Origin: a virus
Length of the DNA stretch: 64,000 nucleotides
Strand: one strand, 5' to 3'
IMG/VR virus record: IMGVR_UViG_3300033388_002430
Coordinates: 1 to 64,000 of that record
The notes beneath the pieces are model-generated. The model saw only the letters and a list, made by a program, of their open reading frames with translations. It did not search any database and was not told the origin of the DNA. The translations under genes were made by a program, and so were the position numbers. Below, piece after piece: positions 1-64,000 of this stretch (within the stretch, counting starts at the first letter, position 1; each line of letters starts with the position of its first letter).

Positions 1-891
1 GAATGGCTCGAAGAATTTATCATCACCTTCTTTAGCCTTTTCAACAATGGTAGAAATTCTGCCATAGCTCTCATCACCAATCTTTACAGTAGTTCCACGA
101 CTGATAGGACATTTATCTAGATTAGCCCCATCTATGATTGCACTCATCCCTTTATGCAGACCTTTTCCTGCTAAGGAGAATACGTAGAATTTCTTATCAT
201 CTTTACCCCAACGATTTTTGTAAATCTCTCCTTCCAGCACGTAAGACCCATCTGGAAATTCTTCTTTACGCCTCAACAAGATTCGGATCGTAAGTAAATA
301 TTTCTTTACCTCCCCACCAGGAGTTGTATATCCATACCCACCAATTTTCGGATACCAATGATTTGTTATAAATATAGTAGATAAAAATTCTCTGGTTCGT
401 GGTAATAGCTTCCTAGAGAACTGAGCCATAGCAAGTGCCCTTCTACCCATATTAGCAGAACCTATCTCACTTTCCTGCTCCGAGATCGGACTGATAGCCC
501 CCAGACTATCCAAGATACCAATGTTGCATCCATTATCATCTCTCAGCTCACTTACTAATTTATCCAGAGTTTCCTCATCTTTTATCTTTCTGAAAATACT
601 AACCTTTCCCTCAAACCCTGTGTTTTGTAGCACGATTCGGAGATAATCCTTATCAAATCCCTCCAGATCTGCTAGACCAATTCCCTCATTACCCGTGAGC
701 ACAGAGAGTATTCCACTTAGAGAATAGACAAAGGTAGATTTACCCACCCCGGTCTGCCCAAAGATTTCATATCCAGTACCATAAGGAACTCCAATGTCCT
801 CATCATTCGCACCTATAAAGGTTCTGTCCAAGCTGTAATAGCCCGTTTCTACTCTCGGAATAGGATCAATGTCAGTAATTATCTCAATCAT
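1..891 (-). CDS. RecA-like recombinase (partial, 3' end outside window)
   Basis: This open frame runs off the left edge, so only the first 297 residues are visible. Seen: a Walker A loop GQTGVGKST at about residues 45-53, a glycine-rich stretch GIGLADLEGF at 71-80 in the place of the RecA catalytic segment, and a Walker B strand NIGILDSLGAI at about 123-133. This order fits the RecA/UvsX/RadA ATPase core, which forms filaments on single-stranded DNA and drives strand exchange. The start ATG overlaps the stop of the small upstream gene, so the two are probably translationally coupled. A phage recombinase fits its place at the downstream end of the replication operon. A DnaB-type ATPase is a less likely alternative. 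Confidence 0.85.
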   Translation of the reverse strand, partial: MIEIITDIDPIPRVETGYYSLDRTFIGANDEDIGVPYGTGYEIFGQTGVGKSTFVYSLSGILSVLTGNEGIGLADLEGFDKDYLRIVLQNTGFEGKVSIFRKIKDEETLDKLVSELRDDNGCNIGILDSLGAISPISEQESEIGSANMGRRALAMAQFSRKLLPRTREFLSTIFITNHWYPKIGGYGYTTPGGEVKKYLLTIRILLRRKEEFPDGSYVLEGEIYKNRWGKDDKKFYVFSLAGKGLHKGMSAIIDGANLDKCPISRGTTVKIGDESYGRISTIVEKAKEGDDKFFEPF

Positions 892-1045
892 TTTCTTTCC
901 TCGCTTCTTCTCTTGCTTTTTCTAGACAATATTCACAGGGTGTTACTGATATATCACCTCGAAATATTTCAGCGTAAACATCTCGACCACATTCACATAT
1001 TACGGTGATTTCAATACTATCCATTTCTATATTTACTGTACTCAT
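884..1045 (-). CDS. Small zinc-ribbon-like protein (53 aa)
   Basis: Short frame between the RecA-like gene and the HTH gene. It overlaps both neighbours by a few bases, which is typical of coupled phage genes. The product has a C-x-C pair near residue 18 and a C-x2-C pair near residue 40 (CEYC), so a small zinc-binding fold is likely, followed by a charged helical tail. Function unknown. Confidence 0.65.
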   Translation of the reverse strand: MSTVNIEMDSIEITVICECGRDVYAEIFRGDISVTPCEYCLEKAREEARKEND

Positions 1046-1704
1046 TTTTCTATCATCCCTGAACCAGAAGTGATTCGACTAATTGATTTTTGCACAATAT
1101 CATCAAAACTAGTAATATCTAGATATCCGACATAAACAATTCTATCGTTATACCACGCATTGATCGTGCCATCTTCTTCCAAATAGAGTTGTAAACTTCC
1201 TTTCTTTGGTTCCACACCTTTGATCTCTCGTATCTTTTTAGAGATTGATGAATAATCAGGGGCATCTGCTAAGTCTTCCCAATCACTTTGCTCAATATCA
1301 AATCCTCTTGACACAGTGTTAGCGATATATTTCAAATCCTTAATATTTTTAGACTTAAATCTACTTTCTAATCCTAAAGGAATATATCCTTCCTCGAATA
1401 AATCCCAGACACGACAATATTCTCTTACCGTAGATTTATGTAATCCGATACGCTCAAATGCTATTTCTTCAAATTCTCCGTCTACCTCAAATCTGTCCCA
1501 ACTATCTCTGATAATCCATAGAGCTTGTGCTAATGATAATCCTGAAAGTTGTGAGGCTAGTCTGAGCTGTTTGATAATACCAAATGCTCTGTTAGCATCT
1601 CTTGTCTCAACAGCATTTATTAAATGTTCTTTGATATTTTGCAGGAATTTATCCGCATCTACTTGAAGTGCTTGATCTAATCCACTTACTATTATATCAT
1701 TCAT
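1042..1704 (-). CDS. Hypothetical protein with ParB-like helix-turn-helix
   Basis: 220 residues. The middle part (about 82-130) reads as a helix-turn-helix: a segment beginning FERIGLHKSTVREY followed by further helices, in the style of ParB/KorB or plasmid replication DNA-binding proteins. No catalytic motif is visible. It sits upstream of the RecA-like gene in the replication operon and ends by overlapping the next gene. As a possible sequence-specific DNA-binding protein it is one candidate reader of the dispersed AACACNGTGTT sites, but this is inference only. A one-mismatch copy of that site lies inside the gene at 1310-1320. Confidence 0.65.
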   Translation of the reverse strand: MNDIIVSGLDQALQVDADKFLQNIKEHLINAVETRDANRAFGIIKQLRLASQLSGLSLAQALWIIRDSWDRFEVDGEFEEIAFERIGLHKSTVREYCRVWDLFEEGYIPLGLESRFKSKNIKDLKYIANTVSRGFDIEQSDWEDLADAPDYSSISKKIREIKGVEPKKGSLQLYLEEDGTINAWYNDRIVYVGYLDITSFDDIVQKSISRITSGSGMIEK

Positions 1705-1707
1705 CTA

Positions 1708-1959
1708 TTATTCTCCTATTGTAATTTCAAATACAAGTTTAAATATTTTGATGCTTAGAATTACTGTCCAATCAGAGTTGCCCGTATCAAATTCTAATAT
1801 CTTGATATAGAACAGGCATGGAACATCTCCTTTGAACCAACCAAAATTTACATGAACCTCACCAAATTTCATTCTTACATTCATTTGTTTTTCCTTTTTT
1901 ATCTTCCATGGCATTTGCCCTACTTGAAAGTGATCCTGATGGATCTTCTTTTCACTCAT
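1708..1959 (-). CDS. Hypothetical protein (83 aa)
   Basis: Not recognised. Its ATG overlaps the stop of the preceding gene as TAATG, which supports the start. The C-terminal half is rich in beta-strand-forming hydrophobic residues (VILSIKIFKLVFEITI). It sits in the continuous leftward operon. Confidence 0.55.
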   Translation of the reverse strand: MSEKKIHQDHFQVGQMPWKIKKEKQMNVRMKFGEVHVNFGWFKGDVPCLFYIKILEFDTGNSDWTVILSIKIFKLVFEITIGE

Positions 1960-2324
1960 TATTTATTTCTCCCTGGAATAATCACAATTATTTTATATTT
2001 TTTCGGGGAAATAAGACTATCTATTTCATTGATTAAATCAATGCTTGCTTGTTCTGGTACAGGATCTGATCTGTCATCATAAGCACAGCCTGGAAAATAT
2101 TTGGGATTGTCCCATAATTTATTCTTCATTCCGTATCCAGTCTCTAGCACTCTAAATACAATGCCCTCTGAAGTTTCAAACCATTGAATATCAATTCCCT
2201 CTGGAGCAATAAGGTCTAGAGAATATTTATCAATACTTGCCGAAGTAATTTTTCGAATATATCGCACTTGTTTAGTAAAGTGTATTCTGTTTTTTGATCT
2301 GAATCCATAAAATACAATACTCAT
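1959..2324 (-). CDS. Hypothetical protein (121 aa)
   Basis: Not recognised. Soluble, mixed composition, with a basic N-terminus and an isoleucine-rich C-terminal strand (YKIIVIIPG). It lies between two short genes in the leftward operon and its stop overlaps the next start. Confidence 0.55.
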   Translation of the reverse strand: MSIVFYGFRSKNRIHFTKQVRYIRKITSASIDKYSLDLIAPEGIDIQWFETSEGIVFRVLETGYGMKNKLWDNPKYFPGCAYDDRSDPVPEQASIDLINEIDSLISPKKYKIIVIIPGRNK

Positions 2325-2325
2325 A

Positions 2326-2442
2326 TTATCTCCCCATCCACATCTTTCTATATCGTTTCCATCTCATAGGTATTAATCCTTTATCACGAGCTTTTATACA
2401 ATACCAGATATAGTCGAACCAACAATTAATTAGACTAATCAT
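2326..2442 (-). CDS. Small hypothetical protein (38 aa)
   Basis: Short frame whose ATG overlaps the upstream stop (ATGA), with GGAGTAA just ahead as ribosome binding site. The product begins MISLINCWFDYIWYC and ends with a basic stretch (MRWKRYRKMWMGR). It fills the gap between the flanking genes exactly. Function unknown. Confidence 0.5.
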   Translation of the reverse strand: MISLINCWFDYIWYCIKARDKGLIPMRWKRYRKMWMGR

Positions 2443-2675
2443 TTACTCCTCTCAATAGTGATCCTAACCTTGATAACCTTTGATCTTGGAAAAGTCCCCC
2501 TCGTTTTAGATAAAACATTCCTAGCCGCTCTTCTGGTGCAGAACAGAGCTATAGGGTGTCCTTCCATATGTGCTGGAATAGGGGTATATTCTTCATCAAA
2601 CCACCAATAACGACCTATCAATCCATGCCCTTCTTTTGATTGTGTATCTATTGCCCATCCATAATATTCATTCAT
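2439..2675 (-). CDS. Hypothetical protein (78 aa)
   Basis: Not recognised. It has several aromatic residues in the N-terminal third and a basic C-terminus. It overlaps both neighbours by four bases, as expected inside a tightly packed operon. Confidence 0.55.
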   Translation of the reverse strand: MNEYYGWAIDTQSKEGHGLIGRYWWFDEEYTPIPAHMEGHPIALFCTRRAARNVLSKTRGTFPRSKVIKVRITIERSK

Positions 2676-3109
2676 AACTTTTTAGTCTCCTCGTCTGGAT
2701 GCCAATTACAATCATCATTGTTACACCACCACATGCTTTCATAGTAGTCAAAGTCCATATCTTCACCACACTTCGGGCATTTCTTTTCTTCTGTTGATAT
2801 AACAAATATATCATTTTCATACTCTTGTTTTATAACAAGATCTTTGGTGTTAATGTAAACCATACCCTCGTTTGGTGGAGTGGGGAGTTCTACTAGCGGG
2901 TGTTCTTTCAACTGTCCACAATTATCACAGTCATACCAGCCCTTCACCCAAAACACTTCGGCTTGACATATAGGACAAAAATACTTCTCCCCCTCTTGTG
3001 CGGTGAGAGCTTCATCCATTCGGGCATATATTCTTACCGAGGTCTCGCTAGGAACTCTAAGGTCTATCAATGCTTTCTGCAACTCTTTCAGTATCGCTTG
3101 TGTGTTCAT
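2672..3109 (-). CDS. Two-zinc-ribbon protein with the MNTQAILKE N-terminal module
   Basis: 145 residues. Two zinc ribbons are visible: CPIC...CDNC at about 44-62 and CPKCG...CNNDDC at about 110-134. The N-terminus MNTQAILKE, the AQEGE segment and the PTPPNEG segment recur in the otherwise different product of the gene at 9969-10313, so these genes share a mobile or duplicated module. Function unknown. DNA or RNA binding through the ribbons is plausible. It overlaps the uracil-DNA glycosylase start. Confidence 0.65.
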   Translation of the reverse strand: MNTQAILKELQKALIDLRVPSETSVRIYARMDEALTAQEGEKYFCPICQAEVFWVKGWYDCDNCGQLKEHPLVELPTPPNEGMVYINTKDLVIKQEYENDIFVISTEEKKCPKCGEDMDFDYYESMWWCNNDDCNWHPDEETKKL

Positions 3110-3606
3110 AATTTTCTAGCCTCCAGTACAAATTTTTCTAGTGTCATCCTGACCTCACCAACAGTGCCGTAAAATACAGATGATGGATTTGGACATGCCA
3201 TTACTTTACCTGAGAAATATGGTGTTTCTATGACTAATCCGGCTAGTTGCATCACAGAATGATCTGTAAAGAATTTGACCGTATCAGACCCTAGAAGTAA
3301 TATCAATTCTTTATCCTTACCCAATTTTAGTAAACTTTCCAGTCCAGTGTTGAAACACTCCTCATTATCATTCTTCTCGTGTAACCACAGATTAGTAAGT
3401 AAAGCATTGTGCAGATTAAATCCTAACTTTCCAAGCTCTGTTTTCAATACTCTGCCGGATTTACCTACAAATGGTCTACCAACTTTCATCTCATCTTCCT
3501 CAGGCGATTCTCCAACTATCAATATGGAAGAATTAGGATTACCATAGGGCAATACCAGGTCTGTTCTTCCACAACTCTTGCAAGTAAAATCTTCAACTGT
3601 TTTCAT
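3106..3606 (-). CDS. Uracil-DNA glycosylase, family 4-like
   Basis: 166 residues, slightly shorter than cellular family 4 enzymes. Motif 1 is visible as GESPEEDEMKVGRPFVGKSG (about 33-52), matching the family pattern GExPGxxExxxGxPFVGxxG. An ILLLGSDTVKFF strand follows near residue 105, and a CPNPSSVF segment stands where the family has HPS. The N-terminal C-x2-C (CKSC) may help bind a metal cluster. These enzymes remove uracil from DNA. Here the gene abuts the DNA polymerase gene (TAATG), suggesting repair coupled to phage replication. The changed HPS motif (NPS) leaves some doubt about specificity. Confidence 0.75.
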   Translation of the reverse strand: MKTVEDFTCKSCGRTDLVLPYGNPNSSILIVGESPEEDEMKVGRPFVGKSGRVLKTELGKLGFNLHNALLTNLWLHEKNDNEECFNTGLESLLKLGKDKELILLLGSDTVKFFTDHSVMQLAGLVIETPYFSGKVMACPNPSSVFYGTVGEVRMTLEKFVLEARKL

Positions 3607-5282
3607 TATTTACCTCCGCTCCAGTCTTGGCACACAACGACATGTGCAAAGAACCTCACACCTGGACACATCTTCTGAGCCACATCTTCCATAGTTCCTC
3701 GAATAAACTCAGCAATTTTATCAGCACAATGTTTAGGCACATCTGCAATGATTTCATCATGGATCTCAGCTACAACTCCGTACTCGCACAAATCAGTAGG
3801 CCAGTTCTTATGTATCTCTCCTAGAGATGCCTTTAGTTGATCTCCTGCACTTGATTGAATAGGAGCATTACGAGTATGTCTTTCCCTTTGATAGCTATAA
3901 GAATTAAGATGAAATTTCCGACCTACTACGGATTCTACATAACCATGGATCAATTCTTGTTTAGATACCCAATTCTGAATATCAGGGAATAATTTGAAAA
4001 ATGTGGCTAATCTTTCTTTAGCCTCTTTTACAGAAACGTTATATTTCTGAGCATATCCCTTAACAGATAATCCATATCCAGCGGCTAGAATAATTTCTTT
4101 AGCCTCATCTCTGAACGGATCACTTTTAGTAATCTCTTTGTCATACATTTTTTTCACAATTTCGATATAAATATCATTACCAGTATTACATATCTCAATC
4201 AAGTTCTTATCCTGAGATAGATATGCCATTATTCTAGGTTCTTGTGCGGAGTAATCAGCTACGACCAAAGAGTTTCCTTCTTTAGGAATAAAGCACTCTC
4301 TAAATACTGGAGTACTTCTTACTGGAATGTTTTGACAATTCGGCTTACTAGATGATGTTCTTCCGGTACTTGCCCCAATTACATAATAGTCGGAATGTAC
4401 ACATTCATCTTCTTCAATATATTTTTCTGCCCAATTTAGTCCATAGGTAGAGGATAATTTCTTCTTTTTTCTAAATTGTAATACTCGTTCTGCCATATCA
4501 GAGATATCACTGTCAGGATTTTTCTTTATGAGTTCTTCCAGAGCCTCTTCATTAGTAGATTTTATTCCTTTTACTCCTAATTCTACCAATTTCTCTTTGA
4601 CCTGTTTAGGGCTTGCCGGATTAATCTCAAAGGTTTCTTTGTATTCCTGTGCAAGTCTTTCATTCTCCTCTGCCAATTCTTTCCACTTCTCCACATCTAC
4701 TCTAAATCCTTTGAAATCTTTGATTGCCCAGAGAGCGGGAAGATCTATTTCTTTCCAAACTTTGAAATCATTCTTATCCGCTATCTTTCTCTGCACTTGA
4801 CAAACTTTCAATGTGTAGTATGGATCTTTAGCACTATATTCTAATAACTCCGGTGTTAGTTCTGTAGCAGTTTCAAATCCTTCTCTGATCTCTTTTTCTA
4901 ATAAAATATTTAGATGCCTACGAACCAGATCTGCTAAAGAAAAGTTAGTAAAGTATCCTCCATAGAGAATACGATCTATTAGCATGATATCCCATATCTT
5001 AGTTTCTCTGCTAATCTCTGCCCATCTACTGAGATGTGCCAGATCAAATTTAGCATTCATCAATGCCCAGATACAATTATCAACTCTCTGAAGCATAATA
5101 GGTACAATGTTTTCATCCGTAGTGATATAAACATCTTCCCCAATCGCTACCTGTAAAGATGCAAATGTTCCATTATCAGGTCTATGCAGTCTAGCCTTGT
5201 CCATTCCGAATAGTTCTGTGTCTACTCCTATCCAGGTATTATCCGGCTGTCTCGATGGAAGTTTATCTACATATATATTCAT
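3606..5282 (-). CDS. polA: DNA polymerase I, family A
   Basis: 558 residues from the ATG at 5282; an in-frame TTG just upstream is less likely. The N-terminal 3'-5' exonuclease domain shows D-x-E in GVDTELFG (about 19-26), NAKFDLAHL (about 77-85) and YSAKDPYYT (about 150). The polymerase domain shows GRTSSSKPNCQNIP, motif A VVADYSAQEPR (about 344-354), motif B RDEAKEIILAAGYGLS (about 394-409) and motif C EIHDEI (about 510). All key acidic residues are present, so the enzyme should be active in both synthesis and proofreading. No 5'-3' exonuclease domain is fused, as usual for phage enzymes. A GGAGGAG ribosome binding site lies 12 bases ahead. Confidence 0.95.
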   Translation of the reverse strand: MNIYVDKLPSRQPDNTWIGVDTELFGMDKARLHRPDNGTFASLQVAIGEDVYITTDENIVPIMLQRVDNCIWALMNAKFDLAHLSRWAEISRETKIWDIMLIDRILYGGYFTNFSLADLVRRHLNILLEKEIREGFETATELTPELLEYSAKDPYYTLKVCQVQRKIADKNDFKVWKEIDLPALWAIKDFKGFRVDVEKWKELAEENERLAQEYKETFEINPASPKQVKEKLVELGVKGIKSTNEEALEELIKKNPDSDISDMAERVLQFRKKKKLSSTYGLNWAEKYIEEDECVHSDYYVIGASTGRTSSSKPNCQNIPVRSTPVFRECFIPKEGNSLVVADYSAQEPRIMAYLSQDKNLIEICNTGNDIYIEIVKKMYDKEITKSDPFRDEAKEIILAAGYGLSVKGYAQKYNVSVKEAKERLATFFKLFPDIQNWVSKQELIHGYVESVVGRKFHLNSYSYQRERHTRNAPIQSSAGDQLKASLGEIHKNWPTDLCEYGVVAEIHDEIIADVPKHCADKIAEFIRGTMEDVAQKMCPGVRFFAHVVVCQDWSGGK

Positions 5283-5494
5283 CAAAATATTACTCCTCCT
5301 ACTGGTATTATTGGTCTCAGAGTTTCCGTATCATAGTTTGGGAATGAGACGCAACCAACAAAACCACTACCCCTCATAATCATATGTTCATACTCTTCTG
5401 GAACCCGTAAATCAGGTAATGGTGCACCACATTGAGTACAAATTGTTTTTTCAGCATCTATATGGCACGTGCAATATCTACATTGAATTTTCAT
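5282..5494 (-). CDS. Small zinc-ribbon protein (70 aa)
   Basis: The N-terminus holds C-x2-C (CRYC) and a second C-x2-C (CTQC) about fifteen residues later, a zinc-ribbon arrangement like double-zinc-ribbon proteins. The rest is featureless. Its stop overlaps the polymerase start. Confidence 0.6.
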   Translation of the reverse strand: MKIQCRYCTCHIDAEKTICTQCGAPLPDLRVPEEYEHMIMRGSGFVGCVSFPNYDTETLRPIIPVGGVIF

Positions 5495-5705
5495 CTTTCC
5501 ATTCCTCTATTTTTCTTTGTATAAGATCAGAAAATAAAATATCGAAATAAAATTTACCTTTCCACCAACCAATAGAAAAGAGGGTTGCTGGATAATTATT
5601 AGCGTTCTTGAATTGACATAATACCAGATTAATATAATCCCATCGTTTTTTATATCCTGTATCTGGCATGAATTCTATATCTAATAGATGAAATTTTCCG
5701 TACAT
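5478..5705 (-). CDS. Hypothetical protein (75 aa)
   Basis: Start set at the ATG at 5705 because GGAGAGG lies 6 bases upstream and the preceding gene ends at 5708. A longer in-frame start would run 40 bases into that gene. The product is rich in aromatic residues. Not recognised. Confidence 0.55.
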   Translation of the reverse strand: MYGKFHLLDIEFMPDTGYKKRWDYINLVLCQFKNANNYPATLFSIGWWKGKFYFDILFSDLIQRKIEEWKDENSM

Positions 5706-5707
5706 AT

Positions 5708-5884
5708 TTATCCTCTCCCCTGTGCTAGGTCTTGTTCTTCTCTCCATTCATCTAAGGCATCCTCACTCATCTGTTGTTGTAATAACCACCATTCTGCACA
5801 TTGATCTACATAGTGACAATTCGTACAATCATCTGGATCACAGTTCCAAGGTCTTAATTCTTCAGATACATTAATTTTATTCAT
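5708..5884 (-). CDS. Small cysteine-cluster protein (58 aa)
   Basis: Start chosen at the second of two tandem ATGs (5884), 6 bases after GGAGA. The product has C-x4-C-x2-C-x5-C (within CDPDDCTNCHYVDQC), nearly the same spacing as the gene directly upstream, so the two look like a tandem pair of small metal-binding proteins. The C-terminal half is acidic and helical. Confidence 0.55.
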   Translation of the reverse strand: MNKINVSEELRPWNCDPDDCTNCHYVDQCAEWWLLQQQMSEDALDEWREEQDLAQGRG

Positions 5885-6011
5885 CATCTTCTCCGAAACA
5901 AACTGTATTCCATTTACAATTATCACATCCCTCAGCATTATTACAAAGAATTTTATCTTCTGCTGGAATATCCTCATATGTCATATCTTCTAATTCTAAA
6001 TAATCAAACAT
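5877..6011 (-). CDS. Small cysteine-cluster protein (44 aa)
   Basis: Short frame with ATG at 6011 preceded by a purine-rich AGAGGAGAAT stretch. It carries C-x5-C-x2-C-x5-C (CNNAEGCDNCKWNTVC), close to the spacing in the following gene. Strongly acidic outside the cluster. Function unknown, probably zinc binding. Confidence 0.55.
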   Translation of the reverse strand: MFDYLELEDMTYEDIPAEDKILCNNAEGCDNCKWNTVCFGEDDE

Positions 6012-6023
6012 TTTTATTCTCCT

Positions 6024-6644
6024 CTAATTTCCATAATGATCTGCCCAATCATTCATATCTTTGAACTTAGAATAATACTTTTTCCCATTAATTACAATGT
6101 GCCATTTGTCCCATTCCGCAAAATCCCCGGATAGCTCAGACCCTCCGGCTCGTTTATCACTGGAAAGAATATTCCAGACTTCTACTGTTCCACCAAAAGG
6201 CTCAAGTCCTGCATTGTCCAGAATAGAGAATCCATGTTCGAGAATATCTAAACATTTCTCTTTAGTATATTTTCCCTCCAGATACATCATATATAATCTT
6301 CCACTATGAATAAAGTTATGACAGGAAGAGCAGAGAGCAACTATTTCTTCTAACTTTGCTTCACCTTTCTTATAATTAATCTGGTAACTCTCATGCCCTT
6401 CTAACCATTGATGATACTTAGCATTATATTTAGATATTCCACATGCCCAACAGCAGTAATTATTCTTAGCATATGCTTCTTTACGCTTCTCATTCCACCA
6501 TGCCTGACCTAACACTGTGCGTGGATTCATCCCATGTAAAGGCTTAGGAATATTAGGATGGGTCAGATAGATAGGATTAGAAAATTTTGCCTCTTCTATT
6601 TTTCCCTTTACCATTCCCTTTCTAGGTGGTGTATATTCACTCAT
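6024..6644 (-). CDS. HNH endonuclease
   Basis: 206 residues. A C-x2-C pair (CWAC, about 55), EGHE (about 73) and LCSSCHNFIHSG (about 98-109) form the HNH nuclease signature with its structural zinc. Such proteins nick or cut DNA; in phages they act as homing nucleases or in packaging. Here it sits among replication genes, upstream of the polymerase. The long C-terminal part is unrecognised. Confidence 0.8.
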   Translation of the reverse strand: MSEYTPPRKGMVKGKIEEAKFSNPIYLTHPNIPKPLHGMNPRTVLGQAWWNEKRKEAYAKNNYCCWACGISKYNAKYHQWLEGHESYQINYKKGEAKLEEIVALCSSCHNFIHSGRLYMMYLEGKYTKEKCLDILEHGFSILDNAGLEPFGGTVEVWNILSSDKRAGGSELSGDFAEWDKWHIVINGKKYYSKFKDMNDWADHYGN

Positions 6645-6816
6645 TTATATTTTCCTTTTTCCAGTGTTTTACCAGTTTGAATCCTGCCTTGATAGTATAA
6701 TCTTCACAGAACTCTTTTTTACACGCCTCACATCTATATAGTGTACAGTATTCATTCCAATCAATCGGTGTCAATTTCCATGTTTCTTTACATTTAGGAC
6801 ATTGGATATGATACAT
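6637..6816 (-). CDS. Small zinc-ribbon protein (59 aa)
   Basis: Frame with ATG at 6816 overlapping the upstream stop (TAATG). The product has CPKC near the N-terminus and CEAC about 23 residues later, then a lysine-rich tail. Probably a zinc ribbon. It overlaps the HNH gene start by 8 bases. Confidence 0.6.
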   Translation of the reverse strand: MYHIQCPKCKETWKLTPIDWNEYCTLYRCEACKKEFCEDYTIKAGFKLVKHWKKENINE

Positions 6817-7019
6817 TATTCTGCCTTTACTGTATCCACTATTATTGGAGTAAGTCCAAATGGTTTCATGTCACTGTACTCACCGTCTAACCATGCTACT
6901 AGATTATTTTTAGTTATTCCTGCCACCCGCTGTAATGTTTCCTCTTCAGATTCATTATTAGTATCAAATATAATCTGAGTATTAAGACATATAGTAATTT
7001 TTACATTTTTAGTTTTCAT
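6816..7019 (-). CDS. Hypothetical protein (67 aa)
   Basis: Not recognised. Begins with a beta-prone strand (NVKITICLNTQIIF) followed by an acidic helix. It lies between the helicase and a zinc-ribbon gene and overlaps both. Confidence 0.5.
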   Translation of the reverse strand: MKTKNVKITICLNTQIIFDTNNESEEETLQRVAGITKNNLVAWLDGEYSDMKPFGLTPIIVDTVKAE

Positions 7020-8176
7020 GAATATTTCCTTAAACTAAACCATTCTCCTTTATCCGTATGTTTCCAACCATGATTACCTATAAATGGTATCTGAATCGCA
7101 CCAGGACTATCATCTCTATGCTGTCTAAATCCTCCTCTACAGAGCCACGCAATTAGGTATGCTCTGTTCTCAACAATTGGAATCTTATCAGCGTCTTGCT
7201 CAGCAAAATAATCAATGCTCGGATTATATACCATCAGAACCATGTAGGCCAATGCCTCGGCTAATCTTGTCCATCTCAAATGATGTGGTCTAGGAATACC
7301 ACCTCTATAACCTGAGAGTTGTGCTAGGAGAACAATAGGTACTCTCAATTTCTTAGCTCCCATCATCAGTATTCGATACATATCACTTACCGTAGATACA
7401 CTTGTTTCACCCTCAATAATTAGATCTGCAAAGTCAATAATAACAAGTCCTAAATCTTCCATTCGAGCAGAGTCGGATATAATCTTGGAAGCCGTCATTG
7501 GTTCATCACATATCTCAATTCTAGTTTCCTCATCCTCAGTAAGATTAATTACTTCCCGTGACCGTGCGGCGTATTGACTAGCTAACATCTCAATGCTATA
7601 AACCGCCACTTTCTCGTCTTTATGCTCTCTCGCATATGTTCCTGCTAAAGCCCCTGCAAATGATGTCTTACCGCTCTTAGGAGCACCCCCTACTACGACT
7701 AGACCTACTTCGGGTAATCCACCTAAATGATTATCTATCGGAGCAAATCCACACTTCTTATAAGGAATCTCATCTCCCTCTACCTGATTTAAAGGAGTTC
7801 TAAGAGATGCTCCATATTCAGCCTTACCCACAATTTCTACTATTTCTGACAAATCTACAAATTCTCCCTGCTGTAATTTTCTGGAATATTTCTCTAATCT
7901 GTGTCCTGCCTGATATAGACTTGCAGATTTCTCTAATATTCCTAACCAATCCGCTTTAGATGTTAATCCGTTCAAACTCTTAGCCGCATCCATAGCTGAT
8001 TGTACAGGATGTATTCCTATCTGCTCCACCAGATCGCCCACAGTTTTCTCCGACTTTAATCCTTTAATAATTTCATCATATGGTGGTATCAATAGCTCTG
8101 ATCTAATTGCGTTAAGCGATAACTCTTTGTTGATTGCTAATCCTGCTACTATCTCGCTGGAACTTGACCAATCCAT
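7016..8176 (-). CDS. DnaB-like replicative helicase
   Basis: 386 residues. The C-terminal RecA-fold shows Walker A GGAPKSGKTS (about 162-171), a YSIEM strand (about 193) as in DnaB motif H1a, Walker B LVIIDFADL (about 245) and LLAQLSG (about 283) as in motif H3. The enzyme should unwind DNA at the phage fork. The ATG lies 65 bases inside the primase gene but is preceded by AGAGGAGA, 6 bases away, so the overlap is real. The overlap suggests coupled, balanced production of primase and helicase. The N-terminal domain is shorter than in cellular DnaB. Confidence 0.85.
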   Translation of the reverse strand: MDWSSSSEIVAGLAINKELSLNAIRSELLIPPYDEIIKGLKSEKTVGDLVEQIGIHPVQSAMDAAKSLNGLTSKADWLGILEKSASLYQAGHRLEKYSRKLQQGEFVDLSEIVEIVGKAEYGASLRTPLNQVEGDEIPYKKCGFAPIDNHLGGLPEVGLVVVGGAPKSGKTSFAGALAGTYAREHKDEKVAVYSIEMLASQYAARSREVINLTEDEETRIEICDEPMTASKIISDSARMEDLGLVIIDFADLIIEGETSVSTVSDMYRILMMGAKKLRVPIVLLAQLSGYRGGIPRPHHLRWTRLAEALAYMVLMVYNPSIDYFAEQDADKIPIVENRAYLIAWLCRGGFRQHRDDSPGAIQIPFIGNHGWKHTDKGEWFSLRKYS

Positions 8177-8993
8177 GTACTATCTCCTCTAACACTTCTG
8201 GTTTCTTTGTTAATAAATCATTTACATCTTTAGTTCCATAGGGATATTTTATTTTTATGACATTTCCTCTCCAACCTAATTGAGATGCTAATAGATGTGC
8301 TTCTTTTTCTTCTCCGCTGTCAGGAATAATATAAATATTCTTTCTAATCGTATCAAACAATCTGGGATCTAATCTTTTACCTAATGTACCTGTTACTGCT
8401 GGAACTCCTAATACTTCTAAAGACACCGCATCAATCGTTCCATACACCACAATCAAGTTCCTAGAATTTATTACTCTATCCCAATTTGGACAATACAGCA
8501 TCATTTCTTGTCCGGCAGGTGTCATATATCTCAATCTACTTTTATTGTCACTATTCCTAGCAACCGCCCCTATAATTTTTCCTTTAGGTGACAACACTGG
8601 AAAGATATACCAACCGTCTCTATATCCTATCATTAGTCGAGAAATAATCTTCTCTGTTATTCCCCGCCTGTGCAGATAGGTACCCATTTGTGGGTGTTTC
8701 CATAATAGCTTAGACGAGGCAGACCATAATTCATAAAGACTAAATTCTTGTAACCATTTAGTAAATGGATTTTTACTGTAGGCTAGCTTAGGTCTTGGTC
8801 TAAAACTCTTATCTAATTTTCTGAGTAATTGTTCTGGCTTTCCTTGCTTACCACAGCTCTTACAGATATAGAAATCTTCGTAAACAAAGAAGGATGGATT
8901 TTGGTCATCGTGAAACGGACAAAGAGATACTATATAATTTCCATATCTGGATACTCGATCTAATCTATCCGCTATTCTATCTAGATAACTCAT
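8112..8993 (-). CDS. DnaG-like primase with altered TOPRIM motif
   Basis: 293 residues. An N-terminal CHC2-type zinc finger is visible (CPFHDDQNPSF then CKSCGKQG, about 25-52). A TOPRIM-like domain follows: VVYGTIDAVSLEVLG (about 180-194) and YIIPDSGEEKEA (about 222-233). In DnaG the first motif is normally EGxxD with a catalytic Glu; here that position is Tyr (VYGTID), and the DxD motif is also altered (PDSGEE). Either the protein uses another acidic residue, or it is an accessory primase-like protein. The 3' end overlaps the helicase gene by 65 bases. Confidence 0.75.
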   Translation of the reverse strand: MSYLDRIADRLDRVSRYGNYIVSLCPFHDDQNPSFFVYEDFYICKSCGKQGKPEQLLRKLDKSFRPRPKLAYSKNPFTKWLQEFSLYELWSASSKLLWKHPQMGTYLHRRGITEKIISRLMIGYRDGWYIFPVLSPKGKIIGAVARNSDNKSRLRYMTPAGQEMMLYCPNWDRVINSRNLIVVYGTIDAVSLEVLGVPAVTGTLGKRLDPRLFDTIRKNIYIIPDSGEEKEAHLLASQLGWRGNVIKIKYPYGTKDVNDLLTKKPEVLEEIVHGLVKFQRDSSRISNQQRVIA

Positions 8994-9327
8994 TCTTTAT
9001 CTCCGCTAAACTCTTTCCATTTTCTAATTTATTCATGATTTTCAGTATCCTATTCCCATTAGTAACACTGTGTCTGGCTAGTCCAAACACGTCTACATCT
9101 TCCCATCGTTCCCAGAGAGGCAAATATTTTCTATATTTCTTTTCCAGGTACTCAGCAAACTTTACCGCCTCATCTCGATCACTGAATGGAGAATTTATTA
9201 GCTTTCTTCCAGTCCTGACCTTATAGATAAAAGCATCTTGAGTAACTGCTAAATATTCACCTACTCTGATACCCTCTCTTTTCTGTGAACAATTCGTAGT
9301 TTTATCGGTGAAAGTTATTATCTGCAT
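8977..9327 (-). CDS. Hypothetical protein (116 aa)
   Basis: Not recognised. Basic, with a helical middle (KFAEYLEKKYRKYLP). No clear ribosome binding site precedes the ATG at 9327, and AT-rich DNA lies directly upstream, so translation may begin on a leaderless or weakly initiated message. A one-mismatch AACACNGTGTT site lies inside the gene (9064-9074). Its 3' end overlaps the primase start. Confidence 0.5.
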   Translation of the reverse strand: MQIITFTDKTTNCSQKREGIRVGEYLAVTQDAFIYKVRTGRKLINSPFSDRDEAVKFAEYLEKKYRKYLPLWERWEDVDVFGLARHSVTNGNRILKIMNKLENGKSLAEIKNELSR

Positions 9328-9373
9328 TGTTTATCATATCATATTTTTATTTTTGTAAGATTAAAAATTACTC

Positions 9374-9463
9374 TTAATTAACGATTAATTTAGTAATCTC
9401 ATAGATCATATAGATACCAAATACAATTACTAAGAACCATCTATAATCTAATTTACTATTCAT
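9374..9463 (-). CDS. Single-span membrane peptide (29 aa)
   Basis: Short frame whose ATG overlaps the stop of the upstream gene. After nine polar residues comes one hydrophobic span (WFLVIVFGIYMIYEITKLIV). Such small membrane peptides are common in phages. Function unknown. The 46 bases downstream hold only AT-rich DNA. Confidence 0.45.
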   Translation of the reverse strand: MNSKLDYRWFLVIVFGIYMIYEITKLIVN

Positions 9464-9662
9464 CTCTTTTCTCCTGTCTCATCTCTTCTTCCCAATATTG
9501 ATATTCCTGTTCTCGTTCTAATATCTGATGTTCTTCTCTTTCCTGTTGTTGTCTCTCATATCTCTCAGAATCTTCATCATAATATCTCTGTTTTTCCACG
9601 ATCCGGCTGATACAATTAGCCGGAAGTACACAATAGGGTCTGGGAAAATCTGGCCTACTCAT
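9456..9662 (-). CDS. Hypothetical charged helical protein (68 aa)
   Basis: The C-terminal two thirds is almost entirely Glu, Arg, Gln and Tyr, predicting one long charged helix or coiled coil. It overlaps the upstream 50-residue gene by four bases. Not recognised. Confidence 0.5.
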   Translation of the reverse strand: MSRPDFPRPYCVLPANCISRIVEKQRYYDEDSERYERQQQEREEHQILEREQEYQYWEEEMRQEKRDE

Positions 9663-9811
9663 TCTTCTTTCTCCTCTAATCGCTTATCCCAGACCTCATC
9701 ACTAATAGGCTCTCCATACACATCGTAAAGACTGCGTGTTGTTAGTTCTTTTTCTTCTCTTTCAAGGTTGTCAAGCCTCTCTTGCTTGAGTATATCGTTG
9801 CCAAGCGACAT
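9659..9811 (-). CDS. Small hypothetical protein (50 aa)
   Basis: Frame from ATG at 9811, preceded by GAGGAGGGTGA, a good ribosome binding site. The product (start MSLGNDILKQERL) is charged and helical, ending in a lysine/glutamate tail whose stop overlaps the next start. Function unknown. Confidence 0.55.
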   Translation of the reverse strand: MSLGNDILKQERLDNLEREEKELTTRSLYDVYGEPISDEVWDKRLEEKEE

Positions 9812-9867
9812 CATTCACCCTCCTCTGCTAGTTCCCAAGGATATCCATTCGCCTGATAATCGTGGTC

Positions 9868-9969
9868 TTATTCACATTCATCAGCTTCTTCTTCTAAAAA
9901 ATAGGCTGCGCCACAATAGTTGCAATGATACATTTGTTCTTCAAATTCTCCCTCTTTTGTGTAAACCAT
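9868..9969 (-). CDS. Small zinc-finger peptide, possibly truncated by an in-frame stop
   Basis: 33 residues starting MVYTKEGEFEEQMYHC with a C-x2-C pair (CNYC). A TAA ends the frame, but the same frame stays open for 18 more codons (DHDYQANGYPWELAEEGE) to a TGA near 9813. The second part reads like the natural C-terminus, so the gene may be a longer protein interrupted by one nonsense codon. The start overlaps the upstream stop (ATGA). Confidence 0.45.
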   Translation of the reverse strand: MVYTKEGEFEEQMYHCNYCGAAYFLEEEADECE

Positions 9970-10313
9970 CATTCACCTTCCTTTGGCGGAGTAGGGAGAG
10001 CGTATTCCCATAATTTCGGATTTCTCAAAAAGCGTTCTAGCTTCCGAATGGGCACGATATACGAATTAGTGTATTCTTTTTCTGGTTCACAAGCTCTTTC
10101 AACCCATTCAACTAATTGGTCAATCGTTACGGTTACGTCTGACGGTTTTGCCAGCCTATGCCTTCTACCGTCAGTTCCGTAAATAAACCAATCATCCGCT
10201 TCATCTTCCCCCTCTTGTGCGGCGAGGAGTTGTTCAAGTTCACTTGTTGTTACGGGAGTCATACGTGACCTTGAAAGTTTGTCGTACTCTTTTAGTATCG
10301 CTTGTGTGTTCAT
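9969..10313 (-). CDS. Hypothetical protein with the MNTQAILKE N-terminal module
   Basis: 114 residues. The first residues (MNTQAILKE), AQEGE (about 32) and PTPPKEGE (C-terminus) match the gene at 2672-3109, while the centre differs and lacks zinc ribbons. AAGGA stands 6 bases ahead of the ATG. It is the first gene after the structured non-coding region at 10357-10519. Function unknown. Confidence 0.55.
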   Translation of the reverse strand: MNTQAILKEYDKLSRSRMTPVTTSELEQLLAAQEGEDEADDWFIYGTDGRRHRLAKPSDVTVTIDQLVEWVERACEPEKEYTNSYIVPIRKLERFLRNPKLWEYALPTPPKEGE

Positions 10314-10532
10314 TTGTTTTCCTTATTGCGCTTTGTATTACGTCATAGTCATATTGCGTCACTAATCCATGAAAAGTGACGAATAGTTGGGTGGGCTGAC
10401 TTGGGAATCAGCCTGTACTCTTCAGCATCGCATAATGGACGAAGTAGCACCCAACTAAGGAAACATGAATACTGTGCGTACTAATAAACTGAGAAGAGTA
10501 TAAATAACACAGTACTCATGATATCCACTAAA
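10314..10532 (-). other. Non-coding region with several inverted repeats
   Basis: About 219 bases without a credible gene between two leftward genes. It contains a hairpin CGTCAC/GTGACG (10357-10381), a long-range stem AGTTGGGTG/CACCCAACT (10385-10393 with 10448-10456) enclosing a hairpin GGCTGA/TCAGCC (10394-10413), and an inverted pair ATGAATACTGTG/CACAGTACTCAT (10465-10476 with 10508-10519, one mismatch). This much structure suggests a small RNA, a leader regulating the downstream gene, or an origin. No known riboswitch or ribozyme core was recognised. Confidence 0.6.
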
Positions 10533-11327
10533 TTATTCCCACTCCACACCATCATCTTCTTTCTTTTCCTGACTAACTTCAATAGTTTCATCTCCTTCTT
10601 CCCAAGGAGGATCTCCACTATCATCATAATCAGCGATCTCATAGATATGCTCTACCCAGCCACCGTTGAGAACAACGTTAAATTCTCGCTCTAATCGAAG
10701 GATACGGCTCTCAAGTTCTGGTAGAATATTCTCCGACCATTCAATAGCTCCAAATTCCCAAAGACCCGTAGCGTCACAAAAATCAGATAACATATCACAA
10801 TGCTTACTATTACCAGGAGCAGATGAAAAACCTGTTTCCTTCTTACCTCTTTCCTCAGTAAAAATGGGCACAAATTTCTCATAGAACAGTTGCATAGGAA
10901 GTGTTAGACCTAAGACCTCTAGAGGAGATACGATTTCTAACACAGAGTTGAATTTAATCATGTCACCAAATTTACCCGTATAAACTTTAGGCTTTGGATC
11001 TTCTCCCTCTGGTGAGGGGAAATTCTTTACTTTCACTCTGAATTGACCATTAGCCGGATGGAAATTAACAATTGCTGATTTGTCAGGACTAAAACTGATC
11101 TGAAATTCTCCCTCATATTTCTGTTTGATCACCTGCATAATATCTTCCTGCACACCTTCTGCACAGTCAGATAATTTTACAGTTTCAGATTTTGTTTCAC
11201 CATCATCTGTTTTCCAGAGAACCTTAATTCCTTTTTCTTCCTTGATCTTGACAGGGCGGAATTTTCCATTTACTCGTTCTCCAACTTCAAATTCACTCTT
11301 ATTTCTTGGGGGTAAATATTTACTCAT
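10533..11327 (-). CDS. Hypothetical protein, possible single-stranded DNA-binding protein
   Basis: 264 residues. The first half is rich in beta strands. The C-terminus is strongly acidic (DDSGDPPWEEGDETIE and beyond, ending EWE). An acidic tail of this kind is typical of SSB proteins, which use it to recruit partners, and the replication operon lacks any other SSB. The family is not recognised from sequence, so the role is inferred from composition and context. Confidence 0.5.
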   Translation of the reverse strand: MSKYLPPRNKSEFEVGERVNGKFRPVKIKEEKGIKVLWKTDDGETKSETVKLSDCAEGVQEDIMQVIKQKYEGEFQISFSPDKSAIVNFHPANGQFRVKVKNFPSPEGEDPKPKVYTGKFGDMIKFNSVLEIVSPLEVLGLTLPMQLFYEKFVPIFTEERGKKETGFSSAPGNSKHCDMLSDFCDATGLWEFGAIEWSENILPELESRILRLEREFNVVLNGGWVEHIYEIADYDDSGDPPWEEGDETIEVSQEKKEDDGVEWE

Positions 11328-11328
11328 T

Positions 11329-11724
11329 TCATTTCTCCTTTGTCTTTACTAACTCATTTACAATTTTATCTGTCACAACTTTAAATTCTTCTTGAAACAA
11401 TGAGTTTACTTTTTTGTTGATTGCTTCTTTAATAGTTCTTTTTACATCATAAGAACTACTCATTTTTTCCTTAAACTCTTGTTTAAACATAGATTCAAAA
11501 GAAGGCCATGTCTTTTTCTTTCCATAACCATCATTTGTTTCAATGGGCTCAGAAAAGAAAATCTCTATTTCAGTGGTGATAATCTCATCAATCTTGGTTC
11601 TTACAACAGTGGACATTTGCCGTTTTATGTCACTACTAATTTCCTTATGAATCTCTTGCTTTACTAAATAGCCAATATCTAATTCTTCTAATGCGCCTTT
11701 GATATAATCATTTACATCAAACAT
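11329..11724 (-). CDS. Hypothetical coiled-coil protein (131 aa)
   Basis: Almost wholly charged and helical, with heptad-like spacing of Ile/Leu/Val throughout. No motif recognised. It ends just before the possible SSB gene, whose ribosome binding site AAAGGAGA lies within its last codons. Confidence 0.5.
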   Translation of the reverse strand: MFDVNDYIKGALEELDIGYLVKQEIHKEISSDIKRQMSTVVRTKIDEIITTEIEIFFSEPIETNDGYGKKKTWPSFESMFKQEFKEKMSSSYDVKRTIKEAINKKVNSLFQEEFKVVTDKIVNELVKTKEK

Positions 11725-11734
11725 TTCATCTCCT

Positions 11735-12025
11735 TTATTCGATAAAGTCTTTTATTTCTTTCCAATCATCTAGTAGATAGAAATCATAGATTTCACAATA
11801 ATGTAAGAAAAGATCCTTAAACGTTCTAAACGTCAAATGGTCTTGTCGATTCAATGATGGTAGATGGATAAGTACCAGCACACTCCTATGATTTTTTGAT
11901 ATACGAACAACAATATTGGGATCACCATATAAGGTATTATTATATTTCGCAACAATCAAATCATTCCATTGAATATCTGCCGGATATATTAAATTGTGAT
12001 CTTTCTGGGAAATTATTTTTTTCAT
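11735..12025 (-). CDS. Hypothetical protein (96 aa)
   Basis: Not recognised. Mixed alpha/beta composition with a hydrophobic strand SVLVLIHLP in the centre and an acidic helical C-terminus. Confidence 0.5.
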   Translation of the reverse strand: MKKIISQKDHNLIYPADIQWNDLIVAKYNNTLYGDPNIVVRISKNHRSVLVLIHLPSLNRQDHLTFRTFKDLFLHYCEIYDFYLLDDWKEIKDFIE

Positions 12026-12274
12026 TTACCAACCCTCCTCAATATCTTCTTCTGAATAATCATCTACTTTTTCTTTTCGTAACACTGTGCTAAGTCTTTG
12101 TTCTAGATATGCTAACCCATCAGGGGTGAGATATATTATACCATCATCATCGGGATATCCCACGACATATTCTGATGGAACATCTACTTCCAGATCAATT
12201 TCAGGGATATGAAAGAACGAATATGATAACTTTCCTGGAATACGTAACTCAGTCTTTACATGGATTTTAGTCAT
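12026..12274 (-). CDS. Hypothetical protein (82 aa)
   Basis: Start taken at ATG 12274, which overlaps the upstream stop and follows AAGGAG by 4-5 bases; an upstream in-frame start at 12298 would lie inside the previous gene. A DGxxYL segment (PDGLAYLEQRL) precedes an acidic tail. A one-mismatch AACACNGTGTT copy is at 12081-12091. Confidence 0.5.
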   Translation of the reverse strand: MTKIHVKTELRIPGKLSYSFFHIPEIDLEVDVPSEYVVGYPDDDGIIYLTPDGLAYLEQRLSTVLRKEKVDDYSEEDIEEGW

Positions 12275-12653
12275 TTTTCTCCTTATTTCTCTTATCACAT
12301 TCGGCCTGTGCTTCCTCTTTGGTCATAAATAGTTTTTCTACGGGCCATAACATACCTCCTCCTGAAGATCTGAGCCAACTCATGTATTGTTCTTCTCGAT
12401 ATTTTTCTGCATCAATCCTAACACTTATTTGCCTCACAACTATTGATCCAGAGATAGCCCATGCAAGTTGGTTATATTTTCTAATCTTTCCAGAATGACG
12501 ATTATAACATTCTGGACAATACCTTTTTGCCCCATCTTTTCCAACTATTTTACCTGTTCCGCCACAAAACGGACAATCCTCATAGTATTCTTCACGTTTT
12601 GTTGTTATGCAATAAAGCGTATCTCCAAGATCAAATTTTGTTTTTATATTCAT
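12267..12653 (-). CDS. DnaJ-type zinc-finger protein (128 aa)
   Basis: A CPFCGGTGKI segment (about 27-36) followed by CPEC (about 46) resembles one CxxCxGxG zinc module of DnaJ-like proteins. No J domain is present. Such single modules recur in small phage proteins, probably as structural zinc sites. Remaining sequence unrecognised. Confidence 0.55.
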   Translation of the reverse strand: MNIKTKFDLGDTLYCITTKREEYYEDCPFCGGTGKIVGKDGAKRYCPECYNRHSGKIRKYNQLAWAISGSIVVRQISVRIDAEKYREEQYMSWLRSSGGGMLWPVEKLFMTKEEAQAECDKRNKEKND

Positions 12654-12844
12654 TTATTCTCCAGTATGATAAATAGGGAATCTTCTGGCGCCACACGTTT
12701 TAGTTTTTCATTGAATTGCTCTAACTGTTCAGCAATAGCAATTAAGGCATTGAATAATATAACATCTTTAGCCATCAGTCCACTACTTCTTGTACTTTGC
12801 CCTGTCAAGTTATCAAGTTGATTCTTTGCTTCTTGTAAATGCAT
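12650..12844 (-). CDS. Hypothetical helical protein (64 aa)
   Basis: Short, amphipathic, helical, with leucine spacing that could form a coiled coil (ALIAIAEQLEQFNEKL). Overlaps the downstream gene by four bases. Not recognised. Confidence 0.5.
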   Translation of the reverse strand: MHLQEAKNQLDNLTGQSTRSSGLMAKDVILFNALIAIAEQLEQFNEKLKRVAPEDSLFIILENK

Positions 12845-12845
12845 T

Positions 12846-13061
12846 TTATCCTCCCAGATTTAGCCAAGTAGATCCATCTTCTCTAACTTCTAACTTTTGT
12901 CTATTAGTTTTTGGTACATTTGCTCTATCAGGATTATCAAGTTTCCACTGTTTTGAATATTTCATAATCTTATCTTTATGATCCTGATAATACTGCTGAT
13001 AATAATGTTGTTTACAAAGACCTTTTGCATAATTTGCATTATTACAGATCTTACATCTCAT
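12846..13061 (-). CDS. Small zinc-finger protein (71 aa)
   Basis: N-terminal CKICNNANYAKGLCKQHYY gives C-x2-C-x8-C-x2-H, a compact zinc finger often seen at the front of phage HNH or homing-nuclease proteins. No nuclease domain follows, so this may be a trimmed relative or a separate DNA-binding protein. Confidence 0.55.
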   Translation of the reverse strand: MRCKICNNANYAKGLCKQHYYQQYYQDHKDKIMKYSKQWKLDNPDRANVPKTNRQKLEVREDGSTWLNLGG

Positions 13062-13300
13062 AATTCTAATTCTTTACATGTATAGCAGACAGTATGTTCA
13101 GTACAAGTTATTTCTTCCCTGTTGAAATTGTCATAGGTGAATACTCCACAATCTCCACACAATGGCTTACCACATATCTCACAAAATCTATCAGCTACTT
13201 TGAAGTGCAGGATAGTACCAAGTTTACGTTGCCACTCTTCTGGTAAGTCTTTCCCATTGACTTGATACTTAGGCTTTGGGCAATCACATCTATGTTTCAT
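13058..13300 (-). CDS. Cysteine-rich zinc-binding protein (80 aa)
   Basis: Contains CDC near the N-terminus, CEICGKPLCGDCG in the middle and CTEHTVCYTC near the end, giving enough ligands for two zinc sites, in a B-box/RING-like or treble-clef arrangement. Function unknown. Overlaps both neighbours. Confidence 0.55.
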   Translation of the reverse strand: MKHRCDCPKPKYQVNGKDLPEEWQRKLGTILHFKVADRFCEICGKPLCGDCGVFTYDNFNREEITCTEHTVCYTCKELEL

Positions 13301-13845
13301 TTATAAATACTCCCATCCTCATCAAATTCAAATTCATTTGCTACGAAGAAGTCAGCTATATATTCATCGGTATAGCAACTATCCCAATCCGCTACATAGG
13401 CTTTTACCCATAACATAACGCCTTTATTAATAAGTTGTTCCATCGTATGATCCGCCGGATCTTTCAAGTATTCCCGCATAGGATCAAGCAGGTATTCATC
13501 CATATGATAACCCGTGAAGGGACAACAAGTTTCAATTATTTCTTGATTATCATGAATCCAATCAAGGGGTTGGTACGAATCTTCAGACCTATATTCTTTG
13601 TTATCCTCTGTTAGATAATCAGGAAGATCAGTTATTCTTGCTCCTGAGTGTCCATAGCCGGACAGTTGCACTTCCCAACTTGCTTTACCACCTAAAAGTT
13701 TTGCAAATTCTTTCAAACTCTTAATATTATCATTATGTGAGGGATAAAAATTGACCCAATTCTCACGTACATATTCGCAAGTATTTTGCTGAGATTCTTC
13801 GGATAATTCGTCAAAGTTATAAATAGTTTTTGTAATAGTTCTCAT
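13297..13845 (-). CDS. Conserved-looking phage hypothetical protein (182 aa)
   Basis: Begins with a segment (TITKTIYNFDELSEESQQN) of a type that recurs in many phage and plasmid proteins of unknown function. Rich in aromatic and acidic residues, no catalytic motif seen. Preceded by AGAGGAGAG, a strong ribosome binding site. Confidence 0.55.
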   Translation of the reverse strand: MRTITKTIYNFDELSEESQQNTCEYVRENWVNFYPSHNDNIKSLKEFAKLLGGKASWEVQLSGYGHSGARITDLPDYLTEDNKEYRSEDSYQPLDWIHDNQEIIETCCPFTGYHMDEYLLDPMREYLKDPADHTMEQLINKGVMLWVKAYVADWDSCYTDEYIADFFVANEFEFDEDGSIYK

Positions 13846-13858
13846 TGCTCACTCTCCT

Positions 13859-14083
13859 CTAGGGTATATAACTCATTGCCCATTCACCGAAGCCAAATAA
13901 CAAATTATTCACTTCCCGGCTTTGATAAATATATTCGCCGTATTTATCATTCAATTTTCTAAGCTCTTTTTGCCCAAAATTTTCATATAAACCTTTAGAC
14001 TTTGCCTGACCTATGAGTTTAATTTTATATTTCCTGATATCACTTCGCAGGTTTGATACAGCATTTTCAGGTACTCCATTCAT
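13859..14083 (-). CDS. Hypothetical protein (74 aa)
   Basis: Not recognised. Basic in the first half. AGAGGAGAG precedes the ATG. About 100 bases of AT-rich non-coding DNA lie upstream, so a promoter may be present there. Confidence 0.5.
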   Translation of the reverse strand: MNGVPENAVSNLRSDIRKYKIKLIGQAKSKGLYENFGQKELRKLNDKYGEYIYQSREVNNLLFGFGEWAMSYIP

Positions 14084-14174
14084 GATAAACTCTCCTCTTT
14101 GCTGATATTAGTATATAAAAGTTTCTTATTTGCTGGTAGTGATAAATGTCACATTAATTTATTACTTTCGGCTT

Positions 14175-14185
14175 AACACTGTGTT
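14175..14185. repeat. AACACNGTGTT site, exact (N=T)
   Basis: Overlaps the stop of the gene at 14184-14396 and lies about 90 bases upstream of the next leftward gene. One of 13 exact dispersed copies. Confidence 0.75.
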
Positions 14186-14396
14186 ATTCGCAGGATAAAG
14201 CCACAGCTTCACCAGATATATCAATACTATTTGGGGCTGGTGTTAGTTCGATTTGCACAGATTTTCCACATTTTAAGCATTCGCAATACGCATATTTAGA
14301 CCAGGAATGACGCCCCTCGATCCATTCACCCATTACATGGCCTCTTTGCTTTGTGGCTTGCAACGCTTCAGATTTTAGATCATTAAATTTATCCAT
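14184..14396 (-). CDS. Small protein with C-x-C...C motif (70 aa)
   Basis: CECLKC near residue 39 could bind zinc together with a histidine (H29). Not recognised. Stop codon overlaps an AACACNGTGTT site. Confidence 0.5.
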   Translation of the reverse strand: MDKFNDLKSEALQATKQRGHVMGEWIEGRHSWSKYAYCECLKCGKSVQIELTPAPNSIDISGEAVALSCE

Positions 14397-14446
14397 TATA
14401 TCTACCTTTGCTAGTGTATTATTACCCCACTAGCAGGGATATAAAA

Positions 14447-14656
14447 TTAACTATTCCATTCCTGGATCATTTGCTGACCCTGTTTTGTTCTCTTTAATTT
14501 ACTATGAGCTTTTACAGATAATTCACCACCACTTGATCTATAAGCTATGAGATACTCCTGTAATAGCTTATTAGCCTCTTTGCCTGTTTGCACTTCATCA
14601 ATAATCTCAGGATCATTACCAGGATATTTATATACGATATATTTAAATTCGTTCAT
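14447..14656 (-). CDS. Hypothetical protein (69 aa)
   Basis: Start placed at ATG 14656, which overlaps the preceding stop (ATGA) and has GAGG 9 bases upstream; the earlier in-frame ATG at 14665 directly abuts that site and is unlikely. Product begins MNEFKYIVYKYPG. Not recognised. Confidence 0.5.
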   Translation of the reverse strand: MNEFKYIVYKYPGNDPEIIDEVQTGKEANKLLQEYLIAYRSSGGELSVKAHSKLKRTKQGQQMIQEWNS

Positions 14657-14862
14657 TTTGCCCATCCTCTATATAAAATAGATAATCCGAATAGATCCAG
14701 GGAATAATTCATATACGGATAATATTCCCATATATCTACCTTAAATTTAGATCCATATCGCCATAGTTTAAGTCCCCATAGTTGGAATAGTAAATATCTA
14801 TCATCTTTGAACGTAATACAGATCTGTTTATAGCCCTTACACTGTGATTTTTCTATGTTCAT
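14653..14862 (-). CDS. Hypothetical protein (69 aa)
   Basis: Rich in aromatic residues (many Tyr and Trp). No motif recognised. Coupled to both neighbours by four-base overlaps. Confidence 0.5.
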   Translation of the reverse strand: MNIEKSQCKGYKQICITFKDDRYLLFQLWGLKLWRYGSKFKVDIWEYYPYMNYSLDLFGLSILYRGWAK

Positions 14863-15263
14863 TGCATAAGCTCCACATAATCCGTATTATCTAAAAAATA
14901 TTGAGCTTCTTTACTACTTATTTTTTGTACAATATCTTTACAATAATAAGCTCCAATAGATCTGCCATAAAGATATTCATATCTTAATCGATGGATTGCT
15001 GTCATACCTATTTGTGGCCCCTCTTTATGTCTAGATTTTAATCCTTTAATCATTCCCTCAAAGATGTATTGAACTGTGAAAAGTTTAGCGGCAATATTCT
15101 TTGATATTCCACAAGTCGAATCTCTACCAGATCTATGTTGTTTTTCAGATTCCAGAGATAATTTATATATCTTATTCCTGTACGCTGTCCAGGTATAGTT
15201 ATTCAAGATATGGAGCTTATCATAGTACTCATTAATAAGATTTATTTGTTCTTTTTTATTCAT
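14859..15263 (-). CDS. Hypothetical protein (134 aa)
   Basis: Basic and mainly helical. Contains RSGRDSTCG near the middle. Not recognised. Preceded by AGAGGAG. Confidence 0.5.
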   Translation of the reverse strand: MNKKEQINLINEYYDKLHILNNYTWTAYRNKIYKLSLESEKQHRSGRDSTCGISKNIAAKLFTVQYIFEGMIKGLKSRHKEGPQIGMTAIHRLRYEYLYGRSIGAYYCKDIVQKISSKEAQYFLDNTDYVELMQ

Positions 15264-15299
15264 TGTATTAACTCTCCTCTATTCTAATAGTCTGATTTA

Positions 15300-15785
15300 T
15301 TAACTTTGCATGGGCATTATAAGTGCCTCAGCTTTATCATATGAATCTGGTGCAATTACTTTAATAGGTTCATTCTCACTAGTGAATTTTAGTATAATCA
15401 TATCACTGCTACCTGTCGGCATTGTAGATAAATCTGCTAACAGTTTCTTATCAACTGCTATTTGGAAAATAGCCTCCTTATTAGCTAATCTCTCTTCGAT
15501 TAATTCCCAGTCTGGATAATCTCCGTCAATCTCCTCATATTCCACAGGTTGAGGATTAACAGGAATATTATTTAATGGCTTCAAGGTTTTTTGATTATAA
15601 CTTTGCAGGATTGCAGGAGTTTCTATTTTATGTAGTCTGTGTCCATCCACTGCTACCAGGTTATTATTATCAATTCTGATTGTATTTAATATTTGACGTG
15701 ATTTATCTCTAGATCTTGCTAAACTTACCCATTTTACCGCTCTTGAATCTTCTTTATTATCTAACTTAATTATATGTGTTTGCAT
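15300..15785 (-). CDS. Beta sliding clamp-like protein, short
   Basis: 161 residues. The segments VAVDGHRLHKIE (about 44-55), YPDWELI (about 90-96) and a C-terminus ALIMPM closely recall the DNA polymerase III beta clamp (TDGHRL, YPxxxxVIP, LIMPMRL). Cellular clamps have three domains and about 370 residues, so this one has about half the length. It may act as a reduced clamp, a decoy for host clamp-binding proteins, or a clamp-derived regulator. AGAGGAG lies upstream. Confidence 0.6.
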   Translation of the reverse strand: MQTHIIKLDNKEDSRAVKWVSLARSRDKSRQILNTIRIDNNNLVAVDGHRLHKIETPAILQSYNQKTLKPLNNIPVNPQPVEYEEIDGDYPDWELIEERLANKEAIFQIAVDKKLLADLSTMPTGSSDMIILKFTSENEPIKVIAPDSYDKAEALIMPMQS

Positions 15786-15810
15786 AATATACTCTCCTCT
15801 ATTTGCTGGT

Positions 15811-16032
15811 TTATTTGCACACTTTCCAGAACTTTATATAGCCGTTTACACGTGTTTTTATTGTGATATCGCCGGATCTATGATTAATAACCTTTTCAAC
15901 TATAATAGGATAGTTAGGATCAATTCCTTGCTTTGCACGGCATTCTGATCCTGGAGTAGGTATAGACCTATTACAGAATGATACTAAATCATAATCAGGA
16001 TCATTGCATAGTCGTTTATATGTATTATTCAT
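15811..16032 (-). CDS. Hypothetical protein (73 aa)
   Basis: Not recognised. A beta-rich C-terminal half (IIVEKVINHRSGDITIKTRV) suggests a small barrel such as an SH3-like fold, but this is weak. Confidence 0.45.
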   Translation of the reverse strand: MNNTYKRLCNDPDYDLVSFCNRSIPTPGSECRAKQGIDPNYPIIVEKVINHRSGDITIKTRVNGYIKFWKVCK

Positions 16033-16210
16033 GTGCTGTATCCTGGTTTAATAAGGATTGCTTATATTCTTTGAGATAATAGTATATTAATTCAATATCC
16101 CCGTTATAAAGCGTGGTTCTTGCATGGTTATTCTGTGTTGATATTGTGTTATCTCGAATTATCCTAAATAAAATATTTATGTTATCTATTCTTATTTTAT
16201 CCCGTGACAT
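16025..16210 (-). CDS. Hypothetical protein (61 aa)
   Basis: Not recognised. Basic N-terminus, helical C-terminus. Overlaps the next gene by 8 bases. Confidence 0.45.
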   Translation of the reverse strand: MSRDKIRIDNINILFRIIRDNTISTQNNHARTTLYNGDIELIYYYLKEYKQSLLNQDTAHE

Positions 16211-16238
16211 TGTATTTTATCCTTATAATGCTATGTTT

Positions 16239-16397
16239 TTATTTATGTCCTAACATATAATAATTTATAGCAGTTAATAGACCCTCTTGAGTACTGAAAA
16301 TGGCAGATTTTTTACCTTGTTCAGATATAGCATAATAATTACCGTCATCAGTCTGGTATATGTCAAATCCCATATAATTAGTTATTTGTTCATCCAT
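16239..16397 (-). CDS. Small hypothetical protein (52 aa)
   Basis: Start set at ATG 16397, 9 bases after AAGGAG. An in-frame GTG farther up lies inside an AACACNGTGTT site and is not a good start. Product begins MDEQITNYMGFDIYQ. Not recognised. Confidence 0.5.
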   Translation of the reverse strand: MDEQITNYMGFDIYQTDDGNYYAISEQGKKSAIFSTQEGLLTAINYYMLGHK

Positions 16398-16416
16398 GTT
16401 TATATACTCCTTATAT

Positions 16417-16427
16417 AACACTGTGTT
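16417..16427. repeat. AACACNGTGTT site, exact (N=T)
   Basis: Lies 20 bases upstream of the ATG at 16397 and a few bases before its AAGGAG ribosome binding site, overlapping the end of the preceding gene. An operator or leader position. Confidence 0.75.
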
Positions 16428-16618
16428 TAGTAAATTGATGGATTAATCGCCGTTATTCTGAAATTATCAGGTATTACCCGATTATTCTTATCCAGAATAT
16501 GTACCAGGAGCATTCTATAGCAAGTAGGGCCATAATACAGATATCCGATTATTCTACCAGCGTTATATCTGATCTGGATCTTATCGGGTTCGGTGCATAT
16601 ATTAGTTATCTTAACCAT
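16427..16618 (-). CDS. Hypothetical protein (63 aa)
   Basis: Not recognised. Contains a beta-prone centre (IRYNAGRIIGYLYYG). Confidence 0.45.
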   Translation of the reverse strand: MVKITNICTEPDKIQIRYNAGRIIGYLYYGPTCYRMLLVHILDKNNRVIPDNFRITAINPSIY

Positions 16619-16632
16619 TTTATTACCTCTTT

Positions 16633-16857
16633 TTATAATAATTCTTTTATTATTTGATTTGCTTCAATTCCATAAGTATTAATAATATAATCTGATGTGC
16701 TTGTACCATCAGGAGTATTTAACCATGTATCAAATTCAACTATATCAAGGCCAAATATATTATCAAAGAATTTATTAAGTGGAATATTAAATATTGATTC
16801 AAATTCTAGATAGTATGCTTTATACATTCTTTTCATTTTATCCATTCTTTTTTTCAT
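16633..16857 (-). CDS. Hypothetical protein (74 aa)
   Basis: Starts with a basic cluster (MKKRMDKMKRM), then aromatic-rich helices. AGAGG lies 8 bases before the ATG. An AACACNGTGTT site is 35 bases upstream. Confidence 0.45.
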   Translation of the reverse strand: MKKRMDKMKRMYKAYYLEFESIFNIPLNKFFDNIFGLDIVEFDTWLNTPDGTSTSDYIINTYGIEANQIIKELL

Positions 16858-16891
16858 AGTATTACCTCTTATTTGCAGGTTAAATTATAAT

Positions 16892-16902
16892 AACACTGTG
16901 TT
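16892..16902. repeat. AACACNGTGTT site, exact (N=T)
   Basis: In the short gap upstream of the leftward gene at 16633-16857. On the minus strand a TATAAT follows just downstream, so the site would overlap a promoter spacer if that -10 is used. Confidence 0.75.
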
Positions 16903-16914
16903 TGTAGGAATTAT

Positions 16915-17139
16915 TTATACTGGTAATAAGTTATCTCCTCTGATCCATATCCGGGTATTATCAAGGGTTATTACCATATAACCATTACCCACACCGGCAT
17001 AGTACCAGGCATAAAATCCTGTCAAGGTGACTATAGAATTATATAAATGATCTGGTAGGTTCTGGAATGAGAGTACTTTACATCGGATATCTTTACGTTT
17101 AGGATTATATCGGATCTGATTATGGTTAGGTATGTGCAT
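16915..17139 (-). CDS. Hypothetical protein (74 aa)
   Basis: Not recognised. Basic N-terminus (NPKRKDIRCK), beta-rich C-terminal half (GYMVITLDNTRIWI). Confidence 0.45.
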   Translation of the reverse strand: MHIPNHNQIRYNPKRKDIRCKVLSFQNLPDHLYNSIVTLTGFYAWYYAGVGNGYMVITLDNTRIWIRGDNLLPV

Positions 17140-17183
17140 AATATAGCCTCATTTAATAATATTTATGATATAAATGATAAAAT

Positions 17184-17324
17184 TCAATTTATATAATATT
17201 GGATCTTTAAATGTCCCAGGGATATGAATAATGTTTTATTATATGTGGGTAATTTTACGTACCATTTAGAATAAGAATGATAAGATATAGTTATTCGTTT
17301 ATGATCCAGCAATAGTTTATACAT
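17184..17324 (-). CDS. Small basic protein (46 aa)
   Basis: Frame from ATG 17324 with GGAG 7-8 bases upstream. The leader GGAGCTTATATGTAT is nearly identical to that of the gene at 18345-18542, so the two leaders are duplicated. Product begins MYKLLLDHKRITISY. Not recognised. Confidence 0.5.
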   Translation of the reverse strand: MYKLLLDHKRITISYHSYSKWYVKLPTYNKTLFISLGHLKIQYYIN

Positions 17325-17366
17325 ATAAGCTCCTTATTAGTATACTGACCCAATAGAATAATACCG

Positions 17367-17768
17367 TTATATATCATTATGATCAATCACGGCTTGCTTC
17401 AATTGATCCAGGTCATAGTCAATACTTAATCCATATCCAACGTTTAGATAAGCAAGATCGCCGTCAATATACCAGTCATCGAGTTCCACTAATTGTGATA
17501 TGTCTTCAAATTGTACTTCAATCTCTGATACGTTAAGCCATATGCCGTCACTAGCACTAGCAGGTGAGCCGTTAAACCAGGCCTCATAATCCACACATGA
17601 TAGAATATCCCCCCGCTTGCTATATTCTATGGGTAACAACAGATCCTGGATATCCTTGCTGCAATAACGCTTCAAGAATTCATTGGTTAATTCTATCTCA
17701 TATCCGATAGCCTCAACTAACATATTCTTTTCAGATTCTAGCGTGTTCTCAACAGTGATTTTATACAT
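17367..17768 (-). CDS. Hypothetical acidic protein (133 aa)
   Basis: Start set at ATG 17768 behind AGAGGAG; an upstream in-frame GTG lies in an AACACNGTGTT site. Acidic, with Leu/Asp-rich C-terminal repeats (GYGLSIDYDLDQL). Small acidic phage proteins often mimic DNA, but nothing specific supports that here. Confidence 0.5.
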   Translation of the reverse strand: MYKITVENTLESEKNMLVEAIGYEIELTNEFLKRYCSKDIQDLLLPIEYSKRGDILSCVDYEAWFNGSPASASDGIWLNVSEIEVQFEDISQLVELDDWYIDGDLAYLNVGYGLSIDYDLDQLKQAVIDHNDI

Positions 17769-17784
17769 TGTATACGCTCCTCTA

Positions 17785-17795
17785 AACACAGTGTT
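17785..17795. repeat. AACACNGTGTT site, exact (N=A)
   Basis: Sits 17 bases upstream of the ATG at 17768, directly before its AGAGGAG ribosome binding site, and overlaps the stop of the preceding gene. Confidence 0.75.
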
Positions 17796-18040
17796 TATTG
17801 AATTATGTGACGTAAAGCCGTGTTCATATGGCTATCGTTTAAATAATCGTACAATCCGGTAATAAATGAATAATCCTCTTTATTGTTATTACGTGACCAG
17901 TCACATGTTATATGGTATATATCCCAGTTATAACGCGTCTCACTAATATCATAATCAGAACGTGGGCCTATGTTGTTACGTCCAATAGCATCTGTTATTA
18001 GTACTTCCAATCTAGCATAATCAGTCTTATTTATTTTCAT
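17795..18040 (-). CDS. Hypothetical protein (81 aa)
   Basis: Start set at ATG 18040, preceded by GAGG; a longer in-frame start would overlap the upstream gene. Product begins MKINKTDYARLEVL. Not recognised. Confidence 0.5.
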   Translation of the reverse strand: MKINKTDYARLEVLITDAIGRNNIGPRSDYDISETRYNWDIYHITCDWSRNNNKEDYSFITGLYDYLNDSHMNTALRHIIQ

Positions 18041-18047
18041 TTTATCC

Positions 18048-18233
18048 TCATTGTTTATAAATAGTTCGATATACTTCCATTGCTTCAATCCCATCATCCA
18101 GGAATATTACATCAGCCCTGATATACTCCTTAGTTTCTTGATGTATTCTTACAATCCGCGCGATACCTTCAAATTTCAATTCAGTGAAGGGATCTTCATA
18201 TACTCTTACATTAGTTCCAATTAATTTGTTCAT
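18048..18233 (-). CDS. Hypothetical small beta-barrel-like protein (61 aa)
   Basis: Start set at ATG 18233 with GAGG 6 bases upstream. The sequence (GTNVRVYEDPFTELKFEGIA, then VIFLDDGIEAMEVYR) resembles small SH3-like barrels that cover one strand-turn-strand repeat. Function unknown. Confidence 0.5.
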   Translation of the reverse strand: MNKLIGTNVRVYEDPFTELKFEGIARIVRIHQETKEYIRADVIFLDDGIEAMEVYRTIYKQ

Positions 18234-18241
18234 TCTATACC

Positions 18242-18358
18242 TCACTTGATAAGATTGACAATATCCTGGATCATAGTAGTACTACGAACCAGGAACCATA
18301 GAATATATAAACTAATCCCGGTAACAACTAATTGTGGCAGTTTATTAATAAGCTTCAT
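18242..18358 (-). CDS. Single-span membrane peptide (38 aa)
   Basis: Frame from ATG 18358 with AAGGAG 9 bases upstream. One hydrophobic span (LVVTGISLYILWFLV) lies between polar ends. It overlaps the end of the upstream gene by 14 bases. Function unknown. Confidence 0.5.
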   Translation of the reverse strand: MKLINKLPQLVVTGISLYILWFLVRSTTMIQDIVNLIK

Positions 18359-18542
18359 ATTGACATACTCCTTGGAGTTTAATTGACTCTGATAACGTTA
18401 AATAAGATTCACACCCTAGAATAGTTATATCGGATCTGAATTTATACTTATCCAGGATGGCCCTAAACTTGTCAATTCCCGCTATGATGTGATAACTATT
18501 CTTATCCTGACAATCCTCCTGTAGTACTAGTCTATAATACAT
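18345..18542 (-). CDS. Hypothetical protein (65 aa)
   Basis: First gene after a 314-base non-coding region. Its leader carries an AACACNGTGTT site followed by GAGGAG. Product begins MYYRLVLQEDCQ. Not recognised. Confidence 0.5.
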   Translation of the reverse strand: MYYRLVLQEDCQDKNSYHIIAGIDKFRAILDKYKFRSDITILGCESYLTLSESIKLQGVCQYEAY

Positions 18543-18555
18543 ATAAGCTCCTCAT

Positions 18556-18566
18556 AACACAGTGTT
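18556..18566. repeat. AACACNGTGTT site, exact (N=A)
   Basis: Placed 14 bases upstream of the ATG at 18542 and about 10 bases after a minus-strand TATAAT, so it would cover the transcription start. Confidence 0.75.
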
Positions 18567-18821
18567 TATTCTTACTATTATAGTATCATAGGTTATGTAA
18601 TATGATGTCATAAATAATTAAGTCGAATGTCATAAAACATATGTTCTATAATATCCCCCTGGTAGGGCCCTGGATAGAATAGTATGTATAATAAGTATGA
18701 TATTTATAATAAGTATTATATAAGAGGATAGTTAGAATGTGTGAGCTACCGAGGGATATATAAGAGTGTAGAATAGCGGTAAAGCGGAATGACATCTGTA
18801 GAGTATGCACGGGCAATAGTT

Positions 18822-18855
18822 AATTATGCTCCGAATTTTATATCAACCCTGAAAC
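18822..18855. repeat. 34-bp repeat, copy 1
   Basis: Starts AATTATGCTCCGAATTTTA. It matches 19357-19390 at 29 of 34 positions. Each copy lies directly after the stop codon of a leftward gene, so the two copies bracket the methyltransferase-like gene. Confidence 0.7.
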
Positions 18856-18856
18856 T

Positions 18857-19336
18857 TTATAACTTCTTTCTCTGAATAGTAACAATTTTTGGATATTGTT
18901 TAATTCGAGTTAAGATAACAATTATTTCTTCCATATCACAATCAATTAGTCTTGGAACGATATAATTGTGCATTATTCCAATTCTACCTCCAGGAGTTGT
19001 ACATCGAACCATTTCTCGTGTCCACACTGACCACTCTGGATACTCCGTATTATATAAATTTTTTGCAAATTCTTTACTATAAGGAGGATCTGCCATAGCC
19101 CCAGGAAAATGATTCGTAGGAAATGGAAGTGAATGAACATCAGCCACAACATGAGGATTTACATCTGGTGAGATATCAATTTTAATACCTGTATCGGCCA
19201 TACCACCAAATAAATGTAAATAATTATTTGTCTCTAATATATCGGGTAATTTCCTCTCAAACCAGAGCGGATAGCATCCAGGATATTTCTTTGCTGGCCT
19301 TGGTAAGTATAAAACTGATGTTTTTAATTTTCCCAT
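18857..19336 (-). CDS. SAM-dependent methyltransferase-like protein
   Basis: 159 residues. A glycine-rich strand LHLFGGMADTG (about 41-51), an acidic strand IDISPD, ADVHSLPF (about 65-72), DPPYS (about 83-87) and a late PGGRIGIMHNY strand follow the class I methyltransferase order. DPPY is the catalytic motif of DNA N6-adenine and N4-cytosine methyltransferases, so DNA is a reasonable target. No target-recognition domain is present, and the protein is shorter than typical DNA methylases. Bracketed by two copies of a 34-bp repeat. Confidence 0.65.
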   Translation of the reverse strand: MGKLKTSVLYLPRPAKKYPGCYPLWFERKLPDILETNNYLHLFGGMADTGIKIDISPDVNPHVVADVHSLPFPTNHFPGAMADPPYSKEFAKNLYNTEYPEWSVWTREMVRCTTPGGRIGIMHNYIVPRLIDCDMEEIIVILTRIKQYPKIVTIQRKKL

Positions 19337-19356
19337 AATATCCTCTTTTAATTTGA

Positions 19357-19390
19357 ATTATGTTCCGAATTTTAGATCAATTCTGAAAAT
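19357..19390. repeat. 34-bp repeat, copy 2
   Basis: Starts AATTATGTTCCGAATTTTA. It fills most of the gap upstream of the methyltransferase-like gene and ends at the stop of the next gene. See copy 1 at 18822-18855. Confidence 0.7.
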
Positions 19391-19596
19391 TATTCCTCAT
19401 CATACTCTAATTTCATCGGCAAAGGGCGTCTTTTGATCTCATACATTCTTAAGAGACCACGTACACATGCTTGCATATCCGAATGACTTTTGGGATAGTT
19501 TAAATCTGATCTCCATTCGTGCAATCCAGCAATCATCATAGTAATCATATCCCTTTCTTGTTGTGCTAATAGTTCTCTCAATGGTGATTTTGGCAT
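19390..19596 (-). CDS. Hypothetical protein (68 aa)
   Basis: Behind GGAAGG, 6-7 bases from the ATG, which favours this frame over an overlapping longer one. Helical and charged. Not recognised. Confidence 0.5.
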   Translation of the reverse strand: MPKSPLRELLAQQERDMITMMIAGLHEWRSDLNYPKSHSDMQACVRGLLRMYEIKRRPLPMKLEYDEE

Positions 19597-19649
19597 CGTT
19601 ACCTTCCTTTCTACTCAACCTCAAAATTTTATAGTATTTAATCAAAGAT

Positions 19650-20198
19650 TTATATCATATCTGTACTATACCAATAATAAGGTGGTTTAGTCCAAATATT
19701 TATCTCTCCTGAAATATCTAATGCTCGTAGAAGTATTTCAGGAATATATTTATTATTACCATGCCGAATCAAAGCCATTAAACTGGCAAGTGCTGTATCT
19801 CCACCTGATCCAATAGCGGCTATTCCATTGAGATATTCCTCTACCTGAAAATCTGTATCAATTTCAAATAACTCACCCCGGATTCCAATAAGTAAATTTC
19901 CACCTGTTTCTACATTGTTCTCTATTTTAGTATATCCCCCGGATCGTAGTACTTCTCGGATAACCGGAATAACTTTTAGAATGATTTGAGATATAAGATT
20001 TGAACCAGAGATATGTGGTAATTCACAAGTTCTCAATATATCTCCCATTCTTGTGCTGGTCGTGTATCCAATTAAATAATTACCATTTTTAAATATTTTT
20101 TCTTTTTTGGTTATTCTATATGTCCCATTTGCAGAAACACAGGAATCTCCAGCCATATAAACCTTATTCTTATGTACCATTCCAATTATACAAGTCAT
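19650..20198 (-). CDS. HslV/proteasome-like Ntn hydrolase
   Basis: 182 residues, close to HslV length. Residue 2 is Thr (MTCIIGMV), so removal of the initiator Met would expose an N-terminal Thr nucleophile as in proteasome beta subunits and HslV. VYMAGDSCVSANG (about 13-25), a lysine near 33 (KEKIFKNG) and AAIGSGGDTALASLMAL (about 126-142) match the family (D17, K33 and GSGG positions). No HslU-like unfoldase is seen in the window. Phage Ntn hydrolases of this type are uncommon. Targets are unknown; it could degrade host defence proteins or process phage proteins. AAGGA lies 7 bases upstream. Confidence 0.7.
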   Translation of the reverse strand: MTCIIGMVHKNKVYMAGDSCVSANGTYRITKKEKIFKNGNYLIGYTTSTRMGDILRTCELPHISGSNLISQIILKVIPVIREVLRSGGYTKIENNVETGGNLLIGIRGELFEIDTDFQVEEYLNGIAAIGSGGDTALASLMALIRHGNNKYIPEILLRALDISGEINIWTKPPYYWYSTDMI

Positions 20199-20232
20199 TA
20201 TCTATCCTTATGTTTATATTTTTCAATACTAA

Positions 20233-20589
20233 TTACCAAATACAATCCTGTGCTATTCCTACGAGCCGTACAAATACCTCATCTTTTACTTTCTCTTTCG
20301 GATCTAATTTGTCATATGAAATCATATCGGGATGTATCTTGTTTTCAAGATCATACGTATCACCATAAACCCACCCCATTTCAAAATATTTGTCAGTCCA
20401 AGAATCATGAGCCTCTTCAAAATCTTGAAACTCCCTCTTACCCGAACACAGATCATTGATAAGTCCCACGAACTGAGATGTAAATTCCTCCTCCCTATCC
20501 TCCCAAGAAGCAGGAATGACTGGACACTCAAGCTGAGTAGCATGAAGCCTAGCCCCCTCATAAACAAATTTTGCTCTACGTTCTTCCAT
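20233..20589 (-). CDS. RyR-domain protein
   Basis: Start set at ATG 20589, which follows AAGGAG; an earlier in-frame ATG lacks a site. The 118-residue product has HDSWTDKYFEMGWVYGD (about 61-77) followed by KIHPDMISYDKLDPKEKVKD (about 83-102), the signature of the RyR domain first known from ryanodine receptors. In bacteria and phages such domains are found in small proteins and in defence-linked systems, with nucleotide ligands proposed. The exact role is unknown. It lies between the Ntn hydrolase and a PD-(D/E)XK nuclease. Confidence 0.7.
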   Translation of the reverse strand: MEERRAKFVYEGARLHATQLECPVIPASWEDREEEFTSQFVGLINDLCSGKREFQDFEEAHDSWTDKYFEMGWVYGDTYDLENKIHPDMISYDKLDPKEKVKDEVFVRLVGIAQDCIW

Positions 20590-20654
20590 TATTATCTCCT
20601 TGTCCATATATCATGACTTGTTTTTAATCACAACTTCTCTTATATAATCAAGTA

Positions 20655-21383
20655 TTATTCCTCAACAGATCTGACAGAGAATAGCGGAGTATTATACGAT
20701 CCTTTTTCTACTACGCACCATTTCTCTATGGTTTGCAGATTTCTACAAATACATTGTAGGGCTGATCTTTCATGAGCATAATGTAATGATCCCAAAGCAT
20801 CTATGATTTGTTTCCCAGAACTCTTAGGATTCTTAGCAAGATACTCCTTGATTTCCAGCATTGATTGTTTATATCGAGTCCAATATCCCCCACCACGTGT
20901 CCCCGCCACTCCATAGTTATCGACCAATCCTGTATTTATCAAATCGAATAATCGTTTCTTAGTACTTATCCAATGAGATTGAGTATTATTCAGATCATAC
21001 CTAACACTGTGTTTTACAAATATTGATGAGTATTCTCCTAAGTAATGGGTCTGCACATGTCCAGATTTAGAAACAGTCATACTACTAATATTCATCTCCT
21101 TACCCAAATAGCCTATCCAGAACTGATGATTATTACTAGCACTATCCGATTCAACCCTGGGAAAAGCTATGGTACGGAAATCCACATCCCATTTATAGGC
21201 TTGCCTAATCACATTTAGAGATAGAGTCGTTTTTAATTCTATGATCCATATCAAATCTTTTAATACACAAACAATATCAGCTACTTTACCGCCTCTCGGA
21301 GATAACTCTTGATATATCTTCCAGTCAGGTCTATTCTTTTCCAGCCATTCAATTATTGTTTTTCCCAGATCAGTCTCTTTCAT
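20655..21383 (-). CDS. PD-(D/E)XK-type nuclease-like protein
   Basis: 242 residues. The N-terminal 60 residues show GGKVADIVCVLKDLIWIIELK: an Asp at the start of one strand and E-x-K on the next, the metal-binding core of PD-(D/E)XK nucleases. An earlier Glu (QELSP) completes the usual set. The C-terminal half reads as winged-helix-like. It could cut host DNA, resolve branched phage DNA, or act in superinfection exclusion. An exact AACACNGTGTT site lies inside the gene (21003-21013). An iteron-like region lies directly upstream. Confidence 0.65.
   Translation of the reverse strand: MKETDLGKTIIEWLEKNRPDWKIYQELSPRGGKVADIVCVLKDLIWIIELKTTLSLNVIRQAYKWDVDFRTIAFPRVESDSASNNHQFWIGYLGKEMNISSMTVSKSGHVQTHYLGEYSSIFVKHSVRYDLNNTQSHWISTKKRLFDLINTGLVDNYGVAGTRGGGYWTRYKQSMLEIKEYLAKNPKSSGKQIIDALGSLHYAHERSALQCICRNLQTIEKWCVVEKGSYNTPLFSVRSVEE
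21003..21013. repeat. AACACNGTGTT site, exact (N=T)
   Basis: Inside the PD-(D/E)XK-like gene. One of 13 exact dispersed copies. Confidence 0.75.
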
Positions 21384-21618
21384 CTCATCCTTTTGTATTC
21401 ATAATATGTTGGTGATTAACCTATAAAATAGGTCATATGACCTAATATATTGTGAGTTATGTTGATAATAACCCCTCTTAATGTTGATAATCTTTTCCAC
21501 TATTGTTGATAAAATATGCTACTTTACTATATAATCCAAGCTAAAAATTTTTTGAAGTTAATGTTTATAGTGAAGTTCAAAAATATGCCACTTTTCATAA
21601 TTAGTGGTAAATCTTTAC
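21384..21618. promoter_or_regulatory. Iteron-like and palindromic regulatory region, possible origin
   Basis: 235 bases without a gene. TGTTGATAA occurs at 21460-21468, 21482-21490 and 21504-21512, at an exact 22-bp period, and a degenerate copy (TGTTGGTGATTAA) begins at 21408. A perfect 16-bp palindrome TAGGTCATATGACCTA spans 21429-21444. Overlapping it, ACCTAT-AAA-ATAGGT spans 21419-21433. Repeats every two helical turns are typical of iterons in replication origins or of cooperative operators. The region is very AT-rich. Confidence 0.65.
21579..21608 (-). terminator. Probable intrinsic terminator
   Basis: Downstream of the leftward gene at 21619-22134. On the minus strand ACCACT pairs with AGTGGC around a 10-base loop and is followed by ATATTTTTG, a U-run in RNA. 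The stem is short, so efficiency is uncertain. Confidence 0.5.
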
Positions 21619-22134
21619 CTATAAATGATCCAAATCGAAATATTCCAATACAGTGTTACCTAGTAATGCTTCTCTTGCCCATTCCCTTGCTTTCCCCCTG
21701 GAAAATCTAAAGATATGATCTAACCAATTACTTTTATTATTAAATTCTTTAACCAACCTATTAATGGTTATTTCATATGTCTTTATTTCTTCAGCAAATT
21801 CTTCAGGAGTAATATCTAAAGAAGTTATACCTGCCGAACTCATAAATACTATATCTAAAAGTTCTTGATATTTATCCATAACTAGTATTTCAGCAACGGC
21901 CTCTCTTATCCTGGCATAATGCTCCTCAAGAACATACTCCGCAGATGTAGTAGGCTTGCTGAATTTATAATTAGAGATCTCTAAATAAACCTTAGAAACT
22001 TCTTCCATCACTACCCAGAAATCATACAATTCTTTTTTGATCTGACTTAAATTAAGTCCTTCTGGATCTTCAATAATATCTTTCCAGAACTCGTCATATA
22101 CCGAATCTACTGCGGATTGTTTAGTAAGACTCAT
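21619..22134 (-). CDS. Hypothetical helical protein (171 aa)
   Basis: Start set at ATG 22134; GGAGATGTG precedes it. Mostly amphipathic helices, acidic, no catalytic motif recognised. Near its end, 21647-21657, lies a one-mismatch AACACNGTGTT site. It overlaps the upstream zinc-ribbon gene by 14 bases. Confidence 0.55.
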   Translation of the reverse strand: MSLTKQSAVDSVYDEFWKDIIEDPEGLNLSQIKKELYDFWVVMEEVSKVYLEISNYKFSKPTTSAEYVLEEHYARIREAVAEILVMDKYQELLDIVFMSSAGITSLDITPEEFAEEIKTYEITINRLVKEFNNKSNWLDHIFRFSRGKAREWAREALLGNTVLEYFDLDHL

Positions 22135-22312
22135 CACATCTCCTACAAATCATAATCTCTTTAGCAATTTCCCATCCAGATCCACCACCATCAATAATCT
22201 CATCATCAATCTCTATTCGAGGATAGAATTTGTTCCTTGTCTCTATAACTTTCATAATAGGTTTGGATCGTGGTGGTTGTGCTTGCCCACATTTTTCACA
22301 TCTAAAACTCAT
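22121..22312 (-). CDS. Zinc-ribbon protein (63 aa)
   Basis: Start set at ATG 22312 behind GAGGAG. CEKCG at the N-terminus and CRRC at the C-terminus form a four-cysteine zinc ribbon. Function unknown. Confidence 0.55.
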   Translation of the reverse strand: MSFRCEKCGQAQPPRSKPIMKVIETRNKFYPRIEIDDEIIDGGGSGWEIAKEIMICRRCDESY

Positions 22313-22326
22313 GGATATTTTACTCC

Positions 22327-22479
22327 TCATAAATATTTATGTATAATTCTAGATAATCTACCAAATCCCCACTTATTTAGTTGTAAATAAATAGAGAGCC
22401 AAATAGGATTATAATAATCTTGTCTAATTTGTTTTGGCATTCTTCTATAAAGACGTTGCGTTCTAAATATTTTTTTCAT
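22327..22479 (-). CDS. Small basic protein (50 aa)
   Basis: Frame from ATG 22479 overlapping the stop region of the upstream gene. Very basic (MKKIFRTQRLYRRMPKQIRQ at the start), which suggests nucleic-acid or membrane binding. Not recognised. Confidence 0.45.
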   Translation of the reverse strand: MKKIFRTQRLYRRMPKQIRQDYYNPIWLSIYLQLNKWGFGRLSRIIHKYL

Positions 22480-22691
22480 TTATAATTCTCTCCCTCATTA
22501 ATACAATATATCGTGACTTTATTTGACCAATATAATTTTCTACCACAATATTCACACTCATAAGGATCATCTTTATAAATACTAATAGAAAATTCCCATA
22601 AAGGAAACTTATGCCCACAGACACATTTTGTTATTGGTAAAAGCTCACCATCAATTCCACCAAATTCTATATCTTTTGTAACATCTATCAT
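22476..22691 (-). CDS. Zinc-ribbon protein (71 aa)
   Basis: Start at ATG 22691 overlapping the upstream stop (TAATG). CVCGH (about 23) and CEYCG (about 46) form a zinc ribbon. Function unknown. Confidence 0.55.
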   Translation of the reverse strand: MIDVTKDIEFGGIDGELLPITKCVCGHKFPLWEFSISIYKDDPYECEYCGRKLYWSNKVTIYCINEGENYK

Positions 22692-22906
22692 TAGAACCAA
22701 TTTCCTTGACTATCTTGCATCACTTCCTTACCACATTTGGAGCATATAGCGTGAAGAGAACAACCATCAGAACTAATTTTTCCACTATTACCATCGTGCC
22801 ATCCAAATGTTTTACAAGAAATATACGTACCAAATATTTTATCGTAAAGACATAGGCCAAATGGTGTAATAAATAATCCGACAAGTAATACAAAAATAAT
22901 TTTCAT
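22691..22906 (-). CDS. Membrane-anchored zinc-ribbon protein (71 aa)
   Basis: An N-terminal hydrophobic span (IIFVLLVGLFITPFGLCL) is followed by CKTFGWHDG and CSLHAICSKCG, a pattern seen in small phage proteins (DUF1660-like, family assignment uncertain). It may be a membrane protein with a cytoplasmic zinc site. Confidence 0.5.
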   Translation of the reverse strand: MKIIFVLLVGLFITPFGLCLYDKIFGTYISCKTFGWHDGNSGKISSDGCSLHAICSKCGKEVMQDSQGNWF

Positions 22907-23097
22907 TCGTCCTCCTGATCTATTGGATCACCATTTTCATCTAAGTACTGAATAAGAGATAAGTCTTTTCCACCGGCTCTCCAATAATCATCTCCACCAT
23001 CAATAAAAGTTTCATTTTCACATCCACATGTTACCCAATCATGGACATGTTTACTTTCTAGCACAGTGTTACAACCTAAACATCTAGCTTTACTCAT
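22903..23097 (-). CDS. Small conserved-type protein, C-x2-C / HD / DGG signature
   Basis: 64 residues with CLGC, SKHVHDWVTCGC and DGGDDYWRAGG. This signature occurs in a widespread family of small proteins of unknown function in phages and bacteria. Probably zinc binding. A one-mismatch AACACNGTGTT site lies near the start codon (23060-23070). Confidence 0.6.
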   Translation of the reverse strand: MSKARCLGCNTVLESKHVHDWVTCGCENETFIDGGDDYWRAGGKDLSLIQYLDENGDPIDQEDE

Positions 23098-23314
23098 TTA
23101 TTTTTTCAATAATTCTTTTATGCCACTGAATATAAAACTGATTACACATTTGGTTTAATAATCTAGTAAGATCATGGTTTGTAAGATTATTTTGAATAAA
23201 TATATCTCCATAATTACTAATAGAAAGTAAAATTTCATCTTTCTTATATGGCCGTAAAGTTAAGGCTGGATTTTCTTTTTCCATGTATTTTTCTATATCT
23301 ATTGTTTTACTCAT
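23090..23314 (-). CDS. Hypothetical protein (74 aa)
   Basis: Not recognised. Polar, mixed alpha/beta. Overlaps both neighbours. Confidence 0.5.
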   Translation of the reverse strand: MSKTIDIEKYMEKENPALTLRPYKKDEILLSISNYGDIFIQNNLTNHDLTRLLNQMCNQFYIQWHKRIIEKINE

Positions 23315-23502
23315 TTACACTCCTCTGTACTAATTATCCATTTTGTGCCATGACCCATATCAAATTTATATAAGCTATTTACACCATGGTATTTTGCCCA
23401 TGCTAAAGCGTTCTTCTCAGCATTTTCTTGATTCATAGTAGTTTCGTAAATATATCTGTCAAATTTGATTTTAGTCAATTTCCTGATCTGAATTATTTTC
23501 AT
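23311..23502 (-). CDS. Hypothetical protein (63 aa)
   Basis: Start uncertain: ATG 23502 is used here, 23514 is also possible; neither has a strong ribosome binding site. Basic N-terminus. Not recognised. The upstream gene runs 32 bases into it. Confidence 0.45.
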   Translation of the reverse strand: MKIIQIRKLTKIKFDRYIYETTMNQENAEKNALAWAKYHGVNSLYKFDMGHGTKWIISTEECK

Positions 23503-23596
23503 AAAGATACTCATATATCACGTTATAAGTGTTTGCTCCAATTTGACCCTCTCGTACCAATTCCAGTATAAATTCATGTTTCTCATCTTTAGTCAT
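23471..23596 (-). CDS. Small acidic protein (41 aa)
   Basis: Frame from ATG 23596, preceded by TAGGAGAAAA. Begins MTKDEKHEFILELVREGQIG, likely a short helical protein. Overlaps the next gene. Not recognised. Confidence 0.45.
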   Translation of the reverse strand: MTKDEKHEFILELVREGQIGANTYNVIYEYLYENNSDQEID

Positions 23597-23646
23597 TTTT
23601 CTCCTAACATTATTTAGATTATTATAATTTGCATATGGCTTATTTA

Positions 23647-23901
23647 TTATAAAGAACCAAACCTAAACCAAATTATTTCCGTCTTATTACTCGGATGACT
23701 ATCTATATGAATAAATTTGAAATCTTCCCAAGAATTATAAATACCCAGACTAGAAACACCGTGTTTATCAATATCTGTTCTCCAACATACAATTACCTGT
23801 CCAGTATGAAAAACAATACCATCTAGGACTCTGCCAGTTCCACTAACTCCAGATTCATCCTGATTTCTCACCACTGTAAATAGTCTGGGTTCTTTACTCA
23901 T
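23647..23901 (-). CDS. Hypothetical protein (84 aa)
   Basis: Start at ATG 23901 overlapping the stop of the RmlB-like gene. Beta-rich with VVRNQDESGVSGTGRVLDG near the N-terminus, a pattern common in small phage proteins. Function unknown. Confidence 0.5.
   Translation of the reverse strand: MSKEPRLFTVVRNQDESGVSGTGRVLDGIVFHTGQVIVCWRTDIDKHGVSSLGIYNSWEDFKFIHIDSHPSNKTEIIWFRFGSL
23755..23765. repeat. AACACNGTGTT site, exact (N=C)
   Basis: Inside the gene at 23647-23901. One of 13 exact dispersed copies. Confidence 0.7.
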
Positions 23902-24923
23902 AACCATTCTGGATGTTCCATCATCCAGCTCACCACCTTCTCAATCGTTCTTTTCAAATTAAATGGTGCTGTCCATCCAAGATGTGCAATCTTTGTTCCA
24001 TCAAGACCATAATGAAGATCATGACCTGGTCTAAAACTATGGAAATCTTCATATTGAAGGTTGAGATCCTTCTCTTTACCCATCACTTTTGCAATTAATA
24101 TGGCTAATTTATCTACTGGCATCCATTCTCCAGTCACGTTATACGCCTCACCAATCTTTCCATTCTCCAGTAAGAAAACAATAGCACTTGCATGGTTTTG
24201 AGCATGGAGCCAACACCGACTCGAAACATCCACAACTACATCATCTTCTATCTTACAATGAACAATAACTGGCTCATTAGCAAGAATTTTCTTTACAACC
24301 ATGGGGAAGAATTTCTCACTGTCCTGCCTCTCACCAATATTATTCATCGTTCTGCTAATTATTACTGGTAAATCATAAGTATTATGATAGGCAGTACAAA
24401 AATCCTCTCCCGCCGCCTTACTCGCAGAGTACGGATTACTTGGCTTATGCGCTTCTCCCTCTTTATGTAAATCACCATCATATGCTGGCCCATATACCTC
24501 GTCAGTCGAAACATAAATTATTTTTTCTAGATCATGCCCATTTGATAATGTTTTTGCAAGCTCTAAAATATTTACTGTTCCTAATACATTAGATTCTATA
24601 AATGGATAAGGATCTGTAATTGATCTATCTACATGAGACTCCGCACCCATATGAATTATATAATTTATTTTTCCAAATAATCTGAGTAGTCCAAATACTT
24701 TTCCAACATCAAATTTTGCTCGGAAATCATGATAATAAAATTTTACTCTACCGCTAGAATAAGCATCTGGAAATATATCAACATCCATTAATCTATTTAG
24801 ATTTCCAGCATAAGAAAGTCTGTCCAGAATAATAATATTCCAGTCGGTATTTTCCAAGATATATTCAGTCGTGTGATGCCCAATAAATCCAGCACCACCA
24901 GTTAATAAAACAGTTTTATTCAT
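23898..24923 (-). CDS. rmlB: dTDP-glucose 4,6-dehydratase-like (RmlB)
   Basis: 341 residues, full length for the family. The NAD-binding motif TGGAGFIG (about 8-15), the STDEVYGP segment (about 130) and the catalytic YSASKAAGE (about 157-165) match RmlB-type short-chain dehydrogenases, which convert dTDP-glucose to dTDP-4-keto-6-deoxyglucose. The product could feed the glycosyltransferases on the other arm, where a reductase-like gene also lies. It is the second gene of the leftward arm, near the bidirectional promoter, so it would be expressed early. Related UDP-sugar epimerases cannot be excluded. Confidence 0.8.
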   Translation of the reverse strand: MNKTVLLTGGAGFIGHHTTEYILENTDWNIIILDRLSYAGNLNRLMDVDIFPDAYSSGRVKFYYHDFRAKFDVGKVFGLLRLFGKINYIIHMGAESHVDRSITDPYPFIESNVLGTVNILELAKTLSNGHDLEKIIYVSTDEVYGPAYDGDLHKEGEAHKPSNPYSASKAAGEDFCTAYHNTYDLPVIISRTMNNIGERQDSEKFFPMVVKKILANEPVIVHCKIEDDVVVDVSSRCWLHAQNHASAIVFLLENGKIGEAYNVTGEWMPVDKLAILIAKVMGKEKDLNLQYEDFHSFRPGHDLHYGLDGTKIAHLGWTAPFNLKRTIEKVVSWMMEHPEWL

Positions 24924-25132
24924 TTTCCTCCTCTGAATACGATTCGATATGACATACGTAAAATTGATCGTTTTGAACGTCTCCAGATCTTTTTAGCGTT
25001 TGATCTTTTTGTTCCAGAATCTACAGCACTAGTTATAAATTTTTTCCTGATATAAACGAAAAATGTCAGATAGCTGATAAGTATCGCACTGACAAAAATT
25101 GTTCCAAACGTTATTAAAAGTATTTTAAACAT
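24920..25132 (-). CDS. Single-span membrane protein with basic tail (70 aa)
   Basis: First gene of the leftward arm. An N-terminal hydrophobic span (about residues 4-27) is followed by a very basic tail (KRSNAKKIWRRSKRSILR). The tail probably stays in the cytoplasm. Function unknown. Confidence 0.55.
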   Translation of the reverse strand: MFKILLITFGTIFVSAILISYLTFFVYIRKKFITSAVDSGTKRSNAKKIWRRSKRSILRMSYRIVFRGGK

Positions 25133-25197
25133 TTTAATATTTCCTTTTAATTAATATATTAATTAAGTATTTATTTAATTATTATTTAACTCTTATT

Positions 25198-25257
25198 AAC
25201 CCTTTACAGTTTTAATAACTTAGATTATAATCATAAATGTAAGAACTGTCAAGGGTT
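25198..25257. promoter_or_regulatory. Bidirectional consensus promoter in an inverted repeat
   Basis: AACCCTTTACAGTT (25198-25211) and AACTGTCAAGGGTT (25244-25257) form an inverted repeat with one mismatch. Plus strand: TTTACA 25203-25208, 17-base spacer, TATAAT 25226-25231. Minus strand: TTGACA at 25252-25247, 17-base spacer, TATAAT at 25229-25224. The two -10 boxes overlap in the palindrome GATTATAATC. Transcription should start about 21 bases apart and diverge into the two arms. Confidence 0.85.
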
Positions 25258-25285
25258 AAAGTAAGATTAGTTTTGGAGGATAAAG

Positions 25286-25672
25286 ATGCCATTAACAAGA
25301 CATAGAGAATTACAAATGGATGAAAGTGAATGTTTTCATCTCTGGCTGGAATTAGGAGCTTTGAGTAAGGTCAGTAAGAGATTATTCAATGAGGGTAAAT
25401 ATAATCAAGACACTGGAAGGCCATTTACTCCTGGTGGGATTAGAAACTCTGCGTTACGATACATAATTTATAATCCAGATGATGCTTTTGCAAAGATGAA
25501 AGAAGTTGATCCAGTATCTCCTTATTTGAAAGATGAAGAGACTTGGTATAGATATTTGATTCGTCATGCCATAGAAGTATTTCATAATCGAGCCAATGAT
25601 GCTGATATTTTTGCTTGGGCTGAACAATATAAGATTCCACAGAGATATATAGATGAAGCATTGGACATCTGA
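25286..25672 (+). CDS. Hypothetical DNA-binding-like protein (128 aa)
   Basis: First gene of the rightward arm, behind TTGGAGG. Residues about 28-60 (from ALSKVSKRLF to TPGGIRNSALR) resemble a helix-turn-helix of the recombinase or terminase-small type. With the following two genes it may take part in DNA recognition for packaging. Not firmly recognised. Confidence 0.55.
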   Translation: MPLTRHRELQMDESECFHLWLELGALSKVSKRLFNEGKYNQDTGRPFTPGGIRNSALRYIIYNPDDAFAKMKEVDPVSPYLKDEETWYRYLIRHAIEVFHNRANDADIFAWAEQYKIPQRYIDEALDI

Positions 25673-25907
25673 AGAATTATCCCTTCTGGATCAGTTTAAT
25701 CATAGATGTGTCAAATGTCAAAGATTGTGTGATACGATACATGAATGTGTTCCTAGAAGCCATGGCAAAGACTCAATGTTAATTGCAAATAGAGTTCCGA
25801 TTTGTGCGAGTTGTCATGATTGGGCACATAGAGTGGGAACAAAAGTATCAGCTCCTATTCTATTAAATTTCAGAGCAATGAGGTTATCTCGATATGACAA
25901 TGACTAG
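25653..25907 (+). CDS. HNH endonuclease, small
   Basis: 84 residues. CVKC (about 19-22), HECVPRSHG (about 30-38) and ICASCHDWAH (about 50-59) form an HNH core. Small HNH proteins next to terminase genes assist cleavage of packaged DNA in several phage groups, so a packaging role is likely here. Confidence 0.75.
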   Translation: MKHWTSEELSLLDQFNHRCVKCQRLCDTIHECVPRSHGKDSMLIANRVPICASCHDWAHRVGTKVSAPILLNFRAMRLSRYDND

Positions 25908-26448
25908 AAATGTATCACCTGCTCCGTATAGTCAGAACTATAAAAATTTAGCTTTTTATATCTGGTATCAAAATGGGCGACCATCAATGCCAGATCTTGC
26001 CCGTAAATTAGATGTGAGAGAGGATGGAACGAAGCCGGCACATCTTACTGTTGGTAAATGGAAACGAGATAATAATTGGGAGCAGAAAGCTGATGAGTTA
26101 GATCAAGAAGCGGCGATTCAGATTCAAAAGAGATTGATAGATGATAGAGTAAAGATGTTTGAAGAGCATGCCGAACTTGGTGAGGCTCTGAGAGTTGAGG
26201 CTCTTTATTGGTTAGGAGAACACGGTGTTACTACTGCTAATGAAGCTATGCGACTTCTAACAATTGCTGTAGATATAGAAAGAGAAAGCATTGGATTATC
26301 TGACATTATTGCTAAGATTAAGGATATGGATGATAGTGGTTTGAAAGATAGAATTGCTTATTTGATGAAAAAGGGTAGATTGACCGATCTGGATACAAAA
26401 ACAGTAGAAAAAGGTGAGGATGTCGAATCAACTGAGTTTATTGAATAA
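25894..26448 (+). CDS. Terminase small subunit-like protein
   Basis: 184 residues. The N-terminus (about 14-55) reads as a helix-turn-helix (SMPDLARKLDV...TVGKWKRDNNW) of the kind found in phage small terminases, followed by long amphipathic helices and an acidic tail. It lies directly before the large terminase and overlaps it, the normal position. It would recognise phage DNA and load the packaging motor. An exact AACACNGTGTT site is inside (26219-26229). Confidence 0.65.
   Translation: MTMTRNVSPAPYSQNYKNLAFYIWYQNGRPSMPDLARKLDVREDGTKPAHLTVGKWKRDNNWEQKADELDQEAAIQIQKRLIDDRVKMFEEHAELGEALRVEALYWLGEHGVTTANEAMRLLTIAVDIERESIGLSDIIAKIKDMDDSGLKDRIAYLMKKGRLTDLDTKTVEKGEDVESTEFIE
26219..26229. repeat. 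AACACNGTGTT site, exact (N=G)
   Basis: Inside the terminase small subunit-like gene, read as E-H-G-V, a different frame from the N-T-V copies. Confidence 0.7.
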
Positions 26449-27910
26449 AGAAGAGGAAGAATTAAAAGTTCTTTTAGCTGAAGCGGATCGTAGAGGAATA
26501 GAATTAGATAAAGTTGATTCTAACTGGACACGGGAATTTATCCTTGGATCAAATGGTTATTTTGTAAAGAAAAATGGAAATTTATATATTCCAACAGTCC
26601 CACAAAAAGCGTTCATAGAATCTAGGGCACGTTTTAGTCTTTTTTATGGGAGTCGTGGGAGTGGTAAAAGCGGAAGTGGAAGTCAGAAAGCTCTTTTCAA
26701 AATCATGCAGGGAGAGTCCGGTGCGATTTATAATCCTGATTTTGAAAATCTAAAAACAGCTACATGGCCTGAATTTCGTGAGTGGGTTGATTGGAACATG
26801 GTTGTTCCTAATCAGAGATATCGAGGAGAAAAAGATTGGGAACCAGTCAGACCGTTTACTCTAAACTTCAATAATGGTGCAGAAGTAAGAATCAAAGGTG
26901 TCAAAGATCCTGATGCGGCTCGTGGCCCTAATATTAACTGGCTCTGGTATGATGAGGGGAGTCGAGATAAGACTGGAGAATCTTTTCAGATCGCCGTTGC
27001 TTCAGTTCGTGTTGGAAAAGACCCTCAAGTATGGGTAACGGCCACACCCGCTGGTATGGATCATTGGATGTATGATTTCTTTATTGAACAAAATATTCCA
27101 GAAGAAGCACTTGAGGCGTATGAAGAGGCTGGACTAGATAATTCTCTTATTGAATCTTTTTACGGAACTATCAAAGATAATAAAGATAATCTTGATCCAG
27201 GATTTTATGCTTCTATGCTTACGGCTTATTCTGATGGGTGGCTGAAAGAGCAGGAAATTGGTGGTAAGTTTGTGGAGCAGGGAGGAGTACTCGGAAATCG
27301 AGACTGGTTTGCAGGAAAGATTATTCCCTATCCAGAAGATTTACTTATTAAGAAACGTGTCAGATATTGGGATTTAGCCGCATCTGAAAAGAAGAAGTTC
27401 AAAGGTAAAAGAAATGATCCTGATGAATCTGTAGGCACTTTAGAATCCTACACAGAAGATGAATCTGGAAGAAAATATTATATAGAGGATCAACATGGAG
27501 GACATTGGGAATATGCACAGCTCAGAGAAAATATTATGAGTACAGCTATGCGAGATGGTCCAACTGTTCCTATTATTTTAGAAGAAGAACCCGGTTCTGG
27601 CGGTAAGAATCAAATAGCGGCAATAAAAGAATGGATGGATAAGGTATGTGAAAAGAAAGGTATTCCGAGATTCCAAATTGAGGGCTGGCGACCACCTAAT
27701 GATCGTGTGATTCTTGCAAATATTTGGTTTGCAGAGGCATCAAAAGGTAAGGTATATCTTGTCAAGGGAGACTGGAATGATGGATTCTTGAATCAAATAT
27801 CTAGCTTTCCAATTGGGCGACATGATGATAAAATTACATCAGTGAATGGGGCAAGATTAAACGTTGCCCCAATTAGAGAATGGTCAGCCCCAAAATTCTT
27901 ATCTGTATGA
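26420..27910 (+). CDS. terL: Terminase large subunit
   Basis: 496 residues from ATG 26420. The ATPase domain shows Walker A YGSRGSGKSGSGS (about 76-88) and Walker B INWLWYDEGSR (about 178). The nuclease domain shows RYWDLAASEK (about 315), EEEPGSGGKNQ (about 390) and GRHDDKITSV (about 472), giving the acidic metal-binding residues of the RNase H-like fold. The protein powers DNA packaging through the portal and cuts the genome. Length is typical. Confidence 0.92.
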   Translation: MSNQLSLLNKEEEELKVLLAEADRRGIELDKVDSNWTREFILGSNGYFVKKNGNLYIPTVPQKAFIESRARFSLFYGSRGSGKSGSGSQKALFKIMQGESGAIYNPDFENLKTATWPEFREWVDWNMVVPNQRYRGEKDWEPVRPFTLNFNNGAEVRIKGVKDPDAARGPNINWLWYDEGSRDKTGESFQIAVASVRVGKDPQVWVTATPAGMDHWMYDFFIEQNIPEEALEAYEEAGLDNSLIESFYGTIKDNKDNLDPGFYASMLTAYSDGWLKEQEIGGKFVEQGGVLGNRDWFAGKIIPYPEDLLIKKRVRYWDLAASEKKKFKGKRNDPDESVGTLESYTEDESGRKYYIEDQHGGHWEYAQLRENIMSTAMRDGPTVPIILEEEPGSGGKNQIAAIKEWMDKVCEKKGIPRFQIEGWRPPNDRVILANIWFAEASKGKVYLVKGDWNDGFLNQISSFPIGRHDDKITSVNGARLNVAPIREWSAPKFLSV

Positions 27911-27933
27911 TATAATAATTGAGGCAGTATACT

Positions 27934-29709
27934 ATGGCAAAAACTACACCACCTAAACTTAGTAAAAAGCCTGGTCAGCGTTCTACTGATGTGGCTCCAT
28001 ATCTTTATAGATTTACACCGACATGGAACCAGCCAGAGTGGTATTCAGCTACCGCTTGGAGAAATATTGTTAGGGCACAGCCAGTAGCTATAACCTGTAG
28101 GGAAACCCTTACAGCTAATATTGTTGATTTGGATTGGAAAATAGATCCAAGAGAAAGCAATGATCGTGATGAACTAAAGTCTGAAATAGATTACTATACC
28201 AGACTTCTTCAGTATAATGGAGAAATTAATTGGATATCTTTCATGGAACTGCTTATGCAGGACTATTTAGATCTCCCATTTGGTGCAGGATTTGAATTAG
28301 GATATGAAAATGATGATCCAGAACAAAGACTTGCTTGGTATCAGCATTTAGATGGTTCTACATTATTCCCAACCCGTGTTCCAGAATGGCCTGTTGGTCA
28401 ATATGTTCCACAAGCCATGACAGACTTTAATCAGCCTGTTTATTTTCCTAGGCATGCTATAAATCGTATGTATATGTCTCCGAGACCTGAGATTATTCGA
28501 GAGGGTTGGGGAATGGCTCCACCGGAGAAAATCTATTTAGCATTGAGAATGATTTCTACTGGAGATGTTTATTATGCTAATTTGCTTATAGATACTCCAG
28601 AAGCAGGTCTGTTAGATCTTGGAGATATGAGTGAGGAAGCGGCTACGAAATGGGTCGAATCATTTAGGTCTGTAGTAACAGGAGTAGATGCGTTCAAAAT
28701 TCCTGTACTTTACGAGCATAATGAAGCGGCTACATGGATACCATTTGGTCGTCCACCATCGGAGCTATCTTATAACAGTGTGACTACAAGATATATGGCA
28801 ATGGTGTGTGCTGGATATGGGATGTCTCTTAGTGATATTGGACTTCAGGCAACTTCATCTGGTGGAGAGACTCTTGCTGGATCTATTCGACAAGAGCGTA
28901 GGACAAGAAAAACTGGATATGGTAGAGCTAAAAAATCAATAAAATATTTTATTGATAGAATGATTGATCCCAGACTTAAGTTTGATTGGATAGATATGGA
29001 TGATGAACTTAATGTTGCTTTGGGAAGAGCAAGATTGGCAAATGCAACAGCTATGAATCAGTATATTGCTAGTGGAATGATTACTGATGATGAGGCTAGA
29101 TTACAGATGATCGCTGATGGAATGATGACTATTCCAATGAAAGAAACTCTGGATGACAATGAGAAACAATCCAATATTGATAAAAATGCTCCTGAACGCC
29201 CCGGTATACTTGATAGACCAAGAGCACCTTCTAGTGGTGGGCGGGGAGAGGTAAAACAAAGCCTTATAGAAAGTGCTGATAAGTATTTTAATCTTGATAC
29301 TTGGAAATCTCTAATTAGCAATTCAATTCCACATGTGCGGGAATATCTAAACACAGTGTTTGACTCTATAGTTGGTGAGGATTTAGATAATTGGGATGAT
29401 AATTTTGGATCTATGTTATTTGAAAAGAGTCTCCCGGATAATCTAAATATTTCTATTGCTCATTTTAATAAACAAGAGGTTCCAGAAGATCTATTATCTA
29501 TTCCTAATCTAAATGATGTTATTGAACAATCAATAATTTTTGCTATAAAGGAAAATATTATAAAATCTATAAAGGAGAAAGAGCTTGACATAAATGATAT
29601 TATGATTGATAATACAATAGAGAATAGCATATTGTCTGATATGGAAATATGCCTGACAGAAATAAAAGATACAATATTAGGTACGTATAAGGAGAATACT
29701 AATGAATGA
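27934..29709 (+). CDS. Portal protein
   Basis: 591 residues from ATG 27934 behind GAGG. It follows the large terminase, and segments such as WYSATAWRNIVRAQP, a central MYMSPRPEIIREGWG and YNSVTTRYMAMVCAGYG have the style of phage portals, which form the dodecameric DNA entry ring. The C-terminal 120 residues are helical and acidic. A site AACACNGTGTT lies at 29350-29360. Confidence 0.85.
   Translation: MAKTTPPKLSKKPGQRSTDVAPYLYRFTPTWNQPEWYSATAWRNIVRAQPVAITCRETLTANIVDLDWKIDPRESNDRDELKSEIDYYTRLLQYNGEINWISFMELLMQDYLDLPFGAGFELGYENDDPEQRLAWYQHLDGSTLFPTRVPEWPVGQYVPQAMTDFNQPVYFPRHAINRMYMSPRPEIIREGWGMAPPEKIYLALRMISTGDVYYANLLIDTPEAGLLDLGDMSEEAATKWVESFRSVVTGVDAFKIPVLYEHNEAATWIPFGRPPSELSYNSVTTRYMAMVCAGYGMSLSDIGLQATSSGGETLAGSIRQERRTRKTGYGRAKKSIKYFIDRMIDPRLKFDWIDMDDELNVALGRARLANATAMNQYIASGMITDDEARLQMIADGMMTIPMKETLDDNEKQSNIDKNAPERPGILDRPRAPSSGGRGEVKQSLIESADKYFNLDTWKSLISNSIPHVREYLNTVFDSIVGEDLDNWDDNFGSMLFEKSLPDNLNISIAHFNKQEVPEDLLSIPNLNDVIEQSIIFAIKENIIKSIKEKELDINDIMIDNTIENSILSDMEICLTEIKDTILGTYKENTNE
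29350..29360. repeat. AACACNGTGTT site, exact (N=A)
   Basis: Inside the portal gene, read as N-T-V-F. One of 13 exact dispersed copies. Confidence 0.75.
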
Positions 29710-30079
29710 TGACGTAAATGCTACACCTGGAGCACTTGAATTGGCTGAAGAGGCTGGAGTTGATCTGGCTAATGTGGAAGGTACTGGTGCTGAAGGTAAA
29801 GTTTATAAAACAGATGTCGAAGTATATTTAGCAAAAGATGTTGGGCCGGCACCACAGCCTAAAGAACGTGCGAGCGATCAGGATATTGATTTTCATACTA
29901 TTGTGCGTGTGATTTCAAAAAGTAATGCTATGAGTCCTAATGCCGCTGCATTTCCAAGTGTACAAGTCGATGCTTATGTCGCATCTTTTTTGAGGGGTGG
30001 ATATGAGCTGGAAAACACACATTATCTGGGAGAACTCCCCGAAGGTTATATGATGATGTATGTGCTTGTAAAGAAATGA
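29702..30079 (+). CDS. Protein with peripheral subunit-binding (E3-binding) domain
   Basis: 125 residues. Residues about 7-43 (from ATPGALELAEEAGVDL through GTGAEGKVYKTDVEVYL) match the small helical domain that in 2-oxo acid dehydrogenase E2 subunits binds E1 or E3. No lipoyl or catalytic domain is present. The C-terminal part is unrecognised. Placed between portal and scaffold genes, it may be a minor head protein that uses this fold for docking. Confidence 0.65.
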   Translation: MNDDVNATPGALELAEEAGVDLANVEGTGAEGKVYKTDVEVYLAKDVGPAPQPKERASDQDIDFHTIVRVISKSNAMSPNAAAFPSVQVDAYVASFLRGGYELENTHYLGELPEGYMMMYVLVKK

Positions 30080-30372
30080 TTCTAGAATATTTCTTATTTT
30101 TATTGGTGGGAAGATTATTTATTTATTTGATGCGACTCTTCCCACCAATAGTAAGATTGTTAGAAAAACATGAAGATACGAAGAAACTATTGAATTGTGA
30201 TTTATGTATAGGGGTTTGGACATATACAATTCTTTCTGGTATAATGAATATTCAGATAATAGATAATATGAATATTTTTGGATATTTATTAACTGGTTCC
30301 GTATCTTCTTTTATTATGTATCTTGTAGTAGAGGGATGGAATCAGGTATTTAGAGAGTACGTAATAAACTAA
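30076..30372 (+). CDS. Membrane protein (98 aa)
   Basis: Two or three hydrophobic spans (about 3-25, 49-65 and 70-90) and a CDLC pair that recalls the DUF1360-type small membrane proteins. Overlaps the gene before it. Its presence inside the head gene cluster is unexplained. Confidence 0.55.
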   Translation: MILEYFLFLLVGRLFIYLMRLFPPIVRLLEKHEDTKKLLNCDLCIGVWTYTILSGIMNIQIIDNMNIFGYLLTGSVSSFIMYLVVEGWNQVFREYVIN

Positions 30373-30373
30373 T

Positions 30374-32104
30374 ATGCCTATTTCAAAGAAAGATGCTCCA
30401 GATGTATTGCCCGATGGGGCGAAGAATATTTACGTATCAGCCTTTAATGGTGCTTATAATGGTACGTGTAAAGATCGTGATGATCGTGATGAGTGTGGAG
30501 CTAAGATTGCTTGGTCTGCCGTGAAAAATAAGTTCAAAAAAGAGGGGGATAAGTGGGTAAAAAAGTCTGATTCTGTAAGAGAGCTTTCCCTTTATATTAG
30601 TAAAGCAAGTTTTGATAAGAAGAGTCAGCAGATGCGATGTTTAGCCGTTGCATCTGATACTGATGATGATCTTTATGGGGATTCTATGTCAGCGGATTTA
30701 TTTGCTGATTTTATTTCTAGGATTGAAACAAAAGAGTTAGTGCCAGAAAAATTCCGGTCTGATTATTGGGAAAGTGGGATGCCTTACTTATCCATATCTC
30801 ACTATTCAGATCAGGAAGGTAAAGGAGTACCAGGAAAAATTGAGTCTATTTATGTCGATGGTAATAGACTTAAAATCAAATTTATTTTGGAAGACACTGA
30901 AATAGGTCGAGCTATTTTCAAGTCCATAATGGATGATCTTTATGGGGATAACCCTGAATATGAGGAACCTGTACGGATATCAATAGCATTTCTTGATTAT
31001 GAACATGAACATAAAAATGGTGGATATATATTTGTTAGAAACTCATTTAGTAAGCCGTGTCCAGAGTGCCTAAAAGGTAATGAGCATGTGATATATCTTA
31101 AGGGACATTTAATTCACTGTGCGTTTACAAGAGTTCCAGTTAATCCCCGAACAGAGATTGTAGATTTAGAGGAGCGTTCTATGAAAGAGATCAAGACCAA
31201 ACGAGACGATGCCGCTTCTATTGTGGGAGATGATGTTGCCGAGGAGTTGGAGCAGAATGAAACAATAATTGGCAAATCAGAAGTTTTAGTCGTAAAATCT
31301 GAAGAAGTGTCTGAAGATGAGGCTGAGGCTGTCGTTGAAGCAGAAGTAGTAGTTAAAGAAGAAGAAGTTATAGAAGATGAAGAATCTGAAGAGATTGTTG
31401 AGGAAGAGGAAGTAGAGGAAAAATCTACTGCTACATCTATTGCTGACATGCTTGGAGAGAGGGAAGCGGCTCAAGAAATGAATCGTATTACCGATCTATT
31501 CTATATGTTTAGTGATGTTGTATACAATATTTTCAGAAGTGAAGAAGTTGAGGATAAACAGAGTAAAATATCTAGTGCTACAGAGGAGTTCAAAAATATG
31601 CTAAAAGCAAAATCTATGCTGATTGAGGAAGATCAGGGATCTGTTTTGGCAAAAGCATGGAAAGAATTTTCTGATGCCTATGGCGAGCTTCCAGAGGGTG
31701 TGTCTAAAGATGAGAAACTGCGTAGTATTCAATCCGCATTTGAATCTTTAGGTGAAGCAGTCGTTGAAAGTTTTGAGGAGGATGTTGTTGCTGAAAATGC
31801 AGAGCTTCCAGAAGGTAGTTTAGATGTCAAGTCATTAGCTAAAGCTATGGAAATTGCGCTTCAGCCAATGCTTAATAAACTCTCTTTGCTCGAAACCGCC
31901 ATATCTAGCAATCAGAAAAGTGCTTCTGTCATTCCTACTAGGCGAAGTATTAGTCCTAGTTTAGTACCACAAGCAGTTGTTACCGATATAGCCCCTAAAG
32001 AGACTAAAAAACTATCTCAGATATCTCAATTAGTTAATAAGTCTGTCGGATTACCCGATGGTTATGTAAGACCTGGGGTTGTTATTAAGGAAGAAGAAAA
32101 GTAA
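30374..32104 (+). CDS. ChaB-domain / prohead protease-like / scaffold fusion
   Basis: 576 residues. The N-terminal 55 residues (IYVSAFNGAYNGTC to AWSAVKNKFKK) match the ChaB domain. Residues about 75-270 resemble prohead-protease or capsid-maturation proteins (MRCLAVASDTDDDLYGD, PVRISIAFLDYE, HCAFTRVPVNP). About 270-360 is a run of Glu, Val and Lys, followed by helical, scaffold-like sequence to the end. The gene lies directly before the capsid gene, the normal place for protease and scaffold. A clear catalytic Ser-His pair could not be fixed by eye. Confidence 0.6.
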   Translation: MPISKKDAPDVLPDGAKNIYVSAFNGAYNGTCKDRDDRDECGAKIAWSAVKNKFKKEGDKWVKKSDSVRELSLYISKASFDKKSQQMRCLAVASDTDDDLYGDSMSADLFADFISRIETKELVPEKFRSDYWESGMPYLSISHYSDQEGKGVPGKIESIYVDGNRLKIKFILEDTEIGRAIFKSIMDDLYGDNPEYEEPVRISIAFLDYEHEHKNGGYIFVRNSFSKPCPECLKGNEHVIYLKGHLIHCAFTRVPVNPRTEIVDLEERSMKEIKTKRDDAASIVGDDVAEELEQNETIIGKSEVLVVKSEEVSEDEAEAVVEAEVVVKEEEVIEDEESEEIVEEEEVEEKSTATSIADMLGEREAAQEMNRITDLFYMFSDVVYNIFRSEEVEDKQSKISSATEEFKNMLKAKSMLIEEDQGSVLAKAWKEFSDAYGELPEGVSKDEKLRSIQSAFESLGEAVVESFEEDVVAENAELPEGSLDVKSLAKAMEIALQPMLNKLSLLETAISSNQKSASVIPTRRSISPSLVPQAVVTDIAPKETKKLSQISQLVNKSVGLPDGYVRPGVVIKEEEK

Positions 32105-32111
32105 GTTTAAT

Positions 32112-32138
32112 TGTCTGGTAAAGCCAGTGTTGGCGACA
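32112..32138 (+). promoter_or_regulatory. Capsid-leader hairpins, alternative pairing
   Basis: In the 59-base leader before the capsid gene, CTGG (32115-32118) can pair with CCAG (32124-32127), or GCCA (32123-32126) with TGGC (32131-32134). These are mutually exclusive, inside an outer TGTC/GACA pair. They may tune capsid translation or RNA stability. Confidence 0.4.
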
Positions 32139-32163
32139 GAATCATACTAAGTAAGGAGTAAAA

Positions 32164-33339
32164 ATGTTACCTAATGATATAACTGGCGAACAAGTATTAG
32201 ATCCGTCTACGGGAGAGGCTTTTATTGCTCGTGCTACTGATCCTAATATTACGCCACAGCCTTATTCGTCACCTGCTGATTTTGCGGCTCAGTTCCCAAC
32301 ACCCCTTGACACTACCGAGCTTATCGCTATGTGTGAAGAGGTTACTGTATTACAGACTATCCCAGAAATTGAGACTGGTCTGAAACAGGAGACTTGGCGA
32401 GAACTAAATGAGCTGGCATTTACCAGTGGATCTAGCTATATTTCTTTTGCAGATGGGGCTTGTCCCGAAGAGTATAGTCATGATGGTGATAATACCACTA
32501 TCACTTTGAAAAATATTGGTGCTAAGAAAACCCTATCTATTTCTGACATCAAGCACTCTGCGGCTGTTGCCGCCGCTGGTTGGAATGGTATCAACAAACT
32601 TGTCGGTGCAATTCCTGGTAGTGCAGGACTTCCTGGGGGAGCAGAACAGGGAACTTTCCTACAGCAAGTCGTAGGAGATGTAAAAGAGAAAGAAGTTAGA
32701 TTGGCCTCTACCATGGTCTTGAATGGTTGGGATCGTTTATTGGTCGAGGGCAGTTCTAGTGATAATTCTCTGGAGTTTACTGGTATTGAGCAATGGGCAA
32801 CCGTTCAGGCATGTTCTATGAATACCAATGACAATTCTAGTTCTGGATCTTTCTCATCTACCACATATGACAGATTCTTAGCAGAGAGCTGTGCTAAACC
32901 GACTCATATCTTTGGTCATCCTCAAGCTATTCAGGAAATGCTTTCGGGCTATTTCCAGCTTGGATATCAGGGATCTCAGATCGTAAACTTTAGTACTGGA
33001 GATAGGGTAGTTCCTGGATTCAACTTTGCCGGATTTGTGAATACTGGAGTTGGGCGGCTGACTGTTGTGGCTGATATCAACTTCAATGTTACTGATATGG
33101 GGAATGGGGCTTTCCAGGCTCATCTCTATGGTCTCCGTATGACTCATAATGGAGTACCGCTGGTTTATCGCACCACTCAGATCCCATTCTCAATGCGAGA
33201 TTTGGTTCCTGGTTGTACTGCGGTAAGTTTCCAGGTCTGGGCTAAGACAGCGTTGATTATAAAACATTGTTGTAGCCACTCAGACTTTACCGGACAGTTT
33301 GCCGGTCGTTCACAGAGCACGTGCCCGATAATTGGTTAA
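32164..33339 (+). CDS. Major capsid protein
   Basis: 391 residues behind AAGGAGTAAAA, the strongest ribosome binding site in the cluster. Size, position after the protease/scaffold gene, and the terminator-like hairpin directly behind it fit a major capsid protein. The composition is rich in Gly, Ser, Thr and Asn with few charged runs. Segments such as FGHPQAIQEML and VVADINFNV resemble capsid families with the HK97 fold, but the fold is inferred. The C-terminus contains CCSHSD and STC cysteines, which is unusual. Confidence 0.8.
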   Translation: MLPNDITGEQVLDPSTGEAFIARATDPNITPQPYSSPADFAAQFPTPLDTTELIAMCEEVTVLQTIPEIETGLKQETWRELNELAFTSGSSYISFADGACPEEYSHDGDNTTITLKNIGAKKTLSISDIKHSAAVAAAGWNGINKLVGAIPGSAGLPGGAEQGTFLQQVVGDVKEKEVRLASTMVLNGWDRLLVEGSSSDNSLEFTGIEQWATVQACSMNTNDNSSSGSFSSTTYDRFLAESCAKPTHIFGHPQAIQEMLSGYFQLGYQGSQIVNFSTGDRVVPGFNFAGFVNTGVGRLTVVADINFNVTDMGNGAFQAHLYGLRMTHNGVPLVYRTTQIPFSMRDLVPGCTAVSFQVWAKTALIIKHCCSHSDFTGQFAGRSQSTCPIIG

Positions 33340-33357
33340 GCAGTCAAGATAAGACAC

Positions 33358-33386
33358 TTGACAACTAAATAGTTTAGTGATAAAAT
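33358..33386 (+). promoter_or_regulatory. Sigma70-type promoter
   Basis: TTGACA (33358-33363), 17-base spacer, TAAAAT (33381-33386). The -10 overlaps the left arm of the hairpin at 33382-33411, so initiation would fall in the hairpin loop. It would drive the HNH gene. Confidence 0.6.
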
Positions 33387-33411
33387 GAGTAGTGTAAAAG
33401 CTACTCATTTT
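33382..33411 (+). terminator. Intrinsic terminator behind the capsid gene
   Basis: AAAATGAGTAG (33382-33392) pairs perfectly with CTACTCATTTT (33401-33411) around an 8-base loop and is followed by GTTATTT. The A and T runs at both ends make it a possible two-way terminator. It probably insulates high capsid expression from the genes behind. Confidence 0.7.
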
Positions 33412-33429
33412 GTTATTTAAGGAGATGAT

Positions 33430-34439
33430 ATGAATTTAGAAGATTATGAATATAAGAAATCTGGTCGAGGATATAAAGTCAAGATTGCTTGCTTGAGTTG
33501 TGGGGAAGAGATGTGGCAACCCTGGAACGTTGTAAAAGATGGTAGGGGTAAGTATTGTAATTCTACTTGTTATAACGAGCATAGGCATCATACAGAAGAA
33601 TTGGATCAATATGAACAAAGAATATCTCCATCTCGCCACATAGAAGTAAAAATTAATTGTGAGTGGTGTGGAGCAGAGACTTGGGTAAAATGGGTCAGAC
33701 GAAAGAAGGGTCAGGGAAGATTTTGTAATCAAGAATGTTCTCAGGAATATGCTAGAAATGAGGGGAAAAAGACTTGGGGAAAGGAAAATGCTGTCTTTTG
33801 TTGGAATAAATCTAGTCAGCATTGGGGAGCTTTCTGGAAGGATGAAAATGGTATTCAACGAAGCACTACAAAAGCTCACTGGTTATGGGAGAGGGATAAA
33901 AGAGAAATCCCAGACGGGTATTGGATTACATATATAGATGAGAACCGAGAAAATTGTGTTTTGGAGAATTTGAAAGCAGTTCCAAAAGGGGAAATAATGA
34001 GTAAAGCTCTTATGGGACATAAACATTCTGAAGAAGCAAAGAAGAAAATGTCAGAATCTCATATAGGGAAAACCCTTTCTGAAGATCATAAGCATAAAAT
34101 TAGTGCATCATTAGTAAAACGATGGAAATCTGGAGAGTTTGAATCTATTCATTGTGGAGAAAATAGTCAATATTGGAGAGGTGGCATAGATCAAGAATAT
34201 CCCCCAGAATTTAATGATAAATTAAAGCAAAAAATAAAAGAAAGAGATGAATATAAATGCAGGATTTGTTCTGATGGTGATGCTGATTAGATGTTCATCA
34301 TATAGATGGAGAAAAAACTCATAATAATTTAAATAATTTGCTTGTTTTATGTATTCACTGTCATCACAAAGTCCACGGAATAAAAGATAATCCAGACCCA
34401 GTTATTTCTATGCTTCGTTCCTTGCTTTATTGGAATTAG
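33430..34439 (+). pseudogene. HNH/NUMOD homing endonuclease-like gene with a one-base frameshift
   Basis: The first frame (33430-34290, 286 residues) has two zinc-finger-like modules (C-x2-C...C-x3-C near 21-46 and 74-98), a central HNH-like part, NUMOD3-type repeats (GHKHSEEAKKKMSESHIG and following) and ends at CRIC followed by TAG. In the -1 frame the coding continues from 34288: LDVHHIDGEKTHNNLNN then LCIHCHHKVHG, the rest of a C-terminal HNH core. One missing T around 34287 would restore a single protein. Either a real frameshift mutation, recoding, or an assembly error. AAGGAG precedes the ATG. Confidence 0.7.
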
Positions 34440-34462
34440 AGTAGGTATATATACCTACTCTA
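34437..34462 (+). terminator. 26-bp perfect palindrome / hairpin behind the HNH gene
   Basis: TAGAGTAGGTATA and its exact complement form a perfect 26-bp palindrome starting in the HNH stop codon. It shares GAGTAG/CTACTC with the hairpin before the gene (33382-33411). There is only a weak T-run behind it, so termination is possible but not certain; it could also be a protein-binding or recombination site. Confidence 0.6.
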
Positions 34463-34629
34463 TAGTGATTTAACCCAATGACTAACTGTCTTGATATAAT
34501 CATTAAATGTTATATGTTTAGTAACAAATCATGATATAATAGTTTCAATACACCCCTGAAGTCTCTTGTATGCAGAACCTATGGTATTTGCTAAGGTTTT
34601 ACACACAATGCTGAAATGTTAGGGGTCTT
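34463..34629 (+). promoter_or_regulatory. Two extended -10 promoters upstream of the RNA-like element
   Basis: TGATATAAT occurs at 34492-34500 and 34532-34540. Both have the TGnTATAAT extended -10 form and neither has a clear -35. They are 40 bases apart and lead into the tRNA/tmRNA-like element. No gene is visible in this stretch. Confidence 0.5.
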
Positions 34630-34726
34630 GGGGATGCAAGGTGTCGATTGACTTGATGGTGGCTTTATAAGTCCACTGCCAGAAATGGGCAAGCAATATC
34701 CGGGTTCGATTCCCGGCATCTCCACC
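34630..34726 (+). ncRNA. tRNA/tmRNA-like RNA with normal acceptor and T arms but no normal anticodon arm
   Basis: GGGGATG (34630-34636) pairs with CATCTCC (34717-34723) as a 7-bp acceptor stem with one G-U pair. CCGGG-TTCGATT-CCCGG (34700-34716) is a canonical T arm joined directly to it, followed by ACC. The 63 bases between give no standard D arm, and the best anticodon-like hairpin (GTGG/CCAC) needs a 10-base loop or a bulge. The 5' part GGGGATGCAAGGTGTCGA recalls tmRNA 5' ends, but 97 bases is far too short for tmRNA. It could be a degenerate tRNA, a tRNA mimic, or an attachment-type copy of a host RNA 3' end. Confidence 0.55.
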
Positions 34727-34779
34727 TGATGTAGTTTTATGCAAACCGTTTCTACGCTGGATGGAAAGTCCATATTATC

Positions 34780-34797
34780 AAAAAACGGGTCTTTTTT
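34780..34797 (+). terminator. Possible weak terminator behind the RNA-like element
   Basis: AAAAAA-CGGGTC-TTTTTT forms a short A/T stem. It is followed by non-coding DNA containing ACTTGTA/TACAAGT (34868-34888 region). Weak evidence. Confidence 0.35.
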
Positions 34798-34905
34798 AGT
34801 GTATTATAAGTGTTGAATAAAGACATATTTGGTGTATATAACCTAAATAGGTTACACAAGTGTAAAGACTTGTAAGTAATAAATACAAGTATTTAGAGTT
34901 GTTCC

Positions 34906-34945
34906 TTGACATAATTCACTTTTCAGGTTATATTCGTGGTATAAT
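34906..34945 (+). promoter_or_regulatory. Promoter for the holin-like gene
   Basis: TTGACA (34906-34911), 17-base spacer, TATATT (34929-34934). A second, extended -10 TGGTATAAT lies at 34937-34945. The gene starts at 34981 with TAGGAGAAT ahead of it. Confidence 0.65.
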
Positions 34946-34980
34946 GGTTTAGATAGAAAACTTAGTATAGGAGAATATTA

Positions 34981-35181
34981 ATGAATGAAGTAAAACCTGG
35001 AATTTCTACATCAGAATTTTGGCTCGTTATTGTAAACACAGTGTTGATGGTACTAGCCGCATTTAAACTTCTGGATCAGTCGGAAGTGGATCAACTCAAA
35101 GCTCTATTAGCTCCTTTCATTGGGGCATTGGTTCCGATTGCCCTGTATGTTTGGGGTCGAGTCAAAGTAAAGACATCTTAA
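34981..35181 (+). CDS. Holin-like two-span membrane protein (66 aa)
   Basis: Hydrophobic spans at about 12-30 (FWLVIVNTVLMVLAAFKLL) and 42-58 (LLAPFIGALVPIALYVWG) joined by a charged turn and ending in a basic tail (RVKVKTS). Small two-span proteins of this shape are typical class II holins. No endolysin is seen next to it, so the call is tentative. It has its own promoter. An exact AACACNGTGTT site lies in the first span (35035-35045). Confidence 0.55.
   Translation: MNEVKPGISTSEFWLVIVNTVLMVLAAFKLLDQSEVDQLKALLAPFIGALVPIALYVWGRVKVKTS
35035..35045. repeat. AACACNGTGTT site, exact (N=A)
   Basis: Inside the holin-like gene, read as N-T-V-L. One of 13 exact dispersed copies. Confidence 0.75.
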
Positions 35182-35219
35182 CCGATGTCTTTATTCTTAA
35201 TCATATATAAAGGAATAGC

Positions 35220-35498
35220 ATGAAAAAAGTTTCAGATATGTATTTAGTAGGAACTTTTCTAGCTCTGGAAGTTCCATACACAGAGATCGAAGAGCAGGGC
35301 AATGGTAGAAAGCAATTTGTATTTGAGGAAGATGCTTTTAACATTGTTATTTTGGAGAATGGTGAGCCAATTCTAAAAGAAACTATGACTTTAGATGATC
35401 TAGAGGCGTATCACGCAAGTGGAAATTTATTGATACCGTCTGACAGATTATGTGCCGCTATCCGAAATGTGAAGAGCATTATCCATGCTAGAAAATAA
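35220..35498 (+). CDS. Hypothetical protein (92 aa), DUF5659-like
   Basis: The pattern VSDMYLVGTFLALEVPY, then RKQFVFEEDAFN and a late SDRLCAAIRNVKSIIHA, is like the DUF5659 family found across phages and bacteria, function unknown. AAGGAATAGC precedes the ATG. Confidence 0.5.
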   Translation: MKKVSDMYLVGTFLALEVPYTEIEEQGNGRKQFVFEEDAFNIVILENGEPILKETMTLDDLEAYHASGNLLIPSDRLCAAIRNVKSIIHARK

Positions 35499-35727
35499 TC
35501 AGATACCATTAGTATATTATCAATGTGTACAAAAATTAGTAACGGTGAGAAAGAAGCAATACGTATTCACAATTAGACATAACATATCCTTAGCTTATAT
35601 AGATCTGGAGTATGTAGATGACATTCTAAATATACGTGGGGGATGTTGTGGAAATAAAAAACCGGGTGTATTTAGAAATGCTTCGGAACAAGAGATACGG
35701 ATATGGAACGGAGAGGCTGATAGATGA
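35485..35727 (+). CDS. Hypothetical protein (80 aa)
   Basis: Not recognised. Beta-rich with a GGCCG segment near residue 52. Overlaps both neighbours. Confidence 0.45.
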   Translation: MLENNQIPLVYYQCVQKLVTVRKKQYVFTIRHNISLAYIDLEYVDDILNIRGGCCGNKKPGVFRNASEQEIRIWNGEADR

Positions 35728-36044
35728 GTAAACACGACTACAATAGTGATTTGACGGGAAATATTATTAAGAAGGTAAAATCAGAAATTGATAAGAGGGT
35801 TAGTGGGGGGAATGTTGATGGTGATACTGATCTTTGGGTACTCCTACTAATCTCTGATATTCATAGTCGTGTCCATGGAATAGAAAAAAATCCTGCCCTT
35901 ATTCTAGGAACATGGTTCAGGGATTATCCAAGTCTATCTTGGATAGTATTTGGTATAACATCTTTGATATCAATTGGAAGTATTTTAGCTATAATAGTTA
36001 CGTTTATGAATAAGGTAGGATTAGCAGTAATCGTTCAACCATAG
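35724..36044 (+). CDS. Membrane protein (106 aa), possible holin partner
   Basis: A soluble N-terminal 70 residues precede one long hydrophobic span (about 72-100). Being close to the holin-like gene, it could act in lysis, for example as an antiholin or membrane anchor. This is inferred from context only. Confidence 0.45.
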   Translation: MSKHDYNSDLTGNIIKKVKSEIDKRVSGGNVDGDTDLWVLLLISDIHSRVHGIEKNPALILGTWFRDYPSLSWIVFGITSLISIGSILAIIVTFMNKVGLAVIVQP

Positions 36045-36057
36045 AAATGGAGATTAG

Positions 36058-37380
36058 ATGAATATAGACGAGTTCGACTCTCATGTCTTAGACCAAACAG
36101 GAAATGCACAAGATATTATGCAGGACTTGTATGGTAGCAGTATTGGATTAAATAATGCAGAGAAACAATTAGCAGGGATTCGTAAGCACCTAAAATATAA
36201 GCAATCTAATAGTAATGATGATACTCTTCCAGCCCATAGAAAATATAAGGTTGAGGCAGATGGTGTTCAGGTCAGAGAGAAATTAGTTCTCTTATCTGAA
36301 GATGATATGCAAGATCCGTCTACTGTTTTGCAGAAGATGGGACTTGATCCTGTTCAATGGGAACTGCTCACAGCAGAGTTCGATGCTAAGTCGTGGGATG
36401 TCACGATGAAGCTGTATAAATCTGCATATGCCGGATCAAACCCTGAAACTGGAATAGATAAGCAAATTAGACTTGATGATGAGCCGCATAAAGAAACTAA
36501 TTGGGGATATTCTTGTAAGATCAGAACAAAGCCTACTAATACACCAATAACCTTAGATGTAATGAGGGGTGTATTTGAAGGGCTTAAAGTTCCGAAGCAT
36601 AAAGAATATAAGTATAGTCCGAGTGAGTTGATGTGGGAAATGCCACTGATGGATATTCATTTTGGAAAACAGGCATGGGCAGATGAGACTGGTGAAGATC
36701 ATTATGATGTTAGGATAGCGGATAGGCGTAGTAGAGCAACCGTAGAAGATTTTCTTAGCAAAGCAAAATCGTACGAGCGTATACTTTTTCCAATCGGTCA
36801 GGATTTTTTCCATATTGATAATGTGGAAAATACAACAACGGCTGGAACTAGAATGGATGTTGATGGGAGATGGGAGAAAATATTTGATGTTGGAACTAAG
36901 TTCTTGTATTGGGCAATAAATGAATTAAGAAGATTAGCTCCAGTAGATGTTTTCTATATTCCTGGTAATCATGATAAAATGCTTTCTTATTGTGCAGTTG
37001 AGGCTATGTTTTATGCCTTTAAAGATACGGAAAGTGTTATAGTAGATTTATCACCCTCACCCAGAAAGTATCGTCAGTTTGGTCTGGGAATGGTTGGATT
37101 TTCTCATGGTAAAGAGGGCAAAAGAATAGAAAAATTAATGCAGGTCGAACAACCCGAAATGTGGGGGAATACAAGATTTAGAGAGTTTCATCTAGGTGAT
37201 TTGCATCATGAGCGTGTGTGGGAAGATGGGGGAATTACATTCAGGAGAATACCTACAATAACATCTACAGATGCGTGGCATAACGATAAGGGCTTCAAAG
37301 GTGCTATTAGAAAAGCGCAGGCATTTGAATGGGATAAGAAGTTAGGAATCGTAAATATTCATAATAGTGTAGTGACGTAA
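36058..37380 (+). CDS. Calcineurin-like metallophosphoesterase
   Basis: 440 residues. The C-terminal 250 residues carry MDIHFGKQ (D-x-H, about 199-206), GQDFFHIDN (about 247), GNHDK (about 303), SHGKEGKR (about 346) and GDLHHE (about 380), the metal-binding motifs of calcineurin-like phosphoesterases. The N-terminal part is unrecognised. Such proteins in phages may act on nucleic acids or nucleotides. The usual GD motif appears as GQD, a modest change. GGAG precedes the ATG. Confidence 0.8.
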   Translation: MNIDEFDSHVLDQTGNAQDIMQDLYGSSIGLNNAEKQLAGIRKHLKYKQSNSNDDTLPAHRKYKVEADGVQVREKLVLLSEDDMQDPSTVLQKMGLDPVQWELLTAEFDAKSWDVTMKLYKSAYAGSNPETGIDKQIRLDDEPHKETNWGYSCKIRTKPTNTPITLDVMRGVFEGLKVPKHKEYKYSPSELMWEMPLMDIHFGKQAWADETGEDHYDVRIADRRSRATVEDFLSKAKSYERILFPIGQDFFHIDNVENTTTAGTRMDVDGRWEKIFDVGTKFLYWAINELRRLAPVDVFYIPGNHDKMLSYCAVEAMFYAFKDTESVIVDLSPSPRKYRQFGLGMVGFSHGKEGKRIEKLMQVEQPEMWGNTRFREFHLGDLHHERVWEDGGITFRRIPTITSTDAWHNDKGFKGAIRKAQAFEWDKKLGIVNIHNSVVT

Positions 37381-37402
37381 GATACATGTGAAGGAGGATA
37401 GG

Positions 37403-38245
37403 ATGAAGAGAGCAGTAACAGGATATGATGGAAATATAGGTTCTGAATTTGTTCAGCGTGGTTATATTCCTATTAAGTCCAACATTTTAGATAAAGACAC
37501 AGTGTTTCAGGAAATTCAAAATATCAATCCTGATGTTATTGTTCACTGCGCCGCATTAACAGATGTTGGGTATTGTGAAGAAAATGATCGTAAAGCGTTT
37601 GAAACTAATGTTCGTGGAATGTTAAATGTTTTGGATAGTTTTAGTGGGCTATTTGTTTATCCCTCTACCTGTCATGTCTTTTCAGGTACGCATCCGTGGG
37701 CATATAATGAGCGTCATACACCATCCCCTGTAAATGCTTATGGACTAACAAAATATATGGCAGAGGGACTTGTTCAATCCGGCATTAGACATGCTAAAGG
37801 TCTTATTATTAGAACTTCTAGGGTGTTTACAAAGAAAGATGTGTTAGATATAGTAAAGAAATTGGAAGATGGGGAAAGTATTGAGGTAACTGATCTTATT
37901 ACTCGTTCCTTTATATATGTGCCTCATTTTGTGAGTAGTGTGGAAGATACTATTCAGAAAAAGATTGGTGGTAAATTACCAGAAGATTTGATTCATATCG
38001 CCGGAAATTATGTTGAATCTTATTATGGTTTTTATTGCCAAATCGCTAGAATATTCGGATTTGATTCAGATCTGATTGTTCCACGAAGAACTAAACTAGA
38101 AAATGAGTTCCCTCGACCCTTCAAAGGTGGATTAAATGTAAATATGGCGGAGGTATATGGCATAAAGCTATATGCTAGTCATCAAGGATTACAGGAGATA
38201 CGAGATGAATATGAAATTCTCAATAATCATCACAACTCTGAATAA
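37403..38245 (+). CDS. dTDP-4-dehydrorhamnose reductase-like / NAD sugar epimerase
   Basis: 280 residues from ATG 37403, which follows AAGGAGG. The N-terminal VTGYDGNIGSE is a glycine-rich NAD(P) motif, VIVHCAALTDV (about 45-55) and the YGLTKYMAEG catalytic segment (about 113-122) match the RmlD/extended SDR family. It would reduce or epimerise a nucleotide sugar, perhaps the product of the RmlB-like enzyme. First gene of the glycan island. A one-mismatch AACACNGTGTT copy is inside (37496-37506). Confidence 0.7.
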   Translation: MKRAVTGYDGNIGSEFVQRGYIPIKSNILDKDTVFQEIQNINPDVIVHCAALTDVGYCEENDRKAFETNVRGMLNVLDSFSGLFVYPSTCHVFSGTHPWAYNERHTPSPVNAYGLTKYMAEGLVQSGIRHAKGLIIRTSRVFTKKDVLDIVKKLEDGESIEVTDLITRSFIYVPHFVSSVEDTIQKKIGGKLPEDLIHIAGNYVESYYGFYCQIARIFGFDSDLIVPRRTKLENEFPRPFKGGLNVNMAEVYGIKLYASHQGLQEIRDEYEILNNHHNSE

Positions 38246-38903
38246 GTACCAATTTATTCAGCAAAGACTTTTTGAGATTTATAAATATGTTCCGGCAGAA
38301 TATATTGAAGAAGTCATTATTACTAATGATGATAGAACCTCTAAAGAATTAATTGATGTTGTGGATAAACATATTCAAATTAATGATGAATATCCCATCA
38401 TTCTTTTAGATCATCCACATTCCACATCATTCTCTGCTAATGTGAATCGGGGTGTAGATTATTCTATGGGAGAACGAATTATAATTACTCAGGATGATGT
38501 TAGAGTTTGTGGGAATTTCATGTTAAGTCTTGAGGAAACCGTAAGGAATAGTTGGAATAGTATTATTGGAAGAGTTCTGGATTATGATACGGGTTGGAAT
38601 AATATCCATGGTTGGATTATTCCTTATATAGAGGGATGGTTCATTGTTTGTCCACGGGGGATGTGGGATAATATTGGTGGGATGGACGAGGAAATAAAGC
38701 CGTATGATGCGGAAGATATTGAGTGGGCTATTCGTGTAAAACAGAACGGCTATGGTTTTGTGAATTACAGCAGTATTTATCTCCAACATATACGAGGTCA
38801 AACAATTCAGATGGATGAGCATAGACGTAAGATTACTGAAAAGAATATTGAATATATCAGGAATAAGTGGTCAAGAGAAGAATTAGGTAGGATTTATGGA
38901 TAA
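38205..38903 (+). CDS. Glycosyltransferase family 2
   Basis: 232 residues from ATG 38205 (GGAG 8 bases upstream), overlapping the preceding gene by 41 bases. FSIIITTLNKYQFIQQR, then VIITNDDRTS and SFSANVNRGVDYS and ITQDDVRV (D-x-D-like) follow the GT2 GT-A fold, with PYDAEDIEWAIRVKQNGY as the late ED motif. It would transfer a sugar from a nucleotide donor. Confidence 0.8.
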   Translation: MNMKFSIIITTLNKYQFIQQRLFEIYKYVPAEYIEEVIITNDDRTSKELIDVVDKHIQINDEYPIILLDHPHSTSFSANVNRGVDYSMGERIIITQDDVRVCGNFMLSLEETVRNSWNSIIGRVLDYDTGWNNIHGWIIPYIEGWFIVCPRGMWDNIGGMDEEIKPYDAEDIEWAIRVKQNGYGFVNYSSIYLQHIRGQTIQMDEHRRKITEKNIEYIRNKWSREELGRIYG

Positions 38904-39810
38904 GAAAGTTGTAATGTTAAGTCAGATTAATTATCCTGTTAGTATTGGGAGATATTTTGAGAGGGCATTGGAACGTAGAGAGGATGTTGAGCTTTACACT
39001 ATTGGGCCATATACCGGAACATGGATACCCTGGAATGGGGGAATGAATCTACCAGAGAAATATGCTAAAGCCCCCACAATTCCATTGGATAGACAAGTTC
39101 CTAGTGGTATACAAGCTCCAAAAGGATTAATAGAGGAAAAGATTGGAAAACCTATTGATATTTGGATCAGTGTAGATGCTGGATTTTATTTCAATGATAT
39201 ACCAGCAGAGGTAACCTGTTTGGTACAGACAGATCCTCACGTTCTGGATTATAATCATCAACGTACTACTCATGATTATTCTTTTTGTATGCAGAAATGT
39301 TATGCTAATCCGATAGATATTTATTTGCCTTATGCCGTAGATCAGACTGTGCATTATCCTATTGAAGATATGAAGAAAGAATATGACGTTGTGATGATCG
39401 GGTTGCAGTATCAGAACAGGACAGAATTAGCAAATATTCTTAAATCAGAGGGTATAAGGGTTTACTACTCTATTGGAGAATCTTTTGATGAATATCGAGA
39501 AATTTATAATAAGAGTAGAGTAGGAGTTTCTTGGTCTAGTAAGGATGATTTGATTGCCAGAGTATTTGAGCTTATGGGAATGAAAATTCCTCTGGTTACA
39601 AATAATGTTCCTGATCTTCCTTTACATTTCGATGAGGGTGCTCATTATCTAGGTTTTGATAATATTTATGAGGCTGTGGAGCGTATTCAACGAATATTAT
39701 ATAATCCAGAAAAGTATGTGCAGATGCGAGATCAGGCGTATGATTTGGTAATTGCTGAACATACTTACGATCATAGAATACAGCAGATATTTGATACAAT
39801 AGGAGCATAG
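38896..39810 (+). CDS. Glycosyltransferase, CgeB/GT4-like
   Basis: 304 residues. The C-terminal half shows EYDVVMIGLQYQNRTEL (about 158-174), VYYSIGESFDEYREIYNKSRVGVSWS and a late RVFELMGMKIPLVTNNVPDL, the style of GT-B enzymes of the CgeB type. Part of the glycan island. Confidence 0.7.
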   Translation: MDKKVVMLSQINYPVSIGRYFERALERREDVELYTIGPYTGTWIPWNGGMNLPEKYAKAPTIPLDRQVPSGIQAPKGLIEEKIGKPIDIWISVDAGFYFNDIPAEVTCLVQTDPHVLDYNHQRTTHDYSFCMQKCYANPIDIYLPYAVDQTVHYPIEDMKKEYDVVMIGLQYQNRTELANILKSEGIRVYYSIGESFDEYREIYNKSRVGVSWSSKDDLIARVFELMGMKIPLVTNNVPDLPLHFDEGAHYLGFDNIYEAVERIQRILYNPEKYVQMRDQAYDLVIAEHTYDHRIQQIFDTIGA

Positions 39811-39811
39811 A

Positions 39812-40075
39812 ATGAATGCTGAAAATGAAAATATTGATCCGATGAGCATTGAAGCGGTTCAACAGGGAGTTCTTACTACAATAAGTTATATCTTTGAGCG
39901 ATATAAGATGTTGAATTGTTTATTAGGATATATCATTGAAAATGATTACGATGGTAGATTTATCATGTCACTGGATGAATGGGATAAGAATATTATGGAG
40001 CATAACTTCACAACTGGTTGGATAGTAAATAATGAAGATGAAAATATTCATATCGTTGGTAAGGAGAATGGATGA
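39812..40075 (+). CDS. Hypothetical protein (87 aa)
   Basis: Acidic, helical, GGAG precedes the ATG. Not recognised. Within the glycan island. Confidence 0.45.
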   Translation: MNAENENIDPMSIEAVQQGVLTTISYIFERYKMLNCLLGYIIENDYDGRFIMSLDEWDKNIMEHNFTTGWIVNNEDENIHIVGKENG

Positions 40076-40416
40076 CTGATATAAAAGATATTTCGTTTTC
40101 AATAATCAAACAGCATGGAGATCCTAATAAAGCTGTGACTGTGGATGGATTTACAATCACTAGACAGGAAAAGTTATTTATTCCTGAATATCAAAAATTT
40201 GTTATGTGTGCTCCATATAGCTCTCATTTTATTTATCTAGACCCATCTGGAAAGCCTGGAAGATGGTTTGCTATGTGTACGTGTGGTGCGCCGAGTGTCA
40301 TTACTGGATATAGTGGATATAAACAAGATGCTTCTAGTAATGAGGGGGCTATGCTTGTTTGTTTATATCATGCTCAACATGGACATCATCAGAATGAGGG
40401 AAGTAAATGGGAATGA
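40072..40416 (+). CDS. Hypothetical protein (114 aa)
   Basis: A C-x-C (CTCG) and several histidines (HAQHGHH) near the C-terminus may bind metal. Not recognised. AAGGAG precedes the ATG. Confidence 0.45.
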   Translation: MTDIKDISFSIIKQHGDPNKAVTVDGFTITRQEKLFIPEYQKFVMCAPYSSHFIYLDPSGKPGRWFAMCTCGAPSVITGYSGYKQDASSNEGAMLVCLYHAQHGHHQNEGSKWE

Positions 40417-40754
40417 AAAAAGTTTATGTAGCAGGTGCTTATAGTGCGGATAATGTTCTCGATGTTCTTAAGAATATTGGTCGTGGACAATATTATTCAG
40501 CAGAAATATTTATGATGGGACATGCCCCGTTCTCACCATGGTTAGATAAAGAATATGTTATAAGGAATTGGGACAAAGAGTTTACTGTTGAAATGTTTTA
40601 TAACTATTCAATGACATGGTTAGAATGTTCCGATATTATGTTTGTTGTTCCTGGATGGGAAAAATCTAGGGGAACAAAAGCAGAAATAGCAATAGCGAAA
40701 AAATTAGGAATACCCATAATATATGAAGATTTAGAGGAACTAAATGAATACTAG
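40407..40754 (+). CDS. Nucleoside 2-deoxyribosyltransferase-like (DUF4406)
   Basis: 115 residues. KVYVAGAYSADNVLDVL (about 5-21), GHAPFSPWLD (about 38-47) and SDIMFVVPGWEKSRGTKAE (about 75-93) match the small deoxyribosyltransferase-like proteins (DUF4406) found in many phages. A role in nucleotide salvage or modified nucleotides is possible. Confidence 0.7.
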   Translation: MGMKKVYVAGAYSADNVLDVLKNIGRGQYYSAEIFMMGHAPFSPWLDKEYVIRNWDKEFTVEMFYNYSMTWLECSDIMFVVPGWEKSRGTKAEIAIAKKLGIPIIYEDLEELNEY

Positions 40755-41412
40755 AATTTTCGTTATGGCTCAAGGAAAAGGAACACGGTGGTTGAGAAAT
40801 GATAGAACTACTATTGAAAATCCTTGTGAGTATAAACAAATAATTCCTATTACAGAAGATGAAAATCTTATTTGTAGAACTATTCGACAATTAGGAAAAG
40901 ATGCGAATATTAAAGTGATTTGTAACGAAGAGTTTTCTAATTATCTTCCCGTTGATATAGAGATAGAATCATTTAAAGAGCCTATTCAGCCTATTTTACA
41001 TGGTATTTGGAGCACAAAGAAGGAATGGATTAATTATGATAGTGTTCTAATTATTCTTGGAGATGTAGCATTTAGTAATTCTGGGATGCAAAAGATTCTA
41101 AATGCTAACAAAAATTTGCGTGATAACAAAGATAATGTTACGATATTTGGAAGATTAGGTAATAATAAGGTTAGTGGGAAAGAAGCAAGAGAAATATTTG
41201 CTGTTTCTATTCTACCGCCGAAATATGTAGAAGTTAAAAATAATATGGCAGTACTCTGGGAAATTGGACATCAAAAGTTATGGGATTATTATAAAATATT
41301 TGATCCCAAATTTATAGAAATAGATGATTATACTGATGACGTGGATAGTCTTGAGGCCTATGTAAAGTTCTGGCCTAAGATGCTAGAAAAGATATTGGAG
41401 GATGATAAATAG
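40744..41412 (+). CDS. Sugar nucleotidyltransferase-like protein
   Basis: 222 residues. MAQGKGTRW (about 8-16) resembles the GxGTR nucleotide loop of GT-A nucleotidyltransferases. KQIIPITEDENLICRTIRQL and ILGDVAFS (metal-binding Asp) follow. It may make an activated sugar for the glycosyltransferases. Confidence 0.7.
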   Translation: MNTRIFVMAQGKGTRWLRNDRTTIENPCEYKQIIPITEDENLICRTIRQLGKDANIKVICNEEFSNYLPVDIEIESFKEPIQPILHGIWSTKKEWINYDSVLIILGDVAFSNSGMQKILNANKNLRDNKDNVTIFGRLGNNKVSGKEAREIFAVSILPPKYVEVKNNMAVLWEIGHQKLWDYYKIFDPKFIEIDDYTDDVDSLEAYVKFWPKMLEKILEDDK

Positions 41413-41413
41413 T

Positions 41414-42097
41414 ATGAGAATTTCAGTGATAGATAAGATTCTAAATAGATGTATAGAGAATATTGATGGGTGTTTATTGTATCCAACATCTGCATCTTCT
41501 ATTTGGGTAGATGGAAAAATGTTATCACTTTCTACAATAATTTATGAATATTACATTGGTCAGCTTCCTTATAGAAATAGAATAGATAGGACTTGTAATA
41601 ATGGAAAATGTTTAAATCCTTTACATATGCTCTCATTAACTCCAGAAGATAAATTTTGGAGAAGAGTTGATATTGAAGCAAATGAAATATGTTGGAATTG
41701 GTTAGGTGCTGTAGATGGTGGTAATTACGGAATATTTAGATCTTCAATATTTTCTGAGATTAAAACTCATAGAATTTCTTGGTATTTAACTTATGGAAAG
41801 ATTCCTCAAGATATGTGGGTACTTCATAAATGTGATAATCCTATCTGTTGTAATCCTCAACACTTATTTCTAGGAAATAATCAAGATAATATAAATGACA
41901 AAGTATTAAAAAATAGGCAGAGTAGATTATTTGGGGAAAGAAATGGTAGAAGTAAATTGACTATAAGAGATATAAAGGAGATAAGAAAATTGCACATTAA
42001 TGGTTATAGCTATAGAGATATTACGTCTGTGTTTCCAATATCTTTTACTCAAACTGCTAGAATAATCCGAGGGGAGAGTTGGTCATGGGTAAATTAG
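41414..42097 (+). CDS. HNH homing endonuclease
   Basis: About 227 residues from ATG 41414. The segment HRISWYLTYGKIP then VLHKCDNPICCNPQHLFLG and DNINDK is the HNH_3 type core. A C-terminal HTH (SKLTIRDIKEIRKLH to RIIRGESW) gives DNA specificity. It splits the nucleotidyltransferase from the next glycosyltransferase, so it looks like a free-standing homing endonuclease that moved into the operon. Confidence 0.8.
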   Translation: MRISVIDKILNRCIENIDGCLLYPTSASSIWVDGKMLSLSTIIYEYYIGQLPYRNRIDRTCNNGKCLNPLHMLSLTPEDKFWRRVDIEANEICWNWLGAVDGGNYGIFRSSIFSEIKTHRISWYLTYGKIPQDMWVLHKCDNPICCNPQHLFLGNNQDNINDKVLKNRQSRLFGERNGRSKLTIRDIKEIRKLHINGYSYRDITSVFPISFTQTARIIRGESWSWVN

Positions 42098-43128
42098 TTA
42101 TTGATTTAATTTGTAATGATGGGAGTCCATTGGGAGTTACGATGAAAACTCTATATGGACAAGATCCACATCAGATTGGCTGTGGGGGAGCCGAGAACGC
42201 ACTTCTAACGATGTGCGAGGAATGGCATAACACTGGATATGACATAACTCTTTATAATAATCCTAGAATTGGTGATGGCTCTCCGTTTAGACAGAGAACA
42301 TTAAATGAATTTAATCCTAATGAAGATAGGGATTTTCTCATTACTTTTAGATCACCGAATGTGCGATCTGCCGGAGCTAAAGGAAAACATATTTGGTGGA
42401 GCACAGATCAATTCACTGTTGGAGATTTCAAGGCATTTGGTCAAACAGCGGATAAGATTGTTGTGATTTCAGAGTTTCATGCAAAACATTTCAAAGATAC
42501 TTATGGTCTTGATGACACTATAATTATTGATTTACCAGTTAGATTGAATGATTATAAGATTGATGTGGAAAGAGTCCCTAATAGATTTATTTTTTCATCT
42601 ATTCCTGATCGTGGATTATTTGAAATGGCTCAAGTATGGGATATGATGAGGGGCAGATTACCAGAGGATGCTTCTCTTATCGTAACTTCTGATTATCGTC
42701 TGTGGGGAGTAGGTGCTCCTAATAATGAAAAATATAAAATGATGTTGATTGGCAAACCAGGAGTTGAGTTTATTGGTGCAGTCCCTAGAGAAAGATTAGT
42801 GTTAGAGCAGAGAAAGGCTGATATTCACGCCTACCCCTGCACATATAGCGAACTTTTTTGTATTTCTGTTGCGGAAAGTCAAGTAGCTGGAGCATATACA
42901 ATTACATCTGATGTGGGAGCACTAAAAACAACAACAATGGGAACTATTATAGAGGGGCATCCCACTGGAAATGGCTGGCTGGAAAAGTTTACAAATTCTA
43001 TACTTGAATATGTACAAAATCGAGAAGACTTGGAATATTATAGAAAATCTATGCAAGAATGTGCTATACAAAGATTTGATCCTAAACGAATTATAAAAAT
43101 GTGGGATGAGAAGGTGTTCAATGAATAA
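42085..43128 (+). CDS. Glycosyltransferase, GT4-like
   Basis: 347 residues from ATG 42085 behind GGGGAG. GCGGAENALL (about 33-42), KIVVISEFHAKHF and the late YPCTYSELFCISVAESQVAG (about 249-268) match GT-B group GT4 enzymes, including the E-x7-E-like donor site. Glycan island. Confidence 0.75.
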   Translation: MGKLVIDLICNDGSPLGVTMKTLYGQDPHQIGCGGAENALLTMCEEWHNTGYDITLYNNPRIGDGSPFRQRTLNEFNPNEDRDFLITFRSPNVRSAGAKGKHIWWSTDQFTVGDFKAFGQTADKIVVISEFHAKHFKDTYGLDDTIIIDLPVRLNDYKIDVERVPNRFIFSSIPDRGLFEMAQVWDMMRGRLPEDASLIVTSDYRLWGVGAPNNEKYKMMLIGKPGVEFIGAVPRERLVLEQRKADIHAYPCTYSELFCISVAESQVAGAYTITSDVGALKTTTMGTIIEGHPTGNGWLEKFTNSILEYVQNREDLEYYRKSMQECAIQRFDPKRIIKMWDEKVFNE

Positions 43129-44278
43129 AAAAATAGTATGGCTAACTGATATGGACATAAATGGTAGTGGCTATCGTAATATTTCTATTCCTTTATGTAG
43201 GGGGCTATCTGAAGCAGGTCATGATGTAAAGGTTATTGGTCTAATGTATAAAGGTGAGGAACATTTTGAGCCTTTTAGTATTATTCCGGCAAAGAATTTG
43301 CAAGAATCTTTTGGCATGATTCATAATTTCAGAGAGATGTGGGATTTCGATGAATTAATTGTTGCTCTTGATATTCCTATTCAGGAAAGGATATTAGCAA
43401 CATTTCCTAATAGATCATTCAAATATACTGGAATTTTCCCCATAGAGGCAGATCCACTAACAGATAGTTGGGCAATGCTTTTACAGCAGATGGATAGACA
43501 ATTTATTATTTCTAAATTTGGTACTGAGGAGGCGTATTACGCAGGAGTTGGATCAGCGGAACATATTGAAATTGGCGTAGATACTGAATCTTGGAGATTT
43601 CCAACGGGGGATGAGAGAGACCAAATACGATCTTCTTTTGGTCTATCTAAAGATACATTCTCTGTTCTAACAGTTGCGGATAATCAGGAAAGAAAGCATT
43701 TATCTCGTAGTATGGAGATTTTTGCAGATTTTTTATATGATTATCCAGGTGTGAATAGAAGGATTATTAAAGAAAAAAAATTATTACCCAAAATAGATGC
43801 TAGATATTCTTTAGTAACACGGGAACATAATCCTGTGGGATGGCAACTCAGGGATTATGCAAGATATTTAGGAATACAGGCTCAATTTATGATATTTGAA
43901 CGTGGCATAGAATTTAATAAATTTTGGTCATTATACGCTATGAGTGATGCTTTTCTTCTTACTAGCAAATCGGAAGGGCTTGGAATGCCTATTTTAGAGG
44001 CTATGGCTGTTGAACTTCCTTGTATTGCAACGAATTGTACAGGAATGAGGGAGAGTTTATCTGAGAACCGTGGATATCTAATAGATGTGGATTATGTCCA
44101 TGTAGACCCCTTTGGAAATGGTAATAGATATTTTGCAAGTAGAAAACACGGTGTTGAATTATTGAAAAAAGTTCGTAGCGGAGAGTTGCCAGATATTAAG
44201 AAAGCTAGGGAATATATAGAAACAAAAAAGTGGCAAAATGCTGTGAATCAATTATGTGGAGCAATAGAAAATGATTGA
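43121..44278 (+). CDS. Glycosyltransferase, GT4
   Basis: 385 residues from ATG 43121. SGYRNISIPLCRGLSEAGHDV near the N-terminus, VLTVADNQERKH and the late LLTSKSEGLGMPILEAMAV (E-x7-E donor site) are clear GT4 features. An exact AACACNGTGTT site lies at 44145-44155. Confidence 0.85.
   Translation: MNKKIVWLTDMDINGSGYRNISIPLCRGLSEAGHDVKVIGLMYKGEEHFEPFSIIPAKNLQESFGMIHNFREMWDFDELIVALDIPIQERILATFPNRSFKYTGIFPIEADPLTDSWAMLLQQMDRQFIISKFGTEEAYYAGVGSAEHIEIGVDTESWRFPTGDERDQIRSSFGLSKDTFSVLTVADNQERKHLSRSMEIFADFLYDYPGVNRRIIKEKKLLPKIDARYSLVTREHNPVGWQLRDYARYLGIQAQFMIFERGIEFNKFWSLYAMSDAFLLTSKSEGLGMPILEAMAVELPCIATNCTGMRESLSENRGYLIDVDYVHVDPFGNGNRYFASRKHGVELLKKVRSGELPDIKKAREYIETKKWQNAVNQLCGAIEND
44145..44155. 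repeat. AACACNGTGTT site, exact (N=G)
   Basis: Inside the GT4 gene, read as K-H-G-V. One of 13 exact dispersed copies. Confidence 0.7.
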
Positions 44279-44852
44279 TAGTGTAACAATTCCTTTTGGA
44301 ATAAAGACCAGTCATACATGGCATGAAGTGGGTGCAATTTTTAGGGTTATTAATAATTATAAAATAGAGTTCTTTGTAGAGCTAGGAACATATCAAGGAG
44401 GATTATTATCATTACTCAACGCTCGTAGTAGATATGATAATAAATTTAAATGTATAAGTTTTGAGAATAATGTTGGAATGATACACCCAAAATCTTATTC
44501 TGAACTTGCAAATATTATTATAATTGGGGATTGTCAGAGTGCAGAACATGTACAAATGGTTAGAGATAAAATATCTTCCCATCATAAATCTATTATTTAT
44601 TGTGATAATGGTAATAAGGTGAAAGAAGCAGGACTTTATGCTCCTGTACTAAAATCTGGAGATATTTTACTTATCCATGATTATTTACATGATTGGGCTG
44701 TACGGGATATTCCGAATTATGGAGAAATAGATTTTCCTACACCAGAAGTATTTGCAAAGGATTTGGATTTCTTATTTGATGACTTATCATTTGAAATACT
44801 TCCAGAAGAATATTTGAGGGGAACTAGAATTATGGGATTTGAAAAGATATGA
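44271..44852 (+). CDS. SAM-methyltransferase-like protein (CmcI-like)
   Basis: 193 residues. EFFVELGTYQGGLLSLL (about 33-49) is a class I SAM-binding loop, IIYCDNGNKVKEAGLYAPVL and GDILLIHDYLHDW follow as in cephalosporin-hydroxylase (CmcI)-type methyltransferases. It may methylate a glycan. Confidence 0.65.
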   Translation: MIDSVTIPFGIKTSHTWHEVGAIFRVINNYKIEFFVELGTYQGGLLSLLNARSRYDNKFKCISFENNVGMIHPKSYSELANIIIIGDCQSAEHVQMVRDKISSHHKSIIYCDNGNKVKEAGLYAPVLKSGDILLIHDYLHDWAVRDIPNYGEIDFPTPEVFAKDLDFLFDDLSFEILPEEYLRGTRIMGFEKI

Positions 44853-45553
44853 AAGTAATTGTGATTGTTCGTACTAGAGAGGAAGAAAAAAACATAGAGC
44901 GATTTTGTATGAATTATCAATGGGCAGATCAAATTCTTGTGGCTGATGGTGGAAGCAGAGATGATACTGTGAAGACTGCTAAGAATATGCCTAAGACCTT
45001 TGTAAAATCTTTTCATGTTAGGAAGCAGATGGAAAATGGTCTTTGGAGAAATCCAGAGGCAGATCACCTTAATTTCCTTGTTTATTGGGCAGAGAGATGT
45101 GGGGCTGATTGGATCATATTAGATGATTGTGATTGTTTTCCTAATCATAAGTTAAAGCAAAATGCTAGAACATTGTTAGAAACAACACAATTTGATTTTG
45201 TATATGCGGTTCGTTTGTATCTTTGGAAAGGTAATACTCATTTTCCTGATATGGCAAAACCTGGAAAGAAACATGATAAATGGGAAGCATCTCTTTGGGC
45301 TTGGAGAGCTAATTTAGGGCTAAGATTTGAAGATACTGATATGGCCTATACATGGGAACCAAAAGTTGATGAATCTTTTTTACGATTAGACCTGATGCCC
45401 CCGTACTGCCTACTACATACGTCATGGCAAGACGAGGATATTCTAAGAAAAAAATTAAATTTCTATCATAAATCTGGACAAATCCCAAATATCAAGTATC
45501 CTCTGGACTACGCTGGACATATTGAGGATTTACCAGATTGGGCATATGAGTGA
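44849..45553 (+). CDS. Glycosyltransferase family 2-like
   Basis: 234 residues. KVIVIVRTREEEKNIERF and QILVADGGSRDDTV (about 28-41) match GT2 enzymes, IILDDCDCFPN is the D-x-D site. Glycan island. Confidence 0.75.
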   Translation: MKVIVIVRTREEEKNIERFCMNYQWADQILVADGGSRDDTVKTAKNMPKTFVKSFHVRKQMENGLWRNPEADHLNFLVYWAERCGADWIILDDCDCFPNHKLKQNARTLLETTQFDFVYAVRLYLWKGNTHFPDMAKPGKKHDKWEASLWAWRANLGLRFEDTDMAYTWEPKVDESFLRLDLMPPYCLLHTSWQDEDILRKKLNFYHKSGQIPNIKYPLDYAGHIEDLPDWAYE

Positions 45554-45561
45554 GGTAATAA

Positions 45562-46101
45562 ATGAACTTAGTTGAGATTAGGAAAATAGCCGAAGAAATA
45601 AGAGATGCTGGACATGGTTATGATTATTTTCTTCAAAAGTTAATATCATTTTATAATTTCAGGACTGTTTTGGAATGTGGTACAGGTGGTGGGGGAAGCA
45701 GTATGAGAATGAGTGAGGGAAATGATGATGTATCAATTATTACTATTGATAGAACTTTACATCCAACGACAAGAGAACATTTGATTAAACATTTTCCAAA
45801 CATTGCAATAGTAGAGGGAGACACTGGAGTAGTTGTGGAGGAAGTAGAAAAACTTTTATCTGGAAGAACAGTAGATTTATTATTTCTTGATTCTACTCAT
45901 GATGGGGAGACTGCTAAAAGAGAATTTGATCTTTATTCCAAATATTTATCTGATATTGCATTAGTAACAGCTGATGATATTTCACTTTCTCCTCCAATGG
46001 AAGATTTTTGGGTTTCTATGATTGGAGAGAAAATAGACTTTTTATATTTGCATCCTCAACATCATGCAGGGTTTGGAGTCTCTATAATTAGAAATGAGTA
46101 G
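45562..46101 (+). CDS. SAM-methyltransferase-like protein
   Basis: 179 residues. TVLECGTGGGGSSMRM (about 35-50) is the SAM loop, IITIDRTLHP and VDLLFLDSTHDG complete the Rossmann-type pattern. Related to CmcI/Methyltransf_24 proteins. GAGGTAATAA precedes the ATG. Confidence 0.7.
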   Translation: MNLVEIRKIAEEIRDAGHGYDYFLQKLISFYNFRTVLECGTGGGGSSMRMSEGNDDVSIITIDRTLHPTTREHLIKHFPNIAIVEGDTGVVVEEVEKLLSGRTVDLLFLDSTHDGETAKREFDLYSKYLSDIALVTADDISLSPPMEDFWVSMIGEKIDFLYLHPQHHAGFGVSIIRNE

Positions 46102-46801
46102 ACTTTTATTGACTTCATTACATAAATCTGGAACTGCTATGCTGACTCAGGCAATTGGAGATGGTCTAGTATTCAATGGTATGGTAGATTGGAAAGATAA
46201 GCATCCACATCCGTATTGTATTGAACAATTCGATAATTTTGATCGTTTTGCTAGAGCACATATGCCTCATGCTTCGGAGTATGTAGAGATTTTTAGGGAA
46301 AAAGGAATTAAAACAATTTTCTTATATAGAGATCTTAGAGATACTATTGTTAGTTGGGCTTATTGGATTGATAAAATAAAAGATTATAAAGGGTGGATAA
46401 ATTTAGAAATAGATCAAGGAAAAGTACGACTAGAAGATTTAAGTATTCCAAATAGAATAAATGCTATTTTAGATGTTGCTGAAAAGAATTATTCTAGATA
46501 TGTAGGATGGTTAGATACTCCAGATGATATTGTTTTCAAATTATGTTATGAAGATATGAGAGATGACAGAGAGAAAACATTTCTAACATTAATTGAGTGG
46601 ATGGGGAAAGACTTAGCAGATAAAATGGGCTGTCCTATTCCAGGGGTAATGATAAATAGAATAGACCCCCAAAATTGCAGTACGTTTAGGCATGGGATAA
46701 TCGGAGACTGGAAAAATCATTTCACGGAGGAAAATATAGAATTATTCTGGACAACTTGTGGGTATTTAATGGAGAAATTTGGCTATGAGAAATTATCATA
46801 A
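46094..46801 (+). CDS. Sulfotransferase (PAPS-dependent)
   Basis: 235 residues. LLTSLHKSGTAML (about 5-17) is the 5'-phosphosulfate-binding loop (family TxxPKSGTTWL), FLYRDLRDTIVSW (about 76-88) is the 3'-phosphate site, and FRHGIIGDWKNHFTEENIELF (about 199-219, given here in overview: FRHGIIGDWKNHF then TEENIELF) is the C-terminal RxGxxGDWKNxFT motif of type 1 sulfotransferases. It should move sulfate from PAPS onto a hydroxyl, here probably of a glycan. Phage sulfotransferases are rare. Confidence 0.85.
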   Translation: MSRLLLTSLHKSGTAMLTQAIGDGLVFNGMVDWKDKHPHPYCIEQFDNFDRFARAHMPHASEYVEIFREKGIKTIFLYRDLRDTIVSWAYWIDKIKDYKGWINLEIDQGKVRLEDLSIPNRINAILDVAEKNYSRYVGWLDTPDDIVFKLCYEDMRDDREKTFLTLIEWMGKDLADKMGCPIPGVMINRIDPQNCSTFRHGIIGDWKNHFTEENIELFWTTCGYLMEKFGYEKLS

Positions 46802-47438
46802 TTTTGATAAATACTTAAATAATATCTATTCTGATATTTATGAGCAGCCACCGGATGATGGGCATACCTTATTTGCATCAGTGGCAATTAATTGGGCAAA
46901 TCAAAATTCTAATATCCAAAATGTTTTAGATGTTGGATGTGGTCAAGGATTTTGTCGAAACTTATTTATAGATAAAGGTGTACCGTGGAGGGGCATAACC
47001 ACTGGAAAAGATTATACGATTTGTCAAAGAATGGGATTTCCCGTAATGGACAATCCGGTCACTTTCCTAGACTTGAAAGATGATGAAGTAGACACTGTGT
47101 TTGCTAGACATATCTTGGAACATTCCCCATTTCCCATTCTTACTCTGATGGAATGGAAAAGAGTTTCTACCGGAGACCTAATTCTGGTCTATCCCGCATA
47201 TGAGTATTGGGGAGTAGGTGGAAGAAATCATTATTATGTGCTGGATAAAGAAAGACTCTGGTATAATCTAACTAGGGCAGGTTGGTGGCCTATACATGAA
47301 AGATCTCTTATGACTACTGATCCATTATTTGATAGTCAGTATCCCTCTAGAGAGTCTAATAAAGAGAAATATCCCGGCGCACCTAGACCTGTGGAGTATT
47401 GGTACATATGTAAACAAGGTGAGGAAAGGATAGATTAA
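46785..47438 (+). CDS. SAM-methyltransferase
   Basis: 217 residues from ATG 46785 behind GGAG. VLDVGCGQGFCRNLF (about 46-60) is a clear class I SAM motif, VDTVFARHILEHSPFP the post-II region. Its target may be a sugar. A one-mismatch AACACNGTGTT site is inside (47091-47101). Confidence 0.8.
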   Translation: MRNYHNFDKYLNNIYSDIYEQPPDDGHTLFASVAINWANQNSNIQNVLDVGCGQGFCRNLFIDKGVPWRGITTGKDYTICQRMGFPVMDNPVTFLDLKDDEVDTVFARHILEHSPFPILTLMEWKRVSTGDLILVYPAYEYWGVGGRNHYYVLDKERLWYNLTRAGWWPIHERSLMTTDPLFDSQYPSRESNKEKYPGAPRPVEYWYICKQGEERID

Positions 47439-47439
47439 T

Positions 47440-48216
47440 ATGACAGAAATGGTAAATATTGTTATCCCAGCTTGGAATGATTTTGAGTTCTTAACACCGT
47501 GTTTAGAATCAATTCCAAAGGCTTGTCAAGACAATTCATTCTTTATTACGATTGTGGATAATGGAAGTGATAAGGCTAAAGCAGATAAATTTTATGGATA
47601 TTTGAAAGATGAGGATTATATTCATGTCCATAGGAATAAAGAGAATATGGGTTTTCCTATTGCTTGTAATATAGGGGCAAAGAGAAAAGCATCTCCACTT
47701 ATTTTCTTTCTCAATGCTGATGTTGTTTTATACGAACATGCTATTGATAATCTTATAATGAGCATGGATGATCCAGAAGTCGGAATTGTGGGAATGAAAT
47801 TATTATTTGCAGAAAACTCTCCACATGGACCAAATGGAAGGATTCAACATGCTGGACTAGCTATGGGTATTCGTGCTAATCCATATCATTTATTTCTAGG
47901 TTGGACAGAGGATAATCCTAAAGTAGTTGCTATGGATAATGCTTGGGCTGTTACGGGTGCGGCTCTGATGATAAGGAGAAGTTTATGGAATAAAGTTGGA
48001 GGATTTGATGAACAATATAGTCCGGGAACCTACGAAGATCTATCGTTATGCTTGACTATAAGTGAGTTAGGGTATAAAATTAAGATAAATATGGAAGCTG
48101 TTGGTACGCATCATGTTGGGCATTGTAAAGCTCAATTCCCACTAAATAGGAATCATCAAATATTTATGTCTAAATGGGGACAAAAGGTGAAATGGAATGA
48201 ATACAAATATCTCTGA
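47440..48216 (+). CDS. Glycosyltransferase family 2
   Basis: 258 residues. VNIVIPAWNDFEFLTPCLES, ITIVDNGSDKAKADKFYGYL, NMGFPIACNIGAKRKASP and FFLNADVVLYE (D-x-D) are standard GT2 motifs, with GGFDEQYSPGTYEDLSLCL late. Last member of the glycan island. Exact AACACNGTGTT at 47493-47503. Confidence 0.88.
   Translation: MTEMVNIVIPAWNDFEFLTPCLESIPKACQDNSFFITIVDNGSDKAKADKFYGYLKDEDYIHVHRNKENMGFPIACNIGAKRKASPLIFFLNADVVLYEHAIDNLIMSMDDPEVGIVGMKLLFAENSPHGPNGRIQHAGLAMGIRANPYHLFLGWTEDNPKVVAMDNAWAVTGAALMIRRSLWNKVGGFDEQYSPGTYEDLSLCLTISELGYKIKINMEAVGTHHVGHCKAQFPLNRNHQIFMSKWGQKVKWNEYKYL
47493..47503. repeat. AACACNGTGTT site, exact (N=C)
   Basis: Inside the GT2 gene, read as L-T-P-C-L, the third reading frame relative to other copies. 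Confidence 0.7.
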
Positions 48217-48451
48217 AAATCAAAAAGAAGAAAAAGTAAGAAGTTATATTCATATCGAATTTACTGAGGCTGGATCAGCATTATTTGATTTAGGAATAGA
48301 GAACGTATCTCCTAATCAGATCTCAGCGGCAATTGGTTATTTAGATGCTTATTCTAGAGTATTTTATACTGACCAAATAGTTGCAAATTTGAGGGCGGCA
48401 CAGGAACAGAAACTCTCTGTTCCAAAACCGAATATACAGGTAGCTAAATGA
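48197..48451 (+). CDS. Hypothetical protein (84 aa)
   Basis: Joins the glycan island to the tail module. Sequence (IHIEFTEAGSALFDLGIENV) suggests a small alpha/beta fold. Not recognised. AAGGTGAAATGGA precedes the ATG. Confidence 0.5.
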   Translation: MNTNISENQKEEKVRSYIHIEFTEAGSALFDLGIENVSPNQISAAIGYLDAYSRVFYTDQIVANLRAAQEQKLSVPKPNIQVAK

Positions 48452-49122
48452 GAGCCATAACATATCCGTACAATTATCCAATTATCCTAAATGATGCTGA
48501 TTTCATTACTTATGGTGGAGAAACTGGAACGTCTACTCAAGCACAGAGGACAGCCGCTTATATGGCGGCGGAGAAGAGAGTAACTGCTTTTCTAAGAACC
48601 TTTTTGCTCCCAACAACCGTAACTGGAACATATTTTATTGATCCAATGCGGAATTTGGTAACGGAGTATGGATATGTTCATAGTGTTAATTCTGTAATTG
48701 TTCGGGCTAGAGATTTTAGTAGTTCATGTGGTATCACAGAAACATCTAAATGTGCATATATTCGAGACGATGGATATGGTGTTTTGGATGTTAATTATCT
48801 TGGATCTTTCTGTGGATGTGCCGATGCTTATGGTGCTTATCAAGTAGAGATATCATATACAGCAGGACTATCCACTGGAACAATCAATCAACCGGATTAT
48901 CTTGCATATCTCGTAGCATTAGCAGATATTCATCTAAAAGAGATCAGTGGTGATGGGGGTAATGAGGGAGTTGGAGATATAGGTATTCAATCATTTGGTG
49001 AGGATGGATATTCTGAGAAAAGATTCCCACTCAAAAATACTACACTTGGAAACTCTGCAAGAACTCAATGGATTGCAAATGGATTAATGGCACTGAGAAA
49101 ATCAAGAGGTATCTATTTATGA
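48448..49122 (+). CDS. Head-tail connector-like protein
   Basis: 224 residues. First gene of the connector-tail module; helical N-terminus with RTAAYMAAEKRVTAFLRTF, then a central beta part, as in gp6-type connectors. Called mainly by order of genes, as the sequence itself is not diagnostic. Confidence 0.55.
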   Translation: MRAITYPYNYPIILNDADFITYGGETGTSTQAQRTAAYMAAEKRVTAFLRTFLLPTTVTGTYFIDPMRNLVTEYGYVHSVNSVIVRARDFSSSCGITETSKCAYIRDDGYGVLDVNYLGSFCGCADAYGAYQVEISYTAGLSTGTINQPDYLAYLVALADIHLKEISGDGGNEGVGDIGIQSFGEDGYSEKRFPLKNTTLGNSARTQWIANGLMALRKSRGIYL

Positions 49123-49505
49123 CCGCTGGTCTAAATGTTCGATTCGATGTGTTTCGGATGGAAAGTGTTATAGATGATGAGGTTGGTGGAGCACAGGTCA
49201 CTGGAACATTGATTTATAATAGAATACCCGGAAGATTAACCGAAGAAAATCCAGAATTATTGGTGCTTCAGCAGGGATTAGAAACTACAAAGATATTTAC
49301 AGCACGGCTCTTAGATCAAAAACCAATTGGTATGGATATTCGAGAGCGGGATGAATTAGAGATTATAGAGCCATATAATCATTATTACAAAGATGATCGG
49401 TTTAGAGTTATTGGTACTCCCAGAGTTAGTATTCATCCAAGTGACAGACGAGCCACATTACGTATGAATGTTACTAGGAGTGTAAGGGCACATGCCAATC
49501 AATAA
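49119..49505 (+). CDS. Head-closure-like protein
   Basis: 128 residues from ATG 49119, which overlaps the previous stop (ATGA). Beta-rich with YKDDRFRVIGTPR near the end, typical of small barrel-shaped head-closure proteins. Called by position and size. Confidence 0.5.
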   Translation: MTAGLNVRFDVFRMESVIDDEVGGAQVTGTLIYNRIPGRLTEENPELLVLQQGLETTKIFTARLLDQKPIGMDIRERDELEIIEPYNHYYKDDRFRVIGTPRVSIHPSDRRATLRMNVTRSVRAHANQ

Positions 49506-49983
49506 TGAGATATTGGCAGGATTAACCAGAGCGGCATTTATTTTTGCTAAAGAGGTACGAAATAATCTTAGAAGAGGTAAATATCCTGATGAGATTACTA
49601 AAGGCATCAAGGTAGACTCTGCTAAAGCATCTGGTGATGGTGCAAGTATTGAGATCGTATTCGATGCTCCTATGGCAAGAGCATTTGAGATAGGATCTGG
49701 GGAACATGGGCCAGAGAGAGAAAAGTATGAGATTAGACCTAAGAGTGGTAAGGCTCTGGCGTTTGAATGGGATAAGACTCCAGCAGGGCCAGGAGAGAAA
49801 TTCATAGGCAGTCTCCCAGATGGGAGGTTAATGTTTAGATTTGTGGATCATCCTGGTATTGAGGCTAGACCATATATTGAGCCAGCACTTATAGATAAAA
49901 ATGAGGAGATGAAAAAAGCTATAGGAGCATCATTTATAGCAATAATTGGTCGAGGACAGAAAAAGCGAGTAGTGTTAAAATGA
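49492..49983 (+). CDS. Tail completion-like protein (HK97 gp10 type)
   Basis: 163 residues. LTRAAFIFAKEVRNNLRRGKYPDEITKGIKV and ARAFEIGSGEHG, IEARPYIEPAL follow the HK97-gp10-like family pattern (quoted in parts). It joins head and tail. Confidence 0.65.
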   Translation: MPINNEILAGLTRAAFIFAKEVRNNLRRGKYPDEITKGIKVDSAKASGDGASIEIVFDAPMARAFEIGSGEHGPEREKYEIRPKSGKALAFEWDKTPAGPGEKFIGSLPDGRLMFRFVDHPGIEARPYIEPALIDKNEEMKKAIGASFIAIIGRGQKKRVVLK

Positions 49984-50396
49984 CTCAGATGGTTCATAAC
50001 AATACAGTACAAAAAGCACTCGTAGCTTATGCGAAATCTAAGGCTACTATTCTTGCTAAATTAGACGATGCCGATGAGATTCGGGAAGATCAGTGGCAAG
50101 GAAGAGAATTTTCTTATCCAAATATTAGAGTAAGAATTACTAGAAATGAGCCAAATAATTCGTGTCATCAAGATGTTGAGTTTTCCTTTCAAATATTTTC
50201 AGAGGAAAGTTCTTCTAAGCAAGCAGATGATATTTGTGGTACAATAAATGATGAGTTTCATGATAAAAGTTTTAGTCAAAGTGGCGTAAGGTTCACAGGT
50301 GTAATATGTCAAAATCTATCACCAGCTATGAGAGTAGATCAGAGGACTTGGAGATCGGAAGCGTTCTTCAAAGCGATAGTAAGTCCAGTAAGCTAA
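49980..50396 (+). CDS. Tail terminator-like protein
   Basis: 138 residues. Order of genes and the mixed alpha/beta pattern (FSYPNIRVRITRNEP, DVEFSFQIFSEES) fit the DUF3168/tail-terminator group, which caps the growing tail tube. The last 91 bases are overlapped by another frame. Confidence 0.5.
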   Translation: MTQMVHNNTVQKALVAYAKSKATILAKLDDADEIREDQWQGREFSYPNIRVRITRNEPNNSCHQDVEFSFQIFSEESSSKQADDICGTINDEFHDKSFSQSGVRFTGVICQNLSPAMRVDQRTWRSEAFFKAIVSPVS

Positions 50397-50653
50397 GATC
50401 TAAACCTAAATCTAAACCTGCTAGTAAGACTGTATCTAAACCTACAACTGTGTTGGTAAAGCTACTCAAAAATTCTACATATAAAATTGTAGGTGAAAGC
50501 GGCAAACAGTATGTATTTCAAGGTTCTGGATCAGTTCTTGCAGTTGAGAAAGAAGATATAAAAACACTTATGGAGAAAAATAACAATAGACCAAATTCTT
50601 GTTGTTCAGGAACTCTTGGTAATAAGATATTTGAATTAGTTAGTAAGGAGTAA
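50306..50653 (+). CDS. Hypothetical protein (115 aa), overlapping start
   Basis: Starts 91 bases inside the tail-terminator-like gene in another frame, behind AGGTG. Residues about 28-48 are Ser/Lys/Pro repeats (SKPKSKPASKTVSKP); the C-terminal part resembles a small barrel. A later start is not available, so the overlap is probably real. Confidence 0.5.
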   Translation: MSKSITSYESRSEDLEIGSVLQSDSKSSKLRSKPKSKPASKTVSKPTTVLVKLLKNSTYKIVGESGKQYVFQGSGSVLAVEKEDIKTLMEKNNNRPNSCCSGTLGNKIFELVSKE

Positions 50654-50658
50654 AAATT

Positions 50659-51291
50659 ATGGCAATGACGACAGGGACTCCAGGTGGTTCAATCACGACC
50701 TCTGAGGATATATATTTAGAGGGTGCACCTACATTATATATTCAGGATCATGAGGCCGATCCACTAAATAACCCGGATAGTGACGGATTTTATTGGGGAT
50801 TAAGCGGAACCAGTGTATATCCTGCAATTGAGATCGGATGTGTTACTGATGTATCTCTGGGTGAAGATATCACTATGAATGATGTGCTTTGCGATAACGT
50901 AGGAGTAAAGGATACGTTACAGCAACGAAACTACGTAGAATTTAGTTTCACCGTACAATCCTTCTTCCCCTTCGATGTGCTTACTGAAATCCTTAAGGGT
51001 GGAACAGTAACAGAAAATGCTGTAGAACATACACAGAAGTTTGGTTTGGGCAAGATTGATAATGCTCAAAAGTGGATGGTCTATGCTCCGAAGGTCTATG
51101 ATGAATCTGTGGGAGACTATGTTGTGATCCATCTTCATAAAGCAAAGTTTGTAGATGCTTGGGAGATCAGCATGCCATTTGGTTCTCCGTGGCAAGCAAC
51201 AGGTATCCTTTTGAGAGGATTCGCAGATACGGATAAACCTTCTGCACAGCAATTTGCTACACTTATCAGAGCAGATGCTTCGGTAATCTAA
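50659..51291 (+). CDS. Major tail (tube) protein
   Basis: 210 residues behind AAGGAG, a strong site. Beta-rich, with VTDVSLGEDITMNDVLCDNVG and FSFTVQSFFPFDVL (quoted in parts). Position between the terminator-like gene and the chaperone-like genes is standard for the tube protein. Confidence 0.7.
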   Translation: MAMTTGTPGGSITTSEDIYLEGAPTLYIQDHEADPLNNPDSDGFYWGLSGTSVYPAIEIGCVTDVSLGEDITMNDVLCDNVGVKDTLQQRNYVEFSFTVQSFFPFDVLTEILKGGTVTENAVEHTQKFGLGKIDNAQKWMVYAPKVYDESVGDYVVIHLHKAKFVDAWEISMPFGSPWQATGILLRGFADTDKPSAQQFATLIRADASVI

Positions 51292-51896
51292 TGGGTAAAA
51301 GGGCCACATTATATGAGTGGCTTCAAATAGAAGAGATTAAAGAAAATTTATTCTCAGCAGTAGAAGATAGACGAAATGATGAGTTTTTAGATCATCTATA
51401 TCTTTATCTTTCTACTGCTGTAGATAAGGAAAAGGATTGGTCTGATATTCCATGGATAAAACTCCGAGATTTATTTGTGGAAACCGAAGAAGCAAATGCT
51501 CCGACCAAGCCTTTTCCTATTTTATTTAGTCGTAAGGATAATAAACCTGGGTGGGGATATGTGGGCAGAACGTGGTATTTCTGGCTAAACATATTTGCTT
51601 ATAATTACGGCTGGAAAATTGAATATATAAAACAATTAGATATTGATGATGCGATTGCTTTATTACAGGAGATACTGCTGGATGAGCAGAGAAATCGAGA
51701 TTTTATTTGGTCTACTGCTGAAGTAGCATATGAATATAATGCTAACACCAAGAAATCTAAATTCAACGCATTGGATAAGCCTGACTGGATGGGAATAGGA
51801 TTTTCTATTGATAAAGAAGAGCCAAACGAGAAAAAGATTAAGATTAGAAGAGATTTCTTACCAGTTGGTAGAATAGTTTCTTGGAATAGGAAATGA
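51291..51896 (+). CDS. Tail assembly chaperone-like protein
   Basis: 201 residues, between tube and tape measure genes, the normal chaperone place. Contains GYVGRTWYFWLNIFAYNYGW. Called by position. Confidence 0.5.
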   Translation: MGKRATLYEWLQIEEIKENLFSAVEDRRNDEFLDHLYLYLSTAVDKEKDWSDIPWIKLRDLFVETEEANAPTKPFPILFSRKDNKPGWGYVGRTWYFWLNIFAYNYGWKIEYIKQLDIDDAIALLQEILLDEQRNRDFIWSTAEVAYEYNANTKKSKFNALDKPDWMGIGFSIDKEEPNEKKIKIRRDFLPVGRIVSWNRK

Positions 51897-52192
51897 TTAA
51901 CATAGAAAAAGGACTAGAATTATATCTAAAATTATCTCCATATCTTCCAGAAGATTCTGAGGATATGTCATCCCTTGATTATTTACAAAGTATTTTTTCT
52001 AAAATAAAAGATGGAAATCCACGAGATTATGTAGACACACTGAAAATTATGTATGATCTAACTATAAAAGATCTTAAGAAATATTCTACGGAAGAAATCC
52101 TTGAGATGTTTATAGAAGGTCTAAAAGAAAATAAATTCTTTAGTCTATGTACCTTTTTAGGGTCTTTTGGATATGGCAAACAAACAATCTGA
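51893..52192 (+). CDS. Second tail assembly chaperone-like protein
   Basis: 99 residues. Its ATG overlaps the previous stop (ATGA). A stop in its frame lies 4 bases before the ATG, so it cannot be made as a simple frameshift fusion with the first chaperone near that junction. Helical. Confidence 0.5.
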   Translation: MINIEKGLELYLKLSPYLPEDSEDMSSLDYLQSIFSKIKDGNPRDYVDTLKIMYDLTIKDLKKYSTEEILEMFIEGLKENKFFSLCTFLGSFGYGKQTI

Positions 52193-54659
52193 TGAAGAAT
52201 ATGTTGTAAAACTCTCTGTTGAAACAGATGAAGCTCTTTCTGCTATAAAAAAGTGGAGAGAGGAGGTTGATGCGACTAAGAAGGAACTATTAGAATTACG
52301 AAATTTATCTAAAGAACCACTTAAAACTGTAGCTAAGGGATTTTTAGATGCAAAAGATTCAGCACAGATGTTTGGAGAAGAACTTAAGCGTGTTAAACAG
52401 GCCACATCTGCGGCGGTTCAAGAAATTAATGCAGAAGATAGAGCACTAGAAAAAACCAATCAAACTATGGGGGAATCTACGGCCCAAACTAAAGGGTTTG
52501 GTACAGTAATCCAAACCGCATTTGGATTTTCTTTAGGTACAATTGCTGTAAAAGCTATACGGAAATTTATTGCTGTTCTACGAGAGGGAATGGAAGCCGC
52601 TGGTGAGTTCTCTATGGATGTGGCTAGATTAGAAGTAAATCTTAGAGCATTTCAAAGAACTGGTGGAGATCTACAATTCTCTGATATGATTAATTTAATG
52701 GAAGATTTGAGGGAACAATATAAAATCTTCTCTGAGCAAGAGATGGTATCTGCTACTCAAGAGATACTTCATTGGGGCAGACAACTAGATTTAACTGGTC
52801 AGCAAGTAAAAGACCTTCTTGCTGTTTCTACACAGATGTCTGTTATTATGGGACAAGACTTACCTACATCAATTCGACAGGTAACTACAGCGGCGATTAC
52901 CGGAAGAACACAGAGTTTACGTCCATATGGTGTAGCCTTAGACGGAACAAAAATTAAAACATTGGCATTGGAACAGGGATTAATCGGAGTAGGAGAAGAG
53001 CTTACTAATAATGATAAATTAACAATTATTCTTCAAGCAACACAAAAAGTTCTTAATGAAACTGCTGGAGAAACTGTAGAGATATTGAACAATCTTGGTG
53101 GATCTCAGAAAATAGTTTCTATTGCATGGCAAAACCTTAAGAAAGATATGGCTGAGGGTTTTGCTCCAGCCGCAAAAATAGTACTTGATTGGGTGGGTAA
53201 ACTTATTGAGGGATTTAATGCGTTTGTAAATACATATAAAAAAGTCAGTATATTTCTAAACACATCTTTAGTAGTCTCCCTTAAAGGAGCCACAGTAGCG
53301 TTTCAAAACTTCTGGAACGCTGTAAAAGGGAGTGATGAAAGAATAGATTTTGATTTCTTTGATGAATTTGATAAGAGATTCAAAGAGCTAGAGAAAAGAT
53401 TTTTCCCATTAGAAGGCTTAATAAATGAAGATATTGGAGCAGAGGATATTTTTCCAGTTTTAGATCCTAATGCTGTGGAAGATACTGGAGAAGATATAGT
53501 TAATAAATATAAAGATTTAGGTATTAAGATTAGAGAAACACTTATTGATGAGCAGGATAAGCTAGAAGAAGCTGAAGAGAATCATTTAGAAAAATTAGAT
53601 GAATTAAATGCGAGATATTTAGAGAATAAAGAGCAGTCAGAAATAAAGCATGATAATGATATTGCACAGATCAATCGAAAATTTAATGATGAATTAGCAG
53701 ATAAAAATGATGATTTTAGAGATAGAGAATTGGGTGCAGAAGAAGATTTTCAGGAAAAACTTAGAAAATTACGAGAAGATTTTCTGCTTGATCTTGAAGA
53801 TGCTCTTAGAGAGCGAGATGCTAAACAAGTATTATCTCTAATCAGACGATTTAATCTTAGAGAGAAACAACTCAAGCGTCAAGAAGATATTAATAAGAAG
53901 CAAAGAGCACGAACATTCCAAGATCAGATATCAGATATAAAACGTAGACGAGATATACGGATTAGAGAGGCTGAATTTGAGTTTGCTGAAAGACGGGCAT
54001 TGGCTCAACGAGACCATAATTTCCAAACAGCACTGGAAAATCAAAGGTTTGAACAAAGAAAAGCGGACATTATGGAAGAAACTCAGATAAGAATAGATGA
54101 ACTTATTCGTAGATTTGAGGATGAAGCCGCTATTACTGAGGATGGTGCTAAACAAGTACGAGATATTTTACAAGAATATTTTGGTGCTGGTGGTGAAACA
54201 GATAAAATTTATAATCATCTAATATCAAAAACTGCTGGCACTCTTAGTGCGGTTTCTACTATGATTTCTATGATGGCACAACAACTTGCATCTATAGGTG
54301 GTACTCCAATGGCAGAGCAGGCTGATTTTATAAAAGCAGAGTCAGAAATGGCTTGGAGAGATTGGATGCGAAATAGTGCTAAAGGTAAATCTGGCACAGG
54401 ATTTGCAGAGGGTGGAACTTTACTTGCTATGAAACCCACAACTGTCCAATTCGGTGAGAAAGAGCCTGAAATAGCCACATTCTCTCCCTTGAGCAGGATA
54501 GGTAGGAATGAGGGCAAGACATTTGTAAACGGTAATGGATCTGGTGGTGGTAATAGCAAGGTTCAGATCGAACTATTACTTTCACAGGATTTGATTGCAA
54601 GAACTGAGAATAAAGTTCTTTCTGGAGCCGCTGAGATCATTATGAGGAAAAGTAGATAA
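52173..54659 (+). CDS. Tape measure protein
   Basis: 828 residues from ATG 52173. Helical ends with a central hydrophobic part (GFSLGTIAVKAIRKFIAVL near 117) and a long charged coiled coil (about 455-650) rich in Glu, Arg and Asp. This is typical of tape measure proteins, which set tail length. At about 0.15 nm per residue the tail would be roughly 120 nm. Confidence 0.88.
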   Translation: MANKQSDEEYVVKLSVETDEALSAIKKWREEVDATKKELLELRNLSKEPLKTVAKGFLDAKDSAQMFGEELKRVKQATSAAVQEINAEDRALEKTNQTMGESTAQTKGFGTVIQTAFGFSLGTIAVKAIRKFIAVLREGMEAAGEFSMDVARLEVNLRAFQRTGGDLQFSDMINLMEDLREQYKIFSEQEMVSATQEILHWGRQLDLTGQQVKDLLAVSTQMSVIMGQDLPTSIRQVTTAAITGRTQSLRPYGVALDGTKIKTLALEQGLIGVGEELTNNDKLTIILQATQKVLNETAGETVEILNNLGGSQKIVSIAWQNLKKDMAEGFAPAAKIVLDWVGKLIEGFNAFVNTYKKVSIFLNTSLVVSLKGATVAFQNFWNAVKGSDERIDFDFFDEFDKRFKELEKRFFPLEGLINEDIGAEDIFPVLDPNAVEDTGEDIVNKYKDLGIKIRETLIDEQDKLEEAEENHLEKLDELNARYLENKEQSEIKHDNDIAQINRKFNDELADKNDDFRDRELGAEEDFQEKLRKLREDFLLDLEDALRERDAKQVLSLIRRFNLREKQLKRQEDINKKQRARTFQDQISDIKRRRDIRIREAEFEFAERRALAQRDHNFQTALENQRFEQRKADIMEETQIRIDELIRRFEDEAAITEDGAKQVRDILQEYFGAGGETDKIYNHLISKTAGTLSAVSTMISMMAQQLASIGGTPMAEQADFIKAESEMAWRDWMRNSAKGKSGTGFAEGGTLLAMKPTTVQFGEKEPEIATFSPLSRIGRNEGKTFVNGNGSGGGNSKVQIELLLSQDLIARTENKVLSGAAEIIMRKSR

Positions 54660-54660
54660 A

Positions 54661-55011
54661 ATGCCATATAAGATTAATGGAGTACAATTACTAATAGAAC
54701 CAACGGCAGGGAAATGGTCTCCTAGAGATCAGTTTGGGATAGATGGAAATGGTCATTCTATTTATTCTTCTGTTAGACAATTTGAGATCAATTTTGGTTT
54801 CCTCACACCGGAACAGCAGAACCAACTTCAAGGATTTTTCAATTCTGTTATAACTACTGGTACTGCTGTGGTTGAGCTTCCCGAATACGGTGCATCTACC
54901 TATGTGTTCAAATCTTATTCTGGTTGTGTGCTTAGAGAACCAGAGCAGGGTCAGTACTTTATTGAGAATATTGCAGAAACCACACTATTAATTACAAATA
55001 TATCTACATAA
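54661..55011 (+). CDS. Distal tail-like protein (116 aa)
   Basis: Follows the tape measure. Beta-rich (SVRQFEINFGFLTPEQQNQL). Similar in place and size to small baseplate or distal tail proteins. Not firmly recognised. Confidence 0.5.
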   Translation: MPYKINGVQLLIEPTAGKWSPRDQFGIDGNGHSIYSSVRQFEINFGFLTPEQQNQLQGFFNSVITTGTAVVELPEYGASTYVFKSYSGCVLREPEQGQYFIENIAETTLLITNIST

Positions 55012-55015
55012 TATT

Positions 55016-57457
55016 ATGGGAATAACTCCGCAGGAACTTCAGCTTTTAGAGACTAGACCACATCGGACTAAATTGTGGCTATCAATTTATAATCCAAACA
55101 CTGTGTTAGCTTGTCGTGTTAATGATGCTGGCATTGAGAAGGGTGCTAGAACAATTATATATGATAGTGTTACTGCTGGATCATATCTACTTGTAGAAAA
55201 TGCCATGGTGATGTATGTAGGAAGTTCTGCTGGTGATGATGATCTGGGCAGAATTAGAGTACGAAGTATTACCGACACAGAGATTACAATTGCGGAGAAC
55301 TCTCATATTGAATGGGAAGATAATTTATACCTGACCGTTGTAAATTTCTATGAAATAACTGCAATCTATCCTAGAATTATTCAAGATCCAGTAGATGCTA
55401 CAAAAGTTATTTTCTATAAAGATTATGATATTGAGTATACGGATCAGAATACAATTCTTGGTTCCTTTGTAAATATGGGGCCGCACTACGCCGGATTTGT
55501 AGATGTTGCTACTGGAGAAGATGATATTTATTATTCTGCTTCGGGAACACATTATGTGGGAGTAAGCGGAACTACTCTGAGTTATTATTGGTGGTTTCAA
55601 GGGGGAGATCCTACAGGCTCACACAGTCATACCCCTGGTTACATTACTTATGATACTCCGGGGCATTACACAACCAGATTAGTTGTTAGTGGTAGTAATG
55701 GTGCTGGAGATTCTTCTTATCGTCACATATCTATTTATGATAAACCTGGGGAGGGTAGTAATGTTCCTGTTCTATCTTGGGAATTAAATTCTTTACATGG
55801 TGACAGAGAGAGTGGGGGATATACTGGTCAAATAACAATTCGTGAAGATATCCCCGAAGAGACAATAAAAGATGGTAGCCTTGTAGTTATCTTTGCAGAG
55901 GATTGGTACGGAGAGACCAAACAAAGTATTGGTGGAAATGCTCAAAATAGATCCAGCATTGTTTTTGCCGGATATATCATTGATGGAACAATAATATATG
56001 ATTGGCAAGATAAAACTGTAGATTTTTCTATTGGAAGTCCTACGGAGATAATGAAGAATATTGAAGGATTCTCCGTTTCTGTGGAGAGTAAAAATGTTCC
56101 TGTGACATGGTTTCAATTATATGATATGAATAATGAAAAAGCTCTATATCATTATTTGAGATGGCACTCCACAGTATTGAAAACAGCAGACTTTGAATTT
56201 CCAGATGAGGATTTTAGAATCCAATATTTTGATTCTGATAGAGAATCTTTATATAGTGCGATCAATACCTTAATGGATGGAACTCTTCTGGGGAATATTG
56301 TTTCGGATCGTCAAGGTAAGATATGGGCAGAAATAGATACATCAGCTATTAACTCTCCGGCAACGTACAAAGAAACCTCTAAACTTATTCTAAGTAATAG
56401 TGCGTGGCGTAGCTCACCCATAATTGAAGAACAACAAACTGCCATAGTTTCATATCTAGAGATGGGAGGTATATCATATCTTGGCCCACCTACCCATGTA
56501 TCCACTGCACTTATGTCAGAGGCTCCTGGTAGTGCTCCGAACTATCGTGGAAGGGTAGAGAGGCATCAAGGACTTGCCCTGACCTCTCAGGGACAATTAA
56601 ATACACTAACTGGAAATATACTTGCTTATAACAATGCTAGATATCCTTTTAGTACATATGCTTTATCTGGGAATTTTAGAAATTATGATATTGCTCCTCA
56701 ATCACTTGTACCAATAACAATATCTCCTGAAGATACTCCCAGAAGAATTACATTTAATAATAAACTGTTTACAATTGAAGAAATGGAATTTGAATATAAT
56801 CCAGAAAGTGAAATATTTCTTTCCTCTATCGGAGCTACAGAAGTAACTAGTGGAGATGATGGAGAAACCATAATTATTCCTGCTGTGCCACCAACATCAG
56901 GTGAAGATGGTGGAGGATTTAGTATACCGCCATTTATAGTTCCCCCATTTCCCACTACATATAGTCTAAATAATTACGCATCTGCTAGTGAACTGTCTTT
57001 TGGAGATTATCCAACAGATGATCCAAATTTCCCTGGATTTGATATTGATGCTGGAGAATGGGGAAGTGTTAGGATTCATAGTGGAATCTTAGGTGGCTCA
57101 TATCCTGGTTGGAGACATAATATTGGGCGTAGTATTGGAAATAGTGGTAAGGGATATTGGGTTGCACAGTTTACTGGAAAATATCATGTAAATGTTCTAT
57201 TTAATAATAGTGATTTAAAGGAAGTAACAGTTGCGTTATCTACTAATAATCTTGCGGATTGGACAGCAGTAGCACCAAACCAAAAAAGAGAGATAGCTAA
57301 ATCTAGTGATTTGTACATTAATGCGGATTGGACTATTCATCTAACTGCTGGAACTTTTTTAACTGTTTTATTGTATAATGGAGATGTGGCTAATGTCCTT
57401 AGTGGGACTGTGGATTGTCACATTATGTTAATAGATTTATATCCGGGGACAGGATAA
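55016..57457 (+). CDS. Baseplate/tail protein with PKD-like domain
   Basis: 813 residues. Residues about 165-250 (TYDTPGHYTTRLVVSGSNG and neighbours) match a PKD-like beta-sandwich often used in surface carbohydrate or protein binding. Flanking parts resemble phage tail hub proteins. An exact AACACNGTGTT site is at 55097-55107. Confidence 0.65.
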   Translation: MGITPQELQLLETRPHRTKLWLSIYNPNTVLACRVNDAGIEKGARTIIYDSVTAGSYLLVENAMVMYVGSSAGDDDLGRIRVRSITDTEITIAENSHIEWEDNLYLTVVNFYEITAIYPRIIQDPVDATKVIFYKDYDIEYTDQNTILGSFVNMGPHYAGFVDVATGEDDIYYSASGTHYVGVSGTTLSYYWWFQGGDPTGSHSHTPGYITYDTPGHYTTRLVVSGSNGAGDSSYRHISIYDKPGEGSNVPVLSWELNSLHGDRESGGYTGQITIREDIPEETIKDGSLVVIFAEDWYGETKQSIGGNAQNRSSIVFAGYIIDGTIIYDWQDKTVDFSIGSPTEIMKNIEGFSVSVESKNVPVTWFQLYDMNNEKALYHYLRWHSTVLKTADFEFPDEDFRIQYFDSDRESLYSAINTLMDGTLLGNIVSDRQGKIWAEIDTSAINSPATYKETSKLILSNSAWRSSPIIEEQQTAIVSYLEMGGISYLGPPTHVSTALMSEAPGSAPNYRGRVERHQGLALTSQGQLNTLTGNILAYNNARYPFSTYALSGNFRNYDIAPQSLVPITISPEDTPRRITFNNKLFTIEEMEFEYNPESEIFLSSIGATEVTSGDDGETIIIPAVPPTSGEDGGGFSIPPFIVPPFPTTYSLNNYASASELSFGDYPTDDPNFPGFDIDAGEWGSVRIHSGILGGSYPGWRHNIGRSIGNSGKGYWVAQFTGKYHVNVLFNNSDLKEVTVALSTNNLADWTAVAPNQKREIAKSSDLYINADWTIHLTAGTFLTVLLYNGDVANVLSGTVDCHIMLIDLYPGTG
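55097..55107. repeat. AACACNGTGTT site, exact (N=T)
   Basis: Near the 5' end of the baseplate/PKD gene, read as N-T-V-L. One of 13 exact dispersed copies. Confidence 0.75.
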
Positions 57458-60400
57458 TGGGATTGGGCAGACATAAATTTCAACGGGCGTTTAGCACATT
57501 TAGTGATACGAAGAGAGATGAGGATATCATTCTCTCCGGTATTCTTGGATTACCAACTGGTATTGGACAAAATACGGTTGAGGTAGAAAGTAGAACTGGA
57601 TTTGTTTATGTCAGATTAAGGGATAATCTGAATGAAGTTATTCAGGCGTATAACGATCAGGTTAGTCCTGTATATGGCTTACCCGTATTAATTACTAGGG
57701 ATAGTGTTAATAAAAACTATTATCGTATTGTTAGGCGAGATGTTGGGAGATATGATGATTGGGGATCTATTTCTCCATATCTGGCGAAACATGGTAATCA
57801 GCACAGATTCAAGCCAGAAATAGGTGGTGGGGGAGATGTAGTATTTGTAGAGGGTAGGCAGTTTGTTCCTCTTATGCTTACACCTTCTGGAAGCTCTGGA
57901 TCTGGAAATGTAATCATGGAAGGATCTCATTTCTATACGGGGGGAACATGGAAATGGGCAGGAACTACTGGTACTCCAGATCTTCTTGCTTATAGACCTA
58001 CAAATAATAAATCTACTGTAATTCTTGTCTATATAGATGGAGCAGATAATAATCCGAAACTTATAGCAGGTGATGAATTTGATGTTTCTATCTCTGGTAC
58101 GGCTCATATCATTCCATTCTTACCCCCTGTCCCTACGAGTGAGGATGTTCCATTAGGGGCTATTCAATTATATTCGGGAACACAGCGAATTGCTTGGGAA
58201 CAGATATATGATCTCAGACCTTATATTGTGGGTAGTGCATTTATTCCTACAGGAACTTATGGGCATACCATTAGAGATGATGGTATGGATATGTCCCAAC
58301 GTTCACATCTAAACTTTATTGGAGAGAATGTTTGGATAAATGATGATCCTGGAAATGACGAGACTGAAGTTATTATTTCTGGTTCTGCTGGGGGTGGGGG
58401 AGATACTAGACGAGTAATAAAAGATGAGGGCGTTGCAGAAGCAGACAGAGATAATCTAAACTTTATTGGTAATGGTGTGTTTATCAATGATGATGTTGGA
58501 AATAATGAATTAGAGATTATCATTTCTGGATCATCTGATAAATATGGAATTAGAGATGGGGGTGCTCCACAAACCCCTAGAAACTGGCTGAACTTTATAG
58601 GTGATGGAGTTATTGTAAATGATGATCCGGCTAATGATGAGATAGAAATCATTATCACAGGATCGACTGGTGGAGCGGCCGGTAATCCTGCTGGCATCAA
58701 CACTTATATACAATATAATAATTCTGGATCTTTTGGTGCTGATTCTGGACTTACGTGGAAATGGAATGATGATTTTGTTCATATATATCATATTCTTAAG
58801 GCAGATGGGCAAATACAAGTATTTGATGGTTCACAAGTATTGCCATCATACACATTTGTATCTGACCATAATACGGGAATGTATCTAGATAGCTTTCAAG
58901 TTTTAGGGTTTGTAGCGGGTAATCATCAAGTAATTAGGGCTAGTACATCTGAAGTAGATATCCTGAAAGATTTGGATATGAATAATAATGACATTATTAA
59001 TGTAAAGGATCTTAGTGTTAGTGGAACATCAAATCTAAATGGTGCTGGTGGTGTATTTGTACGTGGAGGAGATTTAACTGTAGAAACTCAACTTGATATG
59101 GATGAAAATTCTATAATCAATATAGAGAGACTTATCTTAGATACTACCCCAGCAACCACTGGAACCTCTGCCGGAACTATTTATTGGAACGACACAGAAT
59201 ATACTATTAATATAATTACTGGTCAGGGTCCAGTATTGCAAGTCGGGCATGAAATATATACTCTTGTTTATAACAATACTGGAGTACAGATTGATAATGG
59301 AACCGCTGTATATCCCGTAGGTGCTGTAGGAATATATCCGTCTGTAGCAGAGGCAGATGCTACATATTTCAATACAGTAGATAAAGTTGTTTTTATGACT
59401 ACCATGGATATTCTAGATGGTCAGGTTGGACTTACAGCTACATTTGGTAAGATTCATGATATAGATACCAGTGGATTCAATCTTGGAGATACGATTTATG
59501 TAGCTCCAGATGGTACAGCAGTTGTTAATAATCTTACAAATGTTAGACCAGAATTTCCAGATTATGAGATTCAGTTAGGTGGTATTGTTAAAGTAGATGC
59601 TGTTGACGGCATTATAGAGCTAGCTATCAGAGATGATCTTTATAACACTGTGGATAACTTCTGGAATGGAGCAATCAGAGAAAGTTTTGATTTCAGAACA
59701 GTATCTACTGGAGGAATAGTTAGCGGTACATTAACAGCACCAACTGGAACTCTTACTAGAGATCTAACAATGATGTTTAGTGATGGCTTCACATTATTAG
59801 ATACAAGTCCAGGTGCTTCAATTGTTCTAACTCCTGGTCTTGATGATACGCCGCAAGTAAATTATATTTATATTCCTCGAAGTACAAAAGTACTCACTAA
59901 AAGTACATCTGATTGGCCTACAACAGAGCATATTAGAATAGCAGAAGTTTTATTACAATCCGCCGCTACAACTGCTACTGATGGAGCATTGAGAAATCAG
60001 AACTGGAATGACCACTTAGCAAGTACTATTTCACAACAAGGTCATTTATCTCATATCGGAGCTAGAATAAGGGCTTTGAGTTCGGAATGGCATTCAGGTG
60101 TGGCGGGAACTCTTTCTGGAGCTCCAAGTGATGTCTATATTAGCACAACTGCTGGTAAAGTATTTCAAATGCACCTGCAAATATTCCCTGCTCAAGATAT
60201 GTCCGCTGGAGATAAGATTAATGTAGTAAATGATTCGGTTAGTCCATATAGATCTACGGCAAATCTTAACGATATCACTGATGATGCTGATGGAGATACG
60301 CTAAATAACCGTTGGTTCACATTAGTTATTTGGGGAGTTGCTAATAAATCTGGAGAGACATCACATCTTATGTGTAATCTTCCCAATGGAAGTTATACAA

Positions 60401-62214
60401 GTGAATCAAATGCTATTAGTGATGCTTTTGGTAGGGCGGTTTATACTATTCCTGATGCTTTCAAAGGTGTTGGATTCCTGATCGGGGCATTTACACTTAG
60501 AAAATCTGGTGCTACCTTCACTTATAATGGTGGAGATGCTTATCAAGATTTACGTGGATTTGTTCCTAACTCTACTGCTGGTACGGGTGCTGGTGGTTCT
60601 GGCATTACAGAGTTTACTACCTTAACAGATACTCCAAGTTCTTATATTTCAGAGGCTAAGAATGTTACAGTAGTAAATGCTGGAGAAACCGCTTTAGAGT
60701 TTAGCTCATTACTTGGTCTGGTAGATTTGACTAATCCTGATACTGATAGGATATATTTCTGGGATGATAGTGAATCAAAGTCTAATTGGCTCGTACCGGA
60801 TCAGCACCTATCTATTAGTGGAACCAGTCTATATGTTCTGGATGATTTCCTTCTGAATACTGGCGATACTATGGAAGGGTCATTTATCATAGATAACACG
60901 GATACAGAAGCATTTCTGGTTCGTCTAGACGGTGATGGTGGAAATGTATTTATTATTGATACGACTAATGTAGAGATTGAGCTACATGCACTTACCGAGA
61001 TACATCAGGTAGCGGATAGTGCGGGGCTAATTATTTATGGATATGATGATGTTAGTGCTTCAACCGTAGAGTTATCCATTGATTCTGCTGGTGATACTCA
61101 ATTAACTGCTACTGGCAATATTATAGTTAATCCAACGAATAGTGTAATCATAGATAACACGGCTATCGAAGCTTTACTCATAAGAAAAAATGGTGATGGT
61201 GGTGATGTTTTCATTGTTGATACGACAAATTCTCTTGTAAAAGCAAGCGGAGATCTGAGACTAGGTGATGGTTCAGCGAAAGACATATCATTAGTTTTTG
61301 ATGATGGAATAGATAGAAAACTTTATTGGGACGATAACGAAGGAACATTGAGAACAGATCAACCGTTTGTTGCAGATGGTGGATTACTTGCAGGTGCAAC
61401 CGCAACTGGCGATGATTTTATAAAATTTGTTTATACACCGATTAACGACACGGCTGCAAATCTAATGAATTTTAGTTTTTATCCAACCTGCACAGACGAT
61501 TTATTAATAAGTCAGCGTGGAATGAACGTACTTATGCAGCCCACAATTTCTGCGGGAAAAGCAAATACTGGAAAATTATGGGCGATGCACCTCTCTAGCT
61601 TAGACAGGGGAGACATGGAGGGTGACCTTACAGAAATGAAAGCCGTAAACGTCCTTGCCGGAAAATACAACGATGGTGGAGGGGGAACAATTACTGATGT
61701 TTACGGGCATGCTATAAAAATGTATTACCAAGTAGGAACAGTTACCAATGGTTATGGATTTTATATCAACGCCCCCTCAACTGGCGGAACCGTTACTAAT
61801 GAGTGGGCTATGTATATAGCAGACAACGCACTTAGTTATTTTGTTGGAGATATTTCTGCCCAAAACGTAACAGACAGAACGCCTTATTATGACGGTAATG
61901 CACTAGAAGAAATCAAAAAAATAAAAAGTGAAAACGAAAAGATTGACCACGATACATTACCGGATTTTGTTACTGTAAAAAGAAAAAGAAAAGTAGCACT
62001 AAAGAAAATTATCGTCCCAGATGATGATGGTGGTACACTTGTTGAGAAGGGAGAGACTATACACCAAGGAGCCGAACAACTAAAGAAGGGGGTTGATTAC
62101 GAGGAAATAGAAGTCAAGGAAAGAAATCTTGGCGCTATGATTTCAGTATTAACGTCAGCCGTTCAGCAACTTATTAGCAGAGTAGAAGAAATAGAAAAAG
62201 CCTCTTTGAAATAG
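57457..62214 (+). CDS. Tail fibre / receptor-binding protein
   Basis: 1585 residues from ATG 57457 overlapping the previous stop (TAATG). Three tandem units of about 45 residues (about 265-410) share R-x2-LNFIG...VxINDDxGN...EIIISGS. A second repeat (IIDNT...GDGG-x-VFI-x-DTTN) occurs at about 1145 and 1230. The C-terminus is lysine/glutamate-rich and ends NLGAMISVLTSAVQQLI, like trimerising or chaperone tails. From about 61430 base use changes toward more C, which suggests exchange of the tip. Confidence 0.8.
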   Translation: MGLGRHKFQRAFSTFSDTKRDEDIILSGILGLPTGIGQNTVEVESRTGFVYVRLRDNLNEVIQAYNDQVSPVYGLPVLITRDSVNKNYYRIVRRDVGRYDDWGSISPYLAKHGNQHRFKPEIGGGGDVVFVEGRQFVPLMLTPSGSSGSGNVIMEGSHFYTGGTWKWAGTTGTPDLLAYRPTNNKSTVILVYIDGADNNPKLIAGDEFDVSISGTAHIIPFLPPVPTSEDVPLGAIQLYSGTQRIAWEQIYDLRPYIVGSAFIPTGTYGHTIRDDGMDMSQRSHLNFIGENVWINDDPGNDETEVIISGSAGGGGDTRRVIKDEGVAEADRDNLNFIGNGVFINDDVGNNELEIIISGSSDKYGIRDGGAPQTPRNWLNFIGDGVIVNDDPANDEIEIIITGSTGGAAGNPAGINTYIQYNNSGSFGADSGLTWKWNDDFVHIYHILKADGQIQVFDGSQVLPSYTFVSDHNTGMYLDSFQVLGFVAGNHQVIRASTSEVDILKDLDMNNNDIINVKDLSVSGTSNLNGAGGVFVRGGDLTVETQLDMDENSIINIERLILDTTPATTGTSAGTIYWNDTEYTINIITGQGPVLQVGHEIYTLVYNNTGVQIDNGTAVYPVGAVGIYPSVAEADATYFNTVDKVVFMTTMDILDGQVGLTATFGKIHDIDTSGFNLGDTIYVAPDGTAVVNNLTNVRPEFPDYEIQLGGIVKVDAVDGIIELAIRDDLYNTVDNFWNGAIRESFDFRTVSTGGIVSGTLTAPTGTLTRDLTMMFSDGFTLLDTSPGASIVLTPGLDDTPQVNYIYIPRSTKVLTKSTSDWPTTEHIRIAEVLLQSAATTATDGALRNQNWNDHLASTISQQGHLSHIGARIRALSSEWHSGVAGTLSGAPSDVYISTTAGKVFQMHLQIFPAQDMSAGDKINVVNDSVSPYRSTANLNDITDDADGDTLNNRWFTLVIWGVANKSGETSHLMCNLPNGSYTSESNAISDAFGRAVYTIPDAFKGVGFLIGAFTLRKSGATFTYNGGDAYQDLRGFVPNSTAGTGAGGSGITEFTTLTDTPSSYISEAKNVTVVNAGETALEFSSLLGLVDLTNPDTDRIYFWDDSESKSNWLVPDQHLSISGTSLYVLDDFLLNTGDTMEGSFIIDNTDTEAFLVRLDGDGGNVFIIDTTNVEIELHALTEIHQVADSAGLIIYGYDDVSASTVELSIDSAGDTQLTATGNIIVNPTNSVIIDNTAIEALLIRKNGDGGDVFIVDTTNSLVKASGDLRLGDGSAKDISLVFDDGIDRKLYWDDNEGTLRTDQPFVADGGLLAGATATGDDFIKFVYTPINDTAANLMNFSFYPTCTDDLLISQRGMNVLMQPTISAGKANTGKLWAMHLSSLDRGDMEGDLTEMKAVNVLAGKYNDGGGGTITDVYGHAIKMYYQVGTVTNGYGFYINAPSTGGTVTNEWAMYIADNALSYFVGDISAQNVTDRTPYYDGNALEEIKKIKSENEKIDHDTLPDFVTVKRKRKVALKKIIVPDDDGGTLVEKGETIHQGAEQLKKGVDYEEIEVKERNLGAMISVLTSAVQQLISRVEEIEKASLK

Positions 62215-62232
62215 GGGGCTTGATTTTAGTTT
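62198..62232 (+). terminator. Intrinsic terminator at the end of the tail fibre gene
   Basis: AAGCCTCT (62198-62205) pairs with AGGGGGCTT (62213-62221) with G-U pairs, followed by GATTTTAGTTTT. It begins inside the last codons. Confidence 0.6.
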
Positions 62233-62422
62233 TCCCTGTATACGGTACAACTTGATCCGTTGTATATAATAAAATAAATCTAAAAGATTGGAATGAAAAA
62301 TTTAAACAAAAAAAAGAAGGTAGAGATATGGAAATTGAAGAATATATAACAGAAGATAATCCAAATACATTTCTAGCAAACCAAATTATATAATTCTAAA
62401 TTAAGTATAGAGGAGAAATAAA
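62233..62422 (+). other. Non-coding region with hairpin, TATAAT and a possible 21-aa peptide
   Basis: TACAAC-TTGATCC-GTTGTA forms a short hairpin (62248-62266 region) directly before TATAATAAAAT, a possible -10 for the last two rightward genes. A 21-codon frame (MEIEEYITEDNPNTF...) at 62328-62393 has AAGGTAGAG ahead and may be a small peptide or a gene remnant. Confidence 0.45.
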
Positions 62423-62818
62423 ATGATGGAAAAACTATCATATCAGAAAATTCTTAATGCTTTTGATGCGTTTAGAAATGATCTGGCAGAGGCAAAATTA
62501 GGATGGAAACTTAGTTTATATATTTCTAAAAATATAGATTATTTATCACCACATGTAGAGCATTATAATAAGGCAAATGCCGAAATCATTATGGAATATA
62601 GTATTGAGACTGAAGTAGAGGGAAAAGTTGCAAGAGTAGTTGAATCTAAAAATATTGCTCAATTTCAAACAAATACTCAAGAATTGCTAAACACAGTGGT
62701 AGAAATTGATTATGATAAGATTGATATTAATTCTTTGAGTGTGCAAGATCAAGAAAAATTAGATGAATTTGTAACGCCTAAGATTCTACAGAGCATAAAA
62801 TATACATTCAAAGAATAA
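62423..62818 (+). CDS. Hypothetical protein (131 aa), DUF1617-like
   Basis: Helical N-terminal half with a polar beta C-terminal part (TVVEIDYDKIDINSL). It resembles the phage DUF1617 group of unknown function near tail genes. GAGGAG precedes the ATG. A one-mismatch AACACNGTGTT site is at 62690-62700. Confidence 0.55.
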   Translation: MMEKLSYQKILNAFDAFRNDLAEAKLGWKLSLYISKNIDYLSPHVEHYNKANAEIIMEYSIETEVEGKVARVVESKNIAQFQTNTQELLNTVVEIDYDKIDINSLSVQDQEKLDEFVTPKILQSIKYTFKE

Positions 62819-62849
62819 ATTGTGATATAATTAATATTCGGAGGATTAT

Positions 62850-63137
62850 ATGCCAGGACTAAAAGAATATTACGAAAACCCGTTCAATGGGGATTGGTTC
62901 GGAGTGGTGAGTGGAACTGCATCTGCCCAACCCTTTCCATCTGGTACAGCGTCTCTAGCCAGATTCAAAGCTGACACGTCTAATCAGGGAGATATTTTCT
63001 TTGGTAATGATGGAGAAGTAATATTTCCACTAGATGCGGGTCAAGACACTGGATGGTTCGCACCTTCGCAGGGCAGATTAGAGAATTATCACTACGTAGG
63101 AAATAATCAAGTTCTAAGATTTTGGGTACAACGTTAA
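62850..63137 (+). CDS. Small structural-type protein (95 aa)
   Basis: Begins MPGLKEYYENPFNGDWFG. Rich in Gly, Phe and Asn, beta-prone, like small virion decoration or tail proteins. GGAGG precedes the ATG. Last rightward gene. Confidence 0.5.
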   Translation: MPGLKEYYENPFNGDWFGVVSGTASAQPFPSGTASLARFKADTSNQGDIFFGNDGEVIFPLDAGQDTGWFAPSQGRLENYHYVGNNQVLRFWVQR

Positions 63138-63145
63138 TAAAATAA

Positions 63146-63213
63146 CTCTGATTATCGTAACGTAGTGGCCCATGGCACTATCAAAAGCCACAGAACTGTT
63201 ACGATAATCAGAG
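63146..63213. repeat. 16-bp perfect inverted repeat between convergent genes
   Basis: CTCTGATTATCGTAAC (63146-63161) and GTTACGATAATCAGAG (63198-63213) pair perfectly around a 36-base loop with an inner stem (GTGGC/GCCAC or TAGTG/CACTA). No T-run follows on either strand. It may be a two-way terminator or a recombination/protein site. Confidence 0.7.
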
Positions 63214-63257
63214 ATATTAGCAGGATATTCTCTACTTTCTTTTTTCTCAAAACTAGA

Positions 63258-64000
63258 CTACGATCTCCTACTAGTCTTTCCCGTGAACAGCCACCTTATT
63301 CGCTGTCCAAACGTACCGCCTACTGGCTCGACATGGGAATGATCATCAATCTCTTTATACAAATTTCTCACCTTATCCTCAAAGTAGTCACCTGTTTCTT
63401 CAATTTTGTCATGTAATTGTTTATCCGAGTCAAGTAAAAGGTTAGTTTGTTTAACTGTTTTCTTATCCAACTCATTAAGCTTATCCACCAACTTATTATG
63501 GTTATCAATGTTTAAGTCCCAAAAGATAGCTTCTGCTTCAATTTCTTTGATCTTATTCTCATATCCAAGTCCATTCTCCACAAGCTCTATCTGTCCTTGC
63601 TGTAGAGTTTCAAATCTTCTAGCGAGTTCAGCAATACCTAACGAATTAGTGTTTGTAAGCGTTTGTAATGCGTCAAAGTTAAGCCTGTCAGTTGCAATGT
63701 CTTTCTTCAATGCTTCAATCTCAGATGTGTTAGTATTGATTCTGTTATGATTATCAACTACTGTTAATTCCAAATCCTCACAACAATCAGTAGGCTCAAC
63801 TGGCTCCTCAATTCCAAGCCATTCATCCATGAAATCCTTGAGTTCTTCTTCACCACCAAGTAAGAACCTATCACGATCCACATTTCCACTACCAGGATAT
63901 AGCTCTGCCTTAGCTGTGGTTTGCTGAAGGGCTATCCTATCAATGTCAATCTTGTCCGGTAGCATCATGGAATATCCATCGTCTTCATCATCGTCACCAT
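63258..64000 (-). CDS. Hypothetical coiled-coil protein (partial, 5' end outside window)
   Basis: The leftward frame stays open to the right edge: upstream of the first in-frame ATG (63968) it reads GDDDEDDGYS without a stop, and no ribosome binding site precedes that ATG, so the gene probably starts outside. Visible part: helical with heptads (about 80-210 from that Met). Possibly a tail or fibre-associated protein, but on the opposite strand to the tail genes. Not recognised. Confidence 0.55.
   Translation of the reverse strand, partial: GDDDEDDGYSMMLPDKIDIDRIALQQTTAKAELYPGSGNVDRDRFLLGGEEELKDFMDEWLGIEEPVEPTDCCEDLELTVVDNHNRINTNTSEIEALKKDIATDRLNFDALQTLTNTNSLGIAELARRFETLQQGQIELVENGLGYENKIKEIEAEAIFWDLNIDNHNKLVDKLNELDKKTVKQTNLLLDSDKQLHDKIEETGDYFEDKVRNLYKEIDDHSHVEPVGGTFGQRIRWLFTGKTSRRS

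What the first reader, a model, noticed from the sequence alone, without database searches (positions are those of the whole stretch)
25198..25257. Two consensus promoters share one palindromic -10 and drive the two genome arms
The inverted repeat gives TTTACA-17-TATAAT on the plus strand and TTGACA-17-TATAAT on the minus strand, with both -10 boxes inside GATTATAATC. The two starts would be about 21 bases apart and face away from each other; each -35 lies in the other's early transcribed region. Symmetric -10 promoters that fire in both directions are known in bacteria, but here the symmetry reaches the -35 boxes and sits exactly where the whole transcription of the phage splits. RNA polymerase could serve only one side at a time, giving a built-in switch or balance between early and late arms.
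Basis: partly seen in the sequence, partly recalled or inferred. Interest (0 to 1): 0.75.

Follow-up and report, generated by a model that had tools for sequence, protein, structure and literature searches.

The report
Back-to-back phage promoters sharing one -10
Where this phage's genes split into a leftward replication half and a rightward packaging half, two near-perfect bacterial promoters lie on top of each other and share one palindromic core, so RNA polymerase should be able to read only one way at a time; it is a strong example of a known promoter class, and the proposed early/late switch is unproven.

Summary
A 64-bp imperfect palindrome (25196-25259) carries TTGACA-17-TATAAT on the minus strand and TTTACA-17-TATAAT on the plus strand, both -10 boxes inside GATTATAATC. 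It is the strongest palindrome of the window, beyond all shuffles, and sits where gene direction flips (left 56 of 57 ORFs leftward, right 44 of 47 rightward).

A terminase search found about 45 related phage contigs. Where both genes are present, polA and terL always lie on opposite strands (9/9). Four relatives carry two strong sigma70-type divergent promoters at the same junction, but separate and back-to-back, with predicted starts 95-152 bp apart. So a strong divergent pair recurs at the arm junction, while the shared -10 is this phage's variant.

It fits the published class of bidirectional promoters, unusual in having two near-consensus sides, where competition between polymerases is expected. 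A switch between early and late arms is not supported: no regulator was recognised and one holoenzyme should read both sides; a fixed, inversely coupled ratio is the modest reading. Symmetry runs 10 bp past the -35 boxes, hinting at an operator. An unrelated viral contig has the same design beside a CI-type repressor gene. Promoter activity itself is inferred from sequence.

The parts
25196..25259 (.). 64-bp imperfect palindrome, centre 25227.5, holding both promoters
25223..25232 (.). GATTATAATC, shared palindromic -10 core (hexamers overlap by 4 bases)
25203..25231 (+). rightward promoter TTTACA-17-TATAAT, 11/12; predicted start about 25237-25239
   Evidence: start inferred
25224..25252 (-). 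leftward promoter TTGACA-17-TATAAT, 12/12; predicted start about 25216-25217
   Evidence: start inferred
25196..25211 (+). left arm TTAACCCTTTACAGTT (possible operator overlapping the -35)
   Evidence: operator role inferred
25244..25259 (-). right arm TTAACCCTTGACAGTT (possible operator overlapping the -35)
   Evidence: operator role inferred
24920..25132 (-). first leftward gene, 70 aa, no homologues found
25286..25672 (+). first rightward gene, 128 aa, homologues at the start of the right arm in relatives; GGAGG at 25275-25279
25147..25166 (.). AT-only perfect palindrome TTAATTAATATATTAATTAA in the leftward leader; near copies at the same junction in three relatives

Best explanation
A strong sigma70/sigmaA-type bidirectional promoter. 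One palindromic -10 core serves two -35 boxes, one on each side, so host RNA polymerase can bind in either of two opposite orientations but not both at once. One orientation starts the leftward replication arm, the other the rightward arm (128-aa gene, HNH, terS, terL, portal). Because both sides are near consensus the two orientations should compete, coupling the arms inversely and setting a ratio in which the leftward side (12/12) is expected to win over the rightward one (11/12). Shown: the elements, their significance, their place at the arm split, and strong divergent promoter pairs at the same junction in four relatives. Inferred: promoter activity, start sites, mutual exclusion, the ratio. 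An added operator in the outer arms is possible but only a guess.
For: Both promoters near perfect at 17-bp spacing, beyond chance singly and as a pair. Symmetry in functional blocks and not in spacers. Head-to-head genes with ribosome-binding sites at proper distance. Gene direction and GC skew flip here; polA and terL on opposite strands in 9 of 9 records. Strong divergent promoters at the same junction in L096, L020, L106/L107 and L117. The same shared-core design in unrelated viral contigs at divergent junctions, against one distinct coding-sequence hit for the reversed pattern. Published class with this geometry, where strengthening one -35 reduces the opposite RNA.
Against: No transcript data. 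Host unknown, so use of a sigma70-type factor is inferred. The shared -10 is not seen in the relatives examined, and several relatives show no clear promoter pair at the junction. A 21-bp start distance is within the published 7-25 range but not one of its modes (10, 18, 23).
Confidence: 0.7

Rival explanations
1. Operator-controlled bidirectional promoter: the two 16-bp arms are inverted binding sites for one phage or host regulator that covers both -35 boxes and shuts both arms together; the symmetry exists for the regulator as much as for polymerase.
For: Symmetry extends 10 of 10 bases beyond the -35 hexamers (P about 0.0006 for the outer seven alone). In L003 the same shared-core design has perfect 18-bp arms and stands beside a divergent CI-like HTH gene.
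Against: No regulator gene recognised nearby or among the proteins scanned. The arm motif does not recur in the genome or at relatives' junctions. CC before the -35 is common in this family's promoters, so part of the extra symmetry may be promoter context. The 128-aa neighbour has no fold match.
Confidence: 0.25
2. Only the leftward promoter is used; the rightward match and the palindrome serve something else (cruciform, replication origin, or chance from an AT-rich core), and the right arm is driven from elsewhere.
For: Strong single-strand folding (-13.4 kcal/mol, z -4.9); GC skew flips here; an AT-only palindrome nearby is kept at this junction in three relatives, as could fit an origin.
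Against: An 11/12 promoter on the plus strand is reached in the junction region by only 2 of 200 shuffles; the right arm needs a promoter and this is the only good one in the gap; relatives have strong promoters on both strands here without this palindrome. Each predicted transcript contains only one arm, so no RNA hairpin. Skew follows gene direction.
Confidence: 0.1
3. A true early/late switch: competition is tipped during infection (regulator, supercoiling or modified polymerase) so that transcription changes from left to right arm.
For: Exclusion at a shared core is expected; pLS20 shows a switch built on overlapping divergent promoters.
Against: The pLS20 switch needs promoters of very different strength and a regulator acting oppositely on them; neither is evident here. 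Further consensus promoters inside the right arm would bypass the switch.
Confidence: 0.12

Closest known systems
Bidirectional promoters of bacteria (Warman, Grainger and colleagues; PMC12825309, PMC10268837)
   Same: Overlapping -10 elements on opposite strands, predicted starts 21 bp apart (class 7-25), -35 boxes on both sides, often between divergent genes.
   Different: Both sides near consensus, with a perfect palindromic core and symmetry past the -35; E. coli examples tested had basal activity too low for competition. Lies at the arm split of a phage.
Overlapping divergent promoters Pc/Pr of plasmid pLS20 (PMC4207663)
   Same: Overlapping divergent promoters where polymerase can bind only one at a time.
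   Different: Pc and Pr differ several hundred fold in strength and are controlled by Rco; here strengths look alike and no regulator is known.
CI-type repressor junction with shared -10 in viral contig L003
   Same: TTGACA-17-TATAAT on both strands sharing ATTATAAT, framed by inverted arms that include the -35.
   Different: Stands beside a CI-like HTH gene; its arms are 18 bp and perfect. No such gene at the window site.
Arm-junction promoters of related phages
   Same: Two strong divergent sigma70-type promoters upstream of the terminase module.
   Different: Separate promoters with -35 boxes facing each other, starts 95-152 bp apart, no shared -10.

Membership tests
Bidirectional promoters (Warman/Grainger class) | overlapping -10 elements on opposite strands | tested here: met
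   TATAAT on both strands inside GATTATAATC, overlapping by 4 bases
Bidirectional promoters (Warman/Grainger class) | divergent start sites 7-25 bp apart | not testable with these tools
   predicted 21 bp from -10 positions; no transcript data
Bidirectional promoters (Warman/Grainger class) | steric exclusion of opposing polymerases | not testable with these tools
   inferred from full overlap of the two sites; needs in vitro transcription
sigma70/sigmaA promoters | -35 and -10 hexamers near consensus, spacer 16-18 | tested here: met
   12/12 and 11/12 at spacer 17
sigma70/sigmaA promoters | host polymerase uses this consensus | tested here: inconclusive
   host unknown; similar promoters recur at the junction in relatives; terminase relatives in genome contigs are MAGs of mixed phyla
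Overlapping-promoter genetic switch (pLS20 type) | promoters of clearly different strength | tested here: not met
   12/12 against 11/12 by sequence; strength itself not measured
Overlapping-promoter genetic switch (pLS20 type) | regulator encoded on one side | tested here: inconclusive
   no regulator family in the flanking genes or other proteins scanned; many small proteins have no known family
CI/Cro-type lysogeny switch region | HTH repressor gene beside the divergent promoters | tested here: not met
   flanking proteins give no HTH match; 128-aa model has no fold match

The most novel reading that the evidence does not exclude
A phage sets the ratio or timing of its two genome arms with a single shared -10: two near-consensus promoters compete for polymerase at one site, possibly under one symmetric operator. 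It would be a natural bidirectional promoter strong enough for competition without an activator, made from an ancestral pair of separate back-to-back promoters.
Probability: 0.2. Interest if true: 0.6.

Novelty: new variant of a known kind. Interest (0 to 1): 0.4.

Why it matters
The five E. coli bidirectional promoters tested in PMC12825309 were too weak at baseline for polymerases to compete; competition appeared only when one side was strengthened or activated. A natural pair with both sides near consensus, at the split of a phage genome, is a ready test of whether such competition is used to tie two halves of a genome together. Relatives with separate promoters at the same junction are natural controls.

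Tried and rejected
(1) DNA relatives among annotated phages: none. (2) Single-protein scans with the 128-aa gene and terL found none; alignment-based terL scans found the family. (3) The arm pair elsewhere: none in viral contigs; one inverted pair in L108's genome lies inside terL coding sequence and was judged chance. (4) The 128-aa neighbour as a DNA-binding autoregulator: confident helical model (pLDDT 89) but no match in PDB or viral structures, so neither supported nor excluded. (5) Archaeal host, suggested by distant methanogen-virus terminase matches: disfavoured by bacterial-type promoters in the family and by family-A polymerase; host stays unknown. (6) Terminator: none called at the palindrome. 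(7) Known RNA family at the junction: none. (8) Recent inverted duplication as origin of the palindrome: unlikely, spacers are at background symmetry.

Full report
What is there. The window is most of a 65,996-base IMG/VR record of a tailed phage. Left of about 25.2 kb nearly every ORF is on the minus strand (56 of 57), including DNA polymerase A, primase, helicase, RusA-like and HNH proteins. Right of it 44 of 47 are on the plus strand, including terminase, portal, exonuclease and glycosyltransferase. GC skew changes sign at the same point. Between the two head-to-head genes (24920-25132 minus, 25286-25672 plus) lies the 64-bp palindrome 25196-25259. It holds TTGACA-17-TATAAT on the minus strand and TTTACA-17-TATAAT on the plus strand; the -10 boxes overlap by four bases in GATTATAATC.

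Chance. The minus promoter is the only exact consensus promoter in the window, 0.13 expected. The palindrome is the longest inverted repeat listed and scores 24 of 32 symmetric pairs; the best of 100 order-2 shuffled windows reached 23. No shuffled window of 60 held two >=11/12 promoters sharing a core. Block by block, symmetry is complete in the -10 core, 5 of 6 in the -35 hexamers, complete in 10 further bases around them, and at background in the spacers. Constraint on functional blocks explains this better than a recent inverted duplication.

Relatives. No close DNA relative is held among annotated phages. Terminase alignments brought in a family of about 45 contigs, mostly at 37-54% terminase identity. 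In all nine records holding both genes, polA and terL lie on opposite strands, so the two-armed layout is old. In several relatives the right arm begins with a homologue of the 128-aa gene, then HNH, terS, terL. At the same junction four relatives carry two strong divergent promoters: L096 (TTGACA-16-TATAAT on both strands), L020, L106 (L107 is the same type) and L117, with a weaker pair in L111. Predicted starts are 101, 107, 95, 152 and about 140 bp apart: ordinary back-to-back promoters with -35 boxes facing each other. L103, L112, L104, L108 and L133 show no clear pair. L017, L018 and L102 have weaker matches lying close together, not clearly above chance as pairs on both strands (L102 is the nearest to it). 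So a strong divergent pair at this junction recurs, while a shared -10 with two near-consensus sides is seen only in this window.

The same design elsewhere. A scan of all viral contigs for TTGACA-N15-ATTATAAT-N15-TGTMAA gave eight loci, five distinct types by flanking sequence. L003 and the L004 and L005 types lie between divergent genes. The reversed control pattern gave two hits that are the same site, inside coding sequence. In L003 the site stands beside a divergent CI-like HTH gene and is framed by perfect 18-bp arms, a likely repressor operator laid over the promoters. L008 has an HTH_3 gene overlapping its site. The architecture therefore recurs in unrelated viruses and is sometimes tied to a repressor.

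How it most likely works. Published work defines bacterial bidirectional promoters by overlapping -10 elements with starts 7-25 bp apart, polymerase binding in one of two orientations. In five E. coli cases basal activity was too low for competition, but improving one -35 mostly cut the opposite RNA strongly. With 12/12 and 11/12 sides this site should be in the competing regime. The most likely outcome is an inversely coupled ratio favouring the leftward arm. A timed switch would need something that changes the ratio. None was recognised, the same holoenzyme should read both sides, and further near-consensus promoters lie inside the right arm at 33358 and 34906. The well-studied overlapping-promoter switch of pLS20 relies on a large strength difference and a regulator. 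An operator in the arms is possible, from the extra symmetry and the L003 precedent, but the arm motif does not recur in this genome or at relatives' junctions, and part of the extra symmetry (CC before the -35) is common promoter context in the family. The neighbouring 128-aa protein gave a confident helical model without structural match.

Verdict. Observation confirmed; promoter reading likely; serving both arms likely; exclusion expected but inferred; switch unsupported. It is a strong new variant of a known class, of moderate interest as a natural test of polymerase competition. All functional statements rest on sequence only.

Noticed in passing
window 25147-25166; L020 4692-4711; L096 4477-4496; L101 4101-4120: AT-only 20-bp perfect palindrome TTAATTAATATATTAATTAA. 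In 15 family records copies with up to 3 mismatches occur only in these four, once each, always in the divergent junction near the terminase module. Role unknown: leader hairpin, origin element or operator.
   Followed up: partly
window 34630-34727 (+): 98-nt element matching Rfam tmRNA (RF00023) at 37.6 bits, below the curated cut-off of 47 but E 2e-13 locally. It has both ends of the tRNA-like domain (GGGGATG ... GGGTTCGATTCCCGGCATCTCCACC) and lacks the middle. Not found in 12 relatives. A reduced phage tmRNA-like RNA, or a remnant.
   Followed up: partly
window 34437-34462: Perfect 26-bp palindrome TAGAGTAGGTATATATACCTACTCTA in the same long gap as the tmRNA-like element.
   Followed up: no
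L020 4716-4757: 19-bp-stem AT-rich hairpin in the rightward leader of a relative, between promoter and first gene.
   Followed up: no
L003 2041-2090: Viral contig with TTGACA-17-TATAAT on both strands, shared ATTATAAT, perfect 18-bp inverted arms, beside a divergent CI-like HTH repressor gene: a candidate compact lysogeny switch.
   Followed up: partly
window 63258 to record end 65996: Minus-strand genes resume here, as expected if the record is a circularly permuted genome whose two arms meet head-on at about 63.2 kb.
   Followed up: no
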